A DNA stretch of 64,000 nt from Dysgonomonadaceae bacterium PH5-43 (GTDB lineage: Bacteria > Bacteroidota > Bacteroidia > Bacteroidales > Azobacteroidaceae): the NCBI GenBank assembly GCA_029916745.1, contig JARXWK010000013.1:1-64000 (forward strand), in the 5' to 3' direction. Of the stretch, positions 1 to 64,000 are shown piece after piece. The translations under genes and the position numbers were made by a program. Positions within the stretch are counted from its first letter, which is position 1. Every line of letters begins with the position of its first letter. The notes under the pieces were generated by a model, which saw nothing but the letters and a program-made list of their open reading frames with translations, was not told the origin of the DNA and searched no databases.

Positions 1-186
1 ATTGATTAATTGTTTGTAATTCAGTACCATAAATATAATCAATCTTTAGCTGTTATGCTAATTTTTTATCGAATTTCTTATATCGAACTCACGTTTGTTT
101 ATTAAAAAATCTTATTGCTTTTATCGATTTTGTGGCATATTTTAGTTAAAAACATTGAGTTTATTGTTAAAATACAGTACTTTGTA

Positions 187-216
187 TTGCATAGTAATAT
201 GTTTTGTTTATATTTG
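187..216 (+). promoter_or_regulatory. Bacteroidota-type promoter of padR-pspC
   Basis: TTG at 187-189 and TATATTTG at 209-216 are separated by 19 bp. This matches the -33 TTG and -7 TAnnTTTG elements of the primary sigma factor in Bacteroidota. Transcription would start near 222, giving a leader of about 20 nt before the ATG at 241. Confidence 0.7.
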
Positions 217-240
217 CACCGTGATTAATAAATAAAGAGT

Positions 241-576
241 ATGGAAAACAAGAATGCAGACAATGTAAAATCGCAGATGCGTAAAGGGATATTAGAATAT
301 TGTATTCTAATAATTCTGGATAGAGAACCCTCGTATGCACCCGATATAATAAAGGTGTTGCAAGAAGCAAGACTTATAGTGGTCGAAGGCACGCTATACC
401 CATTGCTTACTCGGCTTAAGAATATGAATTTGTTGAGTTATCAATGGATAGAGTCTACTCAAGGACCTCCTCGTAAATACTATAAATTAACTCCGGAAGG
501 AAAAGAATTTTTGGCAGAATTAGGTACTGCTTGGGACGATATAGAAAATACAATCAATCATTTGAAACAAATATAA
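241..576 (+). CDS. PadR-family transcriptional regulator
   Basis: This 111-residue protein has the PadR winged-helix layout: an N-terminal helix with the motif KGILEYCILIIL, a recognition region ending in EGTLYPLLTRLKNMNLL, and the wing sequence GPPRKYYKLTPEG. Family members are usually repressors that bind near their own promoter. The stop is 13 bp before the pspC-type gene, so the two form an operon, and this small PadR plus PspC pairing is common in Bacteroidales. The likely role is autorepression of the operon and response to envelope or antibiotic stress, but the ligand cannot be inferred. Confidence 0.9.
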   Translation: MENKNADNVKSQMRKGILEYCILIILDREPSYAPDIIKVLQEARLIVVEGTLYPLLTRLKNMNLLSYQWIESTQGPPRKYYKLTPEGKEFLAELGTAWDDIENTINHLKQI

Positions 577-589
577 TACTTTTAATACA

Positions 590-2149
590 ATGAAAAGAAC
601 ATTAACAGTAAACTTAAACGGTAGAGTATTTAATATTGATGAAGATGCTTACCAACTTTTAGACAACTACTTGACAAATCTGCGTGCTTATTTTAGCAAA
701 GAAGAAGACTCTGATGAGATAGTTGCCGATTTTGAAGCTCGTATAGAGGAATTGCTTAGCGGACGAGTGCGACTTGGATATAATGTTATTTCTATCGAAG
801 AGGTAGAAAAAGTGATTGCTCAAATGGGGAAACCCGACGATTTTGGAGATGATGCTACCTCCGTAGATGATAGCGCAACTAATACACAAGCTTCTTCAGA
901 AGGATATGCAAAGCCTGAAGAACCAGTGAAAAAGAAACTGTTTCGCAATCCCGATGATAAGGTTCTTGGTGGAGTGTGTTCGGGTTTAGCTATGTATTTT
1001 AATTGTAGCGTGTTGGCGTTGAGGCTTATAGCTATAGTATTGATATTCTTAACATCCTTCTGGATTGTTCCTGTGTATTTAATAGCTTGGTTGGTTATCC
1101 CTCGAGCAAATACGGCAACCCAAAAATTACAAATGATGGGAGAGCCTATTACGCTTGATAATATAGGTAGGGTAGTGTCGTCCAATTCGATAATCCAATC
1201 TAATAATGATGGTTGTGTATTATCATTTTTGAAAATATGTTTGGTAGTTTTGTGTATATTTCTAGGATTACCATTTTTAGTATTGTTGATTGTAGCTTTA
1301 TTTAAGGCAATAGCAGCAATATTTGGTATAGGAGTAGGTGGTTTAATGGGATTTATGCCAATGTTTACGTTTGGATTAGGTAATGAATCAATATCTACAA
1401 TTATTGCTTTGATATTTGTTGTCGGAATACCTGTAGTGTCATTATTATACGTAATACTATCGGCAATATTTAAGTTTTCACCACTACATAAAGCTATTAA
1501 GTGGACGGGTGTAATTGTGTGGATTATAGCTTTGGTAGTGTTGTTTGCAGCGTTATCTTCTAAACCATTTAAACTTTCATCGCCATTTGGATTTACGTTT
1601 ACAAAAACAGTTAGAGAATACAGAGGAAATGGTAATCTTTATAATAAAGAAATTTTGTTTACAGATAACGTAACTGAAGTTAGCGTAGATGGTATTGAAG
1701 CGACAGTAAATCTAGAACAGCACGATGCAGATTCTACAGTAGTGTTTATAAGTGGAGATGGTGATTTGGTTTACATGATTGATATTGAACGAAAACCAGG
1801 TGGTTTATTAAAAATAAACAAAGGAGTTCATAACCCTTATGCTCCAACTATGCCTTTGATAATAACAATCAAGACGCCAAATTTGAATAAAATAAAGATA
1901 CAAGGTGTGGAGAATGTAAATATAGTTGGTAATTTTACAGCTCAAAACTTATTGTTAGATATAAAAGATGTAGAATCGGTAATAGTCGACAGTCTTCTTG
2001 TTGATAAGTTAGATGTTAAAATGAAAGATATATTAAATGTTGTTTTGGGAGGTAATGCAAAAGCAGCGTACATTGATGTTCGAAATGTAGATGTTTTAGA
2101 TAAAAAATCATTAACTGTAGAAACTTATAAAAGTCTTAGAGTAAAATAA
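590..2149 (+). CDS. PspC-domain membrane protein with C-terminal adhesin-like beta domain
   Basis: This 519-residue membrane protein has four parts. Residues 1-90 are a charged N-terminal domain typical of Bacteroidales PspC proteins. The PspC domain lies at about 113-170 (FRNPDDKVLGGVCSGLA). Several hydrophobic segments follow between about 210 and 325. The C-terminal region (about 335-519) is beta-rich and resembles the DUF2807 'head GIN' putative adhesin domain. PspC proteins sense or relay envelope stress. The gene follows padR in the same operon. Its 3' end overlaps the first copy of a 25-bp direct repeat (2143-2167), so the stop codon lies within duplicated sequence. The envelope-stress role is a family inference. 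Confidence 0.85.
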   Translation: MKRTLTVNLNGRVFNIDEDAYQLLDNYLTNLRAYFSKEEDSDEIVADFEARIEELLSGRVRLGYNVISIEEVEKVIAQMGKPDDFGDDATSVDDSATNTQASSEGYAKPEEPVKKKLFRNPDDKVLGGVCSGLAMYFNCSVLALRLIAIVLIFLTSFWIVPVYLIAWLVIPRANTATQKLQMMGEPITLDNIGRVVSSNSIIQSNNDGCVLSFLKICLVVLCIFLGLPFLVLLIVALFKAIAAIFGIGVGGLMGFMPMFTFGLGNESISTIIALIFVVGIPVVSLLYVILSAIFKFSPLHKAIKWTGVIVWIIALVVLFAALSSKPFKLSSPFGFTFTKTVREYRGNGNLYNKEILFTDNVTEVSVDGIEATVNLEQHDADSTVVFISGDGDLVYMIDIERKPGGLLKINKGVHNPYAPTMPLIITIKTPNLNKIKIQGVENVNIVGNFTAQNLLLDIKDVESVIVDSLLVDKLDVKMKDILNVVLGGNAKAAYIDVRNVDVLDKKSLTVETYKSLRVK

Positions 2150-2167
2150 ATATAAAACGTATGGCAT
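2143..2167 (+). repeat. Direct repeat, left copy, flanking the rhuM fragment
   Basis: This 25-bp stretch (ending in GTATGGCAT) matches 2464-2488 at 24 of 25 positions. The right copy is the native ribosome-binding region and first codons of the downstream carbonic anhydrase gene, so the left copy is probably the duplicated one. Confidence 0.85.
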
Positions 2168-2465
2168 GAAAAAAGAGAAAATGCAAATCCGTAACAGTAC
2201 TGCCGAATTTCTTATTTTTACTAATCAAGCAAAGGAAGACGGTATTGAAGTTCGAGTTCAGGGCGAAACAATATGGCTTAGTCAAAAATTGATGGCAGCT
2301 TTGTTTGATTGCTCTACGGATAATATATCATTACATCTTAAAAATATATTTAAAGAAAACGAGTTAGAGGAGAATACAGTTACCGAGTATTTCTCGGCAA
2401 CTGCATCAGATGGTAAGACTTATAAGGTAAAGCATTATAATTTAGATGCAATTGCTAATTTATAA
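2166..2465 (+). pseudogene. rhuM N-terminal fragment (truncated)
   Basis: The 99 residues match the N-terminus of RhuM-family proteins, with the characteristic segments FLIFTNQA, ETIWLSQKLMAALF, NISLHLKNIF and ASDGKTYKVKHYNLDAI. Full-length family members run to about 300 or more residues and continue after LDAI with a conserved VGYRVNS-type motif. Here a stop follows two residues later. The fragment is bounded by direct repeats at 2143-2167 and 2464-2488, so it looks like a captured piece rather than a decayed resident gene. It could still be translated as a small DNA-binding-like peptide, but no function is supported. Confidence 0.75.
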
Positions 2466-2488
2466 AATAAATATAAAAAGTATGGCAT
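2464..2488 (+). repeat. Direct repeat, right copy, flanking the rhuM fragment
   Basis: This is the second copy of the 25-bp repeat at 2143-2167, with one mismatch (position 2479 against 2158). It contains the translation start region of the next gene. The two copies are offset by 321 bp. Confidence 0.85.
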
Positions 2489-2997
2489 TAATAAAATCAG
2501 TTAGAGGATTTACTCCTCAAATAGGCGAAAAGGTTTACTTGGCCGACAATGCAACTATAATAGGTGATGTGATTATCGGTAACGAGTGCAGTATTTGGTT
2601 TAATACAGTATTAAGAGGCGATGTTAATTCTATTAGAATAGGCGACAGAGTGAATGTGCAAGACGGAACAGTTATTCATACTCTGTATCAAAAATCGATA
2701 ACAGAGATAGGTAACGATGTATCTATCGGTCATAACGTAACTATACACGGAGCAAAAATAGAAGACGGGGCTCTTATAGGTATGAATGCTGTAGTTTTAG
2801 ATCACGCCGTAATAGGAGAGGGGGCATTGATAGCAGCAGGCTCTGTAGTGTTAAGTGGTACTATTGTAGAGCCAGGGTGCATATATGGTGGTACGCCTGC
2901 CAAGTTTATCAAAAAACTTGATCCCGAACAATCGAAAGAAATTAATCAGAAGATAGCTAAAAACTATCTTATGTACTCGCAGTGGTACGAAGAATAG
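2482..2997 (+). CDS. Gamma-class carbonic anhydrase family protein (left-handed beta-helix)
   Basis: This 171-residue protein has hexapeptide-repeat sequence throughout and the gamma-CA/YrdA core motifs NTVLRGDVNSIRIG, NVQDGTVIH, IGHNVTIHG and IGMNAVV. Histidines at the expected metal-ligand positions are present in the last three motif regions. Family members form trimers and bind zinc or iron, and many YrdA-type homologues have weak or unproven carbonic anhydrase activity. An upstream in-frame ATG at 2446 exists, but it overlaps the rhuM fragment. The ATG at 2482 follows an A-rich ribosome-binding region and matches the family N-terminus. Confidence 0.92.
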   Translation: MALIKSVRGFTPQIGEKVYLADNATIIGDVIIGNECSIWFNTVLRGDVNSIRIGDRVNVQDGTVIHTLYQKSITEIGNDVSIGHNVTIHGAKIEDGALIGMNAVVLDHAVIGEGALIAAGSVVLSGTIVEPGCIYGGTPAKFIKKLDPEQSKEINQKIAKNYLMYSQWYEE

Positions 2998-3015
2998 TAG
3001 TTCTTTTTTTAAGTT

Positions 3016-3046
3016 TTGTCCCCGATTGTTTATATTTCGGGGACAA
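3016..3046. terminator. Bidirectional terminator between the carbonic anhydrase gene and mscL
   Basis: The arms TTGTCCCCGA and TCGGGGACAA form a perfect 10-bp stem at 3016-3046. T-rich tracts lie on the minus-strand side at 3003-3010 and on the plus-strand side around 3051-3065. It serves two convergent genes. Confidence 0.85.
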
Positions 3047-3062
3047 TAATCTTTTCCCTTTT

Positions 3063-3491
3063 TTACTTTTTCTCTTTCAAAAGATCTCTAATTTCAGTTA
3101 AAAGAACTTCTTCTTTTGAAGGAGCGGGAGGCGCAGCAGGAGCTGCAGGCTCTTCTTCTTTCTTTTTTTGTAACTGGTTAATACCCTTAATCATTAAGAA
3201 AATAGCAAAAGCTATGATAATAAAATCTATCACAACATTAATGAAACTACCATAATTAAGAGTTACAGCAGGTTCGATAACTTCACCCGATTCCATTACT
3301 GCATTTTTTAGCACAATCTTTAGATCAGAAAAGTCAACGCCACCTATTAAAACCCCTAACGGAGGCATAATAACATCAGATACAAACGAACTAACAATCT
3401 TACCGAAAGCCCCACCGATAATAACACCGACAGCCATATCCATAACATTGCCACGCACAGCAAACTCTTTAAACTCTTTAATAAATCCCAT
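3063..3491 (-). CDS. mscL: Large-conductance mechanosensitive channel MscL
   Basis: This 142-residue protein has the MscL pattern: an N-terminal amphipathic segment ([21 protein letters not shown]), TM1 with the glycine-rich [12 protein letters not shown] pore helix, a periplasmic loop around residues 50-80, TM2 ([18 protein letters not shown]), and a charged C-terminal bundle after an alanine/proline linker. MscL forms a pentameric inner-membrane pore that opens under membrane tension and releases solutes during hypo-osmotic shock. The gene is monocistronic and convergent with the upstream carbonic anhydrase gene, sharing its terminator. Confidence 0.97.
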
Positions 3492-3596
3492 AAGAATAAA
3501 CCTTTATAATATTAATTAATTGAAATAACGTTCATATAGTTGTTAATTATTTTCAACATCTTGCAAATAGAACGCACAAAAATAAAAAAAGGTTTG

Positions 3597-3604
3597 TAAC
3601 TTTG
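3597..3604 (+). promoter_or_regulatory. -7 promoter element (TAACTTTG) for the small lipoprotein/gapA unit
   Basis: TAACTTTG fits the TAnnTTTG consensus and lies about 54 bp before the lipoprotein ATG at 3658. No TTG sits 18-20 bp upstream, so the -33 element is weak or absent. Confidence 0.45.
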
Positions 3605-3657
3605 CACTCTCGAAATACAAAATAATTGTGTTTTTGTTAGAAATTAGATATAAATCT

Positions 3658-3879
3658 ATGAAAAAGACTTCTTTTAGAACTATTAGAAGATTGTTATTGT
3701 TAGTAATAATAGTCGGTTTGTTTACAGCCTGTGGCACTACAAGATGCGAATGCGAAAATAGTAACGATTATAACAAAAGAAAGTTGAGCGATAACTTGTT
3801 AGATTTTAATAAAAGTAGTAATTTTGCGCTTCAAAATACGGAAGTATTATCTAAAGAATTGAATTTATTTATTTTATAA
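3658..3879 (+). CDS. Small predicted lipoprotein upstream of gapA
   Basis: This 73-residue protein begins with a basic n-region and a hydrophobic core (LLLLVIIVGLF) followed by the lipobox TACG, so the mature protein would start at a lipidated cysteine. The remainder is short, polar, and has two more cysteines (CEC). I do not recognise a family. The longer ORF starting at 3628 adds ten residues before the signal peptide, so the ATG at 3658 is preferred. The stop is 19 bp before gapA and there is no terminator between them, so it may be cotranscribed with gapA. Confidence 0.55.
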   Translation: MKKTSFRTIRRLLLLVIIVGLFTACGTTRCECENSNDYNKRKLSDNLLDFNKSSNFALQNTEVLSKELNLFIL

Positions 3880-3895
3880 ACTATAAAAATTATAA

Positions 3896-4897
<1,002 letters not shown>

Positions 4898-4917
4898 GAT
4901 TAACCATATCATAATAT

Positions 4918-4953
4918 AAAAAGCCTGATTCGTAAAGAGTCAGGCTTTTTTTT
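4918..4953 (+). terminator. Intrinsic terminator of gapA
   Basis: AAAAGCCTGA pairs with TCAGGCTTTT and is followed by a run of eight or more T residues. It lies directly before the Family 1 array. Confidence 0.92.
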
Positions 4954-4971
4954 GGCTGTGTAAATATTGTT

Positions 4972-5245
4972 AAAATGCAAAGCTTCACTTAGGGTCGTCT
5001 CTCTACTAAGAGACCCCTCGTGTCTCTACTAAGAGAGGCGATGTCTCTCTACTAAGAAAGGCGGGGTGCTTTAAGGATTAAGGCGGGGTGGTTCTACTAA
5101 GAGCGACATCGGGTATCTACTAAGAACGGCAAGGGGTCTCTACTAAGAAGCACCTCGCCTATCTAATAACAAAGGCAAGAGGTTTATACTGAGATAGATG
5201 AGGGCGTTCTGCTAACTACCTGGTTGCCTATTTACTAAGAGCGTT
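4972..5245 (+). repeat. Family 1 intergenic 23-bp array, copy 1
   Basis: The left border AAGCTTCACTTAGGGTCG is at 4980-4997. After it, cores of the form CTACTAAGA begin at 5003, 5026, 5049, 5094, 5117, 5140, 5163 (CTAATAACA), 5186 (degenerate), 5209 (CTGCTAACT) and 5232. The spacing is 23 bp throughout, apart from one degenerate unit between 5049 and 5094 (45 bp). The full core is the quasi-palindrome TCTCTACTAAGAGA followed by a 9-bp G/C-rich linker. The array fills the space between the convergent gapA and mutB terminators. The period is not a multiple of three and there is no ORF, so it is not coding. The first three units are all in the ACTA orientation. Confidence 0.95.
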
Positions 5246-5267
5246 TTGATGGACGGCGATGATACAA

Positions 5268-5302
5268 AAAGAGGGTGTACCTTTTAGTGATACACCCTCT
5301 TT
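5268..5302 (-). terminator. Intrinsic terminator of mutA-mutB
   Basis: AAAGAGGGTGTA (5268-5279) pairs with TACACCCTCTTT (5291-5302). On the minus strand the stem is followed by a T-run. It lies just after the mutB stop. Confidence 0.9.
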
Positions 5303-5324
5303 GCTATAATTCTTATGTCTCGAA

Positions 5325-7472
5325 TTAATCTTCTAATAATAATTCAAGGATAGTAACTGCAGCTTTTGATACTGGAGAACCAGGACCAAATATTGCTGCT
5401 ACACCTGCTTTATACAAGAAATCATAATCTTGAGCAGGGATTACACCACCAGCTATTACTAAAATATCTTCGCGACCAAGCTTTTTAAGTTCTTCGATAA
5501 CTTGAGGAACAAGCGTTTTGTGTCCGGCAGCTAACGATGATACACCAAGAACGTGTACGTCGTTCTCAACAGCCTGACGAGCAGCTTCTTCTGGAGTTTG
5601 GAACAATGGTCCCATATCTACGTCAAATCCACAATCGGCATAACCAGTAGCTACAACTTTAGCACCACGGTCGTGACCGTCTTGTCCCATTTTAGCTACC
5701 ATAATACGAGGCTGACGACCTTCTTTTTTAGCAAACTGTTCTGCTAATTCTTGTGCTTTTTGGAAGGTAGAATCTTCTTTTGTTTCTGATGAATACACTC
5801 CTGATATAGTTCTAATTATTGCTTTATAACGTCCACACACTTCTTCGCAAGCATCAGATATTTCTCCTAATGTTGCTCTTACGTGAGCTGCTTCTACTGC
5901 TAACTCTAATAGATTGCCTTCACCTGTTTTTGCACATTTGGTTATAGCCTCTAACGCTTTCTTAACATCGTCTTCGTTACGTTTCGATTTAAGATCGTTT
6001 AGGCGTTCTATTTGTTGTAAGCGAACAGCAGTATTGTCAATCTCAAGAATATCAATAGGGTCTTCTTTTTCAAGACGATATTTATTGATACCGATAATAG
6101 CTTGATTGCCTGAGTCGATACGAGCTTGAGTTCTTGCAGCAGCTTCTTCGATACGCATTTTAGGAACTCCTGTTTCGATAGCTTTAGCCATACCTCCAAG
6201 TTGTTGTACTTCTTGAATTAATTCCCAAGCTTTGTGTGCCAACTCTTGAGTAAGAGACTCTACATAGTAAGAACCAGCCCAAGGGTCGATTTCTTTTGTA
6301 ATGTAAGTTTCTTCTTGAATGTATATCTGAGTATTACGAGCAATACGAGCCGAGAAGTCTGTTGGAAGAGCAATAGCTTCGTCTAAAGCGTTAGTGTGTA
6401 ACGATTGAGTATGTCCTAATGCTGATGCCATAGCTTCGATACAAGTACGACCTACGTTATTGAATGGATCTTGCTCGGTAAGCGACCAACCAGAAGTTTG
6501 TGAGTGTGTACGAAGTGCTAACGATTTAGGATTTTCAGCTCCAAAGCTCTTTACTATCTTAGCCCAAAGTAAGCGACCGGCACGCATCTTAGCAATCTCC
6601 ATAAAGTGATTCATTCCGATAGCCCAGAAGAAAGATAGGCGAGGAGCAAACTTGTCAACAGGAATACCAGCGTCTATACCTGCTTTAAGATATTCCATAC
6701 CATCGGCAAGAGTGTAAGCCAACTCAATGTCGGCTGTGGCGCCTGCTTCTTGCATATGATAACCCGAGATAGAGATAGAGTTAAACTTAGGCATCTTCTG
6801 TGATGTGTATTCAAAGATGTCGGCTATGATACGCATAGAAAATTCTGGTGGATAGATGTAAGTGTTACGCACCATAAACTCTTTAAGAATATCATTCTGT
6901 ATAGTACCAGCCATTTCTTCAAGTTTAGCACCTTGTTCTAAACCTGCGTTTATGTAGAAAGCAAGAATAGGAAGCACTGCACCATTCATTGTCATCGATA
7001 CCGACATATCTTTTAATGGAATACCATCGAAAAGAGTTTTCATATTATCCATCGTACAGATAGATACACCAGCTTTACCAACGTCGCCAACAACACGAGA
7101 GTGGTCGGCATCGTAACCGCGGTGAGTAGCTAAGTCGAAAGCAACAGAAAGACCTTTTTGTCCTGATGCTAAGTTTCTTCTATAAAATGCGTTAGACTCT
7201 TCAGCGGTTGAGAAACCAGCATACTGACGTATAGTCCAAGGACGCATAGCGTACATACCAGAGTAAGGACCTCTTAAGAAAGGAGGAATACCAGAAGCAT
7301 AATTCAAGTGTTCCATACCTTCTAAGTCTGCCTTAGTATAAACAGGCTTAACAGGAATATGCTCAGGAGTTTTCCAGTTTGCTTCAATATTGTTTTCTTC
7401 AGACCATTTAGTAGGATTGATTTCGCTAAAGCCTACATTATCTATGTTGATGTCTTTAAAATTGATTTTCAT
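5325..7472 (-). CDS. mutB: Methylmalonyl-CoA mutase large (catalytic) subunit
   Basis: This 715-residue subunit interconverts (R)-methylmalonyl-CoA and succinyl-CoA with adenosylcobalamin, in the propionate-forming branch used by Bacteroidales. The N-terminal TIM-barrel region includes [20 protein letters not shown] and [20 protein letters not shown]. The C-terminal cobalamin domain carries the DxHxxG motif near residue 597 ([20 protein letters not shown]), which supplies the lower axial histidine. Its ATG overlaps the mutA stop (ATGA), so translation of the two subunits is probably coupled. The length is normal for the family. Confidence 0.98.
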
Positions 7473-9367
7473 TTTATTCCTAATTTAGCGTTAAACCCTT
7501 GTAATGTTTCAAGAACATTACTTTTTACATTAATGAAATTAGTGATTCCTTGCGCTTTTAGGTCTTCCATAGAAGCTGGGGCACCAGCAATAACCAATAT
7601 TTCTTTATCTTTAGTAAGTTCGTATGCTTCTGGAGCGAAAGTAGCATATTCGTCGTCGCTCGAACAAAGAACTATTATATCAGCACCTGCTTTACGAGCA
7701 GCGTCTACACCTTGAGCTACGGTCTCGAATCCTAAGTTGTCGATAGTTTTATATCCTGCACAACCGAAGAAGTTAGCCGAGAACTGAGAACGAGCTAAGC
7801 GCATTGCAAGGTTACCGATAGTAAGCATAAATACTTTAACGTCTTTTCCAGCCTCTTCGGTACTTAAGCGTAGAGTTTCAAACTCTTCAGCCAAACGTTT
7901 AGTGTTTAATGTTGTAATATCAGTTTTACATTCGCCTTTGCAGCCACAACCACATTCTTTATTATCTTCGAATTTGCCTTTAGCTACTTCTGTGAAGTTA
8001 GGGAACTGGTTTGTTCCTAATAATATTTCACGACGTTGAGCTAATGCTTTGAAGCGTTTATCTGCCGATGCGTTAACAGCAGCTTGTATTTCTCCTGCTT
8101 TAACCATATTATAGAAACCTTTCTCTTCTACTTCAAGGAATATTTTCCAAGCTTCTTTAGCTATAGAATTAGTAAGAGTTTCAATGTAGTAAGAACCACC
8201 CGAAGGGTCAACAACCTTATCGAAATGACATTCTTCTTTAAGAAGTAATTGTTGATTGCGAGCTATTCTTTCAGAAAACTCATCTGGAGTTTTGAACGAT
8301 TCGTCGAAAGGAGATACTAACATAGAATCGACACCAGCTATACCTGCCGACATAGCTTCTGTTTGTGTACGAAGCATATTTACGTAAGCATCGTAAACAG
8401 TTTGATTGAATTTAGATGTTTGAGCGAATATGTTCATCTTAGCAGCACAACGACATTCGTTGTTTGCGCCTTCATTAGGGCATTTATGATCGCAAGTAGG
8501 TTGATATGCCTTAACTATCTCAGCCCATAACCAACGAGCTGCACGGAACTTAGCTATCTCCATAAAGTAGTTAGCACTGATTCCGAAATTGAATTTAATT
8601 TTCTTAGCAGCAAAAGTAGGATTAACTCCGGCTTCAACTAAACGAGCCATAAGTTCGTTACCCCAAGCAAGAGCGTAACCCAACTCTTGAGTAATAAACG
8701 AACCAGCATTGTTGAATAAATAAGCATTAACAGCAATTACCTTGAAGTAACGGATTTCTGCCGAAGCAGCTATTGCAGCCGCCATAATATCTATCCAATC
8801 TTCTTTAATTTTGCCCTTAGTTAATGTTTTACCAACAATATCAATGTTAATAGAACCTTGAATTTTTGTTAGGTCGTATCCCTTGCTTACGAAATATTCT
8901 TTAAGAATAGTTATAAGATTTACCGATGCCGATTGGCAAGTAGAGAAGTTTAGTTCAATACATTCGGCGCAGATGTTTTCTAAAAGAATTTCGATATTCT
9001 CTTTGTTAACACCGCTTTTAGGCACTTTGAAACCTAAAGAATTTACGCCTTTGTTTAAGATGTCTAAAGCTTTTTTATTAGCTTCGGCAAAGTCGCTCAC
9101 AACGATGTCTTGACGAACAAACCAATCGTTAGTGTCTTTCTTTGTTCCTCTCACATAAGGAAATTCTCCCGGAAGAGACTCAGTTGTTTTAAGACCTTCA
9201 AGGTCTTCCTCTCTGTAAAAAGGCTTAACGTTGAAGCCTTCATTTGTTTTCCAAACTAATTTTTTCTCAAAATCAGCACCCTTTAGATCTGTTGTAATCT
9301 TATCCATCCATTGCTGGGTAGATATGGGTGAGAACTCAGAAAAAAGTTTTTCATTAGAATTACTCAT
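7469..9367 (-). CDS. mutA: Methylmalonyl-CoA mutase small subunit with cysteine-rich insertions
   Basis: This 632-residue subunit is homologous to MutB but lacks the DxHxxG cobalamin motif, as expected for the structural subunit of the heterodimer. It carries two cysteine-rich segments: near residues 290-310 ([16 protein letters not shown]) and near 470-480 ([10 protein letters not shown]). From memory, MutA of other Bacteroidales has similar inserts, so they are probably lineage-specific rather than new; they could bind a metal. It is the first gene of the operon. A CAAAAATA sequence at 9434-9441, the reverse complement of TATTTTTG, is a possible -7 element. Confidence 0.95.
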
Positions 9368-9529
9368 ATAGATTTAATTATAAATGTTTAGTCATTAAAA
9401 ATACTACACTCCATAAAATGGGGTATAGCGACACAAAAATACAACAAATTATTAATAATGAATAGAGAATAATTAATAATTGTGTATTGGTAAGTTTAAT
9501 TTTCTTGGTGAGAGACACAACAAAATCGT

Positions 9530-9626
9530 ACTGTGTTATTAAAAAAACACAGTCAGTTTCCTATAGAAACACAGTGAGGTTCGGGGTAAAACACAGTCAG
9601 GTTTTTTTGTAACACAGTGAGGTTTT
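9530..9626. repeat. Family 2 intergenic array (ACACAGT units), copy A
   Basis: ACACAGT starts at 9547, 9569, 9591 and 9612, a 21-22 bp period, and each copy is followed by CAG or GAG and a T-rich stretch. An inverted copy (ACTGTGT) lies at 9530. The end AAATCGTACTGTGTTA is the reverse complement of the right end of copy B at about 42548-42563, so copies A and B are in opposite orientation. It sits between the divergent genes mutA and the alkaline phosphatase gene. Confidence 0.85.
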
Positions 9627-9806
9627 AAAAACTGATTAATTGGGATAATATTAAAACAGGATTGTCGTATTCTTTCAAGTTCTTAATCTTTTGTTTGTCA
9701 TCATCTGAAATAAAACAAAATCACACTACACTACGGATTGTGTGAATTTTTATTAACTTTGTAGGTTGTTAAAAAACGGATTAAACAATCATAAATATAG
9801 AATGTA
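9627..9806. other. Upstream region of the alkaline phosphatase gene
   Basis: This non-coding stretch contains TAACTTTG at 9754-9761 (a -7-like element with no well-spaced TTG) and a short inverted repeat, TCACAC at 9721 and GTGTGA at 9740, just upstream of it. The repeat could be an operator, but no regulator is identifiable. Confidence 0.35.
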
Positions 9807-10898
9807 ATGAAAAAAGTTAATTTATTGTTATTGATGCTTGTTGCTTTTGTGTCAATACAATGTCAGAGTGGTTCGAAAAGTGTAGCTAAAGAAACTAAAG
9901 TTAAAAATGTTATCTTCATGATTGGAGATGGTATGGGTATTAGTCAGGTTTACTCGGGTTTAACATCTAATAAAGGTAGTCTTAATTTAGAACGAGCCCA
10001 ATATGTAGGCATTTCAAAAACATATTCAGCTAATGATTATGTAACCGACTCGGCAGCAGGAGGCACAGCTCTTGCTTGTGGCGAAAAAACAAATAATGGT
10101 GTTATAGGTGTGAATAAAGATAGTGTTGCTATTAAATCAATTTTAGCTTATGCTGCTGAAAATGACTTATCGACAGGCGTTGTTGTTAGTTGCGAACTTA
10201 CTCACGCTACTCCAGCTTCGTTTGTTGCCCATCAGATAAATAGAAATATGAATAAAGAAATAGCTGCCGATTATCTAAATCTACCTTTTACAGTTGCTAT
10301 AGGTGGTGGTCGTCGTCATTTTGAGAACAGAGAAGATGGACGAAATCTTACAGAAGAATTAAAAGCTAAAGATTATCAAGTAGCTTATTCTATCGAAGAA
10401 GTGAAACAGATAAAAAAAGGTAAAGTTATAGGTCTTGTTAGTGATGAACACCCAGCAGGTTATCCTGAAAGAGGAGAACTATTACCAGAAGGTGTTGCTG
10501 CTGCATTAGATATTTTATCTCAAAATGATAAAGGCTTTGTTTTAATGGTTGAAGGTTCTCAAATAGATTGGGGAGGACACTCTAACGATACGGAGGTAAT
10601 AGTAAATGAAATGTTGGATTTTGATAGAACAGTAAAGATTGCATTCGATTTTGCTGACAAAAATCCAGGAACATTGGTTGTGATTACTGCCGACCACGAA
10701 ACTGGAGGTATGTCGTTACTGAAAGGTAATTTTGAAGAAGGCACAGTAGGAGCAAAATATACAACAGGAGGACATAGTGCAGTTCCTGTTCCTGTATTTT
10801 CTTATGGAACGAAAGCAGAAGAGTTTACTGGATTTTATCAAAATACGAATATTTTCAAGAAAATTATGAATTTGTATGGCTTCCCTATTGATAATTAA
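9807..10898 (+). CDS. Alkaline phosphatase family lipoprotein
   Basis: This 363-residue enzyme is shorter than E. coli PhoA but has all the core motifs. They are the first metal-binding aspartate in NVIFMIGDGMG, the nucleophilic serine near residue 83 in TDSAAGGTALACG, HATPASFVAH, EGSQIDWGGHSND, ITADHETGG and the C-terminal GGHSAVPVPVF. The N-terminus is a lipoprotein signal ending in SIQC, so it should be membrane-anchored outside the cytoplasm and release phosphate from organic monoesters. It appears to be monocistronic. No recognised phosphate-control site was identified. Confidence 0.93.
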   Translation: MKKVNLLLLMLVAFVSIQCQSGSKSVAKETKVKNVIFMIGDGMGISQVYSGLTSNKGSLNLERAQYVGISKTYSANDYVTDSAAGGTALACGEKTNNGVIGVNKDSVAIKSILAYAAENDLSTGVVVSCELTHATPASFVAHQINRNMNKEIAADYLNLPFTVAIGGGRRHFENREDGRNLTEELKAKDYQVAYSIEEVKQIKKGKVIGLVSDEHPAGYPERGELLPEGVAAALDILSQNDKGFVLMVEGSQIDWGGHSNDTEVIVNEMLDFDRTVKIAFDFADKNPGTLVVITADHETGGMSLLKGNFEEGTVGAKYTTGGHSAVPVPVFSYGTKAEEFTGFYQNTNIFKKIMNLYGFPIDN

Positions 10899-10984
10899 TA
10901 AAAAATGTCTAATTTTGGGGAGTTTGGGCTTAAATTAAAATATTAAGATAATCTCATTTAATCATTAATTATAAATAAATTATT

Positions 10985-11254
10985 ATGAACAAATCTGAAT
11001 TAGTTGCAGCTATAGCTGCCAAAACGGGCTTTACTAAAGTTGATGCATTAAAAGCTCTTAACGCTTATGTTGAAGTTGTAGGAGATGAATTGAGAAAAGG
11101 GAATAAAGTAAATTTAGTTGGTCATGGTACTTACTTGATTATTTCTAAAAAAGGAAGAAAAGGGATAGATCCTCGTAATCAACAACCTATTGAAATTGCT
11201 CCAAAACGAATGGTAAAGTTTAAACCAGGTAAAACTCTAACTATTAAGAAATAG
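10985..11254 (+). CDS. HU-family DNA-binding protein
   Basis: This 89-residue protein is a full-length HU/IHF-type nucleoid protein. It has the N-terminal helices MNKSELVAAIAAKTGFTKVDALKALNAY, the beta core VNLVGHGTYLI, and the DNA-binding arm region GRKGIDPRNQQPIEIAPKRMVKFKPGKTL. It forms dimers that bend DNA. It is separated from the alkaline phosphatase gene by 86 bp of AT-rich sequence and is probably transcribed on its own. Confidence 0.95.
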   Translation: MNKSELVAAIAAKTGFTKVDALKALNAYVEVVGDELRKGNKVNLVGHGTYLIISKKGRKGIDPRNQQPIEIAPKRMVKFKPGKTLTIKK

Positions 11255-11322
11255 TTATAGTGGTTTCGGTTGGCTTAATTTAAGGTAAGCATATTACGTT
11301 TTTTATTTCCTTATCAATAACG

Positions 11323-11378
11323 AAACAACCTTAGTGGTATTTATAGGTGTTTATGCCGTAATGCTGCTTAGGTTGTTT
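11323..11378 (+). terminator. Probable terminator downstream of the HU gene
   Basis: AAACAACCT at 11323-11331 pairs with AGGTTGTTT at 11370-11378, followed by a T-rich stretch (TTGTTTTG). The loop is long (38 nt) with possible internal pairing, so it could instead be part of a small RNA. Confidence 0.5.
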
Positions 11379-11530
11379 TGTTGTTTTAATAGATAGATAG
11401 TTGATTGAAATTTCATTTTTTGATTATTCTGTTTCAGATGTATTTTATTCCGTTTCAAAGAAAATTAAAATGCAACAAATGAATAATCCATTACGTTTGT
11501 ACTGTAATAGAAAAAAGATTGTTAGATTAA

Positions 11531-12847
11531 ATGAAAAAGATTGTTTTAAGTTTGTTTTTAGGTTTTACTGTTCTGTTAGCTTCTGCGCAGACTACTCCGG
11601 TTGCTGAAAATGCAACTGGAGTTATAAGGTTTTCGTTAAACGAATGTTTAGAATATGCTTTCGGTAATAATTTTACCAGAAAGAATATGTTATTAAACGA
11701 AACAGTAAAACAAGAGGTGTACGACCAATCTAAATTGGAACGATTGCCTAATGTGAACGCTTCTTTAAGCGAAAACTGGCGACACTCCGATGATGCTGGT
11801 TCTTCGCTCGGAGGTAGTTATGGTATTAGTGCAGGAGTTACTTTATATCAAGGTGGTGCTATAACAAATACCATAGAAGAAAATAAATTGCAGATGGAGC
11901 AAACACAACTGCAAACAAAACAGTATGAAAATGATTTGGTAATAAATATACTTGAGTCGTTTCTTACAGTTTTGGGTAATGAAGAACTATTGAAGTATCA
12001 GCATACTTTGTTGACAGCAAGTGAAGAACAGGTAGCGCAAGGTAAGGCTCAATATATGGCAGATGAGATTCTCGAGAGTGATTACTTAATGTTGGAAGCT
12101 CAGTATGCAAGCGATAAAGCAAATATTATTGATACCGAAATTGCTCGCGACAATAGTTTACTTAATCTTAAAAGTTTGTTGTCGATGGACCCGGAAGTGG
12201 ATTTACGTATTATTTATCCCGATACGGCTATTCTTCAGCAGATGACGTTAATTCCTTTGCGAGAAACTGTAATAGAAAGAGCTATTGAAACGTGGCCAGA
12301 CCTTAAGATTAGTCAATACGATGTTGATATTGCCAATGTAAATGTAAAGATAGCTAAGGCTTCATACTTTCCAACAGTAAGCTTGTCGGGTAGTGTAAAT
12401 TCGGGGCACAACAAAAACTTTCAGAATTTTGGAAATCAGTTGAAGAATAATCTTAACGAACAAATAGGATTGTCTGTTAGTGTTCCTATTTGGGATAGGG
12501 GTCGCACAAAATTACAAACTACTCAAAGTAAGATAGCTCTTCAACAGGCAGAGAATAATAAACAACAGACCGAACTTGAAATAAGACAACAGATAACTCA
12601 ACAGCATCTTAATGTAACGTCGGCACTTAATAAATACAATACAAACGAAATAAAACACAAGGCATATTCTCAAACGTTTGATGTGTATAGGGCTTTGTTT
12701 AATGCCGGTTCAATTACGGCAGTAGACCTTCTTCAACAACAAAACAACTATATAAGTGCTCTTACTGATTATGTGCAGAGTAAATATAATTTTATTCTAA
12801 GAAGAAAAATACTTGATGTATATATGGGTATAGATGTAACAATGTAA
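11531..12847 (+). CDS. TolC-family outer membrane efflux protein
   Basis: This 438-residue protein has a signal peptide (KKIVLSLFLGFTVLLASAQ) and the two-fold repeated coiled-coil/beta-barrel pattern of outer membrane efflux proteins. It begins with SLNECLEYAFGNNFT, and an equivalent second repeat begins around residue 245 (ERAIETWPDLKISQYDVDIANVN). It is expected to form the trimeric outer-membrane channel of the exporter encoded by the next three genes, which lie on the same strand 36 bp downstream. Confidence 0.93.
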   Translation: MKKIVLSLFLGFTVLLASAQTTPVAENATGVIRFSLNECLEYAFGNNFTRKNMLLNETVKQEVYDQSKLERLPNVNASLSENWRHSDDAGSSLGGSYGISAGVTLYQGGAITNTIEENKLQMEQTQLQTKQYENDLVINILESFLTVLGNEELLKYQHTLLTASEEQVAQGKAQYMADEILESDYLMLEAQYASDKANIIDTEIARDNSLLNLKSLLSMDPEVDLRIIYPDTAILQQMTLIPLRETVIERAIETWPDLKISQYDVDIANVNVKIAKASYFPTVSLSGSVNSGHNKNFQNFGNQLKNNLNEQIGLSVSVPIWDRGRTKLQTTQSKIALQQAENNKQQTELEIRQQITQQHLNVTSALNKYNTNEIKHKAYSQTFDVYRALFNAGSITAVDLLQQQNNYISALTDYVQSKYNFILRRKILDVYMGIDVTM

Positions 12848-12883
12848 TTCATAAAGATTAGATAAAAGAAAAATAATAACAAG

Positions 12884-14044
12884 ATGAAAAAGAAAACATT
12901 AATTATTATAGGTGCTATTGCTTTGGTGCTAATATTGGCTCTTGTAATTTTATTAGGAGGAAACAAAAGCGAGTTGTTGGTAAATACAGCTCCAATAAAA
13001 ACGAACACAATTTCACTGTCGGTTACTGCTACGGGTTATGTACAGCCTGTAGATCAAGTGGAAGTAGGAACTCAGGTATCGGGTGTTGTAGAGAGAATAT
13101 ATGTAGATTACAATTCTCAAGTTACAAAAGGACAGCTTCTTGCAGAACTGGATAAATCTACATTGGCTGAAAAAGTAACGCAAGCTCAAGCTTCTTTGCA
13201 GAGTTCAAAAAGTGCTCTTACTTTGGCTACTAAAAGTTACGAACGAACTAAGCAGTTGTTTGAATTAAAAGCTGCAACAAAAGCATCTTTCGAAGATGCC
13301 GAAAATCAATTAATACAAGCTACAACATCAGTTGCTAATTCAGAAGCTAACTTACATCAGGCTAAAGTAAACCTATCATACGCCGAAATATATTCGCCTA
13401 TAGATGGTGTTGTGTTGAATAGAGCAGTAGAGCAAGGTCAGACAGTTGCTGCTTCGTTTAATACTCCTACTTTATTTACAATAGCTAACGACTTGAAAAA
13501 TATGCAAGTAGAAGCAGATGTTGATGAAGCTGATATAGGTCAGGTTAAATTAGGTCAGAGTGTTACTTTTACTGTAGATGCTTTTCCTTACGATTTATTT
13601 GAAGGAATAGTACAGCAGATACGTCTTCAACCTGTGGTTACAAGCAATGTTGTAACTTACACAGTTATTATTAATGCTCCTAACCCAGAAGAAAAACTTT
13701 ATCCGGGTATGACTGCAAGTGTTACTATTCTTACTCAAGTAGAAGAGGGGATTACTGTTCCTAATAGTGCTCTTAGTTTTACTCCTAATGAAGAAGCGAT
13801 TAAGAAACTTAATTTTGAAATGCCAGTTGAGAATTACTCTGCAGGAGTATGGATTAAAACAGGTGATAACTATAAATATTCAGAAATTAAAACGGGTTTA
13901 AGCGACGGTGTATACACTATGGTTGAGTCGGGACTTAATCTTAATGATACAGTGGTAGTGTCTGTTGTAGAACAAAAGAAAGGTGAAGCTTCGGGACAAG
14001 CAGCGAGCAACCCTCTTATGCCACAACCTCCTCGAAGAAGATAA
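12884..14044 (+). CDS. MacA-like periplasmic adaptor (HlyD/RND adaptor family)
   Basis: This 386-residue adaptor has an N-terminal membrane anchor (IIGAIALVLILALVILLGG), a lipoyl/barrel-sandwich half (TQVSGVVERIYVDYNSQVTKGQLLAELD), a coiled-coil hairpin at about 95-165, the second lipoyl half (EIYSPIDGVVLNRAVEQGQTV), and a beta-barrel domain. It links the inner-membrane MacB-type ABC transporter to the TolC channel. The C-terminal tail is short and proline/arginine-rich. It is followed 3 bp later by the ATPase gene. Confidence 0.93.
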   Translation: MKKKTLIIIGAIALVLILALVILLGGNKSELLVNTAPIKTNTISLSVTATGYVQPVDQVEVGTQVSGVVERIYVDYNSQVTKGQLLAELDKSTLAEKVTQAQASLQSSKSALTLATKSYERTKQLFELKAATKASFEDAENQLIQATTSVANSEANLHQAKVNLSYAEIYSPIDGVVLNRAVEQGQTVAASFNTPTLFTIANDLKNMQVEADVDEADIGQVKLGQSVTFTVDAFPYDLFEGIVQQIRLQPVVTSNVVTYTVIINAPNPEEKLYPGMTASVTILTQVEEGITVPNSALSFTPNEEAIKKLNFEMPVENYSAGVWIKTGDNYKYSEIKTGLSDGVYTMVESGLNLNDTVVVSVVEQKKGEASGQAASNPLMPQPPRRR

Positions 14045-14047
14045 AAA

Positions 14048-14797
14048 ATGAAAGAGAAGAAAGAAATATTAAAAATAGATACACTACGACGCGACTTTAC
14101 TGTAGGTAGTGAAACCGTTCATGCTCTTAGAGGGGTTTCGTTTTCTGTAATGGAAGGTGAGTTTGTAAGTATTATGGGTACAAGTGGTAGTGGTAAGTCC
14201 ACATTGTTGAATATACTTGGTTGTTTGGATAAGCCTACTTCGGGAGAATATTATATAGATAATATACCTGTTAGCGGTATGACTAAAGATGAATTGGCAA
14301 CTTTGCGTAATCGCAAGATTGGATTCGTGTTTCAGTCTTACAACCTACTGTCTCGTACATCTGCGTTGGATAATGTTATGCTGCCTATGCTTTATAATAA
14401 TACTATTTCGGCAAAGGAAAAGAAAGAAAGAGCAATAGAAGCTATTAAGCAAGTGGGTTTGGAATCGCGTATGGATCATATGCCCAACCAACTATCGGGC
14501 GGACAACAACAACGAGTTGCTATTGCACGTGCTATAGTTAACGACCCTGTAATTCTTCTCGCTGATGAAGCAACGGGTAATTTAGATACACGTACTTCTT
14601 ATGAGATAATGAGCTTATTTCAGAAATTAAATGAAGAGGGGAAAACAATAGCATTTGTTACTCACGAAACAGATATTTCTATTTTTACTAAGCGAATTAT
14701 TCAACTTAGAGATGGTAATATTATTAAAAACGAACCAATAGAAACTCGTTCGGCTAAAGCAGCTTTAGATAGTTTGCCTCAGCAAGAAGACTATTGA
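14048..14797 (+). CDS. MacB/LolD-type ABC transporter ATP-binding protein
   Basis: This 249-residue ATPase has a complete ABC motif set: Walker [10 protein letters not shown] near residue 42, Q-loop FVFQSYNLL, signature [14 protein letters not shown], and Walker [14 protein letters not shown]. The leading segment [25 protein letters not shown] is typical of the MacB subfamily. In MacB the ATPase and permease are fused; here they are separate adjacent genes. It powers export of an unknown substrate. Confidence 0.95.
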
Positions 14798-14842
14798 GAT
14801 GATGGTGATAAATAAAAAATAATTGCGTAAAACGCCCTTCAA

Positions 14843-16063
14843 ATGAATATATTTAATTTAATACAAATAGCAATAGAAGCTTTGTTGAGAAATAAAACAA
14901 GAGCTTTACTTACTATGTTGGGGATAATAATAGGTATTGCTTCGGTAATTGCGATGGTAAGTTTAGGACAAAGTTCTCAAATGAGTATCAATAATCAGAT
15001 TTCAACTATGGGAACTAATCTTATAATGGTTATGCGTGAGAGCCAAAGACAAGGAGGTGTAAATATTGGTTCGGGTAATGTTCAGACTTTGAAGAGCGAA
15101 GATGCCGATGCAATAATTAAAGATGCAAAGTATGTGTCTATGGTGTCGCCATTGGTTAGTGCAAGCGGACAGTTAGTTAATGGCTCTAATAACTGGCCAA
15201 GCCAATTGCAGGGAGGTAATGAACATTTACTGGCTATACGAAAGCTTGAAATTGCAGAAGGCACTAATATTACGGCTAATGATGTTCGTACTTATGCTAA
15301 AGTTTGTATCGTAGGACAAACAGTTGTAGACAATCTGTTTCCTAATGGAGAAAACCCGATAGGACAAACTATTCGCTACAATAAAACACCTTTTAAGATT
15401 ATAGGTGTGCTTGCCTCTAAGGGACAAAATCAGATGGGGCAAGACCAAGATGATATTGTAATAACTCCGTATACTACAGTTCAGAAACGAGTGTTAGCTA
15501 TAAATTATATTCATATGATTTATGCTTCAGCCGCATCCGAGAATGTTGTAACTGCTGCAAGTGAAGAAATAGAGGGAATATTAAGAACGCAACATAAAAT
15601 ACGCGAAGGACAAGACGATGACTTCCGTGTGCGCACTCAGCAAGAGATGCTTGATATGATGAGTTCTATTACGGGTTTTCTTACGGTGTTGTTGGCAGCT
15701 ATAGCCTCTATCTCGTTGGTTGTTGGCGGTATAGGTATTATGAATATAATGTATGTTACGGTTACAGAGCGTACTAAAGAAATAGGTTTGCGTATGTCTA
15801 TTGGAGCTCATACTAAAGATATATTGTTGCAGTTTTTATGCGAAAGTACAATTCTTAGTCTGATAGGTGGTATTATAGGAATATTATTAGGTTTGGCACT
15901 GTCTTACGGAATATCAATGGCTCTTAACTGGCCTTTTGCCTTAAGTATTCCTGCGGTAGTATTGTCGTTTTTAGTGTGTGCAGCAACAGGAATATTCTTT
16001 GGTTGGTATCCTGCTAAAAAGGCATCGGCTTTAGATCCTATAAATGCATTGAGATACGAATAA
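14843..16063 (+). CDS. MacB-like ABC transporter permease (FtsX domain)
   Basis: This 406-residue permease has TM1 near residues 20-45 (ALLTMLGIIIGIASVIAMVSLG), a large extracytoplasmic MacB_PCD domain (about 50-280), and three C-terminal TM helices containing the FtsX motif (VGGIGIMNIMYVTVTERTKEIGLRMSIGA). This is the mechanotransmission type of ABC exporter. It works with the ATPase, adaptor and TolC protein upstream. Likely substrates are peptides, macrolides or lipoproteins, but the sequence does not say which. Confidence 0.94.
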   Translation: MNIFNLIQIAIEALLRNKTRALLTMLGIIIGIASVIAMVSLGQSSQMSINNQISTMGTNLIMVMRESQRQGGVNIGSGNVQTLKSEDADAIIKDAKYVSMVSPLVSASGQLVNGSNNWPSQLQGGNEHLLAIRKLEIAEGTNITANDVRTYAKVCIVGQTVVDNLFPNGENPIGQTIRYNKTPFKIIGVLASKGQNQMGQDQDDIVITPYTTVQKRVLAINYIHMIYASAASENVVTAASEEIEGILRTQHKIREGQDDDFRVRTQQEMLDMMSSITGFLTVLLAAIASISLVVGGIGIMNIMYVTVTERTKEIGLRMSIGAHTKDILLQFLCESTILSLIGGIIGILLGLALSYGISMALNWPFALSIPAVVLSFLVCAATGIFFGWYPAKKASALDPINALRYE

Positions 16064-16086
16064 ACATACAGATTAATAAAATTATT

Positions 16087-17127
16087 ATGATTAAATCTCC
16101 ATTGAACTATAAAACAGCAGCCTTGCTTTCTCTTGGTATTTGTTTGTTGATAAATATACTATTTATCATTATGTTTTTATATGGAAAAGATTCTGTGGTG
16201 CCTCCCGATGGAGAACGAATACGTCCGAATTTTAATCTTCATATTACATTTATATACGCTCTGTTTAATTTTATTACAGCATTTACTATATATATGGTAA
16301 ACTTCTATTTGCTAAACAAAAAATATTTATCAAAAAGAAATTGGTTAATCATAGTTCCTGCGGTAATCATAGTTACGGTTATCATAAGTCTACTGTTTTC
16401 TTATTTATCTATATCTATAGAAGATAGACCATTTCACGCACGTGTGTATTGGGGTGCTTTATTTCGAGATTTGTTTATCGCAACAGTTGTAACTCTATCT
16501 TCTCAACTGTTGTATGTATCTCATAAACAACAACAAACTCTTATTGAAAATGAAACTCTGCTTGTAGAGAATATACGTTCGCGCTTTCAAGCATTAAAAA
16601 GTCAAGTAGATCCTCACTTCCTTTTTAATTCGCTAAATACATTAAATTCTCTTATCGCTATAGATAAAGATAAAGCACAAGAATACGTACAACAATTATC
16701 AAATGTATTTAGGTATACATTACAAACTAAAGAAAAAATAACTCTCGAAGAAGAACTCAAATTTAATTATTCGTATTGTCATCTTATGCAGATAAGGTAT
16801 GGCGATAATCTTAAGTTTGTTTACGATATAGATGAAAAGTTTTATGCTTATTCCATAATTCCTCTTACTATTCAGGCTTTAGTCGAAAATGCAATAAAAC
16901 ATAATGTAGTAAGCAATAAACAACCACTTACGATAAAAATAATAACTAAGTCTGATGGACTCCTTTCGGTATCGAATCGCATTCAACCTAAAAAAGAATT
17001 AGAAAGAGGAGAGGGTATAGGACTTGTAAATCTTAGAGAAAGATATAAGCTTATGTATAAGTCGGAAATAGAGGTTAATAATACGGAAGAAGAGTTTGAG
17101 GTTGTGGTTCCTTTATTAATTGATTAA
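16087..17127 (+). CDS. LytS/YehU-type sensor histidine kinase
   Basis: This 346-residue kinase has four N-terminal membrane segments (within residues 8-150) with short loops and no large sensor domain. A coiled-coil linker follows, then the His_kinase (PF06580) phosphoacceptor motif QVDPHFLFNSLNTLNSLI and an ATPase domain with LVENAIKHNV and a G-box (GEGIGLVNLRERY). It is paired with the LytTR regulator 5 bp downstream and follows the exporter genes, so it probably senses export substrate or envelope state and controls that operon. Confidence 0.93.
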   Translation: MIKSPLNYKTAALLSLGICLLINILFIIMFLYGKDSVVPPDGERIRPNFNLHITFIYALFNFITAFTIYMVNFYLLNKKYLSKRNWLIIVPAVIIVTVIISLLFSYLSISIEDRPFHARVYWGALFRDLFIATVVTLSSQLLYVSHKQQQTLIENETLLVENIRSRFQALKSQVDPHFLFNSLNTLNSLIAIDKDKAQEYVQQLSNVFRYTLQTKEKITLEEELKFNYSYCHLMQIRYGDNLKFVYDIDEKFYAYSIIPLTIQALVENAIKHNVVSNKQPLTIKIITKSDGLLSVSNRIQPKKELERGEGIGLVNLRERYKLMYKSEIEVNNTEEEFEVVVPLLID

Positions 17128-17132
17128 AAGAA

Positions 17133-17900
17133 ATGAGAACTCTAATAATAGAAGATGAAATAGTAGCAGCAGATGCATTGAAAAGTCTGATTAAAGAAAT
17201 TAATCCTTTAGTTGAAATTATAGAAACTCTACAAACTATAGATGAGAGTGTAGAATGGTTTCAACATAATGCTATGCCAGAGCTTGTGTTTATGGATATT
17301 CATCTTGCAGATGGGTCGGCATTTTCGATATTCGACGAAATAGAAATAACTTGTCCTATTATATTTGTTACTGCTTACGACGAGTATGCTCTTAAAGCAT
17401 TTGAAGTAAATAGTATAGATTATCTACTAAAACCTATAGCTAAAAAAGACTTGGAGAGAGCTTTCTCGAAATTAGAAAATTTATCGTCATATTCTGATTA
17501 CAATGACGATAATAAGCTTCTGAAAAAACTTATCTTAGAAATCAAACAAGAGAAAAATAAACAAAGAACATTTTTTCTTGTTCCTGAAAAAGACAAACTG
17601 ATACCTCTTCTCGTAAATAATATTGCTTGCATATATATCGACAACAAAATGATAAAAGCTCAAACCTTTGATGGTACAAAATATTATATGGATTCTAACT
17701 TAGACGAACTTATGATACAATTAAATCCAGAACTGTTTTATAGAGCAAATCGCCAGTTTATTGTAGCCAAAAAGGCAATAAAAGATATTACTCTATGGTT
17801 TGGAAATAAGCTTGTAGTAAACCTTTCGGTTGATGTTCCGGAAAGAATAATAGTAAGTAAAGCTCGAGCAGGAGAATTTAAGCGTTGGTTTGTGCAATAA
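17133..17900 (+). CDS. LytTR-family response regulator
   Basis: This 255-residue protein has an N-terminal receiver domain with acidic residues IIEDE, phosphoacceptor aspartate in FMDIHLADG (near residue 54), threonine/serine in FVTAYDEYAL and lysine in YLLKPI. The C-terminal LytTR DNA-binding domain includes LFYRANRQFIVAKKAI. LytTR proteins bind pairs of short direct repeats upstream of target promoters. It forms an operon with the upstream kinase. Confidence 0.94.
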   Translation: MRTLIIEDEIVAADALKSLIKEINPLVEIIETLQTIDESVEWFQHNAMPELVFMDIHLADGSAFSIFDEIEITCPIIFVTAYDEYALKAFEVNSIDYLLKPIAKKDLERAFSKLENLSSYSDYNDDNKLLKKLILEIKQEKNKQRTFFLVPEKDKLIPLLVNNIACIYIDNKMIKAQTFDGTKYYMDSNLDELMIQLNPELFYRANRQFIVAKKAIKDITLWFGNKLVVNLSVDVPERIIVSKARAGEFKRWFVQ

Positions 17901-18000
17901 TTTTTTCGTTTCTTGATAATTTGTTGTTACATTTGTAGCTTATATTATATTTTATAACAAATAACTAACGGCTAACTAATAAATAATAACAAACGAGCAA

Positions 18001-19302
18001 ATGATTTGGAACGAGAAAATGGAGTGTATGGGTCGCGAGGAAATGCGACAACTTCAAAGTGAACGTCTAAAAGAAACTGTTGAAAAGGTATATTACAATT
18101 GTGAACCTTACCGTAAAAGAATGCAGGAAAAAGGTGTAACTCCTGATGATATTAATAGTATAGATGATATTGTAAAACTGCCTTTTACATCAAAGAAAGA
18201 TCTTAGAGATTACTATCCTTTTGGACTTTTGAGTACTCCAATGTCTGAAATTGTTCGTTTACACGCTTCTTCGGGTACTACAGGTAAACCTATTGTAGTT
18301 GGCTATACTCGTGGCGACCTTAAAATATGGGACGAAGTTGGTGCTCGTTGTTTTACTGCTTATGGATTAGGAAAACAAGATGTAATTCAGGTTTCTTATG
18401 GTTACGGATTATTTACCGGAGGGCTTGGAGCTCACGGTGCAGTAGAAACTATAGGTGGTACTGTTATTCCTATGTCGAGTGGAAATACAGAAAAACAAAT
18501 AATGCTTATGCGCGATTTTGGGGCTGTAGGTTTAGCTTGTACTCCTTCTTATGCTCTTTATTTAGCTGATGCAATGCGCGATTCAAATATATCTCGAGAT
18601 GAGTTCAAACTTAAAATAGGGGTATTTGGAGCAGAGCCTTGGACTGAAGAGATGCGTAAAGAACTTGAATCTAAATTAGGAATTAAAGCTTATGATATTT
18701 ATGGATTAACAGAAATAATTGGTCCGGGTGTAGCACACGAATGTGAATGTCAAAACGGAACACATATCTGTGAAGACCATTTCTTCCCTGAAATAATAGA
18801 TCCTGAAACCGGAGAGCCAATGCCTCCTGGAGAATATGGTGAGTTAGTATTCTCTACAATCACAAAAGAAGGTATGCCGTTACTTAGATTCAGAACACGA
18901 GACTTAACACGCCTTGTATATGATAAGTGTAAGTGTGGACGAACTTCAGTGCGTATGGATCGTATTTTAGGACGTTCTGATGATATGCTTATTATTAGAG
19001 GAGTAAACGTATTCCCATCGCAAGTTGAATCTGTTATCTGTGAGATGCCCGAACTTGAGCCTCATTACTTTATAAACGTTGATAGAGTGAATAACTTAGA
19101 TACTTTTGAGATATTAGTAGAGGTAAAAGATGAATTTTATTCAGACGAAATGACTAAGATGATAAGTCTTAGAAAAAATATAATTCACAGATTACAAAGT
19201 GTTATTGGTATTTCACCTGATGTTAAATTGGTAGAGCCTCGAAGCATAGAACGCAGTCAGGGTAAAGCAAAGAGAGTAAATGATAAACGTAAACTTAAAT
19301 AA
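18001..19302 (+). CDS. paaK: Phenylacetate-CoA ligase family enzyme
   Basis: This 433-residue adenylate-forming ligase has the AMP-binding P-loop ASSGTTGKPIVVGYT (near residue 90), the motif YDIYGLTEIIGPGVAHEC, and the C-terminal lysine region RSQGKAKRV. It activates phenylacetate or a related aryl acid with ATP and CoA. In anaerobic Bacteroidales the gene is usually linked to aromatic amino acid fermentation through aryl-2-oxo acids, and an ACT-domain gene follows 8 bp downstream as here. TACATTTG at 17928-17935 is a plausible -7 element. Confidence 0.9.
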   Translation: MIWNEKMECMGREEMRQLQSERLKETVEKVYYNCEPYRKRMQEKGVTPDDINSIDDIVKLPFTSKKDLRDYYPFGLLSTPMSEIVRLHASSGTTGKPIVVGYTRGDLKIWDEVGARCFTAYGLGKQDVIQVSYGYGLFTGGLGAHGAVETIGGTVIPMSSGNTEKQIMLMRDFGAVGLACTPSYALYLADAMRDSNISRDEFKLKIGVFGAEPWTEEMRKELESKLGIKAYDIYGLTEIIGPGVAHECECQNGTHICEDHFFPEIIDPETGEPMPPGEYGELVFSTITKEGMPLLRFRTRDLTRLVYDKCKCGRTSVRMDRILGRSDDMLIIRGVNVFPSQVESVICEMPELEPHYFINVDRVNNLDTFEILVEVKDEFYSDEMTKMISLRKNIIHRLQSVIGISPDVKLVEPRSIERSQGKAKRVNDKRKLK

Positions 19303-19310
19303 ATACAGCT

Positions 19311-19733
19311 ATGTTAATAACACAATTATCAATATTCTTAGAGAATAAAAAAGGACGATTTACCGAAGTAGCAAAGATATTAGGAGATGCTAATATTAAT
19401 ATGATTGCTTTTACTGTAGCCGAAAACTCTGATTTTGGTATTTTACGTCTTATAGTATCAGAACCTGAAAAAGCGAAACAAGTATTAAAAGAGTATCGTT
19501 ATGCTGTAAGTACAACCGATGTTGTTTGCGTACAATGCCCTAATGTTCCGGGTTCGTTAGCTAAGATAATGAATCATATTACAGAAGCAGGTATATTTGT
19601 AGAATATATGTATGCGTTCTCAACAGGAGAGGAGGCTTTAATCATTGTTCGCCCAGATAATGTAGAACTTACAACAAAGGTTTTAACAGACAATAATATA
19701 GGGTTGCTTAGTGCCGATAAATTGGTTAAGTAA
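19311..19733 (+). CDS. Tandem ACT-domain protein paired with paaK
   Basis: This 140-residue protein consists of two ACT domains: the first begins QLSIFLENKKGRFTEVAKILG and the second CPNVPGSLAKIMNHITEAGI. ACT domains bind amino acids and regulate metabolic enzymes. Its position directly after the ligase suggests amino-acid feedback on aromatic acid metabolism. It is the last gene of the unit; no clear terminator follows before the Family 1 array. Confidence 0.88.
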   Translation: MLITQLSIFLENKKGRFTEVAKILGDANINMIAFTVAENSDFGILRLIVSEPEKAKQVLKEYRYAVSTTDVVCVQCPNVPGSLAKIMNHITEAGIFVEYMYAFSTGEEALIIVRPDNVELTTKVLTDNNIGLLSADKLVK

Positions 19734-19850
19734 ATTGTTAAATAGCTAAGCCATTCGCTCGCCGTACGGCTAACTTTTATCTTTTAGTTTTTAACTTGTG
19801 CGAAGCACCAGTTCTTAGTTTTTCACTCTTAGTTCTTAGTTCAGAAAAAA
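19734..19850 (+). other. Left flank of Family 1 copy 2
   Basis: This non-coding segment contains short palindromes (GCCGTACGGC at 19761-19770) and repeated TTCTTAGTT units. The stretch around 19810-19843 is nearly the same as the left flank of Family 1 copy 4 (54829-54858), so it belongs to a longer form of that element. Confidence 0.6.
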
Positions 19851-20114
19851 AAGCTTCACTTAGGGTCGCCTCTCTTAGTAGAGACCCCTCGTGTCTCTAC
19901 TAAGAGAGGCGATGCCTCTCTACTAAGAACGATGGGGTGTCTTAAGTATAAAGACGAGACCGTTCTACTAAGAGCGACATCGGGTATCTACTAAGAACCA
20001 GCTCGCCTATCTACTAACAAAGACGAGGGGTATCTACTAAGAGCGACAAGGGGTATCTAATAACAAGCAACTCACCTCTCTGCTAAGAGCGAAAAGGGAG
20101 TTCAACAGAGAGCA
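19851..20114 (+). repeat. Family 1 intergenic 23-bp array, copy 2
   Basis: The left border AAGCTTCACTTAGGGTCG is at 19851-19868. The first unit is flipped (TCTCTTAGTAGAGA, with TAGT in the centre) although its neighbours on both sides match copy 1. Later cores start at 19897, 19920, 19965, 19988, 20011, 20034, 20057 and 20080, with a degenerate unit at 20103. The period is 23 bp, with one degenerate 22-bp unit. It lies between the convergent ACT-domain gene and the secreted-protein gene. Confidence 0.95.
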
Positions 20115-20409
20115 GCGAAGTGCTTCGCAAGAGAGATAGAGCCGTCCATTTGTTCAGTCGCTCAATTTTACGTTCCTCTCCGAGAGTTAAGAGATTACAT
20201 ATAGTTGCCTATTGAGGGTAGTTTACTAACTATCTTACCTCTTCTATTAAATGACGCAAAGGGGTGATAATATCAAAATAATAGAGAAAATAGAAGTTTT
20301 GTAAAAATAAGTAAGCCGAGAAAATGTCGAGAATTTGAGTGAAATAGAAAAAAGGAACGATAAAGCTTTAGCTTAATAGCTACTTTTATTTACAGCAATA
20401 ATATATTTT
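20115..20409. other. Non-coding region right of Family 1 copy 2
   Basis: It opens with the palindrome GCGAAG-TG-CTTCGC (20115-20128). No ORF of useful length, RNA gene or strong terminator was seen in the rest, which is AT-rich. Confidence 0.4.
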
Positions 20410-21375
20410 CTACTTTTTAATAAATTTACCTCTATATATTTGTTGTCCTTTATCGTATAAGGTTAGTCCATATGCGCCAGAAGGTAAGTCTACGACATCA
20501 ATTTCATTCTCTACATTTCCTTTTTTTACTACAGAGCCATTCATATCTACTATGCTATAGAGGCAATTGTTTTTATTGCCCTCTATTTGTATATAAGAAT
20601 CAACATAGGTTGGAGAAAGAGAGATATTACTTTCTTTTATATTGATTATAGCTACACCAAAGCCACTATAGTGATAACATTTATTTTCAACCCCAAACAA
20701 AACTCCATTCATCTCTGTGTAATATGGATTTTCATATATCAGTTCTCCGTTAACATAAAAACAGGATAATATTGGAAATTCTCTTCCGTCAATAATTTGG
20801 AGTGCCGCAGGAAAGAATAAACTATAATTACTACCAATCCCTTCTATCCAGTATTCTATAGGACGATCAAAATTCCAATAATCATCTTCAGGCACCCAAC
20901 GATTCTCCTTAAAACAAATCCTTTTTCTCAAAGAACCCTGTATCTCTACGCTGTCAATCTTAGTAACGAATAACTCCCTGTCTGGGACACCATCAATCCC
21001 CATTACTTCAGGCATCTTGTCTCCAACTTTCAGATCAAAATCTGCCAATAAATGCTCTCTGTCTTTCCTATCGTTATATAAATCATCACTGTAAATTGTA
21101 TATATCTTCTGGTTTATAGTATCTTCCCTTACTGCCGCAAAATATTCATAGCTGTAATAATCGCCTACGGTATTAGTTTGTTTATCGTAAGAAGCGTACT
21201 CGTAATAAACCTTTGTGTATCTCTTGTTGTTGATAATAGTATCTCCATCGAAAGAAAATCTCATATCAAGAACATACATTTGTGCGTTTTCGCGAGGCAA
21301 GAAATGTTTTAACTGTCCATTAGCATTGAATACATAAAACAATGCAAGTAATAAGAGTATGTGTTTTGTTTTCAT
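20410..21375 (-). CDS. Secreted hypothetical protein with T9SS-like C-terminal sorting tail
   Basis: This 321-residue protein has a signal peptide (KHILLLLALFYVFNANG) and a middle region I do not recognise, rich in aromatic and charged residues. The last 80 or so residues end with SIVDMNGSVVKKG...DLPSGAYGLTLYDKGQQIYRGKFIKK, which fits the type A C-terminal sorting domain used by the type IX secretion system. It is therefore expected to be exported and surface-attached or released. It is a single gene that converges on Family 1 copy 2. Confidence 0.7.
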   Translation of the reverse strand: MKTKHILLLLALFYVFNANGQLKHFLPRENAQMYVLDMRFSFDGDTIINNKRYTKVYYEYASYDKQTNTVGDYYSYEYFAAVREDTINQKIYTIYSDDLYNDRKDREHLLADFDLKVGDKMPEVMGIDGVPDRELFVTKIDSVEIQGSLRKRICFKENRWVPEDDYWNFDRPIEYWIEGIGSNYSLFFPAALQIIDGREFPILSCFYVNGELIYENPYYTEMNGVLFGVENKCYHYSGFGVAIINIKESNISLSPTYVDSYIQIEGNKNNCLYSIVDMNGSVVKKGNVENEIDVVDLPSGAYGLTLYDKGQQIYRGKFIKK

Positions 21376-21630
21376 AACTGTAATGTTTTAAATTGTTTAG
21401 AAAAAAGAACTGATATAATTTATTATTTTCCTCAACGTTTCACATTTTATTAAAACTCTCTAAGGTTTCATTTGCAAATTAAAGCATTTAATTTATATGA
21501 TACAAATAAAAGTTAATAAATGTGTCAGGTTTTTCTAATTATTGTTGTCTGCTAAAACATTTCAGTTATTACAAAATTGGGGCTGCCAACCACTCTGATT
21601 AAGAGTTCTGACTTGTGGTTTTGTTGTATT

Positions 21631-22344
21631 TTACTGAACTAAATACTTATCTGCATATTGTTGAAGTTCATTTTTGTATTGTTCACCAATGGGGATATTT
21701 AAGTCTTTATCTAAGCAAACACGCCCCTTAGATAAGGTTTTAATTTCTTGTAAGTTAATTATATAAGAGCGGTGTATACGTAAAAATAAATCAGAAGGTA
21801 AGAGTTCTTCAATAGCTTTCATACTTAATAAAGTCATAACAGCTTTGTCGTTTTTTCGATATATTTTTATGTATTCACTTTGAGCCTCTATGTATATAAT
21901 ATCTTTGATAAAGACTTTTATCATTTTATAATCAGCCTTTACGAATATAAATTCTATTTGTGGAGTAGATGTAGTTTCTTTATTAATGAGATTAAATTGA
22001 AATAAGGCTTTGTTTGCCGATTTCAAAAACTCTTCATAGCTAAAAGGTTTAAGTAGATAATCTAACGCATCTACTCTGTATCCGTCTAACGCAAACTCCG
22101 AGTAAGCCGTAGTAAAGATAATGATAGGTTTCTTTTTTAGCGACTTCACAATATCTATTCCTGAAATATCGGGCATATTTATGTCTATAAAAATTAAATC
22201 TATCTTTTCGGTTGAAAGAAACTCAAGAGTATCAATACCATTGTTAAATCCTTTTGCTAATTCAAGAAAAGGAGTTTTCTCTATATACTTGCTTATTTGT
22301 AGTAAAGCAAGAGGCTCGTCGTCTATAGCTATGCAGCACATCAT
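21631..22344 (-). CDS. LytTR-family response regulator
   Basis: This 237-residue protein has a receiver domain with acidic pair IDDE, phosphoacceptor aspartate in FIDINMPDISG, IFTTAYSEFAL and LLKPF, followed by a LytTR DNA-binding domain (LFLRIHRSYIINLQEIKTLSKGR). Its ATG overlaps the kinase stop by one base (TAATG), so translation is probably coupled. It is the last gene of the operon with the kinase and the beta-helix lipoprotein. Confidence 0.94.
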   Translation of the reverse strand: MMCCIAIDDEPLALLQISKYIEKTPFLELAKGFNNGIDTLEFLSTEKIDLIFIDINMPDISGIDIVKSLKKKPIIIFTTAYSEFALDGYRVDALDYLLKPFSYEEFLKSANKALFQFNLINKETTSTPQIEFIFVKADYKMIKVFIKDIIYIEAQSEYIKIYRKNDKAVMTLLSMKAIEELLPSDLFLRIHRSYIINLQEIKTLSKGRVCLDKDLNIPIGEQYKNELQQYADKYLVQ

Positions 22345-23486
22345 TATTGTATTGGTATTATTAGATTTACTATATATTCGTTTTCTTTTTCCTTAAAAAA
22401 CAATGAATATCTGTCATTATACAACAAAGATAGTCGTTTTGAAATATTTTCTAATCCTACACCAACAGTTTTGTCTTCGCTGTTGTGGAAATAACTATTT
22501 TCGACAGAGAATAATAATTTATTACTTTCTATTTCTATTTTTATGTTTATAAAAGAGTTGTGGCAATAGCTTACTCCGTGTTTAAATGCGTTCTCTATAA
22601 AAGATAAAAAGAGTAGAGGAGGAAGGCTGATAGCTGGTAGTTCAGGAGGTAACGAAAAAGTAAGCAGTAGTTTATTGGTATATCTTATTCTCATTAACTC
22701 TATGTAATTTTGAAGAAACTCTATTTCTTTGCTCAAAGGCACTGTTGCACTATTGGCATCGTATAGCACATAGCGCATCATTTTAGAAAGATCGATTACC
22801 GTATCTTTAGCTTTTTCTTGGTCTATGTCAATAAGAGCGTGAATGTTGTTTAGAGTATTCATAAAGAAGTGTGGGTTTATTTGAGCTTTTAAGTAGTTAA
22901 GCTCAGTTTCTAATGAATATTTTTCTAAATCTCTGAATTGTTTTTCGTCTCTCATTGATTTGAATAATAACTTAATAGTAGCGTTTACAGCTACTATTAA
23001 AAGAATCATTATCCAATTGTTTCTGCCGAAATGAAACAATGGAGGTGTGTGTCGTTTTATTTCTGTTGGAGGTCTGTTGTGATCTATTCTTATTGGTGGC
23101 AAATCTATGCCATTACGTTCTATAGCCTCTCTTTTTTCTATATTTCTTCTGTCTAAATTTTCTCTTCTATCTTTATTTCTTTCTTTTTCTACGTTTTTCA
23201 TATCGAAAGGAGTAAAAGTAAAGCTTATAAGAAGTATAACTAAAACGACAGATGAATAAATCCAAATGTTTTTCTTAAATAGAAGAAAGGGTAGTAGTAT
23301 GTAGTTGTTTACAATAAAAAATATAAAAAAAGGAATTGTTATTAACCAAGAGTGAAGCACAAGTTCCCATCTTATAACTCCATTTTCTTTGAAGTATAAG
23401 ATGGGAGTAATCAATATTATAAGCCATAATATTATATATATTAGACTCTCTGATATGTTCTGTTTATTTATTCTTTTTCTCCACAT
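22344..23486 (-). CDS. Sensor histidine kinase (His_kinase PF06580 type)
   Basis: This 380-residue kinase has three closely spaced N-terminal membrane segments, then a charged stretch (about 95-155) dense in Arg, Glu, Asn and Pro, a fourth membrane segment (NNWIMILLIVAVNATIKLLF), the phosphoacceptor motif INPHFFMNTLNNIHALID, and an ATPase domain with SFIENAFKHGV and VGVGLENISKRL. The charged segment between TM3 and TM4 is probably outside the membrane and may be the sensor. It lies 7 bp after the beta-helix lipoprotein gene. Confidence 0.92.
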   Translation of the reverse strand: MWRKRINKQNISESLIYIILWLIILITPILYFKENGVIRWELVLHSWLITIPFFIFFIVNNYILLPFLLFKKNIWIYSSVVLVILLISFTFTPFDMKNVEKERNKDRRENLDRRNIEKREAIERNGIDLPPIRIDHNRPPTEIKRHTPPLFHFGRNNWIMILLIVAVNATIKLLFKSMRDEKQFRDLEKYSLETELNYLKAQINPHFFMNTLNNIHALIDIDQEKAKDTVIDLSKMMRYVLYDANSATVPLSKEIEFLQNYIELMRIRYTNKLLLTFSLPPELPAISLPPLLFLSFIENAFKHGVSYCHNSFINIKIEIESNKLLFSVENSYFHNSEDKTVGVGLENISKRLSLLYNDRYSLFFKEKENEYIVNLIIPIQ

Positions 23487-23493
23487 AATTTAA

Positions 23494-25521
23494 TTACCAA
23501 CGTCCACCGCCCGGACCTCCACCTGGACCTCCACCGCTTGAGCTACCTACTGTAGTAACTATTGAGGAAGTTGTAAAGGTAGCAGCGGTAGAAGTTCCTT
23601 TTGTGTAATTAGCATCGGTATACCAACCGTGATAATCAGTGCCTCCGCTAATTGAGCCTCCGGTATATATGGAGTAAGTTGTATTTTTTTGTAGTTCAGG
23701 ACAGCTAAACAACAGTGTTGTTTGGTTGTATGTGCGTGGCGCCTTGAAAGTAAGAACTTCTACACCAGAAGAAGATTCTATATGTATAGTTTGCAATGCT
23801 GATGATAAGGAGTATATCAAGCAGTATTGAGTACAAGCACTACTTGTAGGTGTGCTTGTTGCTCCACCTAAACCAAGGATATATCCACCTGTGATTGTAA
23901 ATTTGTTTTGATCGCAGTCGAACCCTTCTTCGGGAGTATTTGTTCCACTTGTAATAATTCTGCCTCCTGTTATAGTTATAGTTCCATTTGAGTCTATTCC
24001 GTCATTGTTCGAACTATAGCAATAAACATCACCACCAGTAAACTCTATGTGCTTTGAAGCATTAATACAATCATCATAAGCTTCAATTTCTATACTGCCA
24101 CCATTTATATATAATTGAGCTTTACTTTCTAATCCTTCAGCTCCTTTACCTTTGGTAGTTATGGCTATGTTACCATCATTTATTACTATGTTTTTATCAC
24201 ATTTAATGCCTTTAGCCGATGATGAATTGCTACTATAGGTGTATTGTCCTCCAGTGGTTTTTATGGTAACATCACCATCGTTCATAGTCAAAAGACCATC
24301 TACATTAATACCTTTACCTCCAGTTCCTGAGCTCGTAATATTTATGGTTCCTCCATCTATCACAAGGTTTCCATCGCATTTAATACCAGCGCACGACGAA
24401 ATGTCGGCATCGGCAGAATCATAGAAGGCGTTTCCTGAAGTAGAAATCTGAATATTACCATTAATGATATTTATATCACTTCCGCTTTTTAATCCCTTAG
24501 AAGCATTCCCTTTTACTTCAATATTAATGGAACAAAAACTGCTATTTATTGTTGATAACATTTGAGTATCAAAAACGGCGTTTTGTGTTTTAGGATAAAA
24601 AATACCAGTTGGTTCATCTGGGTCTACTTCAGGGCCTTCATTGTTATTGTTTTCTTCGTTATCTTCATTTTCTTCGTTATTATTGTTGTCAATTACAACA
24701 TTTTCATCAATAGTAATATAAGAGTAGCTTTTTAAGCCGTGAGCTTTAACTCCTGTAGTTGTAATGGAAATTTCACCTCCGTTAATTTCAATATAACCCT
24801 CTTCGCAATCAAGACCTTCGCCTATAGAAGAAGTTTTTATAACGCCTCCATCTATCTTTATATATTCATTAACGTGTATAGCATCGCTTGCGGCTTCGGT
24901 TATGTTAATGTTTCCAGAATGTATATGCAGATAATCATCAATGCATATAGCGTGTTTGTTTTTCCCTGCAATTTCTAAGCTTCCATTGCCATAAACATTA
25001 ATTTGTCCCTCGCTAAATAACGTTGCTTTCATATCTTCGCCCGAAGTGTAATTGTATGTTATGCCATCGGTAAGCTTATTTATAGTACCCTCATTTAATA
25101 CAACAGTAAGTTTTTTAGAACATTGATTGTTTATTGCAGCACCATTAGGATTGGTTATTTCTACATTGTTAAATATTAGTGTGTACTTATAGTTTCCGTA
25201 TAATTTAAACGACCCATCGCTTGTGTTTCCTGATAGAATATAAGAAATGTTATCAGATATGTTTGATTGAACAGTTACGTGTCCGCCGTTGTTTGTTATG
25301 GAAATATCACTGTCGATAAAAGGATTTGTAATTGCAACTTCATCTTCCGAAAAGTGTATAGCAATGCATTCTTCGTATACTATTTCATCATCGTAATCGT
25401 TGTCGTCATCATTGGTAGAACTTTCAATAACATCGACATCGTTGTTTGTGATATTGTCCACATCGTTACTGCAGGAAAGAAGTAACCATAAAGCAGATAG
25501 TAGAAATAATTTTGTTTTCAT
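23494..25521 (-). CDS. Beta-helix lipoprotein, Cthe_2159-type carbohydrate-binding family
   Basis: This 675-residue protein has a lipoprotein signal (LLSALWLLLSCS), a low-complexity Asn/Asp/Glu stretch, then many beta-helix rungs of the type CDGNLVIDGGTINITSSGTGGKGIN. An acidic Asn/Glu insert lies near residues 280-300. The protein ends in a Gly/Pro tail (GGGPGGGPGGGRW). The pattern fits PF14262 (DUF4353), whose founding member binds polygalacturonic acid through calcium. It is cotranscribed with a kinase and a regulator, which suggests a surface sensor or adhesin linked to that signalling pair. Binding specificity is inference. Confidence 0.85.
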   Translation of the reverse strand: MKTKLFLLSALWLLLSCSNDVDNITNNDVDVIESSTNDDDNDYDDEIVYEECIAIHFSEDEVAITNPFIDSDISITNNGGHVTVQSNISDNISYILSGNTSDGSFKLYGNYKYTLIFNNVEITNPNGAAINNQCSKKLTVVLNEGTINKLTDGITYNYTSGEDMKATLFSEGQINVYGNGSLEIAGKNKHAICIDDYLHIHSGNINITEAASDAIHVNEYIKIDGGVIKTSSIGEGLDCEEGYIEINGGEISITTTGVKAHGLKSYSYITIDENVVIDNNNNEENEDNEENNNNEGPEVDPDEPTGIFYPKTQNAVFDTQMLSTINSSFCSINIEVKGNASKGLKSGSDINIINGNIQISTSGNAFYDSADADISSCAGIKCDGNLVIDGGTINITSSGTGGKGINVDGLLTMNDGDVTIKTTGGQYTYSSNSSSAKGIKCDKNIVINDGNIAITTKGKGAEGLESKAQLYINGGSIEIEAYDDCINASKHIEFTGGDVYCYSSNNDGIDSNGTITITGGRIITSGTNTPEEGFDCDQNKFTITGGYILGLGGATSTPTSSACTQYCLIYSLSSALQTIHIESSSGVEVLTFKAPRTYNQTTLLFSCPELQKNTTYSIYTGGSISGGTDYHGWYTDANYTKGTSTAATFTTSSIVTTVGSSSGGGPGGGPGGGRW

Positions 25522-25621
25522 CGGGTATTAATTTTTTTCACTGCAAGTATAGGTGAATTTAGCAGAATTAAAAAATATTTTCAACGAAAGTGGGTGTTTT
25601 CTCAGTGAATGAGTATTTGTA

Positions 25622-26134
25622 TTAGTATGTAAGCCACTTCTCTATGGCATTTTTTATTGAAGTTAATCCAAATAAATTAGGATTAATGTTGCTTTTGTCT
25701 AAGAAAAATAGCTGCTCTACGTCATCGTTAGCTTTCATAGTTGCGAAATCGGTTATCTTACACTTGAAAAACATATCGAGAGTATGCACTTCAAGTCCTG
25801 AGTAGCAGTATATATTAGGTAATGAAAATAGATATTCGGTTTTATCTACAATAAGGTTAGTTTCTTCACGTATTTCTCTTATTATTGCTTCTTCGGCTGT
25901 TTCGTAAAGATCAACAAATCCACCGGGTAAATCAAGAGTTCCTTTTGCTGGGTCTTTAGCTCTTTTAGCAACAAGAAGTCTATCGTTGTTATCTGTTATA
26001 AATGCAGCCGTAGAGGCGGCTGTGTTAAAGTAATAAGTAAAATCACAATCAACACACCGTTTAGATTTGAAATCGTTTTCAATAAATCGAATCGAACCAC
26101 ACTTAGGGCAATATTTAAATAAAGAATGATTGAT
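25622..26134 (-). CDS. Nudix hydrolase with N-terminal zinc ribbon; no standard start codon
   Basis: Translating the minus strand gives about 170 residues. A four-cysteine zinc ribbon (KYCPKCGS, then CVDCD) is followed by the Nudix box in GGFVDLYETAEEAIIREIREE (G-x5-E-x7-RE-x2-EE), and the ORF ends in EKWLTY. Nudix enzymes hydrolyse nucleoside diphosphate-linked compounds. The reading frame is intact, but no ATG, GTG or TTG lies between the upstream in-frame stop (26144-26146) and the zinc ribbon. Homologues typically begin a few residues before HxLFKYCPxCG, which here aligns with an ATC codon at 26134. Either a non-standard start is used or the start codon has been lost. It is the last gene after hppA-Nif3-zinc ribbon. 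Confidence 0.75.
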   Translation of the reverse strand: MNHSLFKYCPKCGSIRFIENDFKSKRCVDCDFTYYFNTAASTAAFITDNNDRLLVAKRAKDPAKGTLDLPGGFVDLYETAEEAIIREIREETNLIVDKTEYLFSLPNIYCYSGLEVHTLDMFFKCKITDFATMKANDDVEQLFFLDKSNINPNLFGLTSIKNAIEKWLTY

Positions 26135-26162
26135 AGCTGATAATTAATAAATGTGTAAAAAA

Positions 26163-26234
26163 TAATAATGAATAATTATAATTATAAGCTGTGCACTAAA
26201 AGTGTCAACTCTAATTATTAATTATTCATTATTA
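26163..26234. repeat. AT-only 16-bp perfect inverted repeat
   Basis: TAATAATGAATAATTA (26163-26178) and its exact complement (26219-26234) flank a 40-bp loop between the zinc-ribbon gene and the Nudix gene. A related sequence (AATTATTAAT...ATTAATAATT) lies upstream of mutA at about 9447-9480. It may be a small dispersed palindrome or a weak terminator. Confidence 0.55.
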
Positions 26235-26243
26235 ATAAATTAT

Positions 26244-27083
26244 TTATTCTTCGTTTGCTAATGCAGGGTCAATAATTATACGTCCGCAGTGTTCACAAAC
26301 TATAATTTTTTTACGAAGTTTAATGTCTAATTGTTTTTGAGGTGGAATTTTATTGAAACAACCACCACAAGCATCACGTTGAATGTAAACAACGGCCAGT
26401 CCGTTTTTCGCACTTTTGCGAATACGTTTGAATGCTTGAAGTAAACGAGGTTCAATTGAAGTTTCTAATTTTTTAGCTTCTTCTCTCGCTTGTTCTTCTT
26501 GGATTTTAGTTTCAGAGATGATTTCGTTAAGTTCTTCTTTTTTAGATTTCAAATCTTCTTTTCTTTCTTCGAAAAGATGTTTGCTTTTTTCTATCTCTTG
26601 AGCTAAAGTTTGAGCATCATTAGTAAATTCTCTAATCTTCTTTTCAGCCAATTCAACTTCTAAACCTTGAAATTCAATTTCTTTAGATAAGCTATCAAAC
26701 TCGCGATTGTTACGAACATTGTCTAACTGTGATTGATATTTATTAATCAAAGATGTAGAATCCGTGATTTTGATGCGTTGCTGTCCTATAGCCGTTTCTA
26801 AATCTTGAGAGTCTAAGATGTAATTTTCGATACGAGTAGCTAACCCTGCAACCTCATCTTCAAGGTCTTGAACCTCGAAAGGAAGTTCGCCTCTAAGAGT
26901 TTTTATTCTGTCTACTTCAGATAGAATAACTTGAAGTTGGTATAGATTGGCAAGCCTTTGTTCTACCGATAACTCTTTGTCTTTTACTTCTTCTTTAGGA
27001 GCGGCAGCTTTGCTTCCAGCAACAGTTTTCTTAGTTGTTGCTTTTTTTTCTTTTTGTACTCCTTCTTGTTCTTTTTTAGCCAT
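26244..27083 (-). CDS. C4-type zinc ribbon coiled-coil protein (CdsZ/DUF164 family)
   Basis: This 279-residue protein has a lysine/alanine-rich N-terminus (about 1-35), a long coiled coil (about 40-215), and a C-terminal zinc ribbon with CGGC and CEHC pairs (RDACGGCFNKIPPQKQ, IIVCEHCGRIIID). The family is widespread and has been linked to nucleic-acid and ribosome-related roles, but its function is not settled. It starts 6 bp after the Nif3-like gene, a pairing that is conserved in Bacteroidales. Confidence 0.88.
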   Translation of the reverse strand: MAKKEQEGVQKEKKATTKKTVAGSKAAAPKEEVKDKELSVEQRLANLYQLQVILSEVDRIKTLRGELPFEVQDLEDEVAGLATRIENYILDSQDLETAIGQQRIKITDSTSLINKYQSQLDNVRNNREFDSLSKEIEFQGLEVELAEKKIREFTNDAQTLAQEIEKSKHLFEERKEDLKSKKEELNEIISETKIQEEQAREEAKKLETSIEPRLLQAFKRIRKSAKNGLAVVYIQRDACGGCFNKIPPQKQLDIKLRKKIIVCEHCGRIIIDPALANEE

Positions 27084-27089
27084 ATTATA

Positions 27090-28184
27090 CTATATATAAT
27101 TTACTGGATTTGTATTAACATTAGAAAAATGAATGGCAAAGTTAGGTATTTTTTTTGAGATAATATCAAAAAATATTTCTTTTGTATGCTGCTCTGTCTC
27201 ATAATGACCCAATACGGCTAAAAGTATATTGTTTTCTACATTGTAATAGTCGTTATACTTAGCTTCGCCAGTTAAAAAAACATCGGCACCATAAGCTATG
27301 GCGTCTTTAATAAGGAATGCTCCGCTTCCTCCGCATATAGCAACCTCTCTTATAGTTTTTCCTGTTAGTTGAGAATGTTTAATACAGTCTAATTGAAAAA
27401 TAGATTTCATTCTTTGTAAAAACTCTTCTTCATTTTCTTCTATCAATAACTCTCCAACAACACCAGAGCCAACTCTCTGCCAATCGTTGTCGATTGGATA
27501 GAAGTCGTAAGCAGGTTCTTCATAAGGGTGTATTGCTAATAAAGCTCTGGTTACAGACTCCTTATTATATATAGGAAGTACTAATTCTATTCTGGTCTCT
27601 TCTTCTATGTGTAATTCATTAATTTCTCCAACAAAAGGATTTGCATTTTCTTCTGCCTTAAAAGTTCCTTGCCCCGATACATTAAAACTACAAGAATTAT
27701 AATTTCCTATATGTCCTGCCCCTGCATTAAATAGTGTATTTCTTACAGTGTTTGCATATTCAGAAGGAACAAAAGTAACAAGCTTAAGAAGATTGTTGTT
27801 TTGAGGCTTTAATACTCTAACATTTTGCAAGCCTATCTTTTCTGCAAGATAGAAATTTACACCACCCCAAGCATTATCTAAATTTGTATGTGCTGAATAA
27901 ATTACTATGTCGTGCTTACAGGCCTTCATTATACAACGTTCGATATAAGTTTTGCCAGTAAGTTTTTTTATAGGGTGAAAGAGTAGGGGGTGATGAGATA
28001 TTATGAGGTTGCATTCAAGTTCTATTGCTTCATCAATAACGTCTTCTGTTACATCAAGGCAAACTAAAACTCCTCTTGTTTTCTGAGAAACATCTCCAAC
28101 CTGAACACCTGAATTATCAAAGTCGTCTTGTAGTGCAATAGGGGCAAACTCTTCGATTGCCCCTATTATTTGTGCTATTTTCAT
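27090..28184 (-). CDS. Nif3-like dinuclear metal-centre protein (YbgI family)
   Basis: This 364-residue protein has the N-terminal Nif3 half (DDFDNSGVQVGD, ISHHPLLFHP, YSAHTNLDNAWGGVN), a central insertion (about 130-235) resembling the PII-like CutA-type domain often present in Gram-positive and Bacteroidota members, and the C-terminal half (AICGGSGAFLIKDAIAYGADVFLTGEAKYND, GHYETEQ). Histidine and glutamate ligands of the dimetal site are present. The family is often annotated as GTP cyclohydrolase I type 2, but the function is uncertain. Confidence 0.93.
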   Translation of the reverse strand: MKIAQIIGAIEEFAPIALQDDFDNSGVQVGDVSQKTRGVLVCLDVTEDVIDEAIELECNLIISHHPLLFHPIKKLTGKTYIERCIMKACKHDIVIYSAHTNLDNAWGGVNFYLAEKIGLQNVRVLKPQNNNLLKLVTFVPSEYANTVRNTLFNAGAGHIGNYNSCSFNVSGQGTFKAEENANPFVGEINELHIEEETRIELVLPIYNKESVTRALLAIHPYEEPAYDFYPIDNDWQRVGSGVVGELLIEENEEEFLQRMKSIFQLDCIKHSQLTGKTIREVAICGGSGAFLIKDAIAYGADVFLTGEAKYNDYYNVENNILLAVLGHYETEQHTKEIFFDIISKKIPNFAIHFSNVNTNPVNYI

Positions 28185-28212
28185 GGTTTATGTAGAAAAG
28201 AAAAATTATACA

Positions 28213-30423
28213 TTAAAATAAACTCCAAGAAACTGTTAGCCCAGCCATAATGATTGCAACCATACTCATAAGCTTAATAAGTATATTCAAACTCGGACCT
28301 GATGTATCTTTAAATGGATCTCCAACAGTATCTCCTACAACTGTAGCTTTATGACAATCAGAGCCTTTTCCGCCGTGATTACCTTCTTCTACGTATTTCT
28401 TTGCATTATCCCAAGCACCACCAGAGTTAGCCATAAAGATAGCTAATACGAAACCGGTGCTTAAACCTCCTACTAATAATCCCATTACGCCAGTAACACC
28501 AAATATTAATCCTGTAATTATAGGTGCTGCAATAGCTAAAACCGAAGGTATTATCATTTCTCTTTGAGCTCCTTTAGTTGATATTTCAACACAACGAGCA
28601 TAGTCGGGTTCAGCTTTACCTTCTAAAATGCCTTTTATTGTGCAGAATTGGCGACGAACTTCTTCTACCATACTGGCAGCTGCTCTACCAACGGCATTCA
28701 TTGTTAGTCCGCAAAATAAGAAAGCCATCATAGAACCAATAAACATACCTACCAACACTTTAGGATTCATAAGAGTTACTTCGTAATATTCCATAAAGTC
28801 GGTGAAACTTGCGGCGTGTATTGCTTCTCCGCTAAGAGAAAGTTGATCGGTAACTTTAACCATACCATCAGCAGCTCTGTCGGCAAGTCTTATTAAACCT
28901 ATTTTAATTTCTTCGATGTAAGAAGCTAATAATGCTAAACCTGTTAGTGCAGCCGAACCAATAGCAAAACCTTTACCTGTTGCAGCAGTTGTATTGCCAA
29001 GAGCATCAAGAGCATCGGTTTTCTTGCGAACTTCTTTCCCTAATCCAGCCATCTCGGCATTACCTCCAGCATTGTCGGCTATAGGTCCGTAAGCATCAGT
29101 AGCCAAAGTAAAGCCTAAAGTAGAAAGCATACCAACGGCTGCAATACCTATGCCATAAAGCCCCATACCTACGTTTGCAAAGTCAAATCCAGAAGCAAAT
29201 AAGAAAGAAGCTATAACGCCAATAACAACTGCAAGAACTGGAATGGCTGTAGATATCATACCAACACCTAAGCCTGATATAATTACAGTAGCAGCACCTG
29301 TAAGTCCTGCTTCTGAAACTTTTTGAGTAGGTTTGTATGTGTGAGAAGTATAATATTCAGTAGATTGTCCGATAACAATACCTACTAATAAACCAACAAC
29401 AACCGAACAAGAAATCCAAGCCCAGTTTTCGATTTTTAGTATATACATAATTCCGAATGTGGCAACAACTACAAGAGCCGAACTTAAATTTGTTCCGAAA
29501 GAAAGAGAGCTAAGTAAGTTTTTCATAGTAGCATTCTCTTTTGTTTTAACGGAGAATATACCTATTACCGATAGTATAATGCCAACGGCGGCTATTAACA
29601 TAGGAGCCATCACTGATTTTATTTGCATCTCTTCGTTTCCTATAAAAGCAGCAGCACCAAGTGCAGCAGTAGCAAGTATAGAACCACAATAAGATTCATA
29701 AAGGTCGGCACCCATACCTGCAACATCTCCTACATTGTCTCCCACATTGTCGGCAATAGTAGCAGGGTTGCGAGGGTCATCTTCAGGAATTCCAGCTTCA
29801 ACTTTACCAACAAGGTCGGCGCCTACATCGGCTGCTTTGGTATAAATACCTCCGCCTACACGAGCAAAAAGAGCTTGAGTGGAAGCTCCCATTCCGAAAG
29901 TAAGCATAGTAGTGGTAATTATTGTCATTTTACTAACAGAAGCAGGAAGTACACAGCTTAGTATGATATACCAAAGAGAAATGTCTAATAAAGCAAGTCC
30001 AACAACAACTAACCCCATAACTGCTCCCGAACGGAAAGCAACTTGCAAACCACTGTTTAGAGATTTTTTTGCAGCATTAGCTGTTCTTCCAGAGGCATAA
30101 GTTGCAGTCTTCATTCCTAAGAACCCAGCAAGCCCAGAGAAGAAACCTCCTGTTACGAATGCTATAGGAACCCAAGGGTTTTGTAATCCAAAGTACGACA
30201 TTACTCCGAATACAATCATAAGAACAACAAATACAATGCTAACTATTTTGTATTGCTGTTTAAGATACGACATTGCACCAACTCTAACGTGTTGAGCTAT
30301 TTTTTTCATCAAATCAGTGCCTTCATCTTGTTTCATCATCCATTTGAAAAAGTAGAAAGCGAATCCTAATGCAATTAAGGAAGCAACAGGAACTATCCAG
30401 AAGATAGGGGTAATAGTACTCAT
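28213..30423 (-). CDS. hppA: K+-dependent membrane pyrophosphatase (Na+/H+ pump)
   Basis: This 736-residue protein has about 16 membrane helices and the pyrophosphate-binding motifs [39 protein letters not shown] and the C-terminal [14 protein letters not shown] and [17 protein letters not shown]. The motif [10 protein letters not shown] has alanine at the position that distinguishes K+-dependent enzymes from K+-independent ones (lysine). Such enzymes in Bacteroides pump Na+ and H+ using pyrophosphate hydrolysis. CAAAAGTA at 30449-30456 (TACTTTTG on the minus strand) is a likely -7 element. It is the first gene of the unit with the Nif3-like and zinc-ribbon genes. Confidence 0.97.
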
Positions 30424-30481
30424 AATTATTGTTATTTAGATTTCATTACAAAAGTAATAATAAAATAAGAAATATAGCTTT

Positions 30482-30511
30482 TTGCTTAATAAATAATTAT
30501 ACTTACATTTG
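30482..30511 (+). promoter_or_regulatory. Promoter of pepT-gcvT
   Basis: TTG (30482-30484), 19 bp, TACATTTG (30504-30511). This is a consensus Bacteroidota promoter with a leader of about 20 nt to the pepT start at 30538. Confidence 0.75.
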
Positions 30512-30537
30512 TGCTATAAAGATAAAGAATTAAAGAT

Positions 30538-31764
30538 ATGGATTTAGTAAAACGTTTTCTTAAATATGTATCTTACGATACACAATCGAGTGTAGATTCA
30601 GATACAACACCGAGTACAAAAAAACAGTTTGCATTGGCAGAAGCCCTAAAAGAAGAAATGGAAGCTATGGGATTAATAGACATTTCTTTAGATGAACACG
30701 CTTATTTAATGGCTACCTTGCCTGCAAATACAGATGAAAATATTCCGACTATAGGGTTTATAGCACACTTAGACACAAGTCCTGATATGTCGGGAGCAAG
30801 TGTTAATCCTCGTATTGTGGAAAACTACAACGGAGGTGATATTGTTCTTAACAAAGCACAAAATATAATTCTTTCGCCAACTATGTTTCCAGAGCTGTTG
30901 AATCATACAGGCGAAGACCTTATAGTAACAGACGGTACAACTCTTTTGGGAGCCGACGATAAAGCAGGTATAGCAGAGATAATGACAGCAATAAAATATC
31001 TCATCGATCACCCCGAAATTAAACACGGTAAAGTATGTATCGCTTTTAACCCAGATGAAGAAATAGGAATGGGAGCATCTTTGTTTGATGTCGAAAAGTT
31101 TGGTTGTGAGTGGGCTTATACCGTAGACGGAGGAGAAGTGGGAGAGTTAGAGTTTGAAAACTTTAATGCAGCATCTGCAACCATACATATTCAAGGCTTG
31201 AACGTACACCCTGGTTATGCCAAAAACAAAATGATAAATGCTTTAGAAGTAGCAGTGCAATTCACACAAATGCTTCCACCTCAACAACGCCCCGAACATA
31301 CAGAGGGTTATGAAGGCTTTTTCCATCTAACTGCAATTACTGGCTCGCCCGAAAAGGCAACAGCCTCATATATTATTCGCGATCACGATGGAGAAAAGTT
31401 AGAAAAGCGTATCAAATTACTTGAAGATATTACGGAGTATATAAATAAGGTATATCCTGAAGGAACCGTTAAGTTAGAGATAAAAAGGCAATATCGTAAT
31501 ATGAGAGAAATAGTAGAGCCTAAAAAATACATCGTAGACTTGGCAGAAAAAGCAATGCAAGAAGTAGACGTAGTTCCTGTAATACGCCCAATAAGAGGGG
31601 GAACCGATGGAGCTCAGTTGTCGTTCAAAGGATTACCTTGCCCTAATCTCTTTGCAGGAGGAATTAACTTCCACGGAAAATACGAGTTCGTACCTATCCA
31701 ATCAATGGAAAAAGCAGTTAAAGTTATAGTTAAAATAATCGAATTAAACACACAAACAAAATGA
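30538..31764 (+). CDS. pepT: Peptidase T (tripeptide aminopeptidase, M20B)
   Basis: This 408-residue zinc peptidase removes N-terminal residues from tripeptides in the cytosol. Metal-binding motifs are visible: [50 protein letters not shown] and the C-terminal [10 protein letters not shown]. The length is normal. The last codons overlap the gcvT start (ATGA at 31761-31764), so the two genes are translationally linked although their functions are not obviously related. Confidence 0.96.
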
Positions 31765-32852
31765 AAACAACACCTTTTACCGAGATACATAAAAATCTTG
31801 GAGCTAAAATGCACGAGTTTGCAGGCTACGATATGCCTATCGAATACTCAGGCATTATTGATGAACACTTTACAGTATTAAATGGAGTAGGAGTTTTTGA
31901 CGTTTCTCATATGGGAGAGTTTTGGGTTAAGGGACCTAAAGCACAAGCATTTGTACAAAAGATGACATCTAACGATATTTCAAAAATACCTGTAGGTAAA
32001 GCACAATATACTTGTTTCCCTAATGCCGAAGGTGGTATAGTAGACGACCTGATTGTGTATCGCTACGAAGAAGATAAATATCTATTGGTTGTTAATGCTT
32101 CTAACATAGAGAAAGACTGGAATTGGTGTGTAAAAAACAATACCGAAGGAGCCGATTTAGAAAACTCATCAGATAATATGGCTCAGTTGGCTGTTCAAGG
32201 ACCTAAAGCCATTAACGTATTGCAAAAACTTACCGATGTAGACTTATCGTCAATTCCTTACTATGCCTTCGTTACTGGAGCGATAGCAGGAGTTGATAAT
32301 GTTATAATTTCAAACACAGGCTATACAGGAGCAGGAGGATTCGAACTATATTTCTATCCCGACAAAGCTATTGATATTTGGAATGCAGTATTTGAAGCTG
32401 GTGCCGAATTCGGAATCAAACCTATTGGCTTGGGAGCTCGCGACACATTACGTTTAGAAGCTGGCTTCCCTCTTTATGGTAACGAAATGGACGATACCAC
32501 ATCTCCTCTTCAGGCTGGATTGGCTTGGATAACTAAGTTTGTAGACGGAAATGATTTTATTGCTCGTCCAATCTTAGAGGCTGAAAAAGCAGCTGGAGTA
32601 ACTCGTCGTTTAGTTGGTTTTGAAATGATAGGTAAAGGTATTGCCCGTCACGGTTACGAAATAGTAAACAAAGAAGGCGAAGTTATTGGAAACGTAACCT
32701 CAGGTACTATTGCTCCAACTTCTAAAAAAGGAGTGGGCTTGGGTTATGTTAAACCTGAATATATAGCTATTGATACTCCTATATTTATAAGAATAAGAAA
32801 TAAAGATATAGAAGCAAAAGTGGTAAAACCACCTTTCAGAGTAAAGCAATAA
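31761..32852 (+). CDS. gcvT: Glycine cleavage system T protein (aminomethyltransferase)
   Basis: This 363-residue protein is the T protein that transfers the aminomethyl carbon to tetrahydrofolate. Its motifs include [59 protein letters not shown] and the C-terminal barrel segment [11 protein letters not shown]. The gcvH and gcvP genes are not in this window, so the T protein is encoded away from them. Family 1 copy 3 begins 53 bp after the stop. Confidence 0.96.
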
Positions 32853-32905
32853 ATACACTAAAGTATAGGTTAAAAGATAAGGACTAAAGGTTGCTGCGAG
32901 GCGGC

Positions 32906-33132
32906 AAAATGCAAAGCTTCACTTAGGGTCGTCTCTCTACTAAGAGACCCCTTCTCTCTCTTAGTAGATAGGCGAGGTCTCTCTTAGTAGAAAGACGGGG
33001 TGTCTTAAGTATAAAGGCGGGGCGGTTCTATAAAGAGCGGCATCGGGTCTCTACTAAGAAGCACCTCGTCTATCTAGTAAGAGCGGCGAGGGGTATCTAG
33101 TAACAACGACAGGGGTGTTCTTATAATAAAGG
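32906..33132 (+). repeat. Family 1 intergenic 23-bp array, copy 3
   Basis: It has the left border as in copy 1, then a forward core starting at 32937 and two flipped cores (CTCTTAGTAG at 32958 and 32981), a degenerate unit near 33004, and forward cores at 33028, 33051, 33074 (CTAGTAAGA), 33097 (CTAGTAACA) and 33120 (degenerate). Core centres keep the 23-bp register whatever the orientation. The first forward core and first flipped core can pair into a 14-bp hairpin. It lies between the convergent gcvT and S41 protease genes. Beyond 33168 the sequence up to the next gene holds nothing recognisable. Confidence 0.95.
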
Positions 33133-33168
33133 CAAGATAGTTTGAATAACTTCCTTGCCTTTATTATA
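33122..33168 (-). terminator. Terminator of the S41 protease gene
   Basis: A perfect 15-bp stem is formed by TATAATAAAGGCAAG (33122-33136) and its complement (33154-33168). It overlaps the last degenerate unit of Family 1 copy 3. Confidence 0.75.
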
Positions 33169-33241
33169 TTGTATTGGTAACACTATTAAAAATAGCGGCT
33201 ATTTTGCTATTATACAGTGTGTTGTAGAATTGTTATCTGCT

Positions 33242-35488
33242 TTATTCTACATTTATAATTTCAATACACTTCTCTAAAACTTCATCTACTCCATTTTTGA
33301 TTCCTTTTACTGTAGGTTTCACTTCTATATCTGGTACTATGCCGATTTGTTGAGTTTCTCCTCCATTGGGATAATAAACTCCTATACCTGTTATTTGAGT
33401 TCTTATGTTTCCTGGTAAAACAATAGACGAAACATTACCATCAGCACCTGCTGTTGTAGAGCCTACAACTATTGCATTAGGGTGAACTTTATATGCCATA
33501 GCGTGAAACTCTGCTGAACTTTGAGTAGATTCATCTACTATAATAATCACTTTACCTTTGTAGTAGTCTTTATTATTTTCTTGCCCTATTTTTACTCCAT
33601 CAAAGAAAGTAAACATACCCGGATATATAATATTCCCTTTAGAAAACTTAACAAAGTCGACCAATTCGGGCAATAAATATCTGCTTAAACCATACAGAGG
33701 CATATCGGTTGGGTAATTTCTAATATCAATAATCAAACCCTTAGTGTCTTTTATTTGTTCCCAGATTGAAGGTAAACTATCGCTTTTAAGTTTCCCATTG
33801 TTAAGATAAGCTATATCATCTCTTAGCATTGTAAAAGCAGGAGTGTCTTTGTATAGTTGTTTAATAATCAATTTGTTACTTGGAGCATAAGTTTGTATAT
33901 CTTTTTTGATAGTCTTTCCGTTACGCTCTATTTCTAAAGAAAGAATAGAATCGTTTGTTTGTAATAGTCTTAGATAAAGTTCTCTTAATAAAGTTGGATA
34001 ATTAGACGCAGATTCATACACGGCTCTTTGTTTAATTATATCACAAACTTTTTCGCCATTAATTTTCTTAATAATATCTCCTCTTTGTAGTTCTCCTTTA
34101 TCTTCAAATTCCTTTAAGAAGAAAGAGCTTACAATAGGATTGTTATCTACATTTTTCAGTTCAATAGGGATAAATAAAGTTCCGTATAAATCTTGTGCTA
34201 TAGTTTTTGATATATTGGTATAGGCATGAGTGTCTTTAATTCGAGACGTTAATTCTAACATACACAAATTATATTCTTTTTCGTCTTGAGCAGCAATTAC
34301 CATAGGAATAAATTCCACTAAGATATTCTTCCAGTCTTCGCCGATTAGATATTTATAAGGATAGAAATATTCTATCATATTCCAGTAACGATACAAAGCC
34401 AATAATCTGAATCCGAGGTCGGTATAGAGCATCGAAGTATAAGGGTTTTCGTTCTTAAATTCGGGATTGCTGACATAAGCTTTAAATTCAATGTAATAAT
34501 GTTCATTAGTTCTTTTGGCATTTTTTATTTCTTTTAATGATGTAACTAATTCTTTAGAAAACTTTGATTTGTCTATCCACGATAAATCAGGTTCGATTTT
34601 AATATCTTTTTCTATCTTGTTATCTGTTGCTATTTCAAAAGTTCCTAATTTATTAATCCATTCTAATATTATGTTATCCCTTTCTTTATTGTCTTTAGCC
34701 TTGCATACAGAAGGTAGTATGCGGAATAATTCGTAATCCATATTAAACTTTCCTGCAGCAACATTAGGGTGATAATATTTTACAAATCCCCAAATTAAAG
34801 CAATGTCTTTTAAGTTGTTATAAAGATGTTTGTTAGATTTATTAGAAATATCAGCGAGGGTAATATTAGATCCATTGTCAAATTCTTTATCTACTTGAGC
34901 AGGTAGTATGGGTTGTAAAGGACGCTCAAGGGCAATAGGTTTTTTACCATCTATAGAAATACTTAAATTGTCGACCCACATTTTGCCTTTACCAGTAAGA
35001 AGGCTACCGAATACAAATTGTGTAGTTTTTTGAGGGTTCAGAGGTAGGGTTATTTCATACTTTGTCCAATCGGTAGTTCCTGTAATGCCTCTGCTTTGCA
35101 TATTGTCAAAAGCTATTTGAGGGTCAAGACGCAGCCATAAACCAGCAAAGCCATCTTCTATGTTTTCTGTTTTTATGTATCCAGACAATGTTATATGCTT
35201 ACCCTCAAAATAATCTGGTACCCTTTGAGATATAGATATAAAGCTTTGTTCACCTTCAAGATACTCTATACATATCGAATACTTGCCACTATAAACTGTT
35301 GTTGAATCTAACTTAAGAGAATAAGTTTTGTTGTTTGCACCACTCCAATAAGTAGGAAAGCCATTATTAATTTCTTCAAAATCAAGATTGCGGAATGATG
35401 ATTTTGTTTCTTCTGCAAAAATGTTTACACTACATAGTAGTCCGACGAGGGATAAGATAACGACGAGGAATAAGATAATGTTTTTCAT
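33242..35488 (-). CDS. S41-family (tail-specific type) secreted peptidase
   Basis: This 748-residue protein has a signal peptide (IILFLVVILSLVGLLCSVNIFA) and an N-terminal beta-rich region of about 150 residues (FRNLDFEEINNGFPTYWSGANN onward) resembling a carbohydrate-binding-like jelly roll. A helical segment follows, then a PDZ-like region (LQRGDIIKKINGEKV) and the S41 catalytic core with the serine in DESTQSSAEFHAMAY and GSTTAGADGNVSSIVLPG. It should act outside the cytoplasm. It is a single gene with a consensus promoter and its own terminator. Confidence 0.88.
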   Translation of the reverse strand: MKNIILFLVVILSLVGLLCSVNIFAEETKSSFRNLDFEEINNGFPTYWSGANNKTYSLKLDSTTVYSGKYSICIEYLEGEQSFISISQRVPDYFEGKHITLSGYIKTENIEDGFAGLWLRLDPQIAFDNMQSRGITGTTDWTKYEITLPLNPQKTTQFVFGSLLTGKGKMWVDNLSISIDGKKPIALERPLQPILPAQVDKEFDNGSNITLADISNKSNKHLYNNLKDIALIWGFVKYYHPNVAAGKFNMDYELFRILPSVCKAKDNKERDNIILEWINKLGTFEIATDNKIEKDIKIEPDLSWIDKSKFSKELVTSLKEIKNAKRTNEHYYIEFKAYVSNPEFKNENPYTSMLYTDLGFRLLALYRYWNMIEYFYPYKYLIGEDWKNILVEFIPMVIAAQDEKEYNLCMLELTSRIKDTHAYTNISKTIAQDLYGTLFIPIELKNVDNNPIVSSFFLKEFEDKGELQRGDIIKKINGEKVCDIIKQRAVYESASNYPTLLRELYLRLLQTNDSILSLEIERNGKTIKKDIQTYAPSNKLIIKQLYKDTPAFTMLRDDIAYLNNGKLKSDSLPSIWEQIKDTKGLIIDIRNYPTDMPLYGLSRYLLPELVDFVKFSKGNIIYPGMFTFFDGVKIGQENNKDYYKGKVIIIVDESTQSSAEFHAMAYKVHPNAIVVGSTTAGADGNVSSIVLPGNIRTQITGIGVYYPNGGETQQIGIVPDIEVKPTVKGIKNGVDEVLEKCIEIINVE

Positions 35489-35521
35489 TGTATGAAATGT
35501 TTATTAAGTTATAAAACATTC

Positions 35522-35551
35522 CAAAGATAAATATATTTTTTAGTCGAACAA
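35522..35551 (-). promoter_or_regulatory. Promoter of the S41 protease gene
   Basis: On the minus strand TTG (35549-35551), 19 bp, TATCTTTG (35522-35529). The leader to the start at 35488 is about 28 nt. Confidence 0.75.
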
Positions 35552-35587
35552 CAGTAGCATATAACTTTAAGGTTTATTTATAAGTTG

Positions 35588-35995
35588 TTATGCTTTTTTG
35601 ATTTCGTTCAGAGGTTTTGTTACAAAGTCTCGCTCTTTGTAAAGGGGGTGAGGTATTTTAAGTTCTTCTGATTGTAGTAATAGGTTATCATAGAAGATAA
35701 TATCTATGTCGATAACCCTGTCTTGATATGCGGTTGATGTTTTTTCTGTTCTGCCGAGTTCTTTTTCTATTTCTTTAGTTGCAGATAGTATTTCGAAAGG
35801 AGTCAGTTTGGTCTCTACTTTTACAGCCATATTTAGGAATGAGTTTTCAGACTGAAACCCCCAAGCTTCAGTTTCGTATACAGACGAGATAGCCGAAAGA
35901 GTTCCTACTCTCTCGGCTATTAAGTTTATAGCGTTATCTAAATTCGATTGTTTGTTTCCTAAGTTTGTACCTAAGGATAGATATACGGTATGCAT
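35588..35995 (-). CDS. folK: 2-amino-4-hydroxy-6-hydroxymethyldihydropteridine pyrophosphokinase
   Basis: This 135-residue enzyme transfers pyrophosphate from ATP to 6-hydroxymethyl-dihydropterin in folate synthesis. HPPK motifs are present: YLSLGTNLGNKQSNLDNAI, SSVYETEAWGFQ, the loop FLNMAVKVET, and RVIDIDIIFYDNLLL followed by IPHPLYKERDFV. It starts 16 bp after the queA stop and is the last gene of the ftsX-uppP-truB-queA cluster. Confidence 0.95.
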   Translation of the reverse strand: MHTVYLSLGTNLGNKQSNLDNAINLIAERVGTLSAISSVYETEAWGFQSENSFLNMAVKVETKLTPFEILSATKEIEKELGRTEKTSTAYQDRVIDIDIIFYDNLLLQSEELKIPHPLYKERDFVTKPLNEIKKA

Positions 35996-36011
35996 TGTAT
36001 AGTTTTTTATT

Positions 36012-37061
36012 CTATATGATTAGCATTGCATCTCCGTAAGTTCCAAATTTATAACCTTCTTCTATTGCTACTTTGTAAGCTTCCATCATAAGGTCGTAAC
36101 CCGAAAAGGCAGCGGCTTGCATAAGCATAGTTGAGTAGGGTAGGTGAAAGTTGGTTATTAGACTTGTAGCAACGCTGAAATCGTATGGAGGAAAGATGAA
36201 TTTATTTGTCCACCCGTCAAATTCTTTCAAGTAACCTTCTGTTGTAACTGCACTTTCGGTAGCTCTCATAACCGACGAACCTACTGCACAAACTTGTTTG
36301 CCTTTTTCTTTTGCTTTGTTTACTATTTTTACGGCTTCCGATGGAATTATGGCTTGCTCAGAGTCCATTTTATGTTTAGTAAGGTCTTCAACATCTATAT
36401 CTCTGAAGTTTCCTAAGCCAGAATGTACGGTTACGAATGCAAATTCACACCCTTTTATTTCTAATCGTTTCATTAATTCTCGGCTAAAGTGCAGTCCGGC
36501 AGCTGGAGCTATAACAGCACCTTCGTTTTTTGCGAATATTGTTTGATAACGATCTGCATCTTCTTCTACTACTTCTCTTTTTATATAAGTTGGGATAGGC
36601 ATTTCGCCTAATGCGTATAAAGCTTGTTTGAATTCGTCGTGCGGTCCGTCATATAAAAAACGAAGTGTTCTACCTCTTGATGTTGTATTGTCTATAACTT
36701 CGGCTACCATAGAGTCGTCTTCTCCAAAGTATAGTTTATTTCCTATTCTTATTTTACGGGCAGGGTCTACCAACACGTCCCATAATCTAAGTTCTTCATT
36801 AAGTTCTCGAAGTAAAAAGACTTCAATTTTCGCTCCTGTTTTCTCTTTGTTTCCGTATAGTCGGGCAGGAAATACTAATGTGTCGTTAAATATGAATGTA
36901 TCTTTTTCGTCGAAATATTGAATAAGATCCTTGAATACTTTATGCTCTATTTCGCCAGTTTTGCGATTAACAACCATTAATCTCGATTCGTCTCTATAAG
37001 CAGCCGGGTGTAAAGCTATTAATTCTTCTGGTAGATTGAACTTAAATTTTGAAAGTTTCAT
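36012..37061 (-). CDS. queA: S-adenosylmethionine:tRNA ribosyltransferase-isomerase
   Basis: This 349-residue enzyme adds the ribosyl group from SAM to preQ1-modified tRNA to give epoxyqueuosine. The N-terminal motif [19 protein letters not shown] and the central block [17 protein letters not shown] followed by [26 protein letters not shown] are diagnostic, as is the C-terminal [20 protein letters not shown]. It starts 4 bp after truB, so the two tRNA-modification genes are adjacent. Confidence 0.97.
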
Positions 37062-37065
37062 ATTC

Positions 37066-37758
37066 CTAATTATTTATTGATTTGTTTAATTGTTCTTCAA
37101 ACGACTCTATTGTGGTGCAGTTGTCGAGTGTTATATCACCTATCTTTGTTCTTTCCAAAGCTATTAAGTGTGCTCCCGAATTGAGTGCAAGTCCGATGTC
37201 TCTTGCTAAGGCTCTAATGTATGTTCCTTTACTGCAAACCACTCTTATTTTGAGTTCGTTATCGTTGTGTGATATGGTTTCTATTTCGTCTATTACTAAT
37301 AATTTTGGTTTTAAGTTTACTTCAAGTCCTTTTCTTGCAAGTTCGTAAGCTCTGTCTCCATTTATTTTGCAAGCCGAAAAGGCAGGAGGTATTTGTTCTA
37401 TACTTCCAATAAATTTAGGCAATGTTTGCTCAACCAACTCTCTTGTTATATGTTCGGTAGGATATTCATTGTCTATTTCGGTTTCTAAATCAAACGAAGG
37501 AGTGGTTGCCCCCAGTTTTAAGGTTGCAATGTATTCTTTTGTTTGATATTGAAACTCTTCTATTCTTTTAGTTGCTTTGCCTGTGCATATAATCATCACT
37601 CCAGTAGCTAAAGGATCTAAGGTGCCGGCGTGACCAACTTTTAGTTTCTTTACACCTAAGGCTCTACACAGTTTGTAGCGTAGCTTATTAACCAAATCAA
37701 AGGAAGTCCAGTGAAGAGGTTTGTTGAAGTATAAAATTTCTCCTTCTTGAAAATTCAT
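37066..37758 (-). CDS. truB: tRNA pseudouridine(55) synthase
   Basis: This 230-residue enzyme makes pseudouridine 55 in the T-loop of tRNAs. The catalytic aspartate is in [25 protein letters not shown]. Other motifs are [21 protein letters not shown] and the binding segment [17 protein letters not shown]. The short C-terminus without a PUA domain is usual in Bacteroidota. It starts 3 bp after uppP. Confidence 0.97.
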
Positions 37759-37761
37759 TTA

Positions 37762-38571
37762 TTATTGTCCGAAAATAGAAAAACCTATAGTAATTAATCC
37801 CACAGCTATACAGTAGTAAGCAAAGTATATTAATTTTCCTTTTTTTACTATGTTGAGCATCCATTTGCAGGCTATTGTTCCCGATATAAATGCTGCAAGA
37901 AATCCTATAGATAACACTAAGCTTGAAATACCTGATTCGGCAGGAGAGAATCCTCCTTTTAATAAGTCTAAAACAGCTTCTCCTAATATAGGAATGATTA
38001 CCATAAGGAAAGAGAATTTAGCTATGCTTTCTTTCTTTATACCTAAAAGTAAACCTGTCGATATTGTACTCCCAGAACGAGATAGTCCTGGTATCACAGC
38101 ACAAGCTTGAGCTATACCTATTATAAGAGCGTCTTTGAAAGATATTTTTTCTTTTTGTCGAGGTTTAGCATAGAACGAAAACATCAACAAAGCGGCAGTT
38201 AATAGTAGCATTATGCCGACTATTAGTAAGCCACTACCAAATATTCCTTCAACATAATCTTTGAAGAATACTCCAACTATTCCTATTGGTATCATTGATA
38301 CTGCTATTTTTGCCAAATACTGGGTTTCATCATTCCACTTAAACTTAAAGAAGCCTTGTATTAAATCTAATATTTCTCTCCATAATACAACCAAGGTGCT
38401 TAACACTGTAGCTGCGTGTACGGCAACTGTAAAAGTTAAGTTCTCTTCTCCATTTAATCCGAATAAACTACTGCCTATAGCTAAGTGTCCGCTACTGCTT
38501 ACAGGCAAATACTCTGTCAGACCCTGAATAATTCCTAATATCAGGGCTTGTAACCACGTCATTTCTTCCAT
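37762..38571 (-). CDS. uppP: Undecaprenyl-diphosphatase (BacA family)
   Basis: This 269-residue inner-membrane enzyme dephosphorylates undecaprenyl pyrophosphate to recycle the lipid carrier for peptidoglycan and other polymers, and overproduction gives bacitracin resistance in other bacteria. The two signature motifs are present: [18 protein letters not shown] near residue 17 and [17 protein letters not shown] near residue 160. About eight membrane helices are visible. Confidence 0.97.
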
Positions 38572-38580
38572 TAAATTTAT

Positions 38581-38823
38581 TTATTTTAAGTTTGTAGTGT
38601 CTTTAGGTTTCTTAAGTATAGCATAGATAACTGAAAAAAAGCCAGTCATTATAACTATGGGGGCAATAAGTAGGCGACGAGTATCGAATATACTTGGGTC
38701 GAATCCTGTTTCTTCTGTTGTTTTTCCTCCATACAGCAATACAAAACCAATAATTATTATCACTATTGATATTGCGAGGAGAATAAGATTTTCTTTTCCT
38801 AAAGCAAATTTACTTTTTTCCAT
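38581..38823 (-). CDS. DUF3098 family small membrane protein
   Basis: This 80-residue protein has two membrane helices (LILLAISIVIIIIGFVLLYGG and LLIAPIVIMTGFFSVIYAIL) separated by a short polar loop with DPSIFDTRR. That pattern is characteristic of DUF3098, found almost only between ftsX and uppP in Bacteroidota. The position suggests a link to cell division or envelope synthesis, but the function is unknown. Confidence 0.92.
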   Translation of the reverse strand: MEKSKFALGKENLILLAISIVIIIIGFVLLYGGKTTEETGFDPSIFDTRRLLIAPIVIMTGFFSVIYAILKKPKDTTNLK

Positions 38824-38840
38824 TTTGGGGTTGTATTTAA

Positions 38841-39722
38841 TTACATTTTATATAAATCGTCTACATTGGCACTTATATATCTGTTTACGGCAAAATAAGT
38901 GGCGATTATAGAAGTTATTACACCTAATATTATTACACTTCCGAAGACTATTGTTAGAGAGTTAATGTCTAAAAATTGATTAGCTAACAATATGTCTTTT
39001 GTTAAATAGTATATTAAAGCTAACAATAATCCGTCTGCTATTATTGCAGCCAAAACACCAGTCCACACATTGGCCATTATAAAAGGTTTTCTTATAAAAC
39101 TTCTTTTTGCTCCAACCAACTGCATTGTGTGTATAAGAAATCGTTTAGAATAAACCATCAATCTTATTGTGTTGCTGATTAATGCAAACGAGATAAACAA
39201 CAAAGGAATAACTACGATAAGGAGAATAAATCCTATTTTAGCCATATTCTCTGATAGCTTTTGCATTAATTCTTTTTTGTATTCTATTGCATTTATATCG
39301 CTGGTGTACGATGCTAAGAATAATTCTACAACTTGAATACTGTCTGTGTTTACGTAGTCAGAATTTAGATGTACCTCTATTACTGCTGGTAGGGGATTAA
39401 ATCCGAGAAACTCTTCGGGATTCATACCAAGTTCTGTTTCTATATTTTTAGCAGCATCTTCTTTAGAAATGTATTTTGTTGATTTAGAGAAAGGGGCTTT
39501 GTTTATTTTTGTTTCAAGTGCTTTTATTTGTTTTTCAGTCATATTATCTTGAAGGATAATATCGAAAGATAATTGTTCTTTAATATGTTTAGAAAAGTTG
39601 TTTGAGATTATAGGTAGTAATATTATTAAGCCTAAAATAAACAGTACGAATGTGATGCTTATAGTGGCAGTTATTCTCGCATTTACAAAGCTTATGGACG
39701 AAAGTTTGTTTCTTTTCTTCAT
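38841..39722 (-). CDS. ftsX: Cell division protein FtsX (permease-like)
   Basis: This 293-residue protein has an N-terminal TM helix (about 15-40), an extracytoplasmic domain (about 45-165) with NMTEKQIKALETKIN and FLGFNPLPAVIEVHL, and three C-terminal TM helices typical of FtsX. With FtsE it controls peptidoglycan hydrolases at the septum; ftsE is not adjacent here, which is usual in this phylum. It is the first gene of the ftsX-DUF3098-uppP-truB-queA-folK operon. TACATTTG on the minus strand at 39763-39770 is a likely -7 element. Confidence 0.94.
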   Translation of the reverse strand: MKKRNKLSSISFVNARITATISITFVLFILGLIILLPIISNNFSKHIKEQLSFDIILQDNMTEKQIKALETKINKAPFSKSTKYISKEDAAKNIETELGMNPEEFLGFNPLPAVIEVHLNSDYVNTDSIQVVELFLASYTSDINAIEYKKELMQKLSENMAKIGFILLIVVIPLLFISFALISNTIRLMVYSKRFLIHTMQLVGAKRSFIRKPFIMANVWTGVLAAIIADGLLLALIYYLTKDILLANQFLDINSLTIVFGSVIILGVITSIIATYFAVNRYISANVDDLYKM

Positions 39723-39812
39723 GACTTCTATTCTAAACTACACAATATTCCTAATATGGGCGCAAATGTACTAATTATTTGTGAGAATAATGGTGTTTGT
39801 AGAGAAAAGTTG

Positions 39813-40370
39813 TTACTGTATGTCAGCTTGTTGTTTGTCGCTAAGTTTAAGTAAAGCATTGTTTGCTGCATTTTTAACCAATAGCGATTCGGCATTTAGG
39901 TTTTCTGTTGCTATTGAAACAAACTCTTCTATGTTGCCTTTAATAGGAATGTCTAAGGTGAATAGTCGGGAGTATAGTAAGAAGCCCGATATTTTTATGT
40001 ATTGTTTGTCTGATTGTATCCACTCATTGGCAAGTTCTTCGGCGTTTGACAATTTACAGAATAAGTTCATAACAGCTTGTTCTGCAAGTTCTGGATTATT
40101 AATTTCTTCAATCCATTTGTTTGTGTCGCTGAACATAGAAGGATCTTGTATCATTGTTGCGAGTATTTTTAACTCACGATTATTTTTGTTCCATAGTTCG
40201 TTAGCTAAAGCGCAATCGGGATAATAGTTTTGTGCTATTTTGCGAAGAGTAGGGGTTGGGACTCCAAAATTAATTTTATAATCTAAGCCTTTTTCTCTCA
40301 TAGAAGCAGAAGAAGCTCCATCTCTTTGGAGATAGAGCTTCTTGCGAATTTCTTGAAGTTTAGCGTTCAT
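39813..40370 (-). CDS. HEAT-repeat protein of the DNA alkylation repair (AlkD-like) superfamily
   Basis: This 185-residue all-helical protein has the AlkD-like N-terminal signature FGVPTPTLRKIAQNY followed by ELWNKNNRELKILATMI and helical pairs to the end. AlkD enzymes remove positively charged alkylated bases. This protein is shorter than AlkD (about 230 residues) and I cannot confirm the catalytic residues, so it may be a non-enzymatic relative. Its start overlaps the dipeptidyl peptidase III stop by one base (TAATG). Confidence 0.75.
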   Translation of the reverse strand: MNAKLQEIRKKLYLQRDGASSASMREKGLDYKINFGVPTPTLRKIAQNYYPDCALANELWNKNNRELKILATMIQDPSMFSDTNKWIEEINNPELAEQAVMNLFCKLSNAEELANEWIQSDKQYIKISGFLLYSRLFTLDIPIKGNIEEFVSIATENLNAESLLVKNAANNALLKLSDKQQADIQ

Positions 40371-42406
40371 TAATCGTTGTAAGTAGGTAAGTTAGAATAA
40401 TTTTTAGAGTAACGCATCATTTGTTCGGCATAACCTTCGGTGTAAGTTACGTCTATATTTTTGATGTTACCCTCAGTGTCCATTTCTGCAGTGTAAACAG
40501 GATTTACAAATCCTTTGTAAGGTGCGATATTAAGAGCTTCGTATCTGTCTTTAATCTCTTTGTGCAGTTCTGGATCTATCTTAACAGCATAAGCTTCAAC
40601 TAATGCTTTTGCAGCATCAAAGTCGCCAGTAGATTTAATACGTTGAATTTCTTTTAATAATTCTCCCACTAAACCACGCATATTGGTGTAATCATTTATT
40701 TTAATGTATGTTTTACCATTCTCTTTCACCAATTCGATAGTCTTATCTTCTTTACCGTGTTCGTAAACCCAACGAGCAATAAGAGCTCTGTTGCGCATAT
40801 GCGATTCTTCAATGTCTTTTCCTAAATCAACACGAGATAACTGAGTAAGCATACCGTTCATAATATATTTATAATATTCGGCTTTGTAAGCTTCTTCGTT
40901 GTCTAACAAACCAAGTTCTACCATTTTAGCATCAGCAATGTAGTAAAGAGCAAATAAATCGGCACGAGCTTCTTCTATTGTAGCACCGTAAATCTTTAAG
41001 GCATCGGGGTCTACACCAGGAAGTAATTGTCCTGAACCGTGTCCTAAACACTCGTGTAGGTCGGTGTGTAGATTATCTGTTTGAGAACCGAAATTTTTCA
41101 TTAATTCTTTTTCGTAATCGCAACAAACAAACTCTTCGCGCGAACTGCTACCTCCAGCCTTGTTGTAAGCTTCGGTAATGTTTGTTATAGTAACCGATTT
41201 AGAACCGTAATCTTTGCGAATCCAATTAGAGTTTGGTAGGTTAATTCCTATTGGGGTAGCAGGATAGCAATCGCCTCCTAATATTGCGGCAGTTATAACT
41301 TTAGCAGTAACTCCCTTAACTTCTTTTTTCTTGAATTGAGGGTCTACTGGTGAATTATCTTCAAACCATTGTGCATTTTCGCTTATAAGTTGAGATATTG
41401 CTGTAGCTTCTAAGTTTTTGAAATTTACTAAAGCTTCCCAGCTTGCTTTAATGCCTAAAGCATCACCGTAAGTTTCGGTAAATCCGTTTACGAAATCTAC
41501 AAGAGAGTTTGTGTCTTTAACCCAAGCGATAGAATACTCGTCGTATTTTTTAAGACAACCAGTTTCGTAATATTCAATAAGAAGTTTGATAGCAAGAGCT
41601 TGTTGTTCGTTTTCGGTGTAGAAAGAAGCTTGTTTTAACCAATAAACAATTTTCTCAATAGCAGGAGAATATAAGCCGCCAACTTTGTATACGTTCTCAA
41701 CAAGTACTCCATCTTTCTTTTCTAAACGGCTGTTGAGTCCGTAAGCAACAGGAGTTTTGTCATTAGGGTCTTTCATCTTGTTATAAAAATTCTCAACCTC
41801 AGCTTGAGTTACATTTTCTCCGTAATAATTGTTAGCCGAGTTTTGTATTACGTCTAACGAAACATCTTGATTTACTTTTTTTGCATACATTGTAGGGTCG
41901 AACATAACAGGCATAAGTTCTTCAAGAAAAGCATCTACCGATTGATTTTCTCTTGTAGGTACTAAACTTTTATCTAAAGCTTTAACTGCATTTGAGAAAA
42001 ATTCTTGAGAAAATTCTGGTAAAAACTTTTCCTCTCCATAATGGTGGTGTATGCCATTAGAGAACCATACACGTTTAAGATATACCTCGAAGTTTTTATA
42101 ATCGTCAGACGATTTATCGCCTTCGAAGTTTGCATAAATAGCTTCAAGAGTGCGTCTGATAGCAAGATTGTATTTGTTATTTTGGTCGAACAAAATGTCG
42201 CGTCCTTGAAGGGCAGCTTCATTTAAGCAGTATATCAATTTCTGTTGACTGTCGTTAAGGTCTTCCCAACCAGTTACCTGATAGCGAAGTATGCCTAAGT
42301 CGGCAAAACTTTCTACATTATACTCAAAATTGCCTTGTTCTTCTTTTTTGTCGGAACAAGAAAGGCACATAATCGCTGTTGTCATAATAATAAAAACCTT
42401 TTTCAT
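40370..42406 (-). CDS. Dipeptidyl peptidase III-like lipoprotein (M49)
   Basis: This 678-residue zinc peptidase has a lipoprotein signal ending in CLSC. The metal-binding motif is HECLGH (in LHTDLHECLGHGSGQLL), with the second motif EEARADLFALYY supplying the third ligand. The HECLGH variant, rather than HELLGH, is known from the Bacteroides thetaiotaomicron enzyme. It releases dipeptides from N-termini and should be envelope-anchored. A consensus promoter precedes it. Confidence 0.95.
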   Translation of the reverse strand: MKKVFIIMTTAIMCLSCSDKKEEQGNFEYNVESFADLGILRYQVTGWEDLNDSQQKLIYCLNEAALQGRDILFDQNNKYNLAIRRTLEAIYANFEGDKSSDDYKNFEVYLKRVWFSNGIHHHYGEEKFLPEFSQEFFSNAVKALDKSLVPTRENQSVDAFLEELMPVMFDPTMYAKKVNQDVSLDVIQNSANNYYGENVTQAEVENFYNKMKDPNDKTPVAYGLNSRLEKKDGVLVENVYKVGGLYSPAIEKIVYWLKQASFYTENEQQALAIKLLIEYYETGCLKKYDEYSIAWVKDTNSLVDFVNGFTETYGDALGIKASWEALVNFKNLEATAISQLISENAQWFEDNSPVDPQFKKKEVKGVTAKVITAAILGGDCYPATPIGINLPNSNWIRKDYGSKSVTITNITEAYNKAGGSSSREEFVCCDYEKELMKNFGSQTDNLHTDLHECLGHGSGQLLPGVDPDALKIYGATIEEARADLFALYYIADAKMVELGLLDNEEAYKAEYYKYIMNGMLTQLSRVDLGKDIEESHMRNRALIARWVYEHGKEDKTIELVKENGKTYIKINDYTNMRGLVGELLKEIQRIKSTGDFDAAKALVEAYAVKIDPELHKEIKDRYEALNIAPYKGFVNPVYTAEMDTEGNIKNIDVTYTEGYAEQMMRYSKNYSNLPTYND

Positions 42407-42433
42407 ATTTATAATATTATTTTAATAAAGATG

Positions 42434-42464
42434 CAAAGGTAGCAATTATTAAGCTTTAAATCAA
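42434..42464 (-). promoter_or_regulatory. Promoter of the dipeptidyl peptidase III gene
   Basis: On the minus strand TTG (42462-42464), 20 bp, TACCTTTG (42434-42441). The -33 region abuts the left end of Family 2 copy B, so the repeat could influence this promoter. Confidence 0.72.
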
Positions 42465-42565
42465 ACTGTAGTGCGTTACAAAAAAATCAAAGTGAGTTTA
42501 TCCTTTAATCTGACTGTGTTTTTGAAAAAACACAGTCAGATTTTTTTGTAACACAGTACGATTTT
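42465..42565. repeat. Family 2 intergenic array, copy B
   Basis: It starts with CTGTAGTGCG and ends with ACACAGTACGATTTTTA. Inside, a perfect hairpin (TCTGACTGTGTTTTT and its complement, 42509-42540) is followed by seven T residues on the plus strand. The left end is shared with copy C (CAAACTGTAGTGCG) and the right end with the inverted end of copy A. It lies between two minus-strand genes, so the plus-strand terminator shape faces no gene. Confidence 0.85.
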
Positions 42566-42643
42566 TACTTGAAAACACCGAGATGTTTTTTCCGTTTGAG
42601 TTATTTCAGAAAATAACGACTTATTTATTCTTAAGGCTAAACC

Positions 42644-44017
42644 TCAAGCCTTCTTCTTGGGTGTGGTTTTTTCTTTCTTAGCAGTCGCTTTTTCCTTTTT
42701 AGGTTTCTCTATTTTTTCAGCTTTAACAGTTACGTTTTCGCATTTTGCTTTCTTCAATTTTTCTTTGAGTTCTTTTATTTCTTTTTCCTGATTATGAATT
42801 GCTGTAAGTAATGAATTTAATTCTTCCGTTTCAACTCCTTCGGGGAATTGTCCGTGAACACGATTGCTAAAATCGCTCAAAACATTCATATAGTTATTAA
42901 AGGCATCATAAGCACTTTCGTACGGACTATAAACGCTCGGGCCAGGAAACAATTTAGTACTCATATAGTTAAAATGATCGGTAGCTTGCAGGTAAGTCCA
43001 ATCTTGTAAAATTCTTTTATCTTCTACCATATGAACTTTTTCTGCTACTTCGTAAAGTTTTTCAACTGCTTCTTTCTGAAGTATGTTTCCCAACCAAGGA
43101 CTAATATCTTTTTCTTCGCCCGCCCATGAGCTTGGATAAGGTACGGATAAAGGACCTACAGACTTAAGTGTTTTTGATACTTCGCTCGGTGTTGAGAACG
43201 ACATTCCTCTTTCGAAAGCAAATCGAGGTATGGCTCTGAAAAAATCAAAGATTCCTGTTTCTGCTTGTTGTAAACTTCCAAGAACGTCGTAGTTCATAAA
43301 TATATTTATGAGTTGTTCCGACTCGGGAGTTGCAGCTATCCAATTAACTAATTTATCTGCCACCAAAGGATATTCGCTCCAGTTATAGTTTGAGAAACGA
43401 TACGAAATGTCATCGCTAAACTTCATATTTCTTGTAAGCAGATTTAATTCTGGAGCTACAGCTGAGGAATATAAATAATTAGGACTCTTCCAACCTAAAA
43501 CGTGCTTAGCACCTTCTATCAACATAGTTTTGAATCCCATATCAATAATATCATCAACTATTTCATCGCAATAAATAAGCTCTGGGTTACAAAAAGTTGT
43601 TGGTTTTTTCCCAAACAATGTTTTAATTTTGTCTTGATGTTTTTTTACTTGGCGTTTAAATTCTTTCGAATCGGTAAGTGAAGCCAAAGAGTGGTTGTAG
43701 GTTTCTGCTAAAAATTCTACACAACCTGTTTTAGCCAATTCTTTGAATTGCTCGATAACTTCAGGAACATATATTTCCATCTGCTCTAATACTACACCCG
43801 ATATAGAAAATGCAACTTTAAACTTGCCATTATATTTGTTTATCATATCCAACAACATATCATTTGCTGGAAAGTAAGTACGTTGAGCAATACCTCTTAT
43901 TATGTCTTCGTTAGAGAAATCATCATAATAATAATGGTCAGAACCTATATCAAAGAAACGATACCGTTTTAGACGAAACGGTTGATGGATTTGGAAATAA
44001 AAACAAATTGTTTTCAT
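42644..44017 (-). CDS. Glycoside hydrolase family 57 protein (alpha-amylase type)
   Basis: This 457-residue protein begins with the GH57 motif CFYFQIHQPFRLKRYRFFDIG and contains CNPELIYCDEIVDDIIDMGF, the region expected to hold the catalytic glutamate-type motif, and NYDVLGSLQQAETGIFDFF. The C-terminus is a lysine-rich coiled-coil-like tail (KEKTTPKKKA). It acts on alpha-1,4 glucans. It is the last gene after the debranching enzyme and GT4 synthase, the standard Bacteroidales glycogen operon. Confidence 0.93.
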   Translation of the reverse strand: MKTICFYFQIHQPFRLKRYRFFDIGSDHYYYDDFSNEDIIRGIAQRTYFPANDMLLDMINKYNGKFKVAFSISGVVLEQMEIYVPEVIEQFKELAKTGCVEFLAETYNHSLASLTDSKEFKRQVKKHQDKIKTLFGKKPTTFCNPELIYCDEIVDDIIDMGFKTMLIEGAKHVLGWKSPNYLYSSAVAPELNLLTRNMKFSDDISYRFSNYNWSEYPLVADKLVNWIAATPESEQLINIFMNYDVLGSLQQAETGIFDFFRAIPRFAFERGMSFSTPSEVSKTLKSVGPLSVPYPSSWAGEEKDISPWLGNILQKEAVEKLYEVAEKVHMVEDKRILQDWTYLQATDHFNYMSTKLFPGPSVYSPYESAYDAFNNYMNVLSDFSNRVHGQFPEGVETEELNSLLTAIHNQEKEIKELKEKLKKAKCENVTVKAEKIEKPKKEKATAKKEKTTPKKKA

Positions 44018-44052
44018 GGTTATTGTATTTTATATATAATCAACTAATTGTA

Positions 44053-45312
44053 TTAATATTCTCTCAATACTTGGTCGTAGATAGATCTAACTTTTAATCC
44101 TGCCTTTTCCCAAGTTATGCGGTCAACTTCATTCTTGCCTTCTACCTTCAGGTATTCAGCCATACTCGGATAAGTTATTATCGAATACATAGCATCTGCC
44201 ATTGCCTCTATGTCCCAATAGTCTGTTTTTATAGCATTGTCGAGGATTTCGGCACAACCCGATTGTTTAGATATTATGGTAGGAACTCCACACTGCATTG
44301 CTTCTAAAGGGGATATTCCGAATGGTTCAGAAACAGAAGGCATAACATACACATCGCTCGACTTAAGCACTTCGTAAACCTGAGTTCCTTTCATAAAGCC
44401 TGTAAAGTGGAATTTATCTGAAATCTTTCTTTGAGCAGCCAAACGAATCATCTGATTCATCATATCTCCACTTCCTGCCATAACAAAGCGAACTTTATCC
44501 GTTTTAGCCAATACTTTAGCCGCTGCTTCAACAAAATACTCTGGTCCTTTCTGCATAGTTATTCTACCTAAGAATGTAACAACCTTGTCGGTGGTGCCTT
44601 TTTTAGATTGAATATGTTCTATGTCGGAACTCATAGGCTCTACTGCATTATGCACTGTAGTTACTTTTCGAGGATCTTGATGATACTTTTCTATAACCGT
44701 ATTACGAGTTAAGTTACTAACCGTAATTATATGGTCGGCATTATCCATTCCATCTTTTTCTATTCGGTATACGGTTGGGTTAACCTTTCCTCTGCTTCTG
44801 TCGAAATCGGTGGCGTGAACGTGAATTACAAGAGGTTTCCCTGTAATGTTTTTAGTATGCAAGCCAGCAGGATAAGTTAACCAGTCGTGCGAATGGATAA
44901 TATCACAATCAACCGTTCGAGCTATAACGCCAGCTACAATAGAATAATTATTAATCTCTTCCAATAAATTATCAGGATATTTCCCTGAGAATTGTATTCC
45001 TCCTAAATCGTTAGTAGAGATATGACTAAAGTCGGCATAAATTCTATCTCTCATATCGAAATACAGTTGAGCATTTGCTCCTAATCGCTCACAGGCATAC
45101 TCCCAAGCAACATCTTTCCATACTATGGGTGTATTACAAGCTCCAATTAGTTTAAGAAAACTCTGGTCTTCATCACCCCATGGCTTGGGCATAACAAAAG
45201 TAATATCCATATCTTCTTGTAACGCCATTCCTTTTGTTAATCCATAACTTGCCGTTCCTAATCCTCCTAAAATATGAGGAGGAAACTCCCAACCAAACAT
45301 CAGTGCTTTCAT
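44053..45312 (-). CDS. GT4-family glycosyltransferase (glycogen synthase type)
   Basis: This 419-residue enzyme opens with MFGWEFPPHILGGLGTASYGL and contains SHDWLTYPAG, TVHNAVEP and the donor-binding block DVYVMPSVSEPFGISPLEAMQCG, as in GT4 transferases with the GT-B fold. Gene order between a debranching enzyme and GH57 supports a role in glycogen or maltodextrin synthesis. It starts 16 bp after the debranching gene. Confidence 0.9.
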   Translation of the reverse strand: MKALMFGWEFPPHILGGLGTASYGLTKGMALQEDMDITFVMPKPWGDEDQSFLKLIGACNTPIVWKDVAWEYACERLGANAQLYFDMRDRIYADFSHISTNDLGGIQFSGKYPDNLLEEINNYSIVAGVIARTVDCDIIHSHDWLTYPAGLHTKNITGKPLVIHVHATDFDRSRGKVNPTVYRIEKDGMDNADHIITVSNLTRNTVIEKYHQDPRKVTTVHNAVEPMSSDIEHIQSKKGTTDKVVTFLGRITMQKGPEYFVEAAAKVLAKTDKVRFVMAGSGDMMNQMIRLAAQRKISDKFHFTGFMKGTQVYEVLKSSDVYVMPSVSEPFGISPLEAMQCGVPTIISKQSGCAEILDNAIKTDYWDIEAMADAMYSIITYPSMAEYLKVEGKNEVDRITWEKAGLKVRSIYDQVLREY

Positions 45313-45328
45313 ACTATTATGTATTTAT

Positions 45329-47275
45329 CTATGATACATTATAACTTTCTAACAATTTCAATATTCTAAGAACTGCCGCTACGCTCATTGAAAATGATAT
45401 AGCACCACGAACTTGAAATGGTGGATTGGCATCAAATACTTCAGATAGTGTACTGATGCAATGAGTATTCATTTCTTCTTCCAATCCTATCAACATTCTC
45501 TCTACAAATGATACTCCACTATACTGATAAAGCTTTAAATAACTTTCGAGGTATGCTCCTAAAAGCCAAGGCCATACAGTTCCTTGATGATAAGCTAAAT
45601 CACGTTCGCGTTGAGGACCTGTATAGTAAGGACGATAACCCTCACTATTAGGACTTAAAGAACGTATACCTTTCGGCGTAAGTAATTCGCGAGTAACAAT
45701 GTTGAGAACTGTTCTTTTTTGACTTTTAGATAAAGGTGAATAATCTAAAGATGTTGCAAATAACATATTAGGTCTTACACTCCAATCAACATAAGATCCG
45801 TCAACATAATCATACAAATAGCCATGTCCATTAACGAATGTTTCAACAAAAGCTATTTCTGTTTTTGACGATATTTCATTTAATTCGTTTGCATATGTTT
45901 CTTTACCTATTAGTAAAGACAAGTCTTCAGCAAACTTAAGCATATTATACCAAAGCGCATTGAACTCTACTATATAACCAGAACGAGGCACAATTGGTTT
46001 GCCGTCTACCACAGAATTCATCCAAGTTAAAGGTTTATCTTTTCCTTCCGAATATACTAAGCCATTACCGTCTAACTTAAGATTAGGGTGATTGTTTCCT
46101 TTTAGATATTCTACTATTTCAAAAATAATATCACCATATTTTTCTAAACATCTTTCTTTGGAAGTATATTTAGCATACTGTTGTAGCGACCAAATAGCCC
46201 ATAACGATATGTCTGGTAAATCTATTTCTTGGATAACCTTATCCAGAGCTCCATCTTTCATAAAGTTTCTAAGAGCAGAGACTGCGGTATCCATTATCTT
46301 TTCAAATCTTACAGGGTCGTCGATAGATAATGTACACCCAGGCATTGCAAGAAACAAGTCTCTGGCTCTAACCTTAAACCAAGGATAGCCAGCTAAAAGA
46401 TAAGCATCTTGTTCGGTAGGTCGAAAATAAAACTGTTGTGCTGAATTTTTAAGACAATTATAAAAATCGATACGAGGGACTCTTGTTTCTGATTCTATCG
46501 CATATTGATTTTCTATAAATGCAGGTTCTATAAAGGTATCACCTCCTGAGAAGTATATCGATTCTCCTTTTTTAATTTCCATTTCAAAATATCCAGGCAC
46601 ATACAAGTCCTCCTTAAAGTGAAATCCTCTTTCTTGTTCTTTAGAATATTCTATGTCTTTATACCAATCGGGAGCAAATACAAAATTCACATCTTTACTA
46701 AACTGCATGTGTAATTCTGGATAGCCCTCATACATAGAAGTTTTAATTCCATTTTCTATTATGGTATAATTTTGGTTTGCTACCGAGTTTTTATAAGTAA
46801 GTTCATTTACATTTCTAAATGCTAAGAATGGTTTCAATCGTAATATTGTAGGCGAATGAGCATCTTCTAATGTGTACTTAATCAAAATTCTATTTTCGAA
46901 AGCCGAAAATACTTTCTCTTTTGAGAGTATTACACCTCCCACGCGGTATGTTGTTCGAGAAACTTTTTCAAATTCAAATTGGCGTACATATTTATGTCCA
47001 CTCGGGCTAAAGTGTTTGTTAGGATATTGGTGTATTCCTAAGTTGAATTCTGCACCATGTTGAATCACTGTTTCGTCTAATGAAGATAGAAGTACATGGT
47101 TGTCTGAATCAAGATTAGGAACAGGACAAACTAATAATCCATGGTATTTGCGTATATTACAATCTACAATAGTTGTAGAGTGATATGCTCCACCTCTATT
47201 AGTTCTTAATATTTCTCTGTTTAGAGATTCTTCAAGATTAATCAAGAGGTTTTTATCAAATTTAAGATATCCCAT
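45329..47275 (-). CDS. Glycogen debranching enzyme (amylo-alpha-1,6-glucosidase family)
   Basis: This protein of about 648 residues has an N-terminal beta domain (REILRTNRGGAYHSTTIVDCNIRKYHGLL) and a C-terminal (alpha/alpha)6 barrel with VDGSYVDWSVRPNMLFATSLD and GPQRERDLAYHQGTVWPWLLGAYL, typical of archaeal-type debranching enzymes. It cleaves alpha-1,6 branches. An in-frame ATG at 47287 adds four residues (MEYN); the ATG at 47275 fits the family N-terminus (MxYLxFDK) and has the better A-rich spacer. It is the first gene of the glycogen operon and divergent from the rhomboid gene. Confidence 0.92.
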   Translation of the reverse strand: MGYLKFDKNLLINLEESLNREILRTNRGGAYHSTTIVDCNIRKYHGLLVCPVPNLDSDNHVLLSSLDETVIQHGAEFNLGIHQYPNKHFSPSGHKYVRQFEFEKVSRTTYRVGGVILSKEKVFSAFENRILIKYTLEDAHSPTILRLKPFLAFRNVNELTYKNSVANQNYTIIENGIKTSMYEGYPELHMQFSKDVNFVFAPDWYKDIEYSKEQERGFHFKEDLYVPGYFEMEIKKGESIYFSGGDTFIEPAFIENQYAIESETRVPRIDFYNCLKNSAQQFYFRPTEQDAYLLAGYPWFKVRARDLFLAMPGCTLSIDDPVRFEKIMDTAVSALRNFMKDGALDKVIQEIDLPDISLWAIWSLQQYAKYTSKERCLEKYGDIIFEIVEYLKGNNHPNLKLDGNGLVYSEGKDKPLTWMNSVVDGKPIVPRSGYIVEFNALWYNMLKFAEDLSLLIGKETYANELNEISSKTEIAFVETFVNGHGYLYDYVDGSYVDWSVRPNMLFATSLDYSPLSKSQKRTVLNIVTRELLTPKGIRSLSPNSEGYRPYYTGPQRERDLAYHQGTVWPWLLGAYLESYLKLYQYSGVSFVERMLIGLEEEMNTHCISTLSEVFDANPPFQVRGAISFSMSVAAVLRILKLLESYNVS

Positions 47276-47355
47276 ATTATATTCCATTATGTATTTGAAA
47301 GACGAAAATTACGATATTTTTTTAACAATACAAAAACATTACACTTTTTTTTATC

Positions 47356-47363
47356 TATTTTTG
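47356..47363 (+). promoter_or_regulatory. -7 element before the rhomboid gene
   Basis: TATTTTTG lies 18 bp before the ATG at 47382. It supports that start over the longer ORF from 47289, because transcription would begin after 47289. No well-placed TTG is visible. Confidence 0.5.
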
Positions 47364-47381
47364 TCCAAAACACTTATTTTT

Positions 47382-48053
47382 ATGGTTGTTGAGAACAAAA
47401 AACTAATATACGCACTAATATTTCCTTGTCTTTTTGTATTCTTTCTCTGGATTTTTCTTCTGTTAGAAAAAGGATTGGGGTACGATTGGCACAATTGGGG
47501 CATATTCCCTCGTTCAGTAGATGGAATAAAAGGAATACTCACTTCTCCTTTAGTACACTCTGGGGTTAGTCACCTTTTTAATAACTCTATACCATTAATA
47601 GTATTGGGCTGGTGTTTGTTTTATTTCTACAAAGAGTTAAGCTTTATTGTTTTGCCTATTATATGGATATTATCTGGGGTGTTAACTTGGTGTATAGGAA
47701 GAGACTCGTGGCACATAGGAGCCAGTGGATTAATTTATGCCTTATCATTCTTTTTATTCTTTAGTGGATTATTTCGCAAATACATTCCTTTAATGGCTGT
47801 TTCTTTGTTGGTTGCATTCTTATATGGAAGCACTCTTTGGAATATGTTTCCTATAGCCGAAATTGTAGATTCAAGTATTTCTTGGGAGGGACACTTATCC
47901 GGCGCAATAAGCGGACTTTTTGCTGCTATAATATTCCGCAAACAAGGACCGCAAAAACCTGAAGACGACTATGAAGATGATGAAGATGAAGACAGTGACG
48001 AAAACCTTGAAGATGAAATAATTAACCCGCCAATATTGCCATCTCAAAAATAA
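47382..48053 (+). CDS. Rhomboid-family intramembrane serine protease
   Basis: This 223-residue protein has six or so membrane helices and the rhomboid motifs SHLFNNSIPL, the catalytic serine in WHIGASGLIYAL (GxSG) and the catalytic histidine in WEGHLSGAISGL. Rhomboids cleave membrane protein helices. The C-terminus is a very acidic tail (DDYEDDEDEDSDENLEDE) of unknown role. I placed the start at 47382 because the longer reading begins upstream of the likely transcription start. The GH25 gene follows 42 bp downstream. Confidence 0.9.
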   Translation: MVVENKKLIYALIFPCLFVFFLWIFLLLEKGLGYDWHNWGIFPRSVDGIKGILTSPLVHSGVSHLFNNSIPLIVLGWCLFYFYKELSFIVLPIIWILSGVLTWCIGRDSWHIGASGLIYALSFFLFFSGLFRKYIPLMAVSLLVAFLYGSTLWNMFPIAEIVDSSISWEGHLSGAISGLFAAIIFRKQGPQKPEDDYEDDEDEDSDENLEDEIINPPILPSQK

Positions 48054-48095
48054 ATCTTATCTTTATGCGGTATTAAACTAATTTATATATATAAT

Positions 48096-48776
48096 ATGAG
48101 ATTAAAGTGTCTAACATCATTTTTATTGCTATCCTTCATTGTCCTTGTTTTACTGTCTGCTAACAGTAATAAAAGATACTATAATGGGATAGATATTTCG
48201 CACCATCAAAAACATATTAATTGGGCAGAAGTTGCCAAAGATAAAAACATTAAATACATTTACATAAAGGCTACCGAAGGTAAAAATCACGTTGATTCTC
48301 TGTATGCTAAAAATATAAAAGGTGCGCGTAATAATGGATTTAAAGTAGGTTCATATCATTACTTCAAAACTACAAGTAGTGCACGTGAACAATTTGAGAA
48401 TTTTAAGAGAACAGCAAAAAAAGAAGATCAAGATTTAATTCCTATATTAGATGTTGAAGAACTAAAAGGTTGGAGCAAAAGACAATTACGAGATAGTATA
48501 AAAGTTTTCATTCGATTAACAAAGCAACACTATGGCAAAGCTCCTATTATTTATTCAGGACATAAATTTTATAATAATCATCTGTGTTCTCATTTCAACA
48601 ATTACCATTTGATGATTGCCCGATACGGACAAAGACCTCCTCGACTTAATGGTAAAAAAGGTACTTATAGCATTTGGCAGTACACCGACAAGGGAAAAGT
48701 AAAAGGTATTGATGAGCCTGTTGATCTAAGTAGATTTAATCCCAAATATTCTCTTAACACTTTTTTGTTGGAGTAA
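48096..48776 (+). CDS. Glycoside hydrolase family 25 (lysozyme-type muramidase)
   Basis: This 226-residue protein has a signal-anchor N-terminus (FLLLSFIVLVLLSAN) and the GH25 barrel: YNGIDISHHQKHINW with the first catalytic aspartate, YIYIKATEG, and ILDVEELKGW with the D-x-E pair, ending with YSIWQYTDKGKVKGI. It would cleave the beta-1,4 bond of peptidoglycan outside the membrane. The final A of its stop codon coincides with the first base of an 18-bp inverted repeat. Confidence 0.93.
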   Translation: MRLKCLTSFLLLSFIVLVLLSANSNKRYYNGIDISHHQKHINWAEVAKDKNIKYIYIKATEGKNHVDSLYAKNIKGARNNGFKVGSYHYFKTTSSAREQFENFKRTAKKEDQDLIPILDVEELKGWSKRQLRDSIKVFIRLTKQHYGKAPIIYSGHKFYNNHLCSHFNNYHLMIARYGQRPPRLNGKKGTYSIWQYTDKGKVKGIDEPVDLSRFNPKYSLNTFLLE

Positions 48777-48960
48777 GAAACTGTTTAAATTTTCCAAATC
48801 GTTCTATTGATACGTTAATATCGGCATAAATTATGTTCTTTTTTTGTCTAATCGTATTTTCTTTTTTGTTCAAATAGCCCGCTATTATCACAAAAAGAAA
48901 ATCCAATTTACCTAAAAAATATCCATAATTTATTTGCCGAGCAAAATTTAAACAGTTTCT
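48776..48960. mobile_element. MITE-like 185-bp segment with perfect 18-bp terminal inverted repeats
   Basis: AGAAACTGTTTAAATTTT at 48776-48793 is the exact reverse complement of 48943-48960. The enclosed 149 bp is AT-rich and non-coding. This has the shape of a short non-autonomous transposable element or the collapsed ends of an insertion sequence. No clear target-site duplication is seen and no second copy was found in this window. The right end lies 4 bp before the -33 element of the MATE promoter. Confidence 0.55.
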
Positions 48961-48964
48961 AAGT

Positions 48965-48995
48965 TTGTATCTCTAAATCATTAACACTACCTTTG
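48965..48995 (+). promoter_or_regulatory. Promoter of the MATE leader
   Basis: TTG (48965-48967), 20 bp, TACCTTTG (48988-48995). It gives a leader of about 130 nt before the MATE ATG at 49134. Confidence 0.78.
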
Positions 48996-49000
48996 TCGCC

Positions 49001-49101
49001 CGAATTATTAACAAGAAGTTTTGTAATCCTCATCGGAGGGCAGACATAAAGTGCCGGATAAGATGACTGGGTAAAACCAATCAGATTATCTGGCTTTTTT
49101 T
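49001..49101 (+). promoter_or_regulatory. Structured leader with competing hairpin and terminator (candidate riboswitch or attenuator) of the MATE gene
   Basis: A short hairpin CCTC-ATCG-GAGG lies at 49028-49039. A second, GGCA...TGCC, lies at 49039-49055. An 18-nt terminator stem (49053-49070 with 49077-49094) is followed by seven T residues. The right arm of the second hairpin shares bases 49053-49055 with the base of the terminator stem, so the two structures exclude each other. I compared it with FMN, TPP, cobalamin, guanidine-I, guanidine-III, fluoride and tetrahydrofolate cores by eye and found no match. Confidence 0.65.
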
Positions 49102-49133
49102 ATGTGTAATTATTTAGTATAAAATTGTAAATT

Positions 49134-50471
49134 ATGGAAAGAGATGCTATTGATTTCGGAACTCTGAAAGTTTCAAAATTATTTAGAAAACTATTCTTCC
49201 CAACTCTAATGGGAATGCTGAGCCTGTCGGCAGTTACAGTTATAGACGGAATATTTGTTGGTCATGGTGTAGGTAGTGATGGAATTGCTGCCGTAAATAT
49301 TTGCATACCTTTATTAATGCTATTCACTGGGCTCGGACTTATGGTAGGTTCTGGCTGCTCTGTAGTTGCCTCAATCCACTTATCAAAGAAAAAATATAAG
49401 GTTGCTCGATTAAACGTTTCTCAAGCGTTGTTGTTTGTGTCAATTATTACATTAATTCCGTCGATACTTATTATGTTGTTTCCCGAGCGAACAGCTTATC
49501 TACTTGGTTCGTCAGATTTTTTGTTGGATATGGTAAAAGAATATCTGTTGTGGCTTGTTCCTTCTTTAGTGTTTCAGATGTGGATATCAGTTTCTTTATT
49601 TATAATAAGATTAGATGGAGCACCCAAACTTGCAATGTGGAGTAGTCTTATTTCAGCAATAATAAACGTAATTCTCGACTGGCTGTTTATATTCCCTTTA
49701 GGCTGGGGAGTTATGGGTGCAGCATTTGCAACTTCTTTAAGCATTTTTATAGGAGGATTGATTGCTATAGTTTATCTTGGTTTCTTTGCAAATAATCTTC
49801 GTTTACATACTATTAAAATGAGTATAAAGAGTTTGCGCTTATCTTTACGAAACATAAGTTATCAATGTCGTATTGGTTCTTCTTCATTCTTAGGCGAAGC
49901 TACTCTTGCTATGCTTATGTTTATGGGCAATCAAGTATTTATGCATTATTTAGGCGACGATGGCGTAAGTGCTTTCGGTATTGCGTGCTATTATATGCCT
50001 TTTGTATTTATGATAGGAAATGCTATTGCTCAGTCGGCACAACCTATTATAAGTTATAACTTCGGGGCTCAACACCTACAAAGAGTAACCTCGACAGCTA
50101 AAATTTCTCTTCTTACCGCCATTATTTGTGGCACTATAGTAACAGTTGTTTTTATATTCTTCTCCAAATTCTTAGTTAGCTTATTTCTAAACACCGATAA
50201 CAATGCTGCTCAGATAGCAATCTATGGTTTGCCTTACTTTGCCACAGGATTTATTTTCTTTATTATGAATTTAGCTATTATAGGTTATTACCAAAGTTTA
50301 GGGAGAGTTAAACCTGCAACATTCTTTGCTATATTGCGAGGATTTATATTTCTTATACCTTGTTTTATTTTTATGCCTAAATGGTTTGGTTCTTACGGTA
50401 TATGGCTTGCTATGCCTGTGTCTGAAATTTTAACTACACTTGTTATTGTTGTAAATAAAAAGAAAAAATAG
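49134..50471 (+). CDS. MATE-family multidrug efflux transporter
   Basis: This 445-residue protein has twelve membrane helices in two repeated halves. The N-terminal half contains FFPTLMGMLSLSAVTVIDGIFVGHGVGSDGIAA and the C-terminal half GNAIAQSAQPIISYNFGAQ, both typical of the MATE fold (MepA/DinF-like branch). It should export cationic or aromatic compounds in exchange for Na+ or H+. It has its own promoter and a leader with a terminator, so expression is probably controlled by premature termination. The SMR gene follows with a separate promoter. Confidence 0.93.
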   Translation: MERDAIDFGTLKVSKLFRKLFFPTLMGMLSLSAVTVIDGIFVGHGVGSDGIAAVNICIPLLMLFTGLGLMVGSGCSVVASIHLSKKKYKVARLNVSQALLFVSIITLIPSILIMLFPERTAYLLGSSDFLLDMVKEYLLWLVPSLVFQMWISVSLFIIRLDGAPKLAMWSSLISAIINVILDWLFIFPLGWGVMGAAFATSLSIFIGGLIAIVYLGFFANNLRLHTIKMSIKSLRLSLRNISYQCRIGSSSFLGEATLAMLMFMGNQVFMHYLGDDGVSAFGIACYYMPFVFMIGNAIAQSAQPIISYNFGAQHLQRVTSTAKISLLTAIICGTIVTVVFIFFSKFLVSLFLNTDNNAAQIAIYGLPYFATGFIFFIMNLAIIGYYQSLGRVKPATFFAILRGFIFLIPCFIFMPKWFGSYGIWLAMPVSEILTTLVIVVNKKKK

Positions 50472-50479
50472 TAATTTTG
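50449..50479 (+). promoter_or_regulatory. Promoter of the SMR gene inside the 3' end of the MATE gene
   Basis: TTG (50449-50451), 20 bp, TAATTTTG (50472-50479). The predicted start of transcription is at about 50484, exactly where the riboswitch begins. Confidence 0.72.
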
Positions 50480-50483
50480 CCGC

Positions 50484-50528
50484 ATCGGACGACCGATCAT
50501 AGAAAGTATAACAGATGGACGACCATCT
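50484..50528 (+). ncRNA. Guanidine-II (mini-ykkC) riboswitch
   Basis: Two hairpins with identical ACGA loops are visible: ATCGG-ACGA-CCGAT at 50484-50497 and AGATGG-ACGA-CCATCT at 50513-50528, separated by 15 nt. This is the defining architecture of the guanidine-II class, in which the two ACGR loops bind guanidine. The gene that follows 17 bp later encodes a Gdx/SugE-type exporter, a known target of this class. Control of translation initiation is likely since no terminator follows. Confidence 0.92.
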
Positions 50529-50545
50529 ATCAAATTAAATAATTT

Positions 50546-50863
50546 ATGGCTTGGTTATTCCTTATTCTGGGAGGCTTATTCGAAATTGGCTGGCCTCTGG
50601 GCTTTAAGCTTGCTTCTTCAACCCCTCAACACAAAATTTTATTCCTTGTAATGTCTGTTGTATCTATGGCTCTAAGCGGATACTTCTTATTTCTTGCACA
50701 ACGCACTATACCAATAGGCACTGCGTATGCTGTATGGACAGGTATAGGTGCAGTAGGAACTCTAACAGTTGGTATTATCTTTTTTAATGATTCGGCAGAA
50801 ATTATGAGATTGTTATCTGCCTTATTAATAATTGTAGGTATTATAGGGCTGAAAATCTTCTAA
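50546..50863 (+). CDS. gdx: SMR-family guanidinium exporter (Gdx/SugE type)
   Basis: This 105-residue protein has four membrane helices with the essential membrane glutamate at position 13 (LGGLFEIGWPLGFKLA) and the motif GTAYAVWTGIGAVGTLTVGIIFFND. SMR proteins act as dual-topology dimers. The upstream guanidine-II riboswitch assigns it to the guanidinium-exporting subgroup rather than the polyaromatic drug subgroup. Confidence 0.93.
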   Translation: MAWLFLILGGLFEIGWPLGFKLASSTPQHKILFLVMSVVSMALSGYFLFLAQRTIPIGTAYAVWTGIGAVGTLTVGIIFFNDSAEIMRLLSALLIIVGIIGLKIF

Positions 50864-50904
50864 AACACAGATATTGGATTTATGAGGTATTGGCTTTGTT
50901 GCTG

Positions 50905-50939
50905 TCTGCAAGAATTCTTGGATAGAAAATTCTTGCAGA
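50905..50939. terminator. Hairpin between gdx and nagB
   Basis: TCTGCAAGAATT pairs with AATTCTTGCAGA around an 11-nt loop in the convergent space between the two genes. T-runs after the stem are weak, so it is a probable rather than certain terminator. Confidence 0.5.
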
Positions 50940-50965
50940 TACAAACAACTATTATAAGTGGGTGA

Positions 50966-51775
50966 TTAGATAAGAGTAGTATAATCAAGATTATCTTTTT
51001 CAATATCTTTGAAATACTGATAAGTACCCACTGTAAGTTCGTAACAAGCTAACTCATCACAAACAATAATACCTTTAGGGTGAAGCTGGAGAGCAGTGAT
51101 AGTCCACTTTTGACTAACGCCACCTTCTACAACTTGCGCCAAAGCACGAGCTTTATTGTGTCCGTTTACAAGAATCAACACTTCTTTTGCGTCCATAACA
51201 GTTCCGATACCTACGGTAAGGGCAGTTTTAGGAACTTTATTAACATCATTGTCGAAGAAACGAGAGTTAGCAATGATAGTGTCGGTAGTAAGAGTTTTTA
51301 TTCTTGTTCTTGAAGATAGAGAAGAACCTGGTTCGTTAAAAGCCAAGTGTCCGTCAGGACCAATTCCACCTAAAAACAAATCAATACCACCTACAGCTTT
51401 AATTTTAGCCTCGTAAGATAAACATTCTTCTTCTAAGTCGGCTGCGTTACCATTAAGTATATTAACATTTTCTGCTTTAATATCGATATGGCTAAAGAAG
51501 TTGTTCCACATAAAAGTATGGTAACTTTCGGAATGATCTTTTGGTAGTCCAATATACTCGTCCATATTAAAAGTAATAATATTTTCGAACGATATAACGC
51601 CTTTCTTGTTAAGCTCGATAAGAGCTTTGTACATACCTAAAGGAGAAGATCCTGTAGGTAATCCTAACACAAAAGGTTTGTCGGCAGTAGGGTTTGCTTT
51701 TTTAATTTTAGATGCAACATAATAAGCCGCCCAATTAGATAAAGATTGATAATCTTTTTGTACGATAAGTCTCAT
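50966..51775 (-). CDS. nagB: Glucosamine-6-phosphate deaminase
   Basis: This 269-residue enzyme converts glucosamine 6-phosphate to fructose 6-phosphate and ammonia. Motifs are [37 protein letters not shown] (active-site aspartate), [17 protein letters not shown] (catalytic histidine) and RIKTLTTDT. It is divergent from the ROK kinase gene. TAGCTTTG on the minus strand at 51814-51821 is a plausible -7 element. The two genes together suggest amino-sugar use. Confidence 0.97.
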
Positions 51776-51913
51776 GTTTTTGTAAAATTTTTATTTGTAA
51801 TACAATTATACTACAAAGCTAAGAAAAAAACATGTATATTTGGTGTATTTATAAATAAAAAAACTATTTTTGTTCAATAAACAGAATTTTATCAATTATT
51901 AAATAGAAACACA

Positions 51914-52876
51914 ATGGATAAACCGTATGTAATAGGAGTAGATATGGGAGGCACAAATACCGTTATTGGTGTTGTTGATGCAAGGGGTAGTATATTGTTT
52001 AGAGGTAAAATATCAACTACCGATTATTCTACAGGTAATGAATATGCCGAAGCTTTAGGTGGAGCCATAAACAAACTTATAGAAGAAAACAATATTAAAG
52101 GAAAAGTAAAGGGTATTGGTATGGGAGCCCCTAACGGGAATATGCACGAAGGAACTATTGAGAAAGCAGCTAATATTCCTTGGGCAAAGATAGAAATTGT
52201 TCCTATAGCTAAGATGCTTACCAATATAACAGGCTTAAATTGCAAACTTACTAATGATGCTAATGCTGCTGCATTGGGTGAAATGGCTTATGGTGTTGCT
52301 AAGGGAATGAAAGATTTTATGGTTATAACTTTAGGAACAGGAGTAGGTAGCGGTATAGTAGCAAACGGACAATTAGTAGTCGGACACGATGGTTTTGCTG
52401 GAGAGTTAGGACATTCGATATTAGTAAGAAATAACGGGCGAGCTTGTGGTTGTGGCAGAAGTGGTTGTCTCGAAACTTATACATCGGCAACAGGAGTAGC
52501 TCGTACTGCTCGCGAAATGCTTGATTTGAATCCCGAAAAAGAATCTCTTTTAAGAGAAATAAATATGCGTCCTATTACATCTAAAGATGTTTTTGATGCA
52601 GCTGAAAAGGGAGATAAGTTGGCTATAGATATTTTTGAATTTACAGCAAAATGTTTGGCACTCTCTTTGTGCGACTTTATTACGTTCTCGAGTCCTCAGG
52701 CAATTATTTTATTTGGAGGATTGGCTCACGCTGGTAAATATTTAATCGAACCTCTTGAAAGAGAAATAGAAGCTAACATATTAAATGTGTATGAAGGCAA
52801 AACAAAAATACTTATCTCTCAACTAAATGATGCTGAAGCTGCAATACTTGGAGCGAGTGCTTTGGCTTGGGAATAA
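51914..52876 (+). CDS. ROK-family sugar kinase (glucokinase-like)
   Basis: This 320-residue kinase has the ATP-binding motif GVDMGGTNTVIGVVD, the sugar-binding/catalytic region LTNDANAAALGEMAYG, GTGVGSGIVANG, and the ROK zinc motif CGCGRSGCLETYTS. Likely substrates are glucose or an N-acetylated amino sugar; the ROK motif set does not decide. It is divergent from nagB, which makes an amino-sugar role attractive. TATTTTTG at 51865-51872 is a possible -7 element. Confidence 0.92.
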   Translation: MDKPYVIGVDMGGTNTVIGVVDARGSILFRGKISTTDYSTGNEYAEALGGAINKLIEENNIKGKVKGIGMGAPNGNMHEGTIEKAANIPWAKIEIVPIAKMLTNITGLNCKLTNDANAAALGEMAYGVAKGMKDFMVITLGTGVGSGIVANGQLVVGHDGFAGELGHSILVRNNGRACGCGRSGCLETYTSATGVARTAREMLDLNPEKESLLREINMRPITSKDVFDAAEKGDKLAIDIFEFTAKCLALSLCDFITFSSPQAIILFGGLAHAGKYLIEPLEREIEANILNVYEGKTKILISQLNDAEAAILGASALAWE

Positions 52877-52909
52877 AAATAGTCTAACAGAAATAACAGT
52901 CTGCTAATA

Positions 52910-53251
52910 CTATTGATGAGAAATAGTTTTAGTGGACTGTTGTGTTTTAGGTGCTCGTTTACCAACAGTCAGTTTAGCGTCTTGCAATTTTCTGCCTAAA
53001 ATATCATCTTTAGCAATAGATTGTAAGTCTTGTTCTAGCCCCAAAACAAAAAGTACCTGTGCATAAGTGCCTAAAGAAACGCTTGGTAATCCTTTCTCTA
53101 CTTGCCAGAGAGTAGAACGAGAAATTCCTGCACGTTCGGCAACTTGTTCTGCGGTAAGCTTTCTTCGTAAACGAGCGAGCTTTATATTTTCTCCCATTTC
53201 TCCTAATAATCGAGTAAGTCTGGGCAATATAACTGTTTTTGTTCTTTTCAT
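52910..53251 (-). CDS. HTH (Xre/HipB-like) transcriptional regulator, orphan
   Basis: This 113-residue protein has a helix-turn-helix of the Xre type (ENIKLARLRRKLTAEQVAERAGISRSTLWQVEKG) and a helical C-terminus ending in a basic tail (GKRAPKTQQSTKTISHQ). This form, with a VLGLEQDLQSIA segment, usually precedes hipA-type kinase genes in Bacteroidota. Here no hipA follows; the next gene downstream is the convergent ROK kinase gene. A consensus promoter and an inverted repeat that could be its operator lie directly upstream. Confidence 0.85.
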   Translation of the reverse strand: MKRTKTVILPRLTRLLGEMGENIKLARLRRKLTAEQVAERAGISRSTLWQVEKGLPSVSLGTYAQVLFVLGLEQDLQSIAKDDILGRKLQDAKLTVGKRAPKTQQSTKTISHQ

Positions 53252-53269
53252 AATGTTTTATATTTTGTA

Positions 53270-53301
53270 CAAAAGTAATAAGTTTGTTTGAAATGTCAAA
53301 C
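53270..53301 (-). promoter_or_regulatory. Promoter and probable operator of the HipB-like gene
   Basis: On the minus strand TTG (53297-53299), 19 bp, TACTTTTG (53270-53277). A perfect inverted repeat GTTTG-AAATGT-CAAAC at 53286-53301 overlaps the -33 element, as expected for autorepression. Confidence 0.65.
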
Positions 53302-53323
53302 ATTAAAACATAGTATTAACTAA

Positions 53324-53353
53324 AAAGCACCTAATCGATTGATTAAGTGCTTT
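53324..53353 (-). terminator. Terminator of BspA-like gene 1
   Basis: AAAGCAC-TAATC stem with loop GATT, followed by five T residues on the minus strand. The same hairpin ends the paralogue at 55122-55151, and a third copy is at 54771-54799. Confidence 0.85.
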
Positions 53354-53386
53354 CTCTTATTTGCCTTTAAGGTAGTTTTGTATCTC

Positions 53387-54604
53387 TTACTTCACAATAA
53401 CAGTTTGGCTATTATTATTTGTGCTAACAATATAAACACCTTTGTCTAAAGCAACCTCTTTGTATCCGTTAACGATAGATTGATAAACTTTCAATCCTGT
53501 TATATTGAATACAGAAATATTTGTAGCTTCTGTTGTTTCAATAGCTATACCGTTTTCAATAGATTGAATAGATACGTTATTGTTGCTGATATTGTTTATT
53601 GATGTGAAATCTTTTTCGATAATGTTTGTGAACTCACTCCAACCTGCAGCAGTGGAATAAGCTTCTTTAGAACCTTTTGGGACGTATAATTTGGTAGTGG
53701 TTTTATCCACATTGGTAAAACAATCTTCGCCTAAACTTGGAGGAGTAGTGTTTTGACTGTATATCTCTGTTAGGTTCACACAACCCCAAAAAACTTTTCC
53801 TTCAAGCATAGTTACGTTATTTGATATAACAATACTGGTTAATCTGGTACAATTTTGAAAAGCACCAAATAAAATTTCAGTTACACTGTTTGGAATAACA
53901 ATATTGGTCAAGCCTTTACACTCAGCGAAAGCATAATTCCCAATCATAGTAACACTATTGGGAATCGTAATGCTTGTTAAAGCAACGTTCTGCGCGAAAG
54001 AGCCATCTCTAATGTAGGTTACGCTATTAGGAATAATGTAGGAACTTGCTATTTTAGCCAAAGGATATGACATTAAAGTTGTTTTATTTTTATTGAATAA
54101 AACACCATCTACATCAGAGAAAATTTGATGATACTTTGAAACCATAAAATTTTCAAGATAAAGGCAGCTATAAAAAGCACTACCGTCAATATGCGTTACG
54201 CTATTGGGTATCGTTATGTTTTTTATTTTTGTAAAACTAAACATACATTCCGAAATATCATTTTTGGAAGTGTGATATACACCATCAGTCTCAAAATAGG
54301 TTTCACCACCCTCAACAATATTTACGTCCGCTAAATTTAATGTTGTTAATTTACCTTCTGTTGCATCTTCATTAATATCTACACCTGCCATTTCTCGAAT
54401 AAAACGAATGTCAGTGCCATTCAAATCACCAGTAAGAGTTAAGTTGGTAATTTCGTATTTACTACTCTCAGAAATAAGAGAAGGTAATGTACCTGCTGTT
54501 ACTACATTTACAGTAACGGGTTGAGCATCTTGTGCCCATAAATTCAGTTGTGATAATAGACACGTTATCACAAACACTGTTTTGAAAAGTAAATTTGTTT
54601 TCAT
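53387..54604 (-). CDS. BspA-like leucine-rich repeat protein with sorting-type C-terminus (paralogue 1)
   Basis: This 405-residue protein has a signal peptide ending at SQLNLWAQ, a beta-rich N-terminal domain, six or so LRR_5 repeats of the type LTSITIPNSVTMIGNYAFAEC (about residues 130-290), and a C-terminal tail (ISVFNITGLKVYQS, LDKGVYIV) that fits the type A sorting domain. It should be exported and surface-displayed. The C-terminal 80 residues and the 3' non-coding region are nearly identical to the paralogue at 55185-56471. TATCTTTG on the minus strand at 54727-54734 is a likely -7 element. Confidence 0.87.
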   Translation of the reverse strand: MKTNLLFKTVFVITCLLSQLNLWAQDAQPVTVNVVTAGTLPSLISESSKYEITNLTLTGDLNGTDIRFIREMAGVDINEDATEGKLTTLNLADVNIVEGGETYFETDGVYHTSKNDISECMFSFTKIKNITIPNSVTHIDGSAFYSCLYLENFMVSKYHQIFSDVDGVLFNKNKTTLMSYPLAKIASSYIIPNSVTYIRDGSFAQNVALTSITIPNSVTMIGNYAFAECKGLTNIVIPNSVTEILFGAFQNCTRLTSIVISNNVTMLEGKVFWGCVNLTEIYSQNTTPPSLGEDCFTNVDKTTTKLYVPKGSKEAYSTAAGWSEFTNIIEKDFTSINNISNNNVSIQSIENGIAIETTEATNISVFNITGLKVYQSIVNGYKEVALDKGVYIVSTNNNSQTVIVK

Positions 54605-54858
54605 ACTCTATTTGCTTATTAGTTCTACTTAAAAATGAAGTACATAAATCTAACCAATTATAAAATGAAACGCTTTTGTAATTTAATGCTTTGAGTTTAA
54701 TACAATATTGGTTTCAATAATCAAAACAAAGATAATAACTTTTATATAGTTTATAGTCTTTTTACATAAAAAAGCACCTAATCAACCGATTAAGTGCTTG
54801 CTCTCAAGTTGCTATTTAAGGTAATAGTTCTTAGCCTTTCACTCTTAGTTCTTAGTTC
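54605..54858. other. Leader of BspA-like gene 1 and orphan copy of its 3' tail
   Basis: Positions 54771-54858 carry a hairpin of the same sequence family as the bspA terminators, followed by a degraded version of the region that precedes those genes' 3' ends (TATTTAAGGTAATAG against CCTTTAAGGTAGTTT). There is no coding sequence. It looks like the leftover 3' end of a third paralogue, and Family 1 copy 4 follows directly. Confidence 0.6.
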
Positions 54859-55095
54859 AAAATGCAAAGCTTCACTTAGGGTCGTCTTTCTACTAAGAGA
54901 CCCCTTCTCTCTCTTAGTAGAAAGGCGAGGTGTCTCTTAGTAGAAAGACGGGGTGTCTTAAGGATAAAGGCGGGGAGGTTCTACTAAGAGCGGCAGGGGG
55001 TATCTACTAAGAAGCAGCTCACCTATCTAGTAACAACGACAGGGGGTATCTACTAAGAAGTGGCTCGCCTATCTAGTAACAACGGCAAGGGGGGG
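54859..55095 (+). repeat. Family 1 intergenic 23-bp array, copy 4
   Basis: It has the left border as in copy 1, then a forward core starting at 54890 and flipped cores at 54911 and 54934, a degenerate unit, and forward cores at 54981, 55004, 55027 (CTAGTAACA), 55050 and 55073. Centres stay on the 23-bp period. The first forward and first flipped cores can form a 14-bp hairpin with a 7-9 nt loop. The array ends in a run of ten G residues (55089-55098). It lies downstream of BspA-like gene 2. Confidence 0.95.
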
Positions 55096-55121
55096 GGGAA
55101 GATAGGAGAGGGCGAATAAAA

Positions 55122-55151
55122 AAAGCACCTAATCGATTGATTAAGTGCTTT
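55122..55151 (-). terminator. Terminator of BspA-like gene 2
   Basis: The hairpin is the same as at 53324-53353 and is followed by a T-run on the minus strand. Confidence 0.85.
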
Positions 55152-55184
55152 CTCTTATTTACCTTTAAGGTAGTTTTGTATCTC

Positions 55185-56471
55185 TTACTTCACAATAACA
55201 GTTTTGCTATTATTATTTGCATTAACAATATAAACACCTTTGTCTAGAGTTACCTCTTCGTATCCGTTAACTACAGATTGATAAACTTTCAATCCTGTTA
55301 TATTGAATACAGAAATATTTGTAGCTTCTGTTGTTTCAATAGCTATACCATTCGAAATAGATTGAATAGATACGTTATTGTTGTTGATATTGTTGATTGA
55401 TGTGAAATCTTTCTCTATAATGTTTGTGAACTCACTCCAACCAGCAGCGGTTGAATAAGCTGTCTTTGAACCAGTTGGAACATATAATGTACAAGCTGGA
55501 GCATTTATTCCGTAAAAACCATTATCGCTCACAACAGGAGGAGTAGTGCTTTTAGAGTTTATCTCTGTTAATGCCATACTGCCCATAAGTATTGCCATGC
55601 CAATATTCTTTACGTTGGTTCCGAAGGTAATTTTAGTTAATCCGCTCATTGCAAAAGCTCCATAAGCAATATCAGTAACGCTGTCTGAAATGGTTAGATT
55701 GGTTAATCCGGCACAAGCCATAAAAGCACCTTGTTCAATTGAAGTAACTCCATTTGGAACGGAATAGGTGTTAGCCTTTGCGCTAGGATATGTAAATAGT
55801 TTTTTTCCGTCTTTATCGAATAATACACCGTCTATAGATGAATAATTTTCATTTTCATCAGAAACAATAAATTCTTTTATGTTAGGGCATTGCATAAACG
55901 CAGGCATATCAATCTCTTCAACACTCTTTGGTATGTTAACGCTAACTAAGCTTGAGCAATATTCAAAAGCGTCTTTCCCAATGTAAGCAATGCTGTCTCC
56001 CAAGGTTATATCTGTTAAATCAGAGCAATTACCAAATGCAGAAGTTCCGATTGACTTAACAGTGTTTGGTAAAGTAACTGAGGTTAAAATTGTTTTGTTA
56101 AACATATAATCTCCAATAGTGTCGTTCTTTGTATATAGAGGCATAGCGATGCCATCGTCGAAATAGCCGTCGCCGCCTTCTACGATATTCACAAATAATA
56201 AATTTAATGAAGTCAAGATTCCTTCTGTTTCATTTCCGTTAACATCTCGTCCAGCCATTTCTCTAATGAAAATAATGTCTGTACCATTCAAATTACCAGT
56301 TAATAATAAGTCTGGAATTTCGAACTTGCTTGTCTCGTCAATTAGAGTGGATAATGTACCTGCTGTTTCTACATTAATAATAAGAGGTTCCTCTTCTTGT
56401 GCAGACACATTAATTAGTGGTAATAAACATAACATTACCAACATAGTTCTGAAAAGTAATTTTTTCTGCAT
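55185..56471 (-). CDS. BspA-like leucine-rich repeat protein with sorting-type C-terminus (paralogue 2)
   Basis: This 428-residue protein has a signal peptide (LFRTMLVMLCLLPLINVSAQ), an N-terminal domain with DLLLTGNLNGTDIIFIREMAG as in paralogue 1, LRR_5 repeats (LTDITLGDSIAYIGKDAFEYC, about residues 140-310), and the same C-terminal sorting-type tail. A putative exported surface protein or adhesin. Paralogue 1 and this gene differ strongly in the repeat region but hardly at all at the 3' end. TACCTTTG on the minus strand at 56620-56627 is a likely -7 element. Confidence 0.87.
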   Translation of the reverse strand: MQKKLLFRTMLVMLCLLPLINVSAQEEEPLIINVETAGTLSTLIDETSKFEIPDLLLTGNLNGTDIIFIREMAGRDVNGNETEGILTSLNLLFVNIVEGGDGYFDDGIAMPLYTKNDTIGDYMFNKTILTSVTLPNTVKSIGTSAFGNCSDLTDITLGDSIAYIGKDAFEYCSSLVSVNIPKSVEEIDMPAFMQCPNIKEFIVSDENENYSSIDGVLFDKDGKKLFTYPSAKANTYSVPNGVTSIEQGAFMACAGLTNLTISDSVTDIAYGAFAMSGLTKITFGTNVKNIGMAILMGSMALTEINSKSTTPPVVSDNGFYGINAPACTLYVPTGSKTAYSTAAGWSEFTNIIEKDFTSINNINNNNVSIQSISNGIAIETTEATNISVFNITGLKVYQSVVNGYEEVTLDKGVYIVNANNNSKTVIVK

Positions 56472-56701
56472 AATCTATTTTTATTTGTTTAGTCTCTTAG
56501 TTCCCTACCAGAGACAAGTTGTTTAAATAATAAAAGCGTGGGAACTGTTAATGTTTAAACGCTTTTGTATTGTTGTGTTCTTTTCGTTATTAAAATTGTT
56601 TTATTGAAAATAGTCTCAACAAAGGTAATACTTTTTTGATAAATGTTGTAACTTTATGTTGTTATATGTTTGTTTTTTGTGTTAATATGTTTGGTGTGTA
56701 G
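56472..56701. other. Leader region of BspA-like gene 2
   Basis: AT-rich non-coding sequence of about 230 bp. Apart from the likely -7 element at 56620-56627 on the minus strand, nothing recognisable is seen. Confidence 0.4.
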
Positions 56702-56807
56702 CAAACTGTAGTGCGACACAAAAAAAACTCACTGTGTTTTACCCCGAAACTTACTGTGATTTAGGGAGAAACACAGTGAGTTTTTTTAAAAACACAGTGA
56801 GTTTATC
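56702..56807. repeat. Family 2 intergenic array, copy C, acting as rnr terminator
   Basis: The left end CAAACTGTAGTGCG is shared with copy B. ACTGTGT/A units lie at 56731 and 56753 and ACACAGT units at 56771 and 56792. The stem 56725-56739 with 56769-56783 is a perfect 15 bp and has runs of T on both strands, so it can terminate rnr on the minus strand. Confidence 0.85.
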
Positions 56808-56811
56808 TTTA

Positions 56812-58962
56812 TTACTCAGCCAGTGTAAAGTCTAACTGTTTGCGTTCGAGGTTAGCGCGGGCTACTTTAATCTTCAGAGGATCGCCCAATCTATAACGAT
56901 GTTTGTTACGGCGACCAACTAAGCTATAAGTCTTTTCGTCGAACTCATAGAAATCGTTATCTAAGTCGCGAACAGGAATCATACCCTCGCACATATTTTC
57001 GTTAAGTTCTACATACAATCCCCATTCGGTAACTCCAGAAATAACTCCATCGAATACCATACCGATTTTATCTGCCATAAATTCAACTTGTTTGTATTTG
57101 ATAGACGCACGCTCGGCAGTTGCTGCAAGATTTTCCATATCTGACGAGTGTTTACACTCTTCTTCTAATTTCTGTTCGGGCACAGAACGTCCTCCGCTTA
57201 AATATCGGTCGAGCAGTCGGTGAACCATCATATCGGGGTAGCGGCGAATGGGCGAGGTAAAGTGTGTGTAGTATTTGAATGCCAAGCCATAATGCCCTAT
57301 GTTTGATGTAGTATAGATAGCCTTAGCCATAGCTCGTATTGCTACAGTTTCGATAAGGTTTTGCTCTTTCTTACCCTGAACTGTATCTAATAGATTATTT
57401 ATACTCTTAGATATATCGTTGTTTGAGCCATTGTTTTTCAATTTATATCCGAAACGACGAATAAACTCCGATAGAGTTTCCATCTTTTCAGGATTAGGTA
57501 AATCGTGAACACGATAAACAAATGCTTTTGCTTTTTTATCTTTAGGAGTTTTCCCTATTGTTTCGGCAACCGTACGATTTGCCAACAACATAAACTCTTC
57601 AATAAGTTTATTGGCTTCTTTGGCTTCTTTGAAATACACTCTAAGAGGAGTGCCATCTTCAGCTATTTCGAAACGCACTTCTTTACGGTCGAAGTTAATA
57701 GCTCCGTTAGCAAAACGATTGTCTCTTAATGTTTTTGCGAGTTTGTTTAACGTTAAAATCTCTTCGCAAAATTCGCCTTGTTCGGTTTCTATAATCTCTT
57801 GAGCTTCTTCGTAAGTAAAACGGCGATCGGAGTTTATTATAGTTTTCCTTATTCTATAATTCTTAACTTCGGCTTCGTTGTTCATTTCAAATATAACGGA
57901 GAAACAAAGTTTGTCTTCGTTAGGACGAAGCGAACAAAGTTCGTTACTTAAAACTTCCGGAAGCATAGGTATTGTTCTGTCGACCAAATAAATTGAAGTT
58001 GCTCTTTGTTGAGCTTCTTTATCGATAATGTCGTCTTTCTTAACATAGTGCGTAACATCGGCTATGTGTACGCCTACTTCCCACAGTCCTTTAGTAGTTT
58101 TTTTGATAGATAGAGCATCGTCGAAGTCTTTGGCATCTTTAGGGTCGATGGTAAAAGTAAGCGTATCTCTAAAATCTTCACGCTCGGCAATATCTTCCTT
58201 AGTTATTTTCTTAGGGATTTTATGAGCGGCTTTCTCTACATTCTCAGGATATTTATAAGGTAAACCATATTCGGCTAATATTGCGTGCATCTCGGTGTGC
58301 TGATTGCCTGCATCTCCTAAAACATCTATTACTTCGCCTATAGGATTTTTAGCTCTATCGGGCCATTCTACTATTTTAACAACAGCCTTTTGTCCGTCTT
58401 TCCCTCCTTTTAGTTTATCTCTTGGTATAAAAATATCGTTCGATAAAGTTTTACTGTCAACTATCAAGAAAGAGTAATTCTTTGTAACATCTAATATGCC
58501 TACAAATGTGTTTTGAGCTCTTTCTAAAATTTCAATCACTTCGGCTTCGGTTTCTCTGCCTTTGCGTTTGGCGTGTATCTGTACTTTAACTCTGTCGCCA
58601 CTCATAGCGTGCATAGAGTTTCGTTCGTGCACCATTAAAGGCGTTCCACCGTCTTCTGGTATGAAAGAGTTTTTACCGTTAGAGCGTCTTTCAAACTTTC
58701 CTTCGGCTACACTGCCTAAACCATTAAGACGATATTTACCTCTATCGAGTTGAACCAAAAAGTCGTCCAAAAATAGTGTATCTATAATATCAAGAACCAT
58801 AAGTTTTCCTGCGTGAGTAGTTACACCTATTTCTGCACTCACTTGTTTGTAGTTCATTGCTTCTTTAGGATAAGTGTTGAAAAGGTTTACTACCCTTTGT
58901 ACTATCTCGTTCTTTTTGAGCCTTTTTGTAGGCTTCATTGCTTTAAATTTGTTTTTCGACAT
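56812..58962 (-). CDS. rnr: Ribonuclease R (3'-5' exoribonuclease)
   Basis: This 716-residue enzyme has an N-terminal winged-helix region, cold-shock domains, the RNB catalytic domain with TFTIDPKDAKDFDDALSIKK (aspartates coordinating the metal) and HYGLAFKYYTHFTSPIRRYPDMMVHRLL, and a C-terminal S1 domain (VFDGVISGVTEWGLYVELNE). It degrades structured RNAs. It is divergent from tamB. TATCTTTG on the minus strand at 58987-58994 is a likely -7 element. Confidence 0.97.
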   Translation of the reverse strand: MSKNKFKAMKPTKRLKKNEIVQRVVNLFNTYPKEAMNYKQVSAEIGVTTHAGKLMVLDIIDTLFLDDFLVQLDRGKYRLNGLGSVAEGKFERRSNGKNSFIPEDGGTPLMVHERNSMHAMSGDRVKVQIHAKRKGRETEAEVIEILERAQNTFVGILDVTKNYSFLIVDSKTLSNDIFIPRDKLKGGKDGQKAVVKIVEWPDRAKNPIGEVIDVLGDAGNQHTEMHAILAEYGLPYKYPENVEKAAHKIPKKITKEDIAEREDFRDTLTFTIDPKDAKDFDDALSIKKTTKGLWEVGVHIADVTHYVKKDDIIDKEAQQRATSIYLVDRTIPMLPEVLSNELCSLRPNEDKLCFSVIFEMNNEAEVKNYRIRKTIINSDRRFTYEEAQEIIETEQGEFCEEILTLNKLAKTLRDNRFANGAINFDRKEVRFEIAEDGTPLRVYFKEAKEANKLIEEFMLLANRTVAETIGKTPKDKKAKAFVYRVHDLPNPEKMETLSEFIRRFGYKLKNNGSNNDISKSINNLLDTVQGKKEQNLIETVAIRAMAKAIYTTSNIGHYGLAFKYYTHFTSPIRRYPDMMVHRLLDRYLSGGRSVPEQKLEEECKHSSDMENLAATAERASIKYKQVEFMADKIGMVFDGVISGVTEWGLYVELNENMCEGMIPVRDLDNDFYEFDEKTYSLVGRRNKHRYRLGDPLKIKVARANLERKQLDFTLAE

Positions 58963-59024
58963 AACATTCTATTAATATCTGTTAAACAAAGATAGTTATT
59001 TATTGTTTTCAAAGTACTATAAGT

Positions 59025-59053
59025 TTGTTTTATATTTTAATAATATACTTTTG
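59025..59053 (+). promoter_or_regulatory. Promoter of tamB-tamL
   Basis: TTG (59025-59027), 18 bp, TACTTTTG (59046-59053). The predicted transcription start is within a few bases of the GTG start at 59059, so the mRNA would be leaderless or nearly so. Confidence 0.7.
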
Positions 59054-59058
59054 TAGAG

Positions 59059-62000
59059 GTGAAAAAGAAAATAGTACGCATATTACTGATTATTATTGCA
59101 GCTTTGTTAGCTGTGATACTTTTAGTGTATGCCTTATTGTGGGTTCCTCCAGTGCAGCAAAAGATAAAAGATATTGCTCTTAAAGAAGTAATGAAAATAA
59201 CAGGAAACCAAATAAGTATAGGCAATTTATATTTACGTCCGTTTAATAAATTAAAACTCGATAATATTTATGTTGAAGATCTAAGTGGTGATACTTTATT
59301 GTATGCCGACAAACTTTCGGCAGGTTTTGATTTGTTTAAGATGTTGGATAATCACCTGCTTATAAAATCGGTAGAGCTTGAAAACTTTGTAGCTAATATT
59401 AATAAAGATAGTGTTAATGGCGATTTTAACTTTCAGTTTATAATAGATGCTTTTTCTTCGGAAGATAATGATACTACATCAACCTCTTCAATGTCTGTTC
59501 GGATTGATGATATTAAAATAAAAGGAGGGAACATTAATTACGATATTCTTTCAGAGCCTTTGCTTTCTGATGTTTTTGATTACAATCATATAAGTATAAA
59601 CGATTTAGAGACCGATGTAAACTTAAAGTCTATAGATATAGAAAGTCTTGATGTTGCCTTAAACAAATTTTCTCTTAAAGAACGTAGCGGTATTGTGGTA
59701 AACAATATAGCTCTAAAGGCAAACTCAGATAATGAAAGAATTAATATCAACGATTTGCAGATTGATATTCTTAACTCAACATTAAACGTACCTGAAGCTT
59801 GGGTAGATTATAGTGGTTACGAACTTAAAGATATTGTTGCTAAGGGTAAGTACTTTGTTCGTTCAGACAATAACTCTATAAATCTTTCCGACTTTAAGAT
59901 GTTTTATGCTGATATAGCTGCATTCAAAGAAGAATTAACTTTTTCGATTAATACCGAAGGGCAGTTGCCAGAAGTTACTGTTAATAACTTGAAAGCAAAC
60001 TATGGCGAAGGTATGAGGCTTAAGCTTGCTGCTTATATAAAAGACTTTAATAAATGGGAAAATACACCACTCGAACTTAACATTGATTATTTAGATATTT
60101 ATGAAAACGGACTTGAACATATTGCTGATTTTGCTATGTCGGGCGAACTCCCTATAAATGTTAATAGTGTAAATGTTTCTGGAAACTTAAGCGGACGCTT
60201 GCCTGATATAAATATTAACTTGTCGGCAAAAACTGATGTTGGAGATGCTTTGCTTAATGCTAATGGAGGTTATGAGTTTGATTCGGGAGATGCTCAATTT
60301 AATATTTCTCTACTTGCCAATGATTTTGACATAAACACCATACTTAATGATACTGTTTACGGTTGGGCAGGTTTGCAAGCCGAAGCTATAGGTAGTATAT
60401 CTGGTTCGGGAGTAATAAATGCTCGTGCGTCTGCAAACATTAATAGATTTGATTATAATGGTTATAGCTACAACAATGTAAATGCTAATGGTAGTTATGT
60501 AGGCGATAGCATAATGTTTATTATTGATAGTAAAGATATTAATCTACCTCTGTATGCCGAAGGAAAAGCGAATATAGGGAAATATAATCCATCGGCAAAT
60601 ATTTATTTAAGAGCCGACTCTATTAATCTTGATACACTAAATATTATACCTAATGTTAATAATATAATATTTGCTACGGCTATTAAAGCAGATGTAAAAG
60701 GGTTCGATCTCGAGAAAATGTATGTCGATTTAACTATCGACAGCTTGTTCTTTCGGAATGAAATAGGAGAGTTTTACGAACCGTCATTAAATTTAATATA
60801 TAATGCAGCAGATAGTAGTAGTAAAGAGCTTAGTATAAATTCTCGTCATATAACAGCTGATGCTAAGGGACAGTTTTCTTACAATGGTTTTATTGAATCA
60901 ATGAAAGAAACTCTGCCGGGTGTGTTTGGTTATCCCCAAGCTAATATAAAAAAGAAAGATGAAGTTGCTGAAACATTTAACTTCCGTATAGGAATTAATG
61001 AAATTAACTCTGTAACTGATTTGTTGGATCTGCCGCAGGCTATACCCGATTCTATTTTCTTTATGGGTAGATATAGAAACAATGGAACGGATATGAATCT
61101 TTCGTTAAGTGCTTATACTATGTTTACCGAGTCGGATACTATTATTGCAAGTATTATTCTTAAAAATATAGAAGATAGGTTGGGGGCTAACATTCATATT
61201 GATAACAAATCATCTAATTATGACTTCGATGGAGGTGTTGATGCTGAAATAGAGTTTCTTCCAGTTACATCAAATAACGGAATGCCAAATATGAATATAT
61301 TTCTTAATCCTTCGTTGTTGGTATTGAACGAAACATTCTTCGACCTAAATCCTTCACGAATAGAAATAAGAGACAGTACATATACGGTTTACGATTTATC
61401 TTTGTCTCAGTCTGAAAATCCTAATGAGTATATAAAATTAGATGGAGTAGTATCGGCATCTAAAGCAGATAGCTTAACTGTAGATGTGTCGCACTTTCAA
61501 TTTGGTACAGTATTCGGGGCAATGAAAGCCGATATACCTTTGTCTGGTGAAGCTAATGGTAAGATTACTGCACGTAATATTTTATCAGCTCCATTTATAC
61601 TAACAAGAAATTTATCAATCAATAATATTATATTCTCAGGTAACGAAATAGGAGATATAAATATAAAAAGTGGTTGGAATAGCGAACGTAATGGAATAGC
61701 TTTACGTGCAACGTTGGATCACCCCGAAAGAGAACAATCTGTAATATCTGGCTTTGCAAATCCCGAAACGGATTCGCTAAGGCTTAATGCTACAATAAAA
61801 GATATTCAGATGAAGTGGATAGAACCATTTACCGAAGGCTTGTTTTATGGCTTGGAAGGAAATATAGGTGCTAATATATCTATTAAAGGTAAAATTAAAA
61901 CGCCAGAAGTTAGTGGCACTGCTTATTTCGATAAATCTCGCTTAGGGATTAATATGCTCAATACTCTTTACACTATTACCGACACTCTTTATATTAGTTC

Positions 62001-63387
62001 TGATAGGGTAGAGGTTAAGCAGTTTACGCTTAAAGATGAGAATAATAATAAGTTGGTGGTCGATGGTAAGGTTACTCACAACAATTTTGCAAAAATCAAT
62101 CCAGATATATCTATAAGTTTCAATAACTTTCAGGTGATGAATAATGAGAATAAAACAGATAGCTTATTTTATGGTAACTTACGACTTAATGGTCAACTTA
62201 AGTTTACAAAGCAGCACGAAGATTATCTGTTGTCGGGAAATATGACTCATACTCCTAATTCAAAACTTATGATTAATATACCTTCATCGGCTAAAACTGC
62301 TGATAGATATAACTTTGTTACTTATGTTGATGCCGAAGGTATTCCTATTGCTGAAGACGAAATAGATAAGTTGGCTGCACTTAATGTAAACTTTCCTTTT
62401 AGAGTAAACGTAAATTTAACTCTAAACTCAGGCTTACACGCTGGAGTTGTTTATAATATGGCTACTGGCGATGCAGCCGAAGTGTCGGGTAATGGAACTA
62501 TAGGATTTACTTATGAGCTTGGTTCTCCTAATATGAATCTTTCGGGCGATTTTGTGCTCGAATCGGGCAAGGCTACTCTATCATTACTTAATATAACAAA
62601 GAAAACATTAACGGTAGAAGAGGGTAGTAAACTTATATTTAAAGGAAACCCACTTAATACATCGTTTGATGTTACTGCTTTATATTCTTTAAGAGCCGAC
62701 CTTGCAACTTTAGACCAAAGTTTTAGCGACTTAATGTCGAGAACTCGTATTCCTGTAACTGTTGCTATTACGGCTACTGGCAATATGAATAATCCAGAAC
62801 TAAAATATGATTTACGTATACCTAATCAACCTGAAGAGATACAACGTAAAGTATCGGGATTGCTATATACAGATGATATAAAGATTAAACAAATTGCTTA
62901 CTTGCTTGCTGTTGGAAGCTTTATGCCTCCCGACTTAAATGGAGCAGGAAATAGTAATAATCTTCTTACAACTGTAGGTTCGAGTGCTTTAAGTTCTGCT
63001 CTTAATTCTGCTCTGTCGGGAATACTTAACGATAACTGGAGTATAGGTACAGACCTTAAAGCTGGTGAAGATGGATTTAATGATATGGACGTTGATGTAA
63101 ACATATCAACTCAATTATTTGATGATAGACTAACTATTAATGGTACTATCGGATATACTAACGATGAGGCTTCGACTAATAATAATCTTACTGGCGACTT
63201 CGATGTGGAATATAAGTTAGTGCCATCGGGTAATATAGTGCTTAAGGCTTACAATAAAACAAATAATAAATACTTCGAAACAGCTCCTTATACTCAAGGA
63301 GTAGGGGTGGTGTATAAAAGAAATGCAAAAACATTTAAGCGACTCTTTGATAAACTTATTTGGAGAAAAGAAAAAGAAGAAAAATGA
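59059..63387 (+). CDS. tamB: TamB-family translocation/assembly module protein
   Basis: This 1442-residue protein has a single N-terminal membrane anchor (VRILLIIIAALLAVILLVYALLW), a very long beta-rich region, and the C-terminal DUF490/TamB domain (YELGSPNMNLSGDFVLESGKATL onward to SALNSALSGILNDNWSIGTDLK). TamB spans the periplasm and is thought to move phospholipids or assist barrel assembly. The start is a GTG because the hydrophobic anchor begins directly after it and no better ATG lies nearby. Its stop overlaps the tamL start (ATGA at 63384-63387). Confidence 0.93.
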   Translation: MKKKIVRILLIIIAALLAVILLVYALLWVPPVQQKIKDIALKEVMKITGNQISIGNLYLRPFNKLKLDNIYVEDLSGDTLLYADKLSAGFDLFKMLDNHLLIKSVELENFVANINKDSVNGDFNFQFIIDAFSSEDNDTTSTSSMSVRIDDIKIKGGNINYDILSEPLLSDVFDYNHISINDLETDVNLKSIDIESLDVALNKFSLKERSGIVVNNIALKANSDNERININDLQIDILNSTLNVPEAWVDYSGYELKDIVAKGKYFVRSDNNSINLSDFKMFYADIAAFKEELTFSINTEGQLPEVTVNNLKANYGEGMRLKLAAYIKDFNKWENTPLELNIDYLDIYENGLEHIADFAMSGELPINVNSVNVSGNLSGRLPDININLSAKTDVGDALLNANGGYEFDSGDAQFNISLLANDFDINTILNDTVYGWAGLQAEAIGSISGSGVINARASANINRFDYNGYSYNNVNANGSYVGDSIMFIIDSKDINLPLYAEGKANIGKYNPSANIYLRADSINLDTLNIIPNVNNIIFATAIKADVKGFDLEKMYVDLTIDSLFFRNEIGEFYEPSLNLIYNAADSSSKELSINSRHITADAKGQFSYNGFIESMKETLPGVFGYPQANIKKKDEVAETFNFRIGINEINSVTDLLDLPQAIPDSIFFMGRYRNNGTDMNLSLSAYTMFTESDTIIASIILKNIEDRLGANIHIDNKSSNYDFDGGVDAEIEFLPVTSNNGMPNMNIFLNPSLLVLNETFFDLNPSRIEIRDSTYTVYDLSLSQSENPNEYIKLDGVVSASKADSLTVDVSHFQFGTVFGAMKADIPLSGEANGKITARNILSAPFILTRNLSINNIIFSGNEIGDINIKSGWNSERNGIALRATLDHPEREQSVISGFANPETDSLRLNATIKDIQMKWIEPFTEGLFYGLEGNIGANISIKGKIKTPEVSGTAYFDKSRLGINMLNTLYTITDTLYISSDRVEVKQFTLKDENNNKLVVDGKVTHNNFAKINPDISISFNNFQVMNNENKTDSLFYGNLRLNGQLKFTKQHEDYLLSGNMTHTPNSKLMINIPSSAKTADRYNFVTYVDAEGIPIAEDEIDKLAALNVNFPFRVNVNLTLNSGLHAGVVYNMATGDAAEVSGNGTIGFTYELGSPNMNLSGDFVLESGKATLSLLNITKKTLTVEEGSKLIFKGNPLNTSFDVTALYSLRADLATLDQSFSDLMSRTRIPVTVAITATGNMNNPELKYDLRIPNQPEEIQRKVSGLLYTDDIKIKQIAYLLAVGSFMPPDLNGAGNSNNLLTTVGSSALSSALNSALSGILNDNWSIGTDLKAGEDGFNDMDVDVNISTQLFDDRLTINGTIGYTNDEASTNNNLTGDFDVEYKLVPSGNIVLKAYNKTNNKYFETAPYTQGVGVVYKRNAKTFKRLFDKLIWRKEKEEK

Positions 63388-64000
63388 GAAAGATAAAAGA
63401 TGTAATTTGGGCTTTGGATATTCTTATAAAGAGGAGAGTGCTTTTATTCTCTATCTCTCTATGTTTTGTATTTCTCTATTCTTGTAATACTACGAAGTAC
63501 GTACCTGATGGTGAATATCTATTAGATAAAGTAAGTATAAATGTTTTGGATAAAACATCTACCGAAATGTTGTTGATGCCTTATGTTCAGCAAACGCCTA
63601 ACGGCTCAACTTCAGTAGGTATTTATAATCTGGTAAACAACGATTCAAACTTTTTCAAGAAAGCAATTCGTAAGCTTGGAGCTCCTGCTATTATATATAA
63701 AAATAGTTTGACCGAATTGTCGGTTGAAGAACTTACTGCTCAAATGCGTAACATAGGTTATCTTAATGCGGAAGTAACTGCCAAAGTAGATACTACTTAC
63801 GATAAAAAGAAAGCATCTGTTACGTATACGGTTATAGGTCGTGAGCCATATCGTGTACGAAACTTCAAGAACAATATTTCTATTTTAGAAGCTCGCCCTG
63901 ATAATACTCCACGTCGTAGCTTTATGAATACTTTGCGAAAATTCAGGAATACCTCAAAGCAAGATACGCTATCAAACCAACAACATCGTGGTTATATAAG
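63384..64000 (+). CDS. tamL: TamL-type outer membrane lipoprotein (BamA/TamA superfamily), 5' part
   Basis: The first 205 residues are in the window and the gene continues past the end. They show a lipoprotein signal with the lipobox FLYSC followed by NTTKYVPDGEYLLDKVSINV and POTRA-like segments, such as ELTAQMRNIGYLNAEVTAKVD. In Bacteroidota this BamA-like lipoprotein is encoded after tamB and replaces TamA. ATGA overlap with tamB indicates translational coupling. The barrel domain is not visible here. Confidence 0.88.
   Translation, partial: MRKIKDVIWALDILIKRRVLLFSISLCFVFLYSCNTTKYVPDGEYLLDKVSINVLDKTSTEMLLMPYVQQTPNGSTSVGIYNLVNNDSNFFKKAIRKLGAPAIIYKNSLTELSVEELTAQMRNIGYLNAEVTAKVDTTYDKKKASVTYTVIGREPYRVRNFKNNISILEARPDNTPRRSFMNTLRKFRNTSKQDTLSNQQHRGYI

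Follow-up and report, generated by a model that had tools for sequence, protein, structure and literature searches.

The four 23-bp arrays in this stretch of DNA are very probably the minisatellites at the center of a non-autonomous transposon family, in effect large MITEs, whose spread took place in this one lineage. In its fullest form, class B, the element would span ~735–760 bp, which is long for a MITE, and would comprise, in order, GTAACTATTCAG, an AT-rich leader, a border, about ten 23-bp units, a tail of ~250 bp and CTGAATAGTTAC. Its insertion would duplicate 9 bp of the target, as seen in three of the four copies that retain both ends. Class A has the same border and array with a different right end, and its movement is presumed. 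Most copies, located in spacers, appear old and decayed. The initial annotation had listed a non-autonomous mobile element among several possibilities; this proposal is now favored by the terminal inverted repeats (TIRs) and 9-bp target site duplications (TSDs) of class B, by the copy number and by the absence of coding capacity in class B. The following features are recognized in the window, i.e. the whole stretch of 64,000 nucleotides analyzed, which corresponds to contig C13:1-64000.

4972–5255, plus strand: class A copy made of AAAATGCA, the border (4980) and about ten units; right end approximate
4980–4997, plus strand: left border AAGCTTCACTTAGGGTCG of this first copy
5002–5240, plus strand: ten core positions of this copy (5002, 5025, 5048, 5093, 5116, 5139, 5162, 5185, 5208 and 5231)
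19851–20383, plus strand: class B copy with border, array and a tail containing GAGCCGTCCATTTGTTC at ~20139
32906–33165, plus strand: class A copy with a terminal hairpin GGCAAGATAG..CTTCCTTGCC (~33131–33159)
54859–55115, plus strand: class A copy between near-identical terminator-like hairpins (hairpins by eye)

The border AAGCTTCACTTAGGGTCG is confirmed at 4980, 19851, 32914 and 54867. The four arrays first reported thus stand, while three of the starts given for them (4972, 32906 and 54859) were 8 bases too early. In three of these copies AAAATGCA precedes the border; the copy at 19851 lacks it. Period 23 was reported independently for all four arrays by Tandem Repeats Finder, and cores counted with up to three mismatches number 10, 10, 8 and 8, the third array showing one more chance match past its end. 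The units had been described as lying exactly 23 bp apart, which holds throughout except for one 45-bp double step found at the identical place in all four arrays; in the first array, the core is divergent in the unit that falls between 5048 and 5093. The G+C richness pointed out at the outset is confirmed, with values of 0.45–0.50 in the four arrays vs 0.26–0.39 in the 300-base flanks. The copy at 4980 sits between two convergent genes, the left of which is presumably gap-like, and has terminator-like hairpins to its left and right (by eye). The hairpins AAAAAAGCACCTAATC..GATTAAGTGCTT that bracket the fourth array, at ~54768–54799 and ~55118–55150, are near-identical. The right end of the copy at 19851 (~20372–20383) has two mismatches to CTGAATAGTTAC; no left terminal repeat was found for this copy, which leaves its leader upstream of 19851 with no defined start.

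The family extends well beyond these four copies. In the organism's own draft genome (2,537,984 bases in 46 contigs), the border has 84 matches with up to two mismatches, split 46 to 38 between the strands, vs none for a reversed-pattern control, which argues against chance. Tail, left-end, array and profile searches yielded six extra copies with altered borders (L086, L087, L088, L089, L091 and C26:2494-2167), for a total of ~90. The start of L093 is, by eye, the sequence that ends L029, and these two contig ends were therefore counted as one copy. A further candidate, L092 at C9:44143, was discarded as no array is seen there.

Outside this genome, the border is found in none of 37 other genomes of the genus. 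A profile (R1) run on 44 further genomes of the family and on 148 more sampled across the order gave no convincing copy. The order-wide profile search used strict filters, with no more than 22 candidates being scored in any genome, and recovered 22 copies in the organism's own genome; it points weakly to absence across the order. Many of the genomes covered at these three levels are incomplete, and strongly diverged relatives could have escaped the searches. Two exact 17-mer matches in other genomes (L084 and L085) have no array behind them and are attributed to chance. In the case of G018, a genome of the same genus, a match at E=0.003 (L128) was rejected as a member, since it has no border, a period of 22 and a single array of 3.8 units (AAAAGGGGCGGTTCTTTTACCG). 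This array occupies the gap that follows a reading frame, its palindromic core and G-rich linker resemble those of the 23-bp family, and its unit occurs at one place only in the 20 stretches (166 kb) of G018. A second 22-bp array (AATTTCTCACCCGTGAGCGGAA) is present twice on the G018 contig carrying the 3.8-unit array; the arrays of this genome (L146:4086-4169, 10986-11122 and 11480-11591) are of two kinds, both with palindromic cores. The 22-bp array of G018 may yet be distantly related to the 23-bp family. The open PMC papers searched gave no account of the family, also when searched by the element's sequence strings.

The regularity of the array is a property of the whole family. Identity over 79 copies reaches 0.576 at lag 23, 0.536 at lag 46 and 0.489 at lag 69, against a median of 0.232 over lags 5–79, and the number of units varies from ~3 to 12 (by eye). 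Linkers had been noticed to recur between arrays, and they do so at the matching ordinal position in the 39 copies compared over their first five units, a sample of the copies and of their length. This common linker order suggests that the array would have grown before it dispersed. The initial exclusion of a CRISPR array also holds, since linkers are common to copies and units diverge, in place of the unique spacers between near-identical repeats of such an array.

Two classes are distinguished by their right ends. Class B accounts for 33 of the 84 border copies and has a long tail beginning with GAGATAGAGCCGTCCATTTGTCC; pairwise identity between tails has a median of 84% (range 0.742–0.975). 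The remaining 51, some of them truncated by a contig end or a deletion, have no long tail and form class A. Some of these start with TTATTGTTGTATTTTTCTCCTAAAAATGCA, a subset finish with CCTTTTACTAAGATTGTTTTA..ATAGCAATAA, and in some the core TACTAAGA recurs beside the right end. Leaders consist of several variable modules, and some are themselves dispersed repeats, which makes the left boundary of many copies ambiguous. For example, the AT-rich dispersed repeats TTTTTAGTTTTTAACTTTTATC, AACTTGTGCGAAGCACACC and GGAGACGCGGCACGCCACGTCTCTACTGTGCATTGCGATTGGC occur upstream of arrays, as in the class B leader at 19735–19850 of the window, and some of them also flank an IS4-family transposase on contig C8 (L144). 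Among individual copies, L074 (C4:12133) is divergent, with first cores TTTGATAGGAGATA, and may represent an earlier offshoot of the family. At L071 (end of C37), L090 (end of C16) and L049 (start of C37), the array or tail runs into a common CCTGAGTTTCGTTTAAG, probably the terminus of a different insertion sequence that inserted into array elements. Several contigs of the draft break off within arrays or insertion sequences.

Evidence for transposition comes from the few copies that are complete. The ends of class B were assessed on 36 copies (33 plus three extras). A recognizable tail end is present in 34 of these, and duplications could be scored in 27. Complete ends are rare, being kept by four of the 36 (L010, L041, L070 and L083). 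In these four, the left end GTAACTATTCAG lies 201–223 bases before the border with one mismatch each, and the right end CTGAATAGTTAC stops 528–550 bases after it with one to three mismatches. Three of them have 9-bp duplications at their flanks, with eight of nine positions in agreement, namely TATTGTTAG/TATTGTCAG in L010, CCTAAATAG/CCTAAATTG in L041 and TAAATATTT/CAAATATTT in L070; L083 has none (four mismatches). Such duplications are found in 3/27 scored copies vs 0.8% of trials in which right flanks were swapped between copies. Of 54 class A copies, both candidate ends are present in four, the best duplication among them matching at five of nine positions, no better than the control. Terminal inverted repeats are thus clear in class B (with TSDs in 3/4 both-ended copies) and weak in class A (4/54 copies, TSDs in 0/4). 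Because TSDs occur in class B and none in class A, transposition is established for class B and can only be inferred for class A.

The element occurs in multiple copies with no transposase gene. The longest stop-to-stop frame in the 33 class B copies, the class in which frames were measured, is 49–79 amino acids, and tblastn of the genome's three IS4-family transposases against 84 elements gave no match at E<1. As the element codes for nothing recognizable, the transposase must have acted in trans. The mobilizing enzyme would most likely be of the IS4 family, a choice guided by the three IS4-family transposases of this genome, by the 9-bp duplications of two of their elements and by a few array elements with similar ends. 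The IS4-family element of contig C26 is intact, with a 404-amino-acid transposase carrying the DDE_Tnp_1 and DUF4372 domains (199 bits on NCBIfam transpos_IS4_1, cut-off 115), a perfect 18-bp TIR TATTACTGTCCGATAAAA and a 9-bp TSD GTTGAGAAT. The transposases on contigs C3 and C8 have 27–28% identity and score 287 and 235 bits on the same model; the C3 element has AGAATCAAA on either side, an apparent 9-bp duplication (by eye).

The C26 element has ends similar to those of a few array copies. The copy C26:2494-2167 finishes in TTTTATCGGACGGCAATAA, one mismatch from the searched pattern and two from the C26 end; L006 and L008 match that end over 21–26 bp at a weak E=0.005, and L006 and L078 match an end-like stretch within the C26 element at E=0.065. 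No autonomous element with GTAACTATTCAG ends is known in this genome, and none of the facing pairs among 35 GTAACTATTCAG-like sites (up to one mismatch) encloses any of the three IS4-family transposases. The family therefore resembles an IS4-derived MITE in being non-coding, in having some ends like those of the C26 element and in sharing its 9-bp TSDs, and differs by the minisatellite inside and by main ends for which no autonomous partner was found among the three IS4-family transposases. A 145-bp mini-element (L086, C3:125562-125706) with IS4-type ends TTATTGCTGTCCGATAAAA (zero and one mismatch) adjoins a very short array copy, and further IS4 ends of the TTATTGCTGTCCGATAAAA type are present elsewhere, e.g. 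at C23:46637-46696.

The genomic placement of the copies is not uniform. With genes called by a simple codon-usage script rather than a curated annotation, and for the 84 border copies without the six extras, the initial 200 array bases are free of called genes in 83, the exception being L078+; at L023, the upstream gene call reaches 13 bases into the border. Of the 40 class A copies for which the genes on both sides are known, 18 lie between convergent genes; for other spacers of 80 bp or longer the figure is 4/43 (p=0.00035). Class B (5/32) does not differ from this background (p=0.48). The gene to the right is a minus-strand gene in 30/42 class A vs 12/32 class B copies (p=0.005). In an alternative reading, class A would be a domesticated 3′-end element, whatever its origin, serving like BIME/REP sequences as a two-way terminator or topological insulator between convergent genes. 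The initial annotation had set these arrays apart from REP/BIME elements; the family shares a palindromic, intergenic character and the enrichment of class A at convergent pairs with such elements, and departs from them by its long regular array, common linker order, TIRs and TSDs. A degenerate hairpin pattern GGCAAGG..CCTTGCC (up to three mismatches) is present in 17 of 51 class A copies, at the right end in 10 of these 17 (by eye) and mostly ahead of a T-rich stretch, but it is missing from the other 34. Moreover, the copy at 4980 is already bracketed by separate terminator-like hairpins (by eye), the background for convergent genes is a small sample (43) resting on simple-script gene calls, and a survival bias among insertions would produce the same distribution. 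Domestication at 3′ ends is thus rather unlikely, and selective survival of insertions explains the placement of class A: elements would have inserted and then been selected against at harmful sites, leaving class A mostly between convergent genes.

The initial statement that no element of this form had been described proved wrong. BrickBuilt, a MITE of Porphyromonas gingivalis, shares the same plan, with tandem 23-nt repeats placed within a leader and a tail and small inverted ends; the part of its description available reports 19 copies, all intergenic, with IS5-type TIRs and TSDs of 2–5 bp (Klein et al. 2015, PMC4596501). Likenesses to that description include imperfect, spacerless 23-nt tandem repeats with one half more variable than the other, differing and often partial leader and tail modules, an intergenic and non-coding nature, restriction to a narrow lineage, and predicted stem-loops (PMC4596501). 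The central 23-nt repeat is matched here in period (Tandem Repeats Finder and autocorrelation), and the intergenic location in 83/84 border copies. The IS5-type TIR GAGACCTTTGCA / TGCAAAGGTCTC is found in none of the 84 copies (up to one mismatch), ends here being GTAACTATTCAG or IS4-like, which speaks against membership in BrickBuilt. TSDs of 9 bp vs 2–5 bp and ~90 copies vs 19 are further differences (PMC4596501), as are, relative to the available description, the two right-end classes and the flipped cores. The array family may therefore be said to work like BrickBuilt by likeness of description, the comparison being one of plan and not of unit sequence. A P. gingivalis-like genome, sought by the end of MITE239, was not found among 393 genomes of the order. 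Two contigs (start of C24, L042; end of C7, L057) finish in TTAACGTGAGTTCGATATAAG..., which resembles the P. gingivalis MITE239 end ACGTGAGTTCGATATAAAGGAA given in the same source (PMC4596501).

An extended reading makes the minisatellite MITE a recurrent architecture, in which IS5-type ends in Porphyromonas and IS4-type ends here would have independently captured 23-bp palindromic arrays, the array itself being useful to the element (e.g. as reiterated transposase or host-factor sites) and class A being co-opted later between convergent genes. Taken as a whole, this scenario is unlikely. A DNA-binding array maintained by selection for a bound protein, such as a nucleoid protein or one acting at partition or transposase sites, would account for the conserved palindromic core, the regular 23-bp spacing at ~90 loci and the reappearance of the core TACTAAGA close to the right end in part of class A, but 23 bp is a non-integer number of helical turns and the number of units ranges from ~3 to 12 (by eye), which makes such a role very unlikely.

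The least probable alternative, transcription of the arrays as structured non-coding RNA, draws on arrays out-folding their dinucleotide shuffles in 16 sampled copies (z of -1.84 and -2.13 for the window copy) and on the transcription reported for BrickBuilt loci, one of which overlaps a putative sRNA in the available account (PMC4596501), but the folding excess is equal on the two strands (mean z -4.0 and -4.3 over 16 copies), as expected of palindromic DNA, two-sided changes affect 1 of 22 consensus pairs (RNAalifold on the first 133 bases of 39/84 copies) and Rfam gives no match at gathering threshold in the window. Equal folding on both strands and a single covarying pair favor palindromic DNA over a conserved RNA fold, which weakens the earlier suggestion of a source of structured RNA.

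The non-autonomous transposon family, which remains the preferred explanation, also carries traces of later changes within its arrays. Among exact cores, the reverse complement TCTTAGTAGA replaces TCTACTAAGA in 23/75 for unit 1, 42/62 for unit 2 and 5/76 for unit 3, compared with 1/228 for units 4–10. The commonest flanks in unit 1 are identical for both core forms, which indicates an in situ inversion of the core. The spacer that separates two short inverted repeats can be inverted by template switching, as described in the part of the literature consulted (PMC8604942), and cores of units 1–3 may have been flipped in this way after the array had formed. The longer arms predicted for flipped cores by this model appear as a trend only, with flips in 22/97 cores with at least two extra pairs vs 49/344 below that (p=0.06). 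A third form of the unit-1 core, CTTACTAC, is present in L002, L020, L024 and L043 and differs from the flipped form by two G-to-C changes.

The family thus provides a second case, with far more copies, of a minisatellite inside a non-autonomous transposon, and target duplications reveal its movement. Its different ends mean that the 23-bp plan is peculiar neither to P. gingivalis nor to IS5-type ends, and, compared with BrickBuilt as far as the latter's description goes, it combines these different ends with a higher copy number and a clearer record of jumps. With ~90 copies in the same register and cores flipped in place, it also constitutes a natural record of apparent small template-switch inversions in a bacterium.
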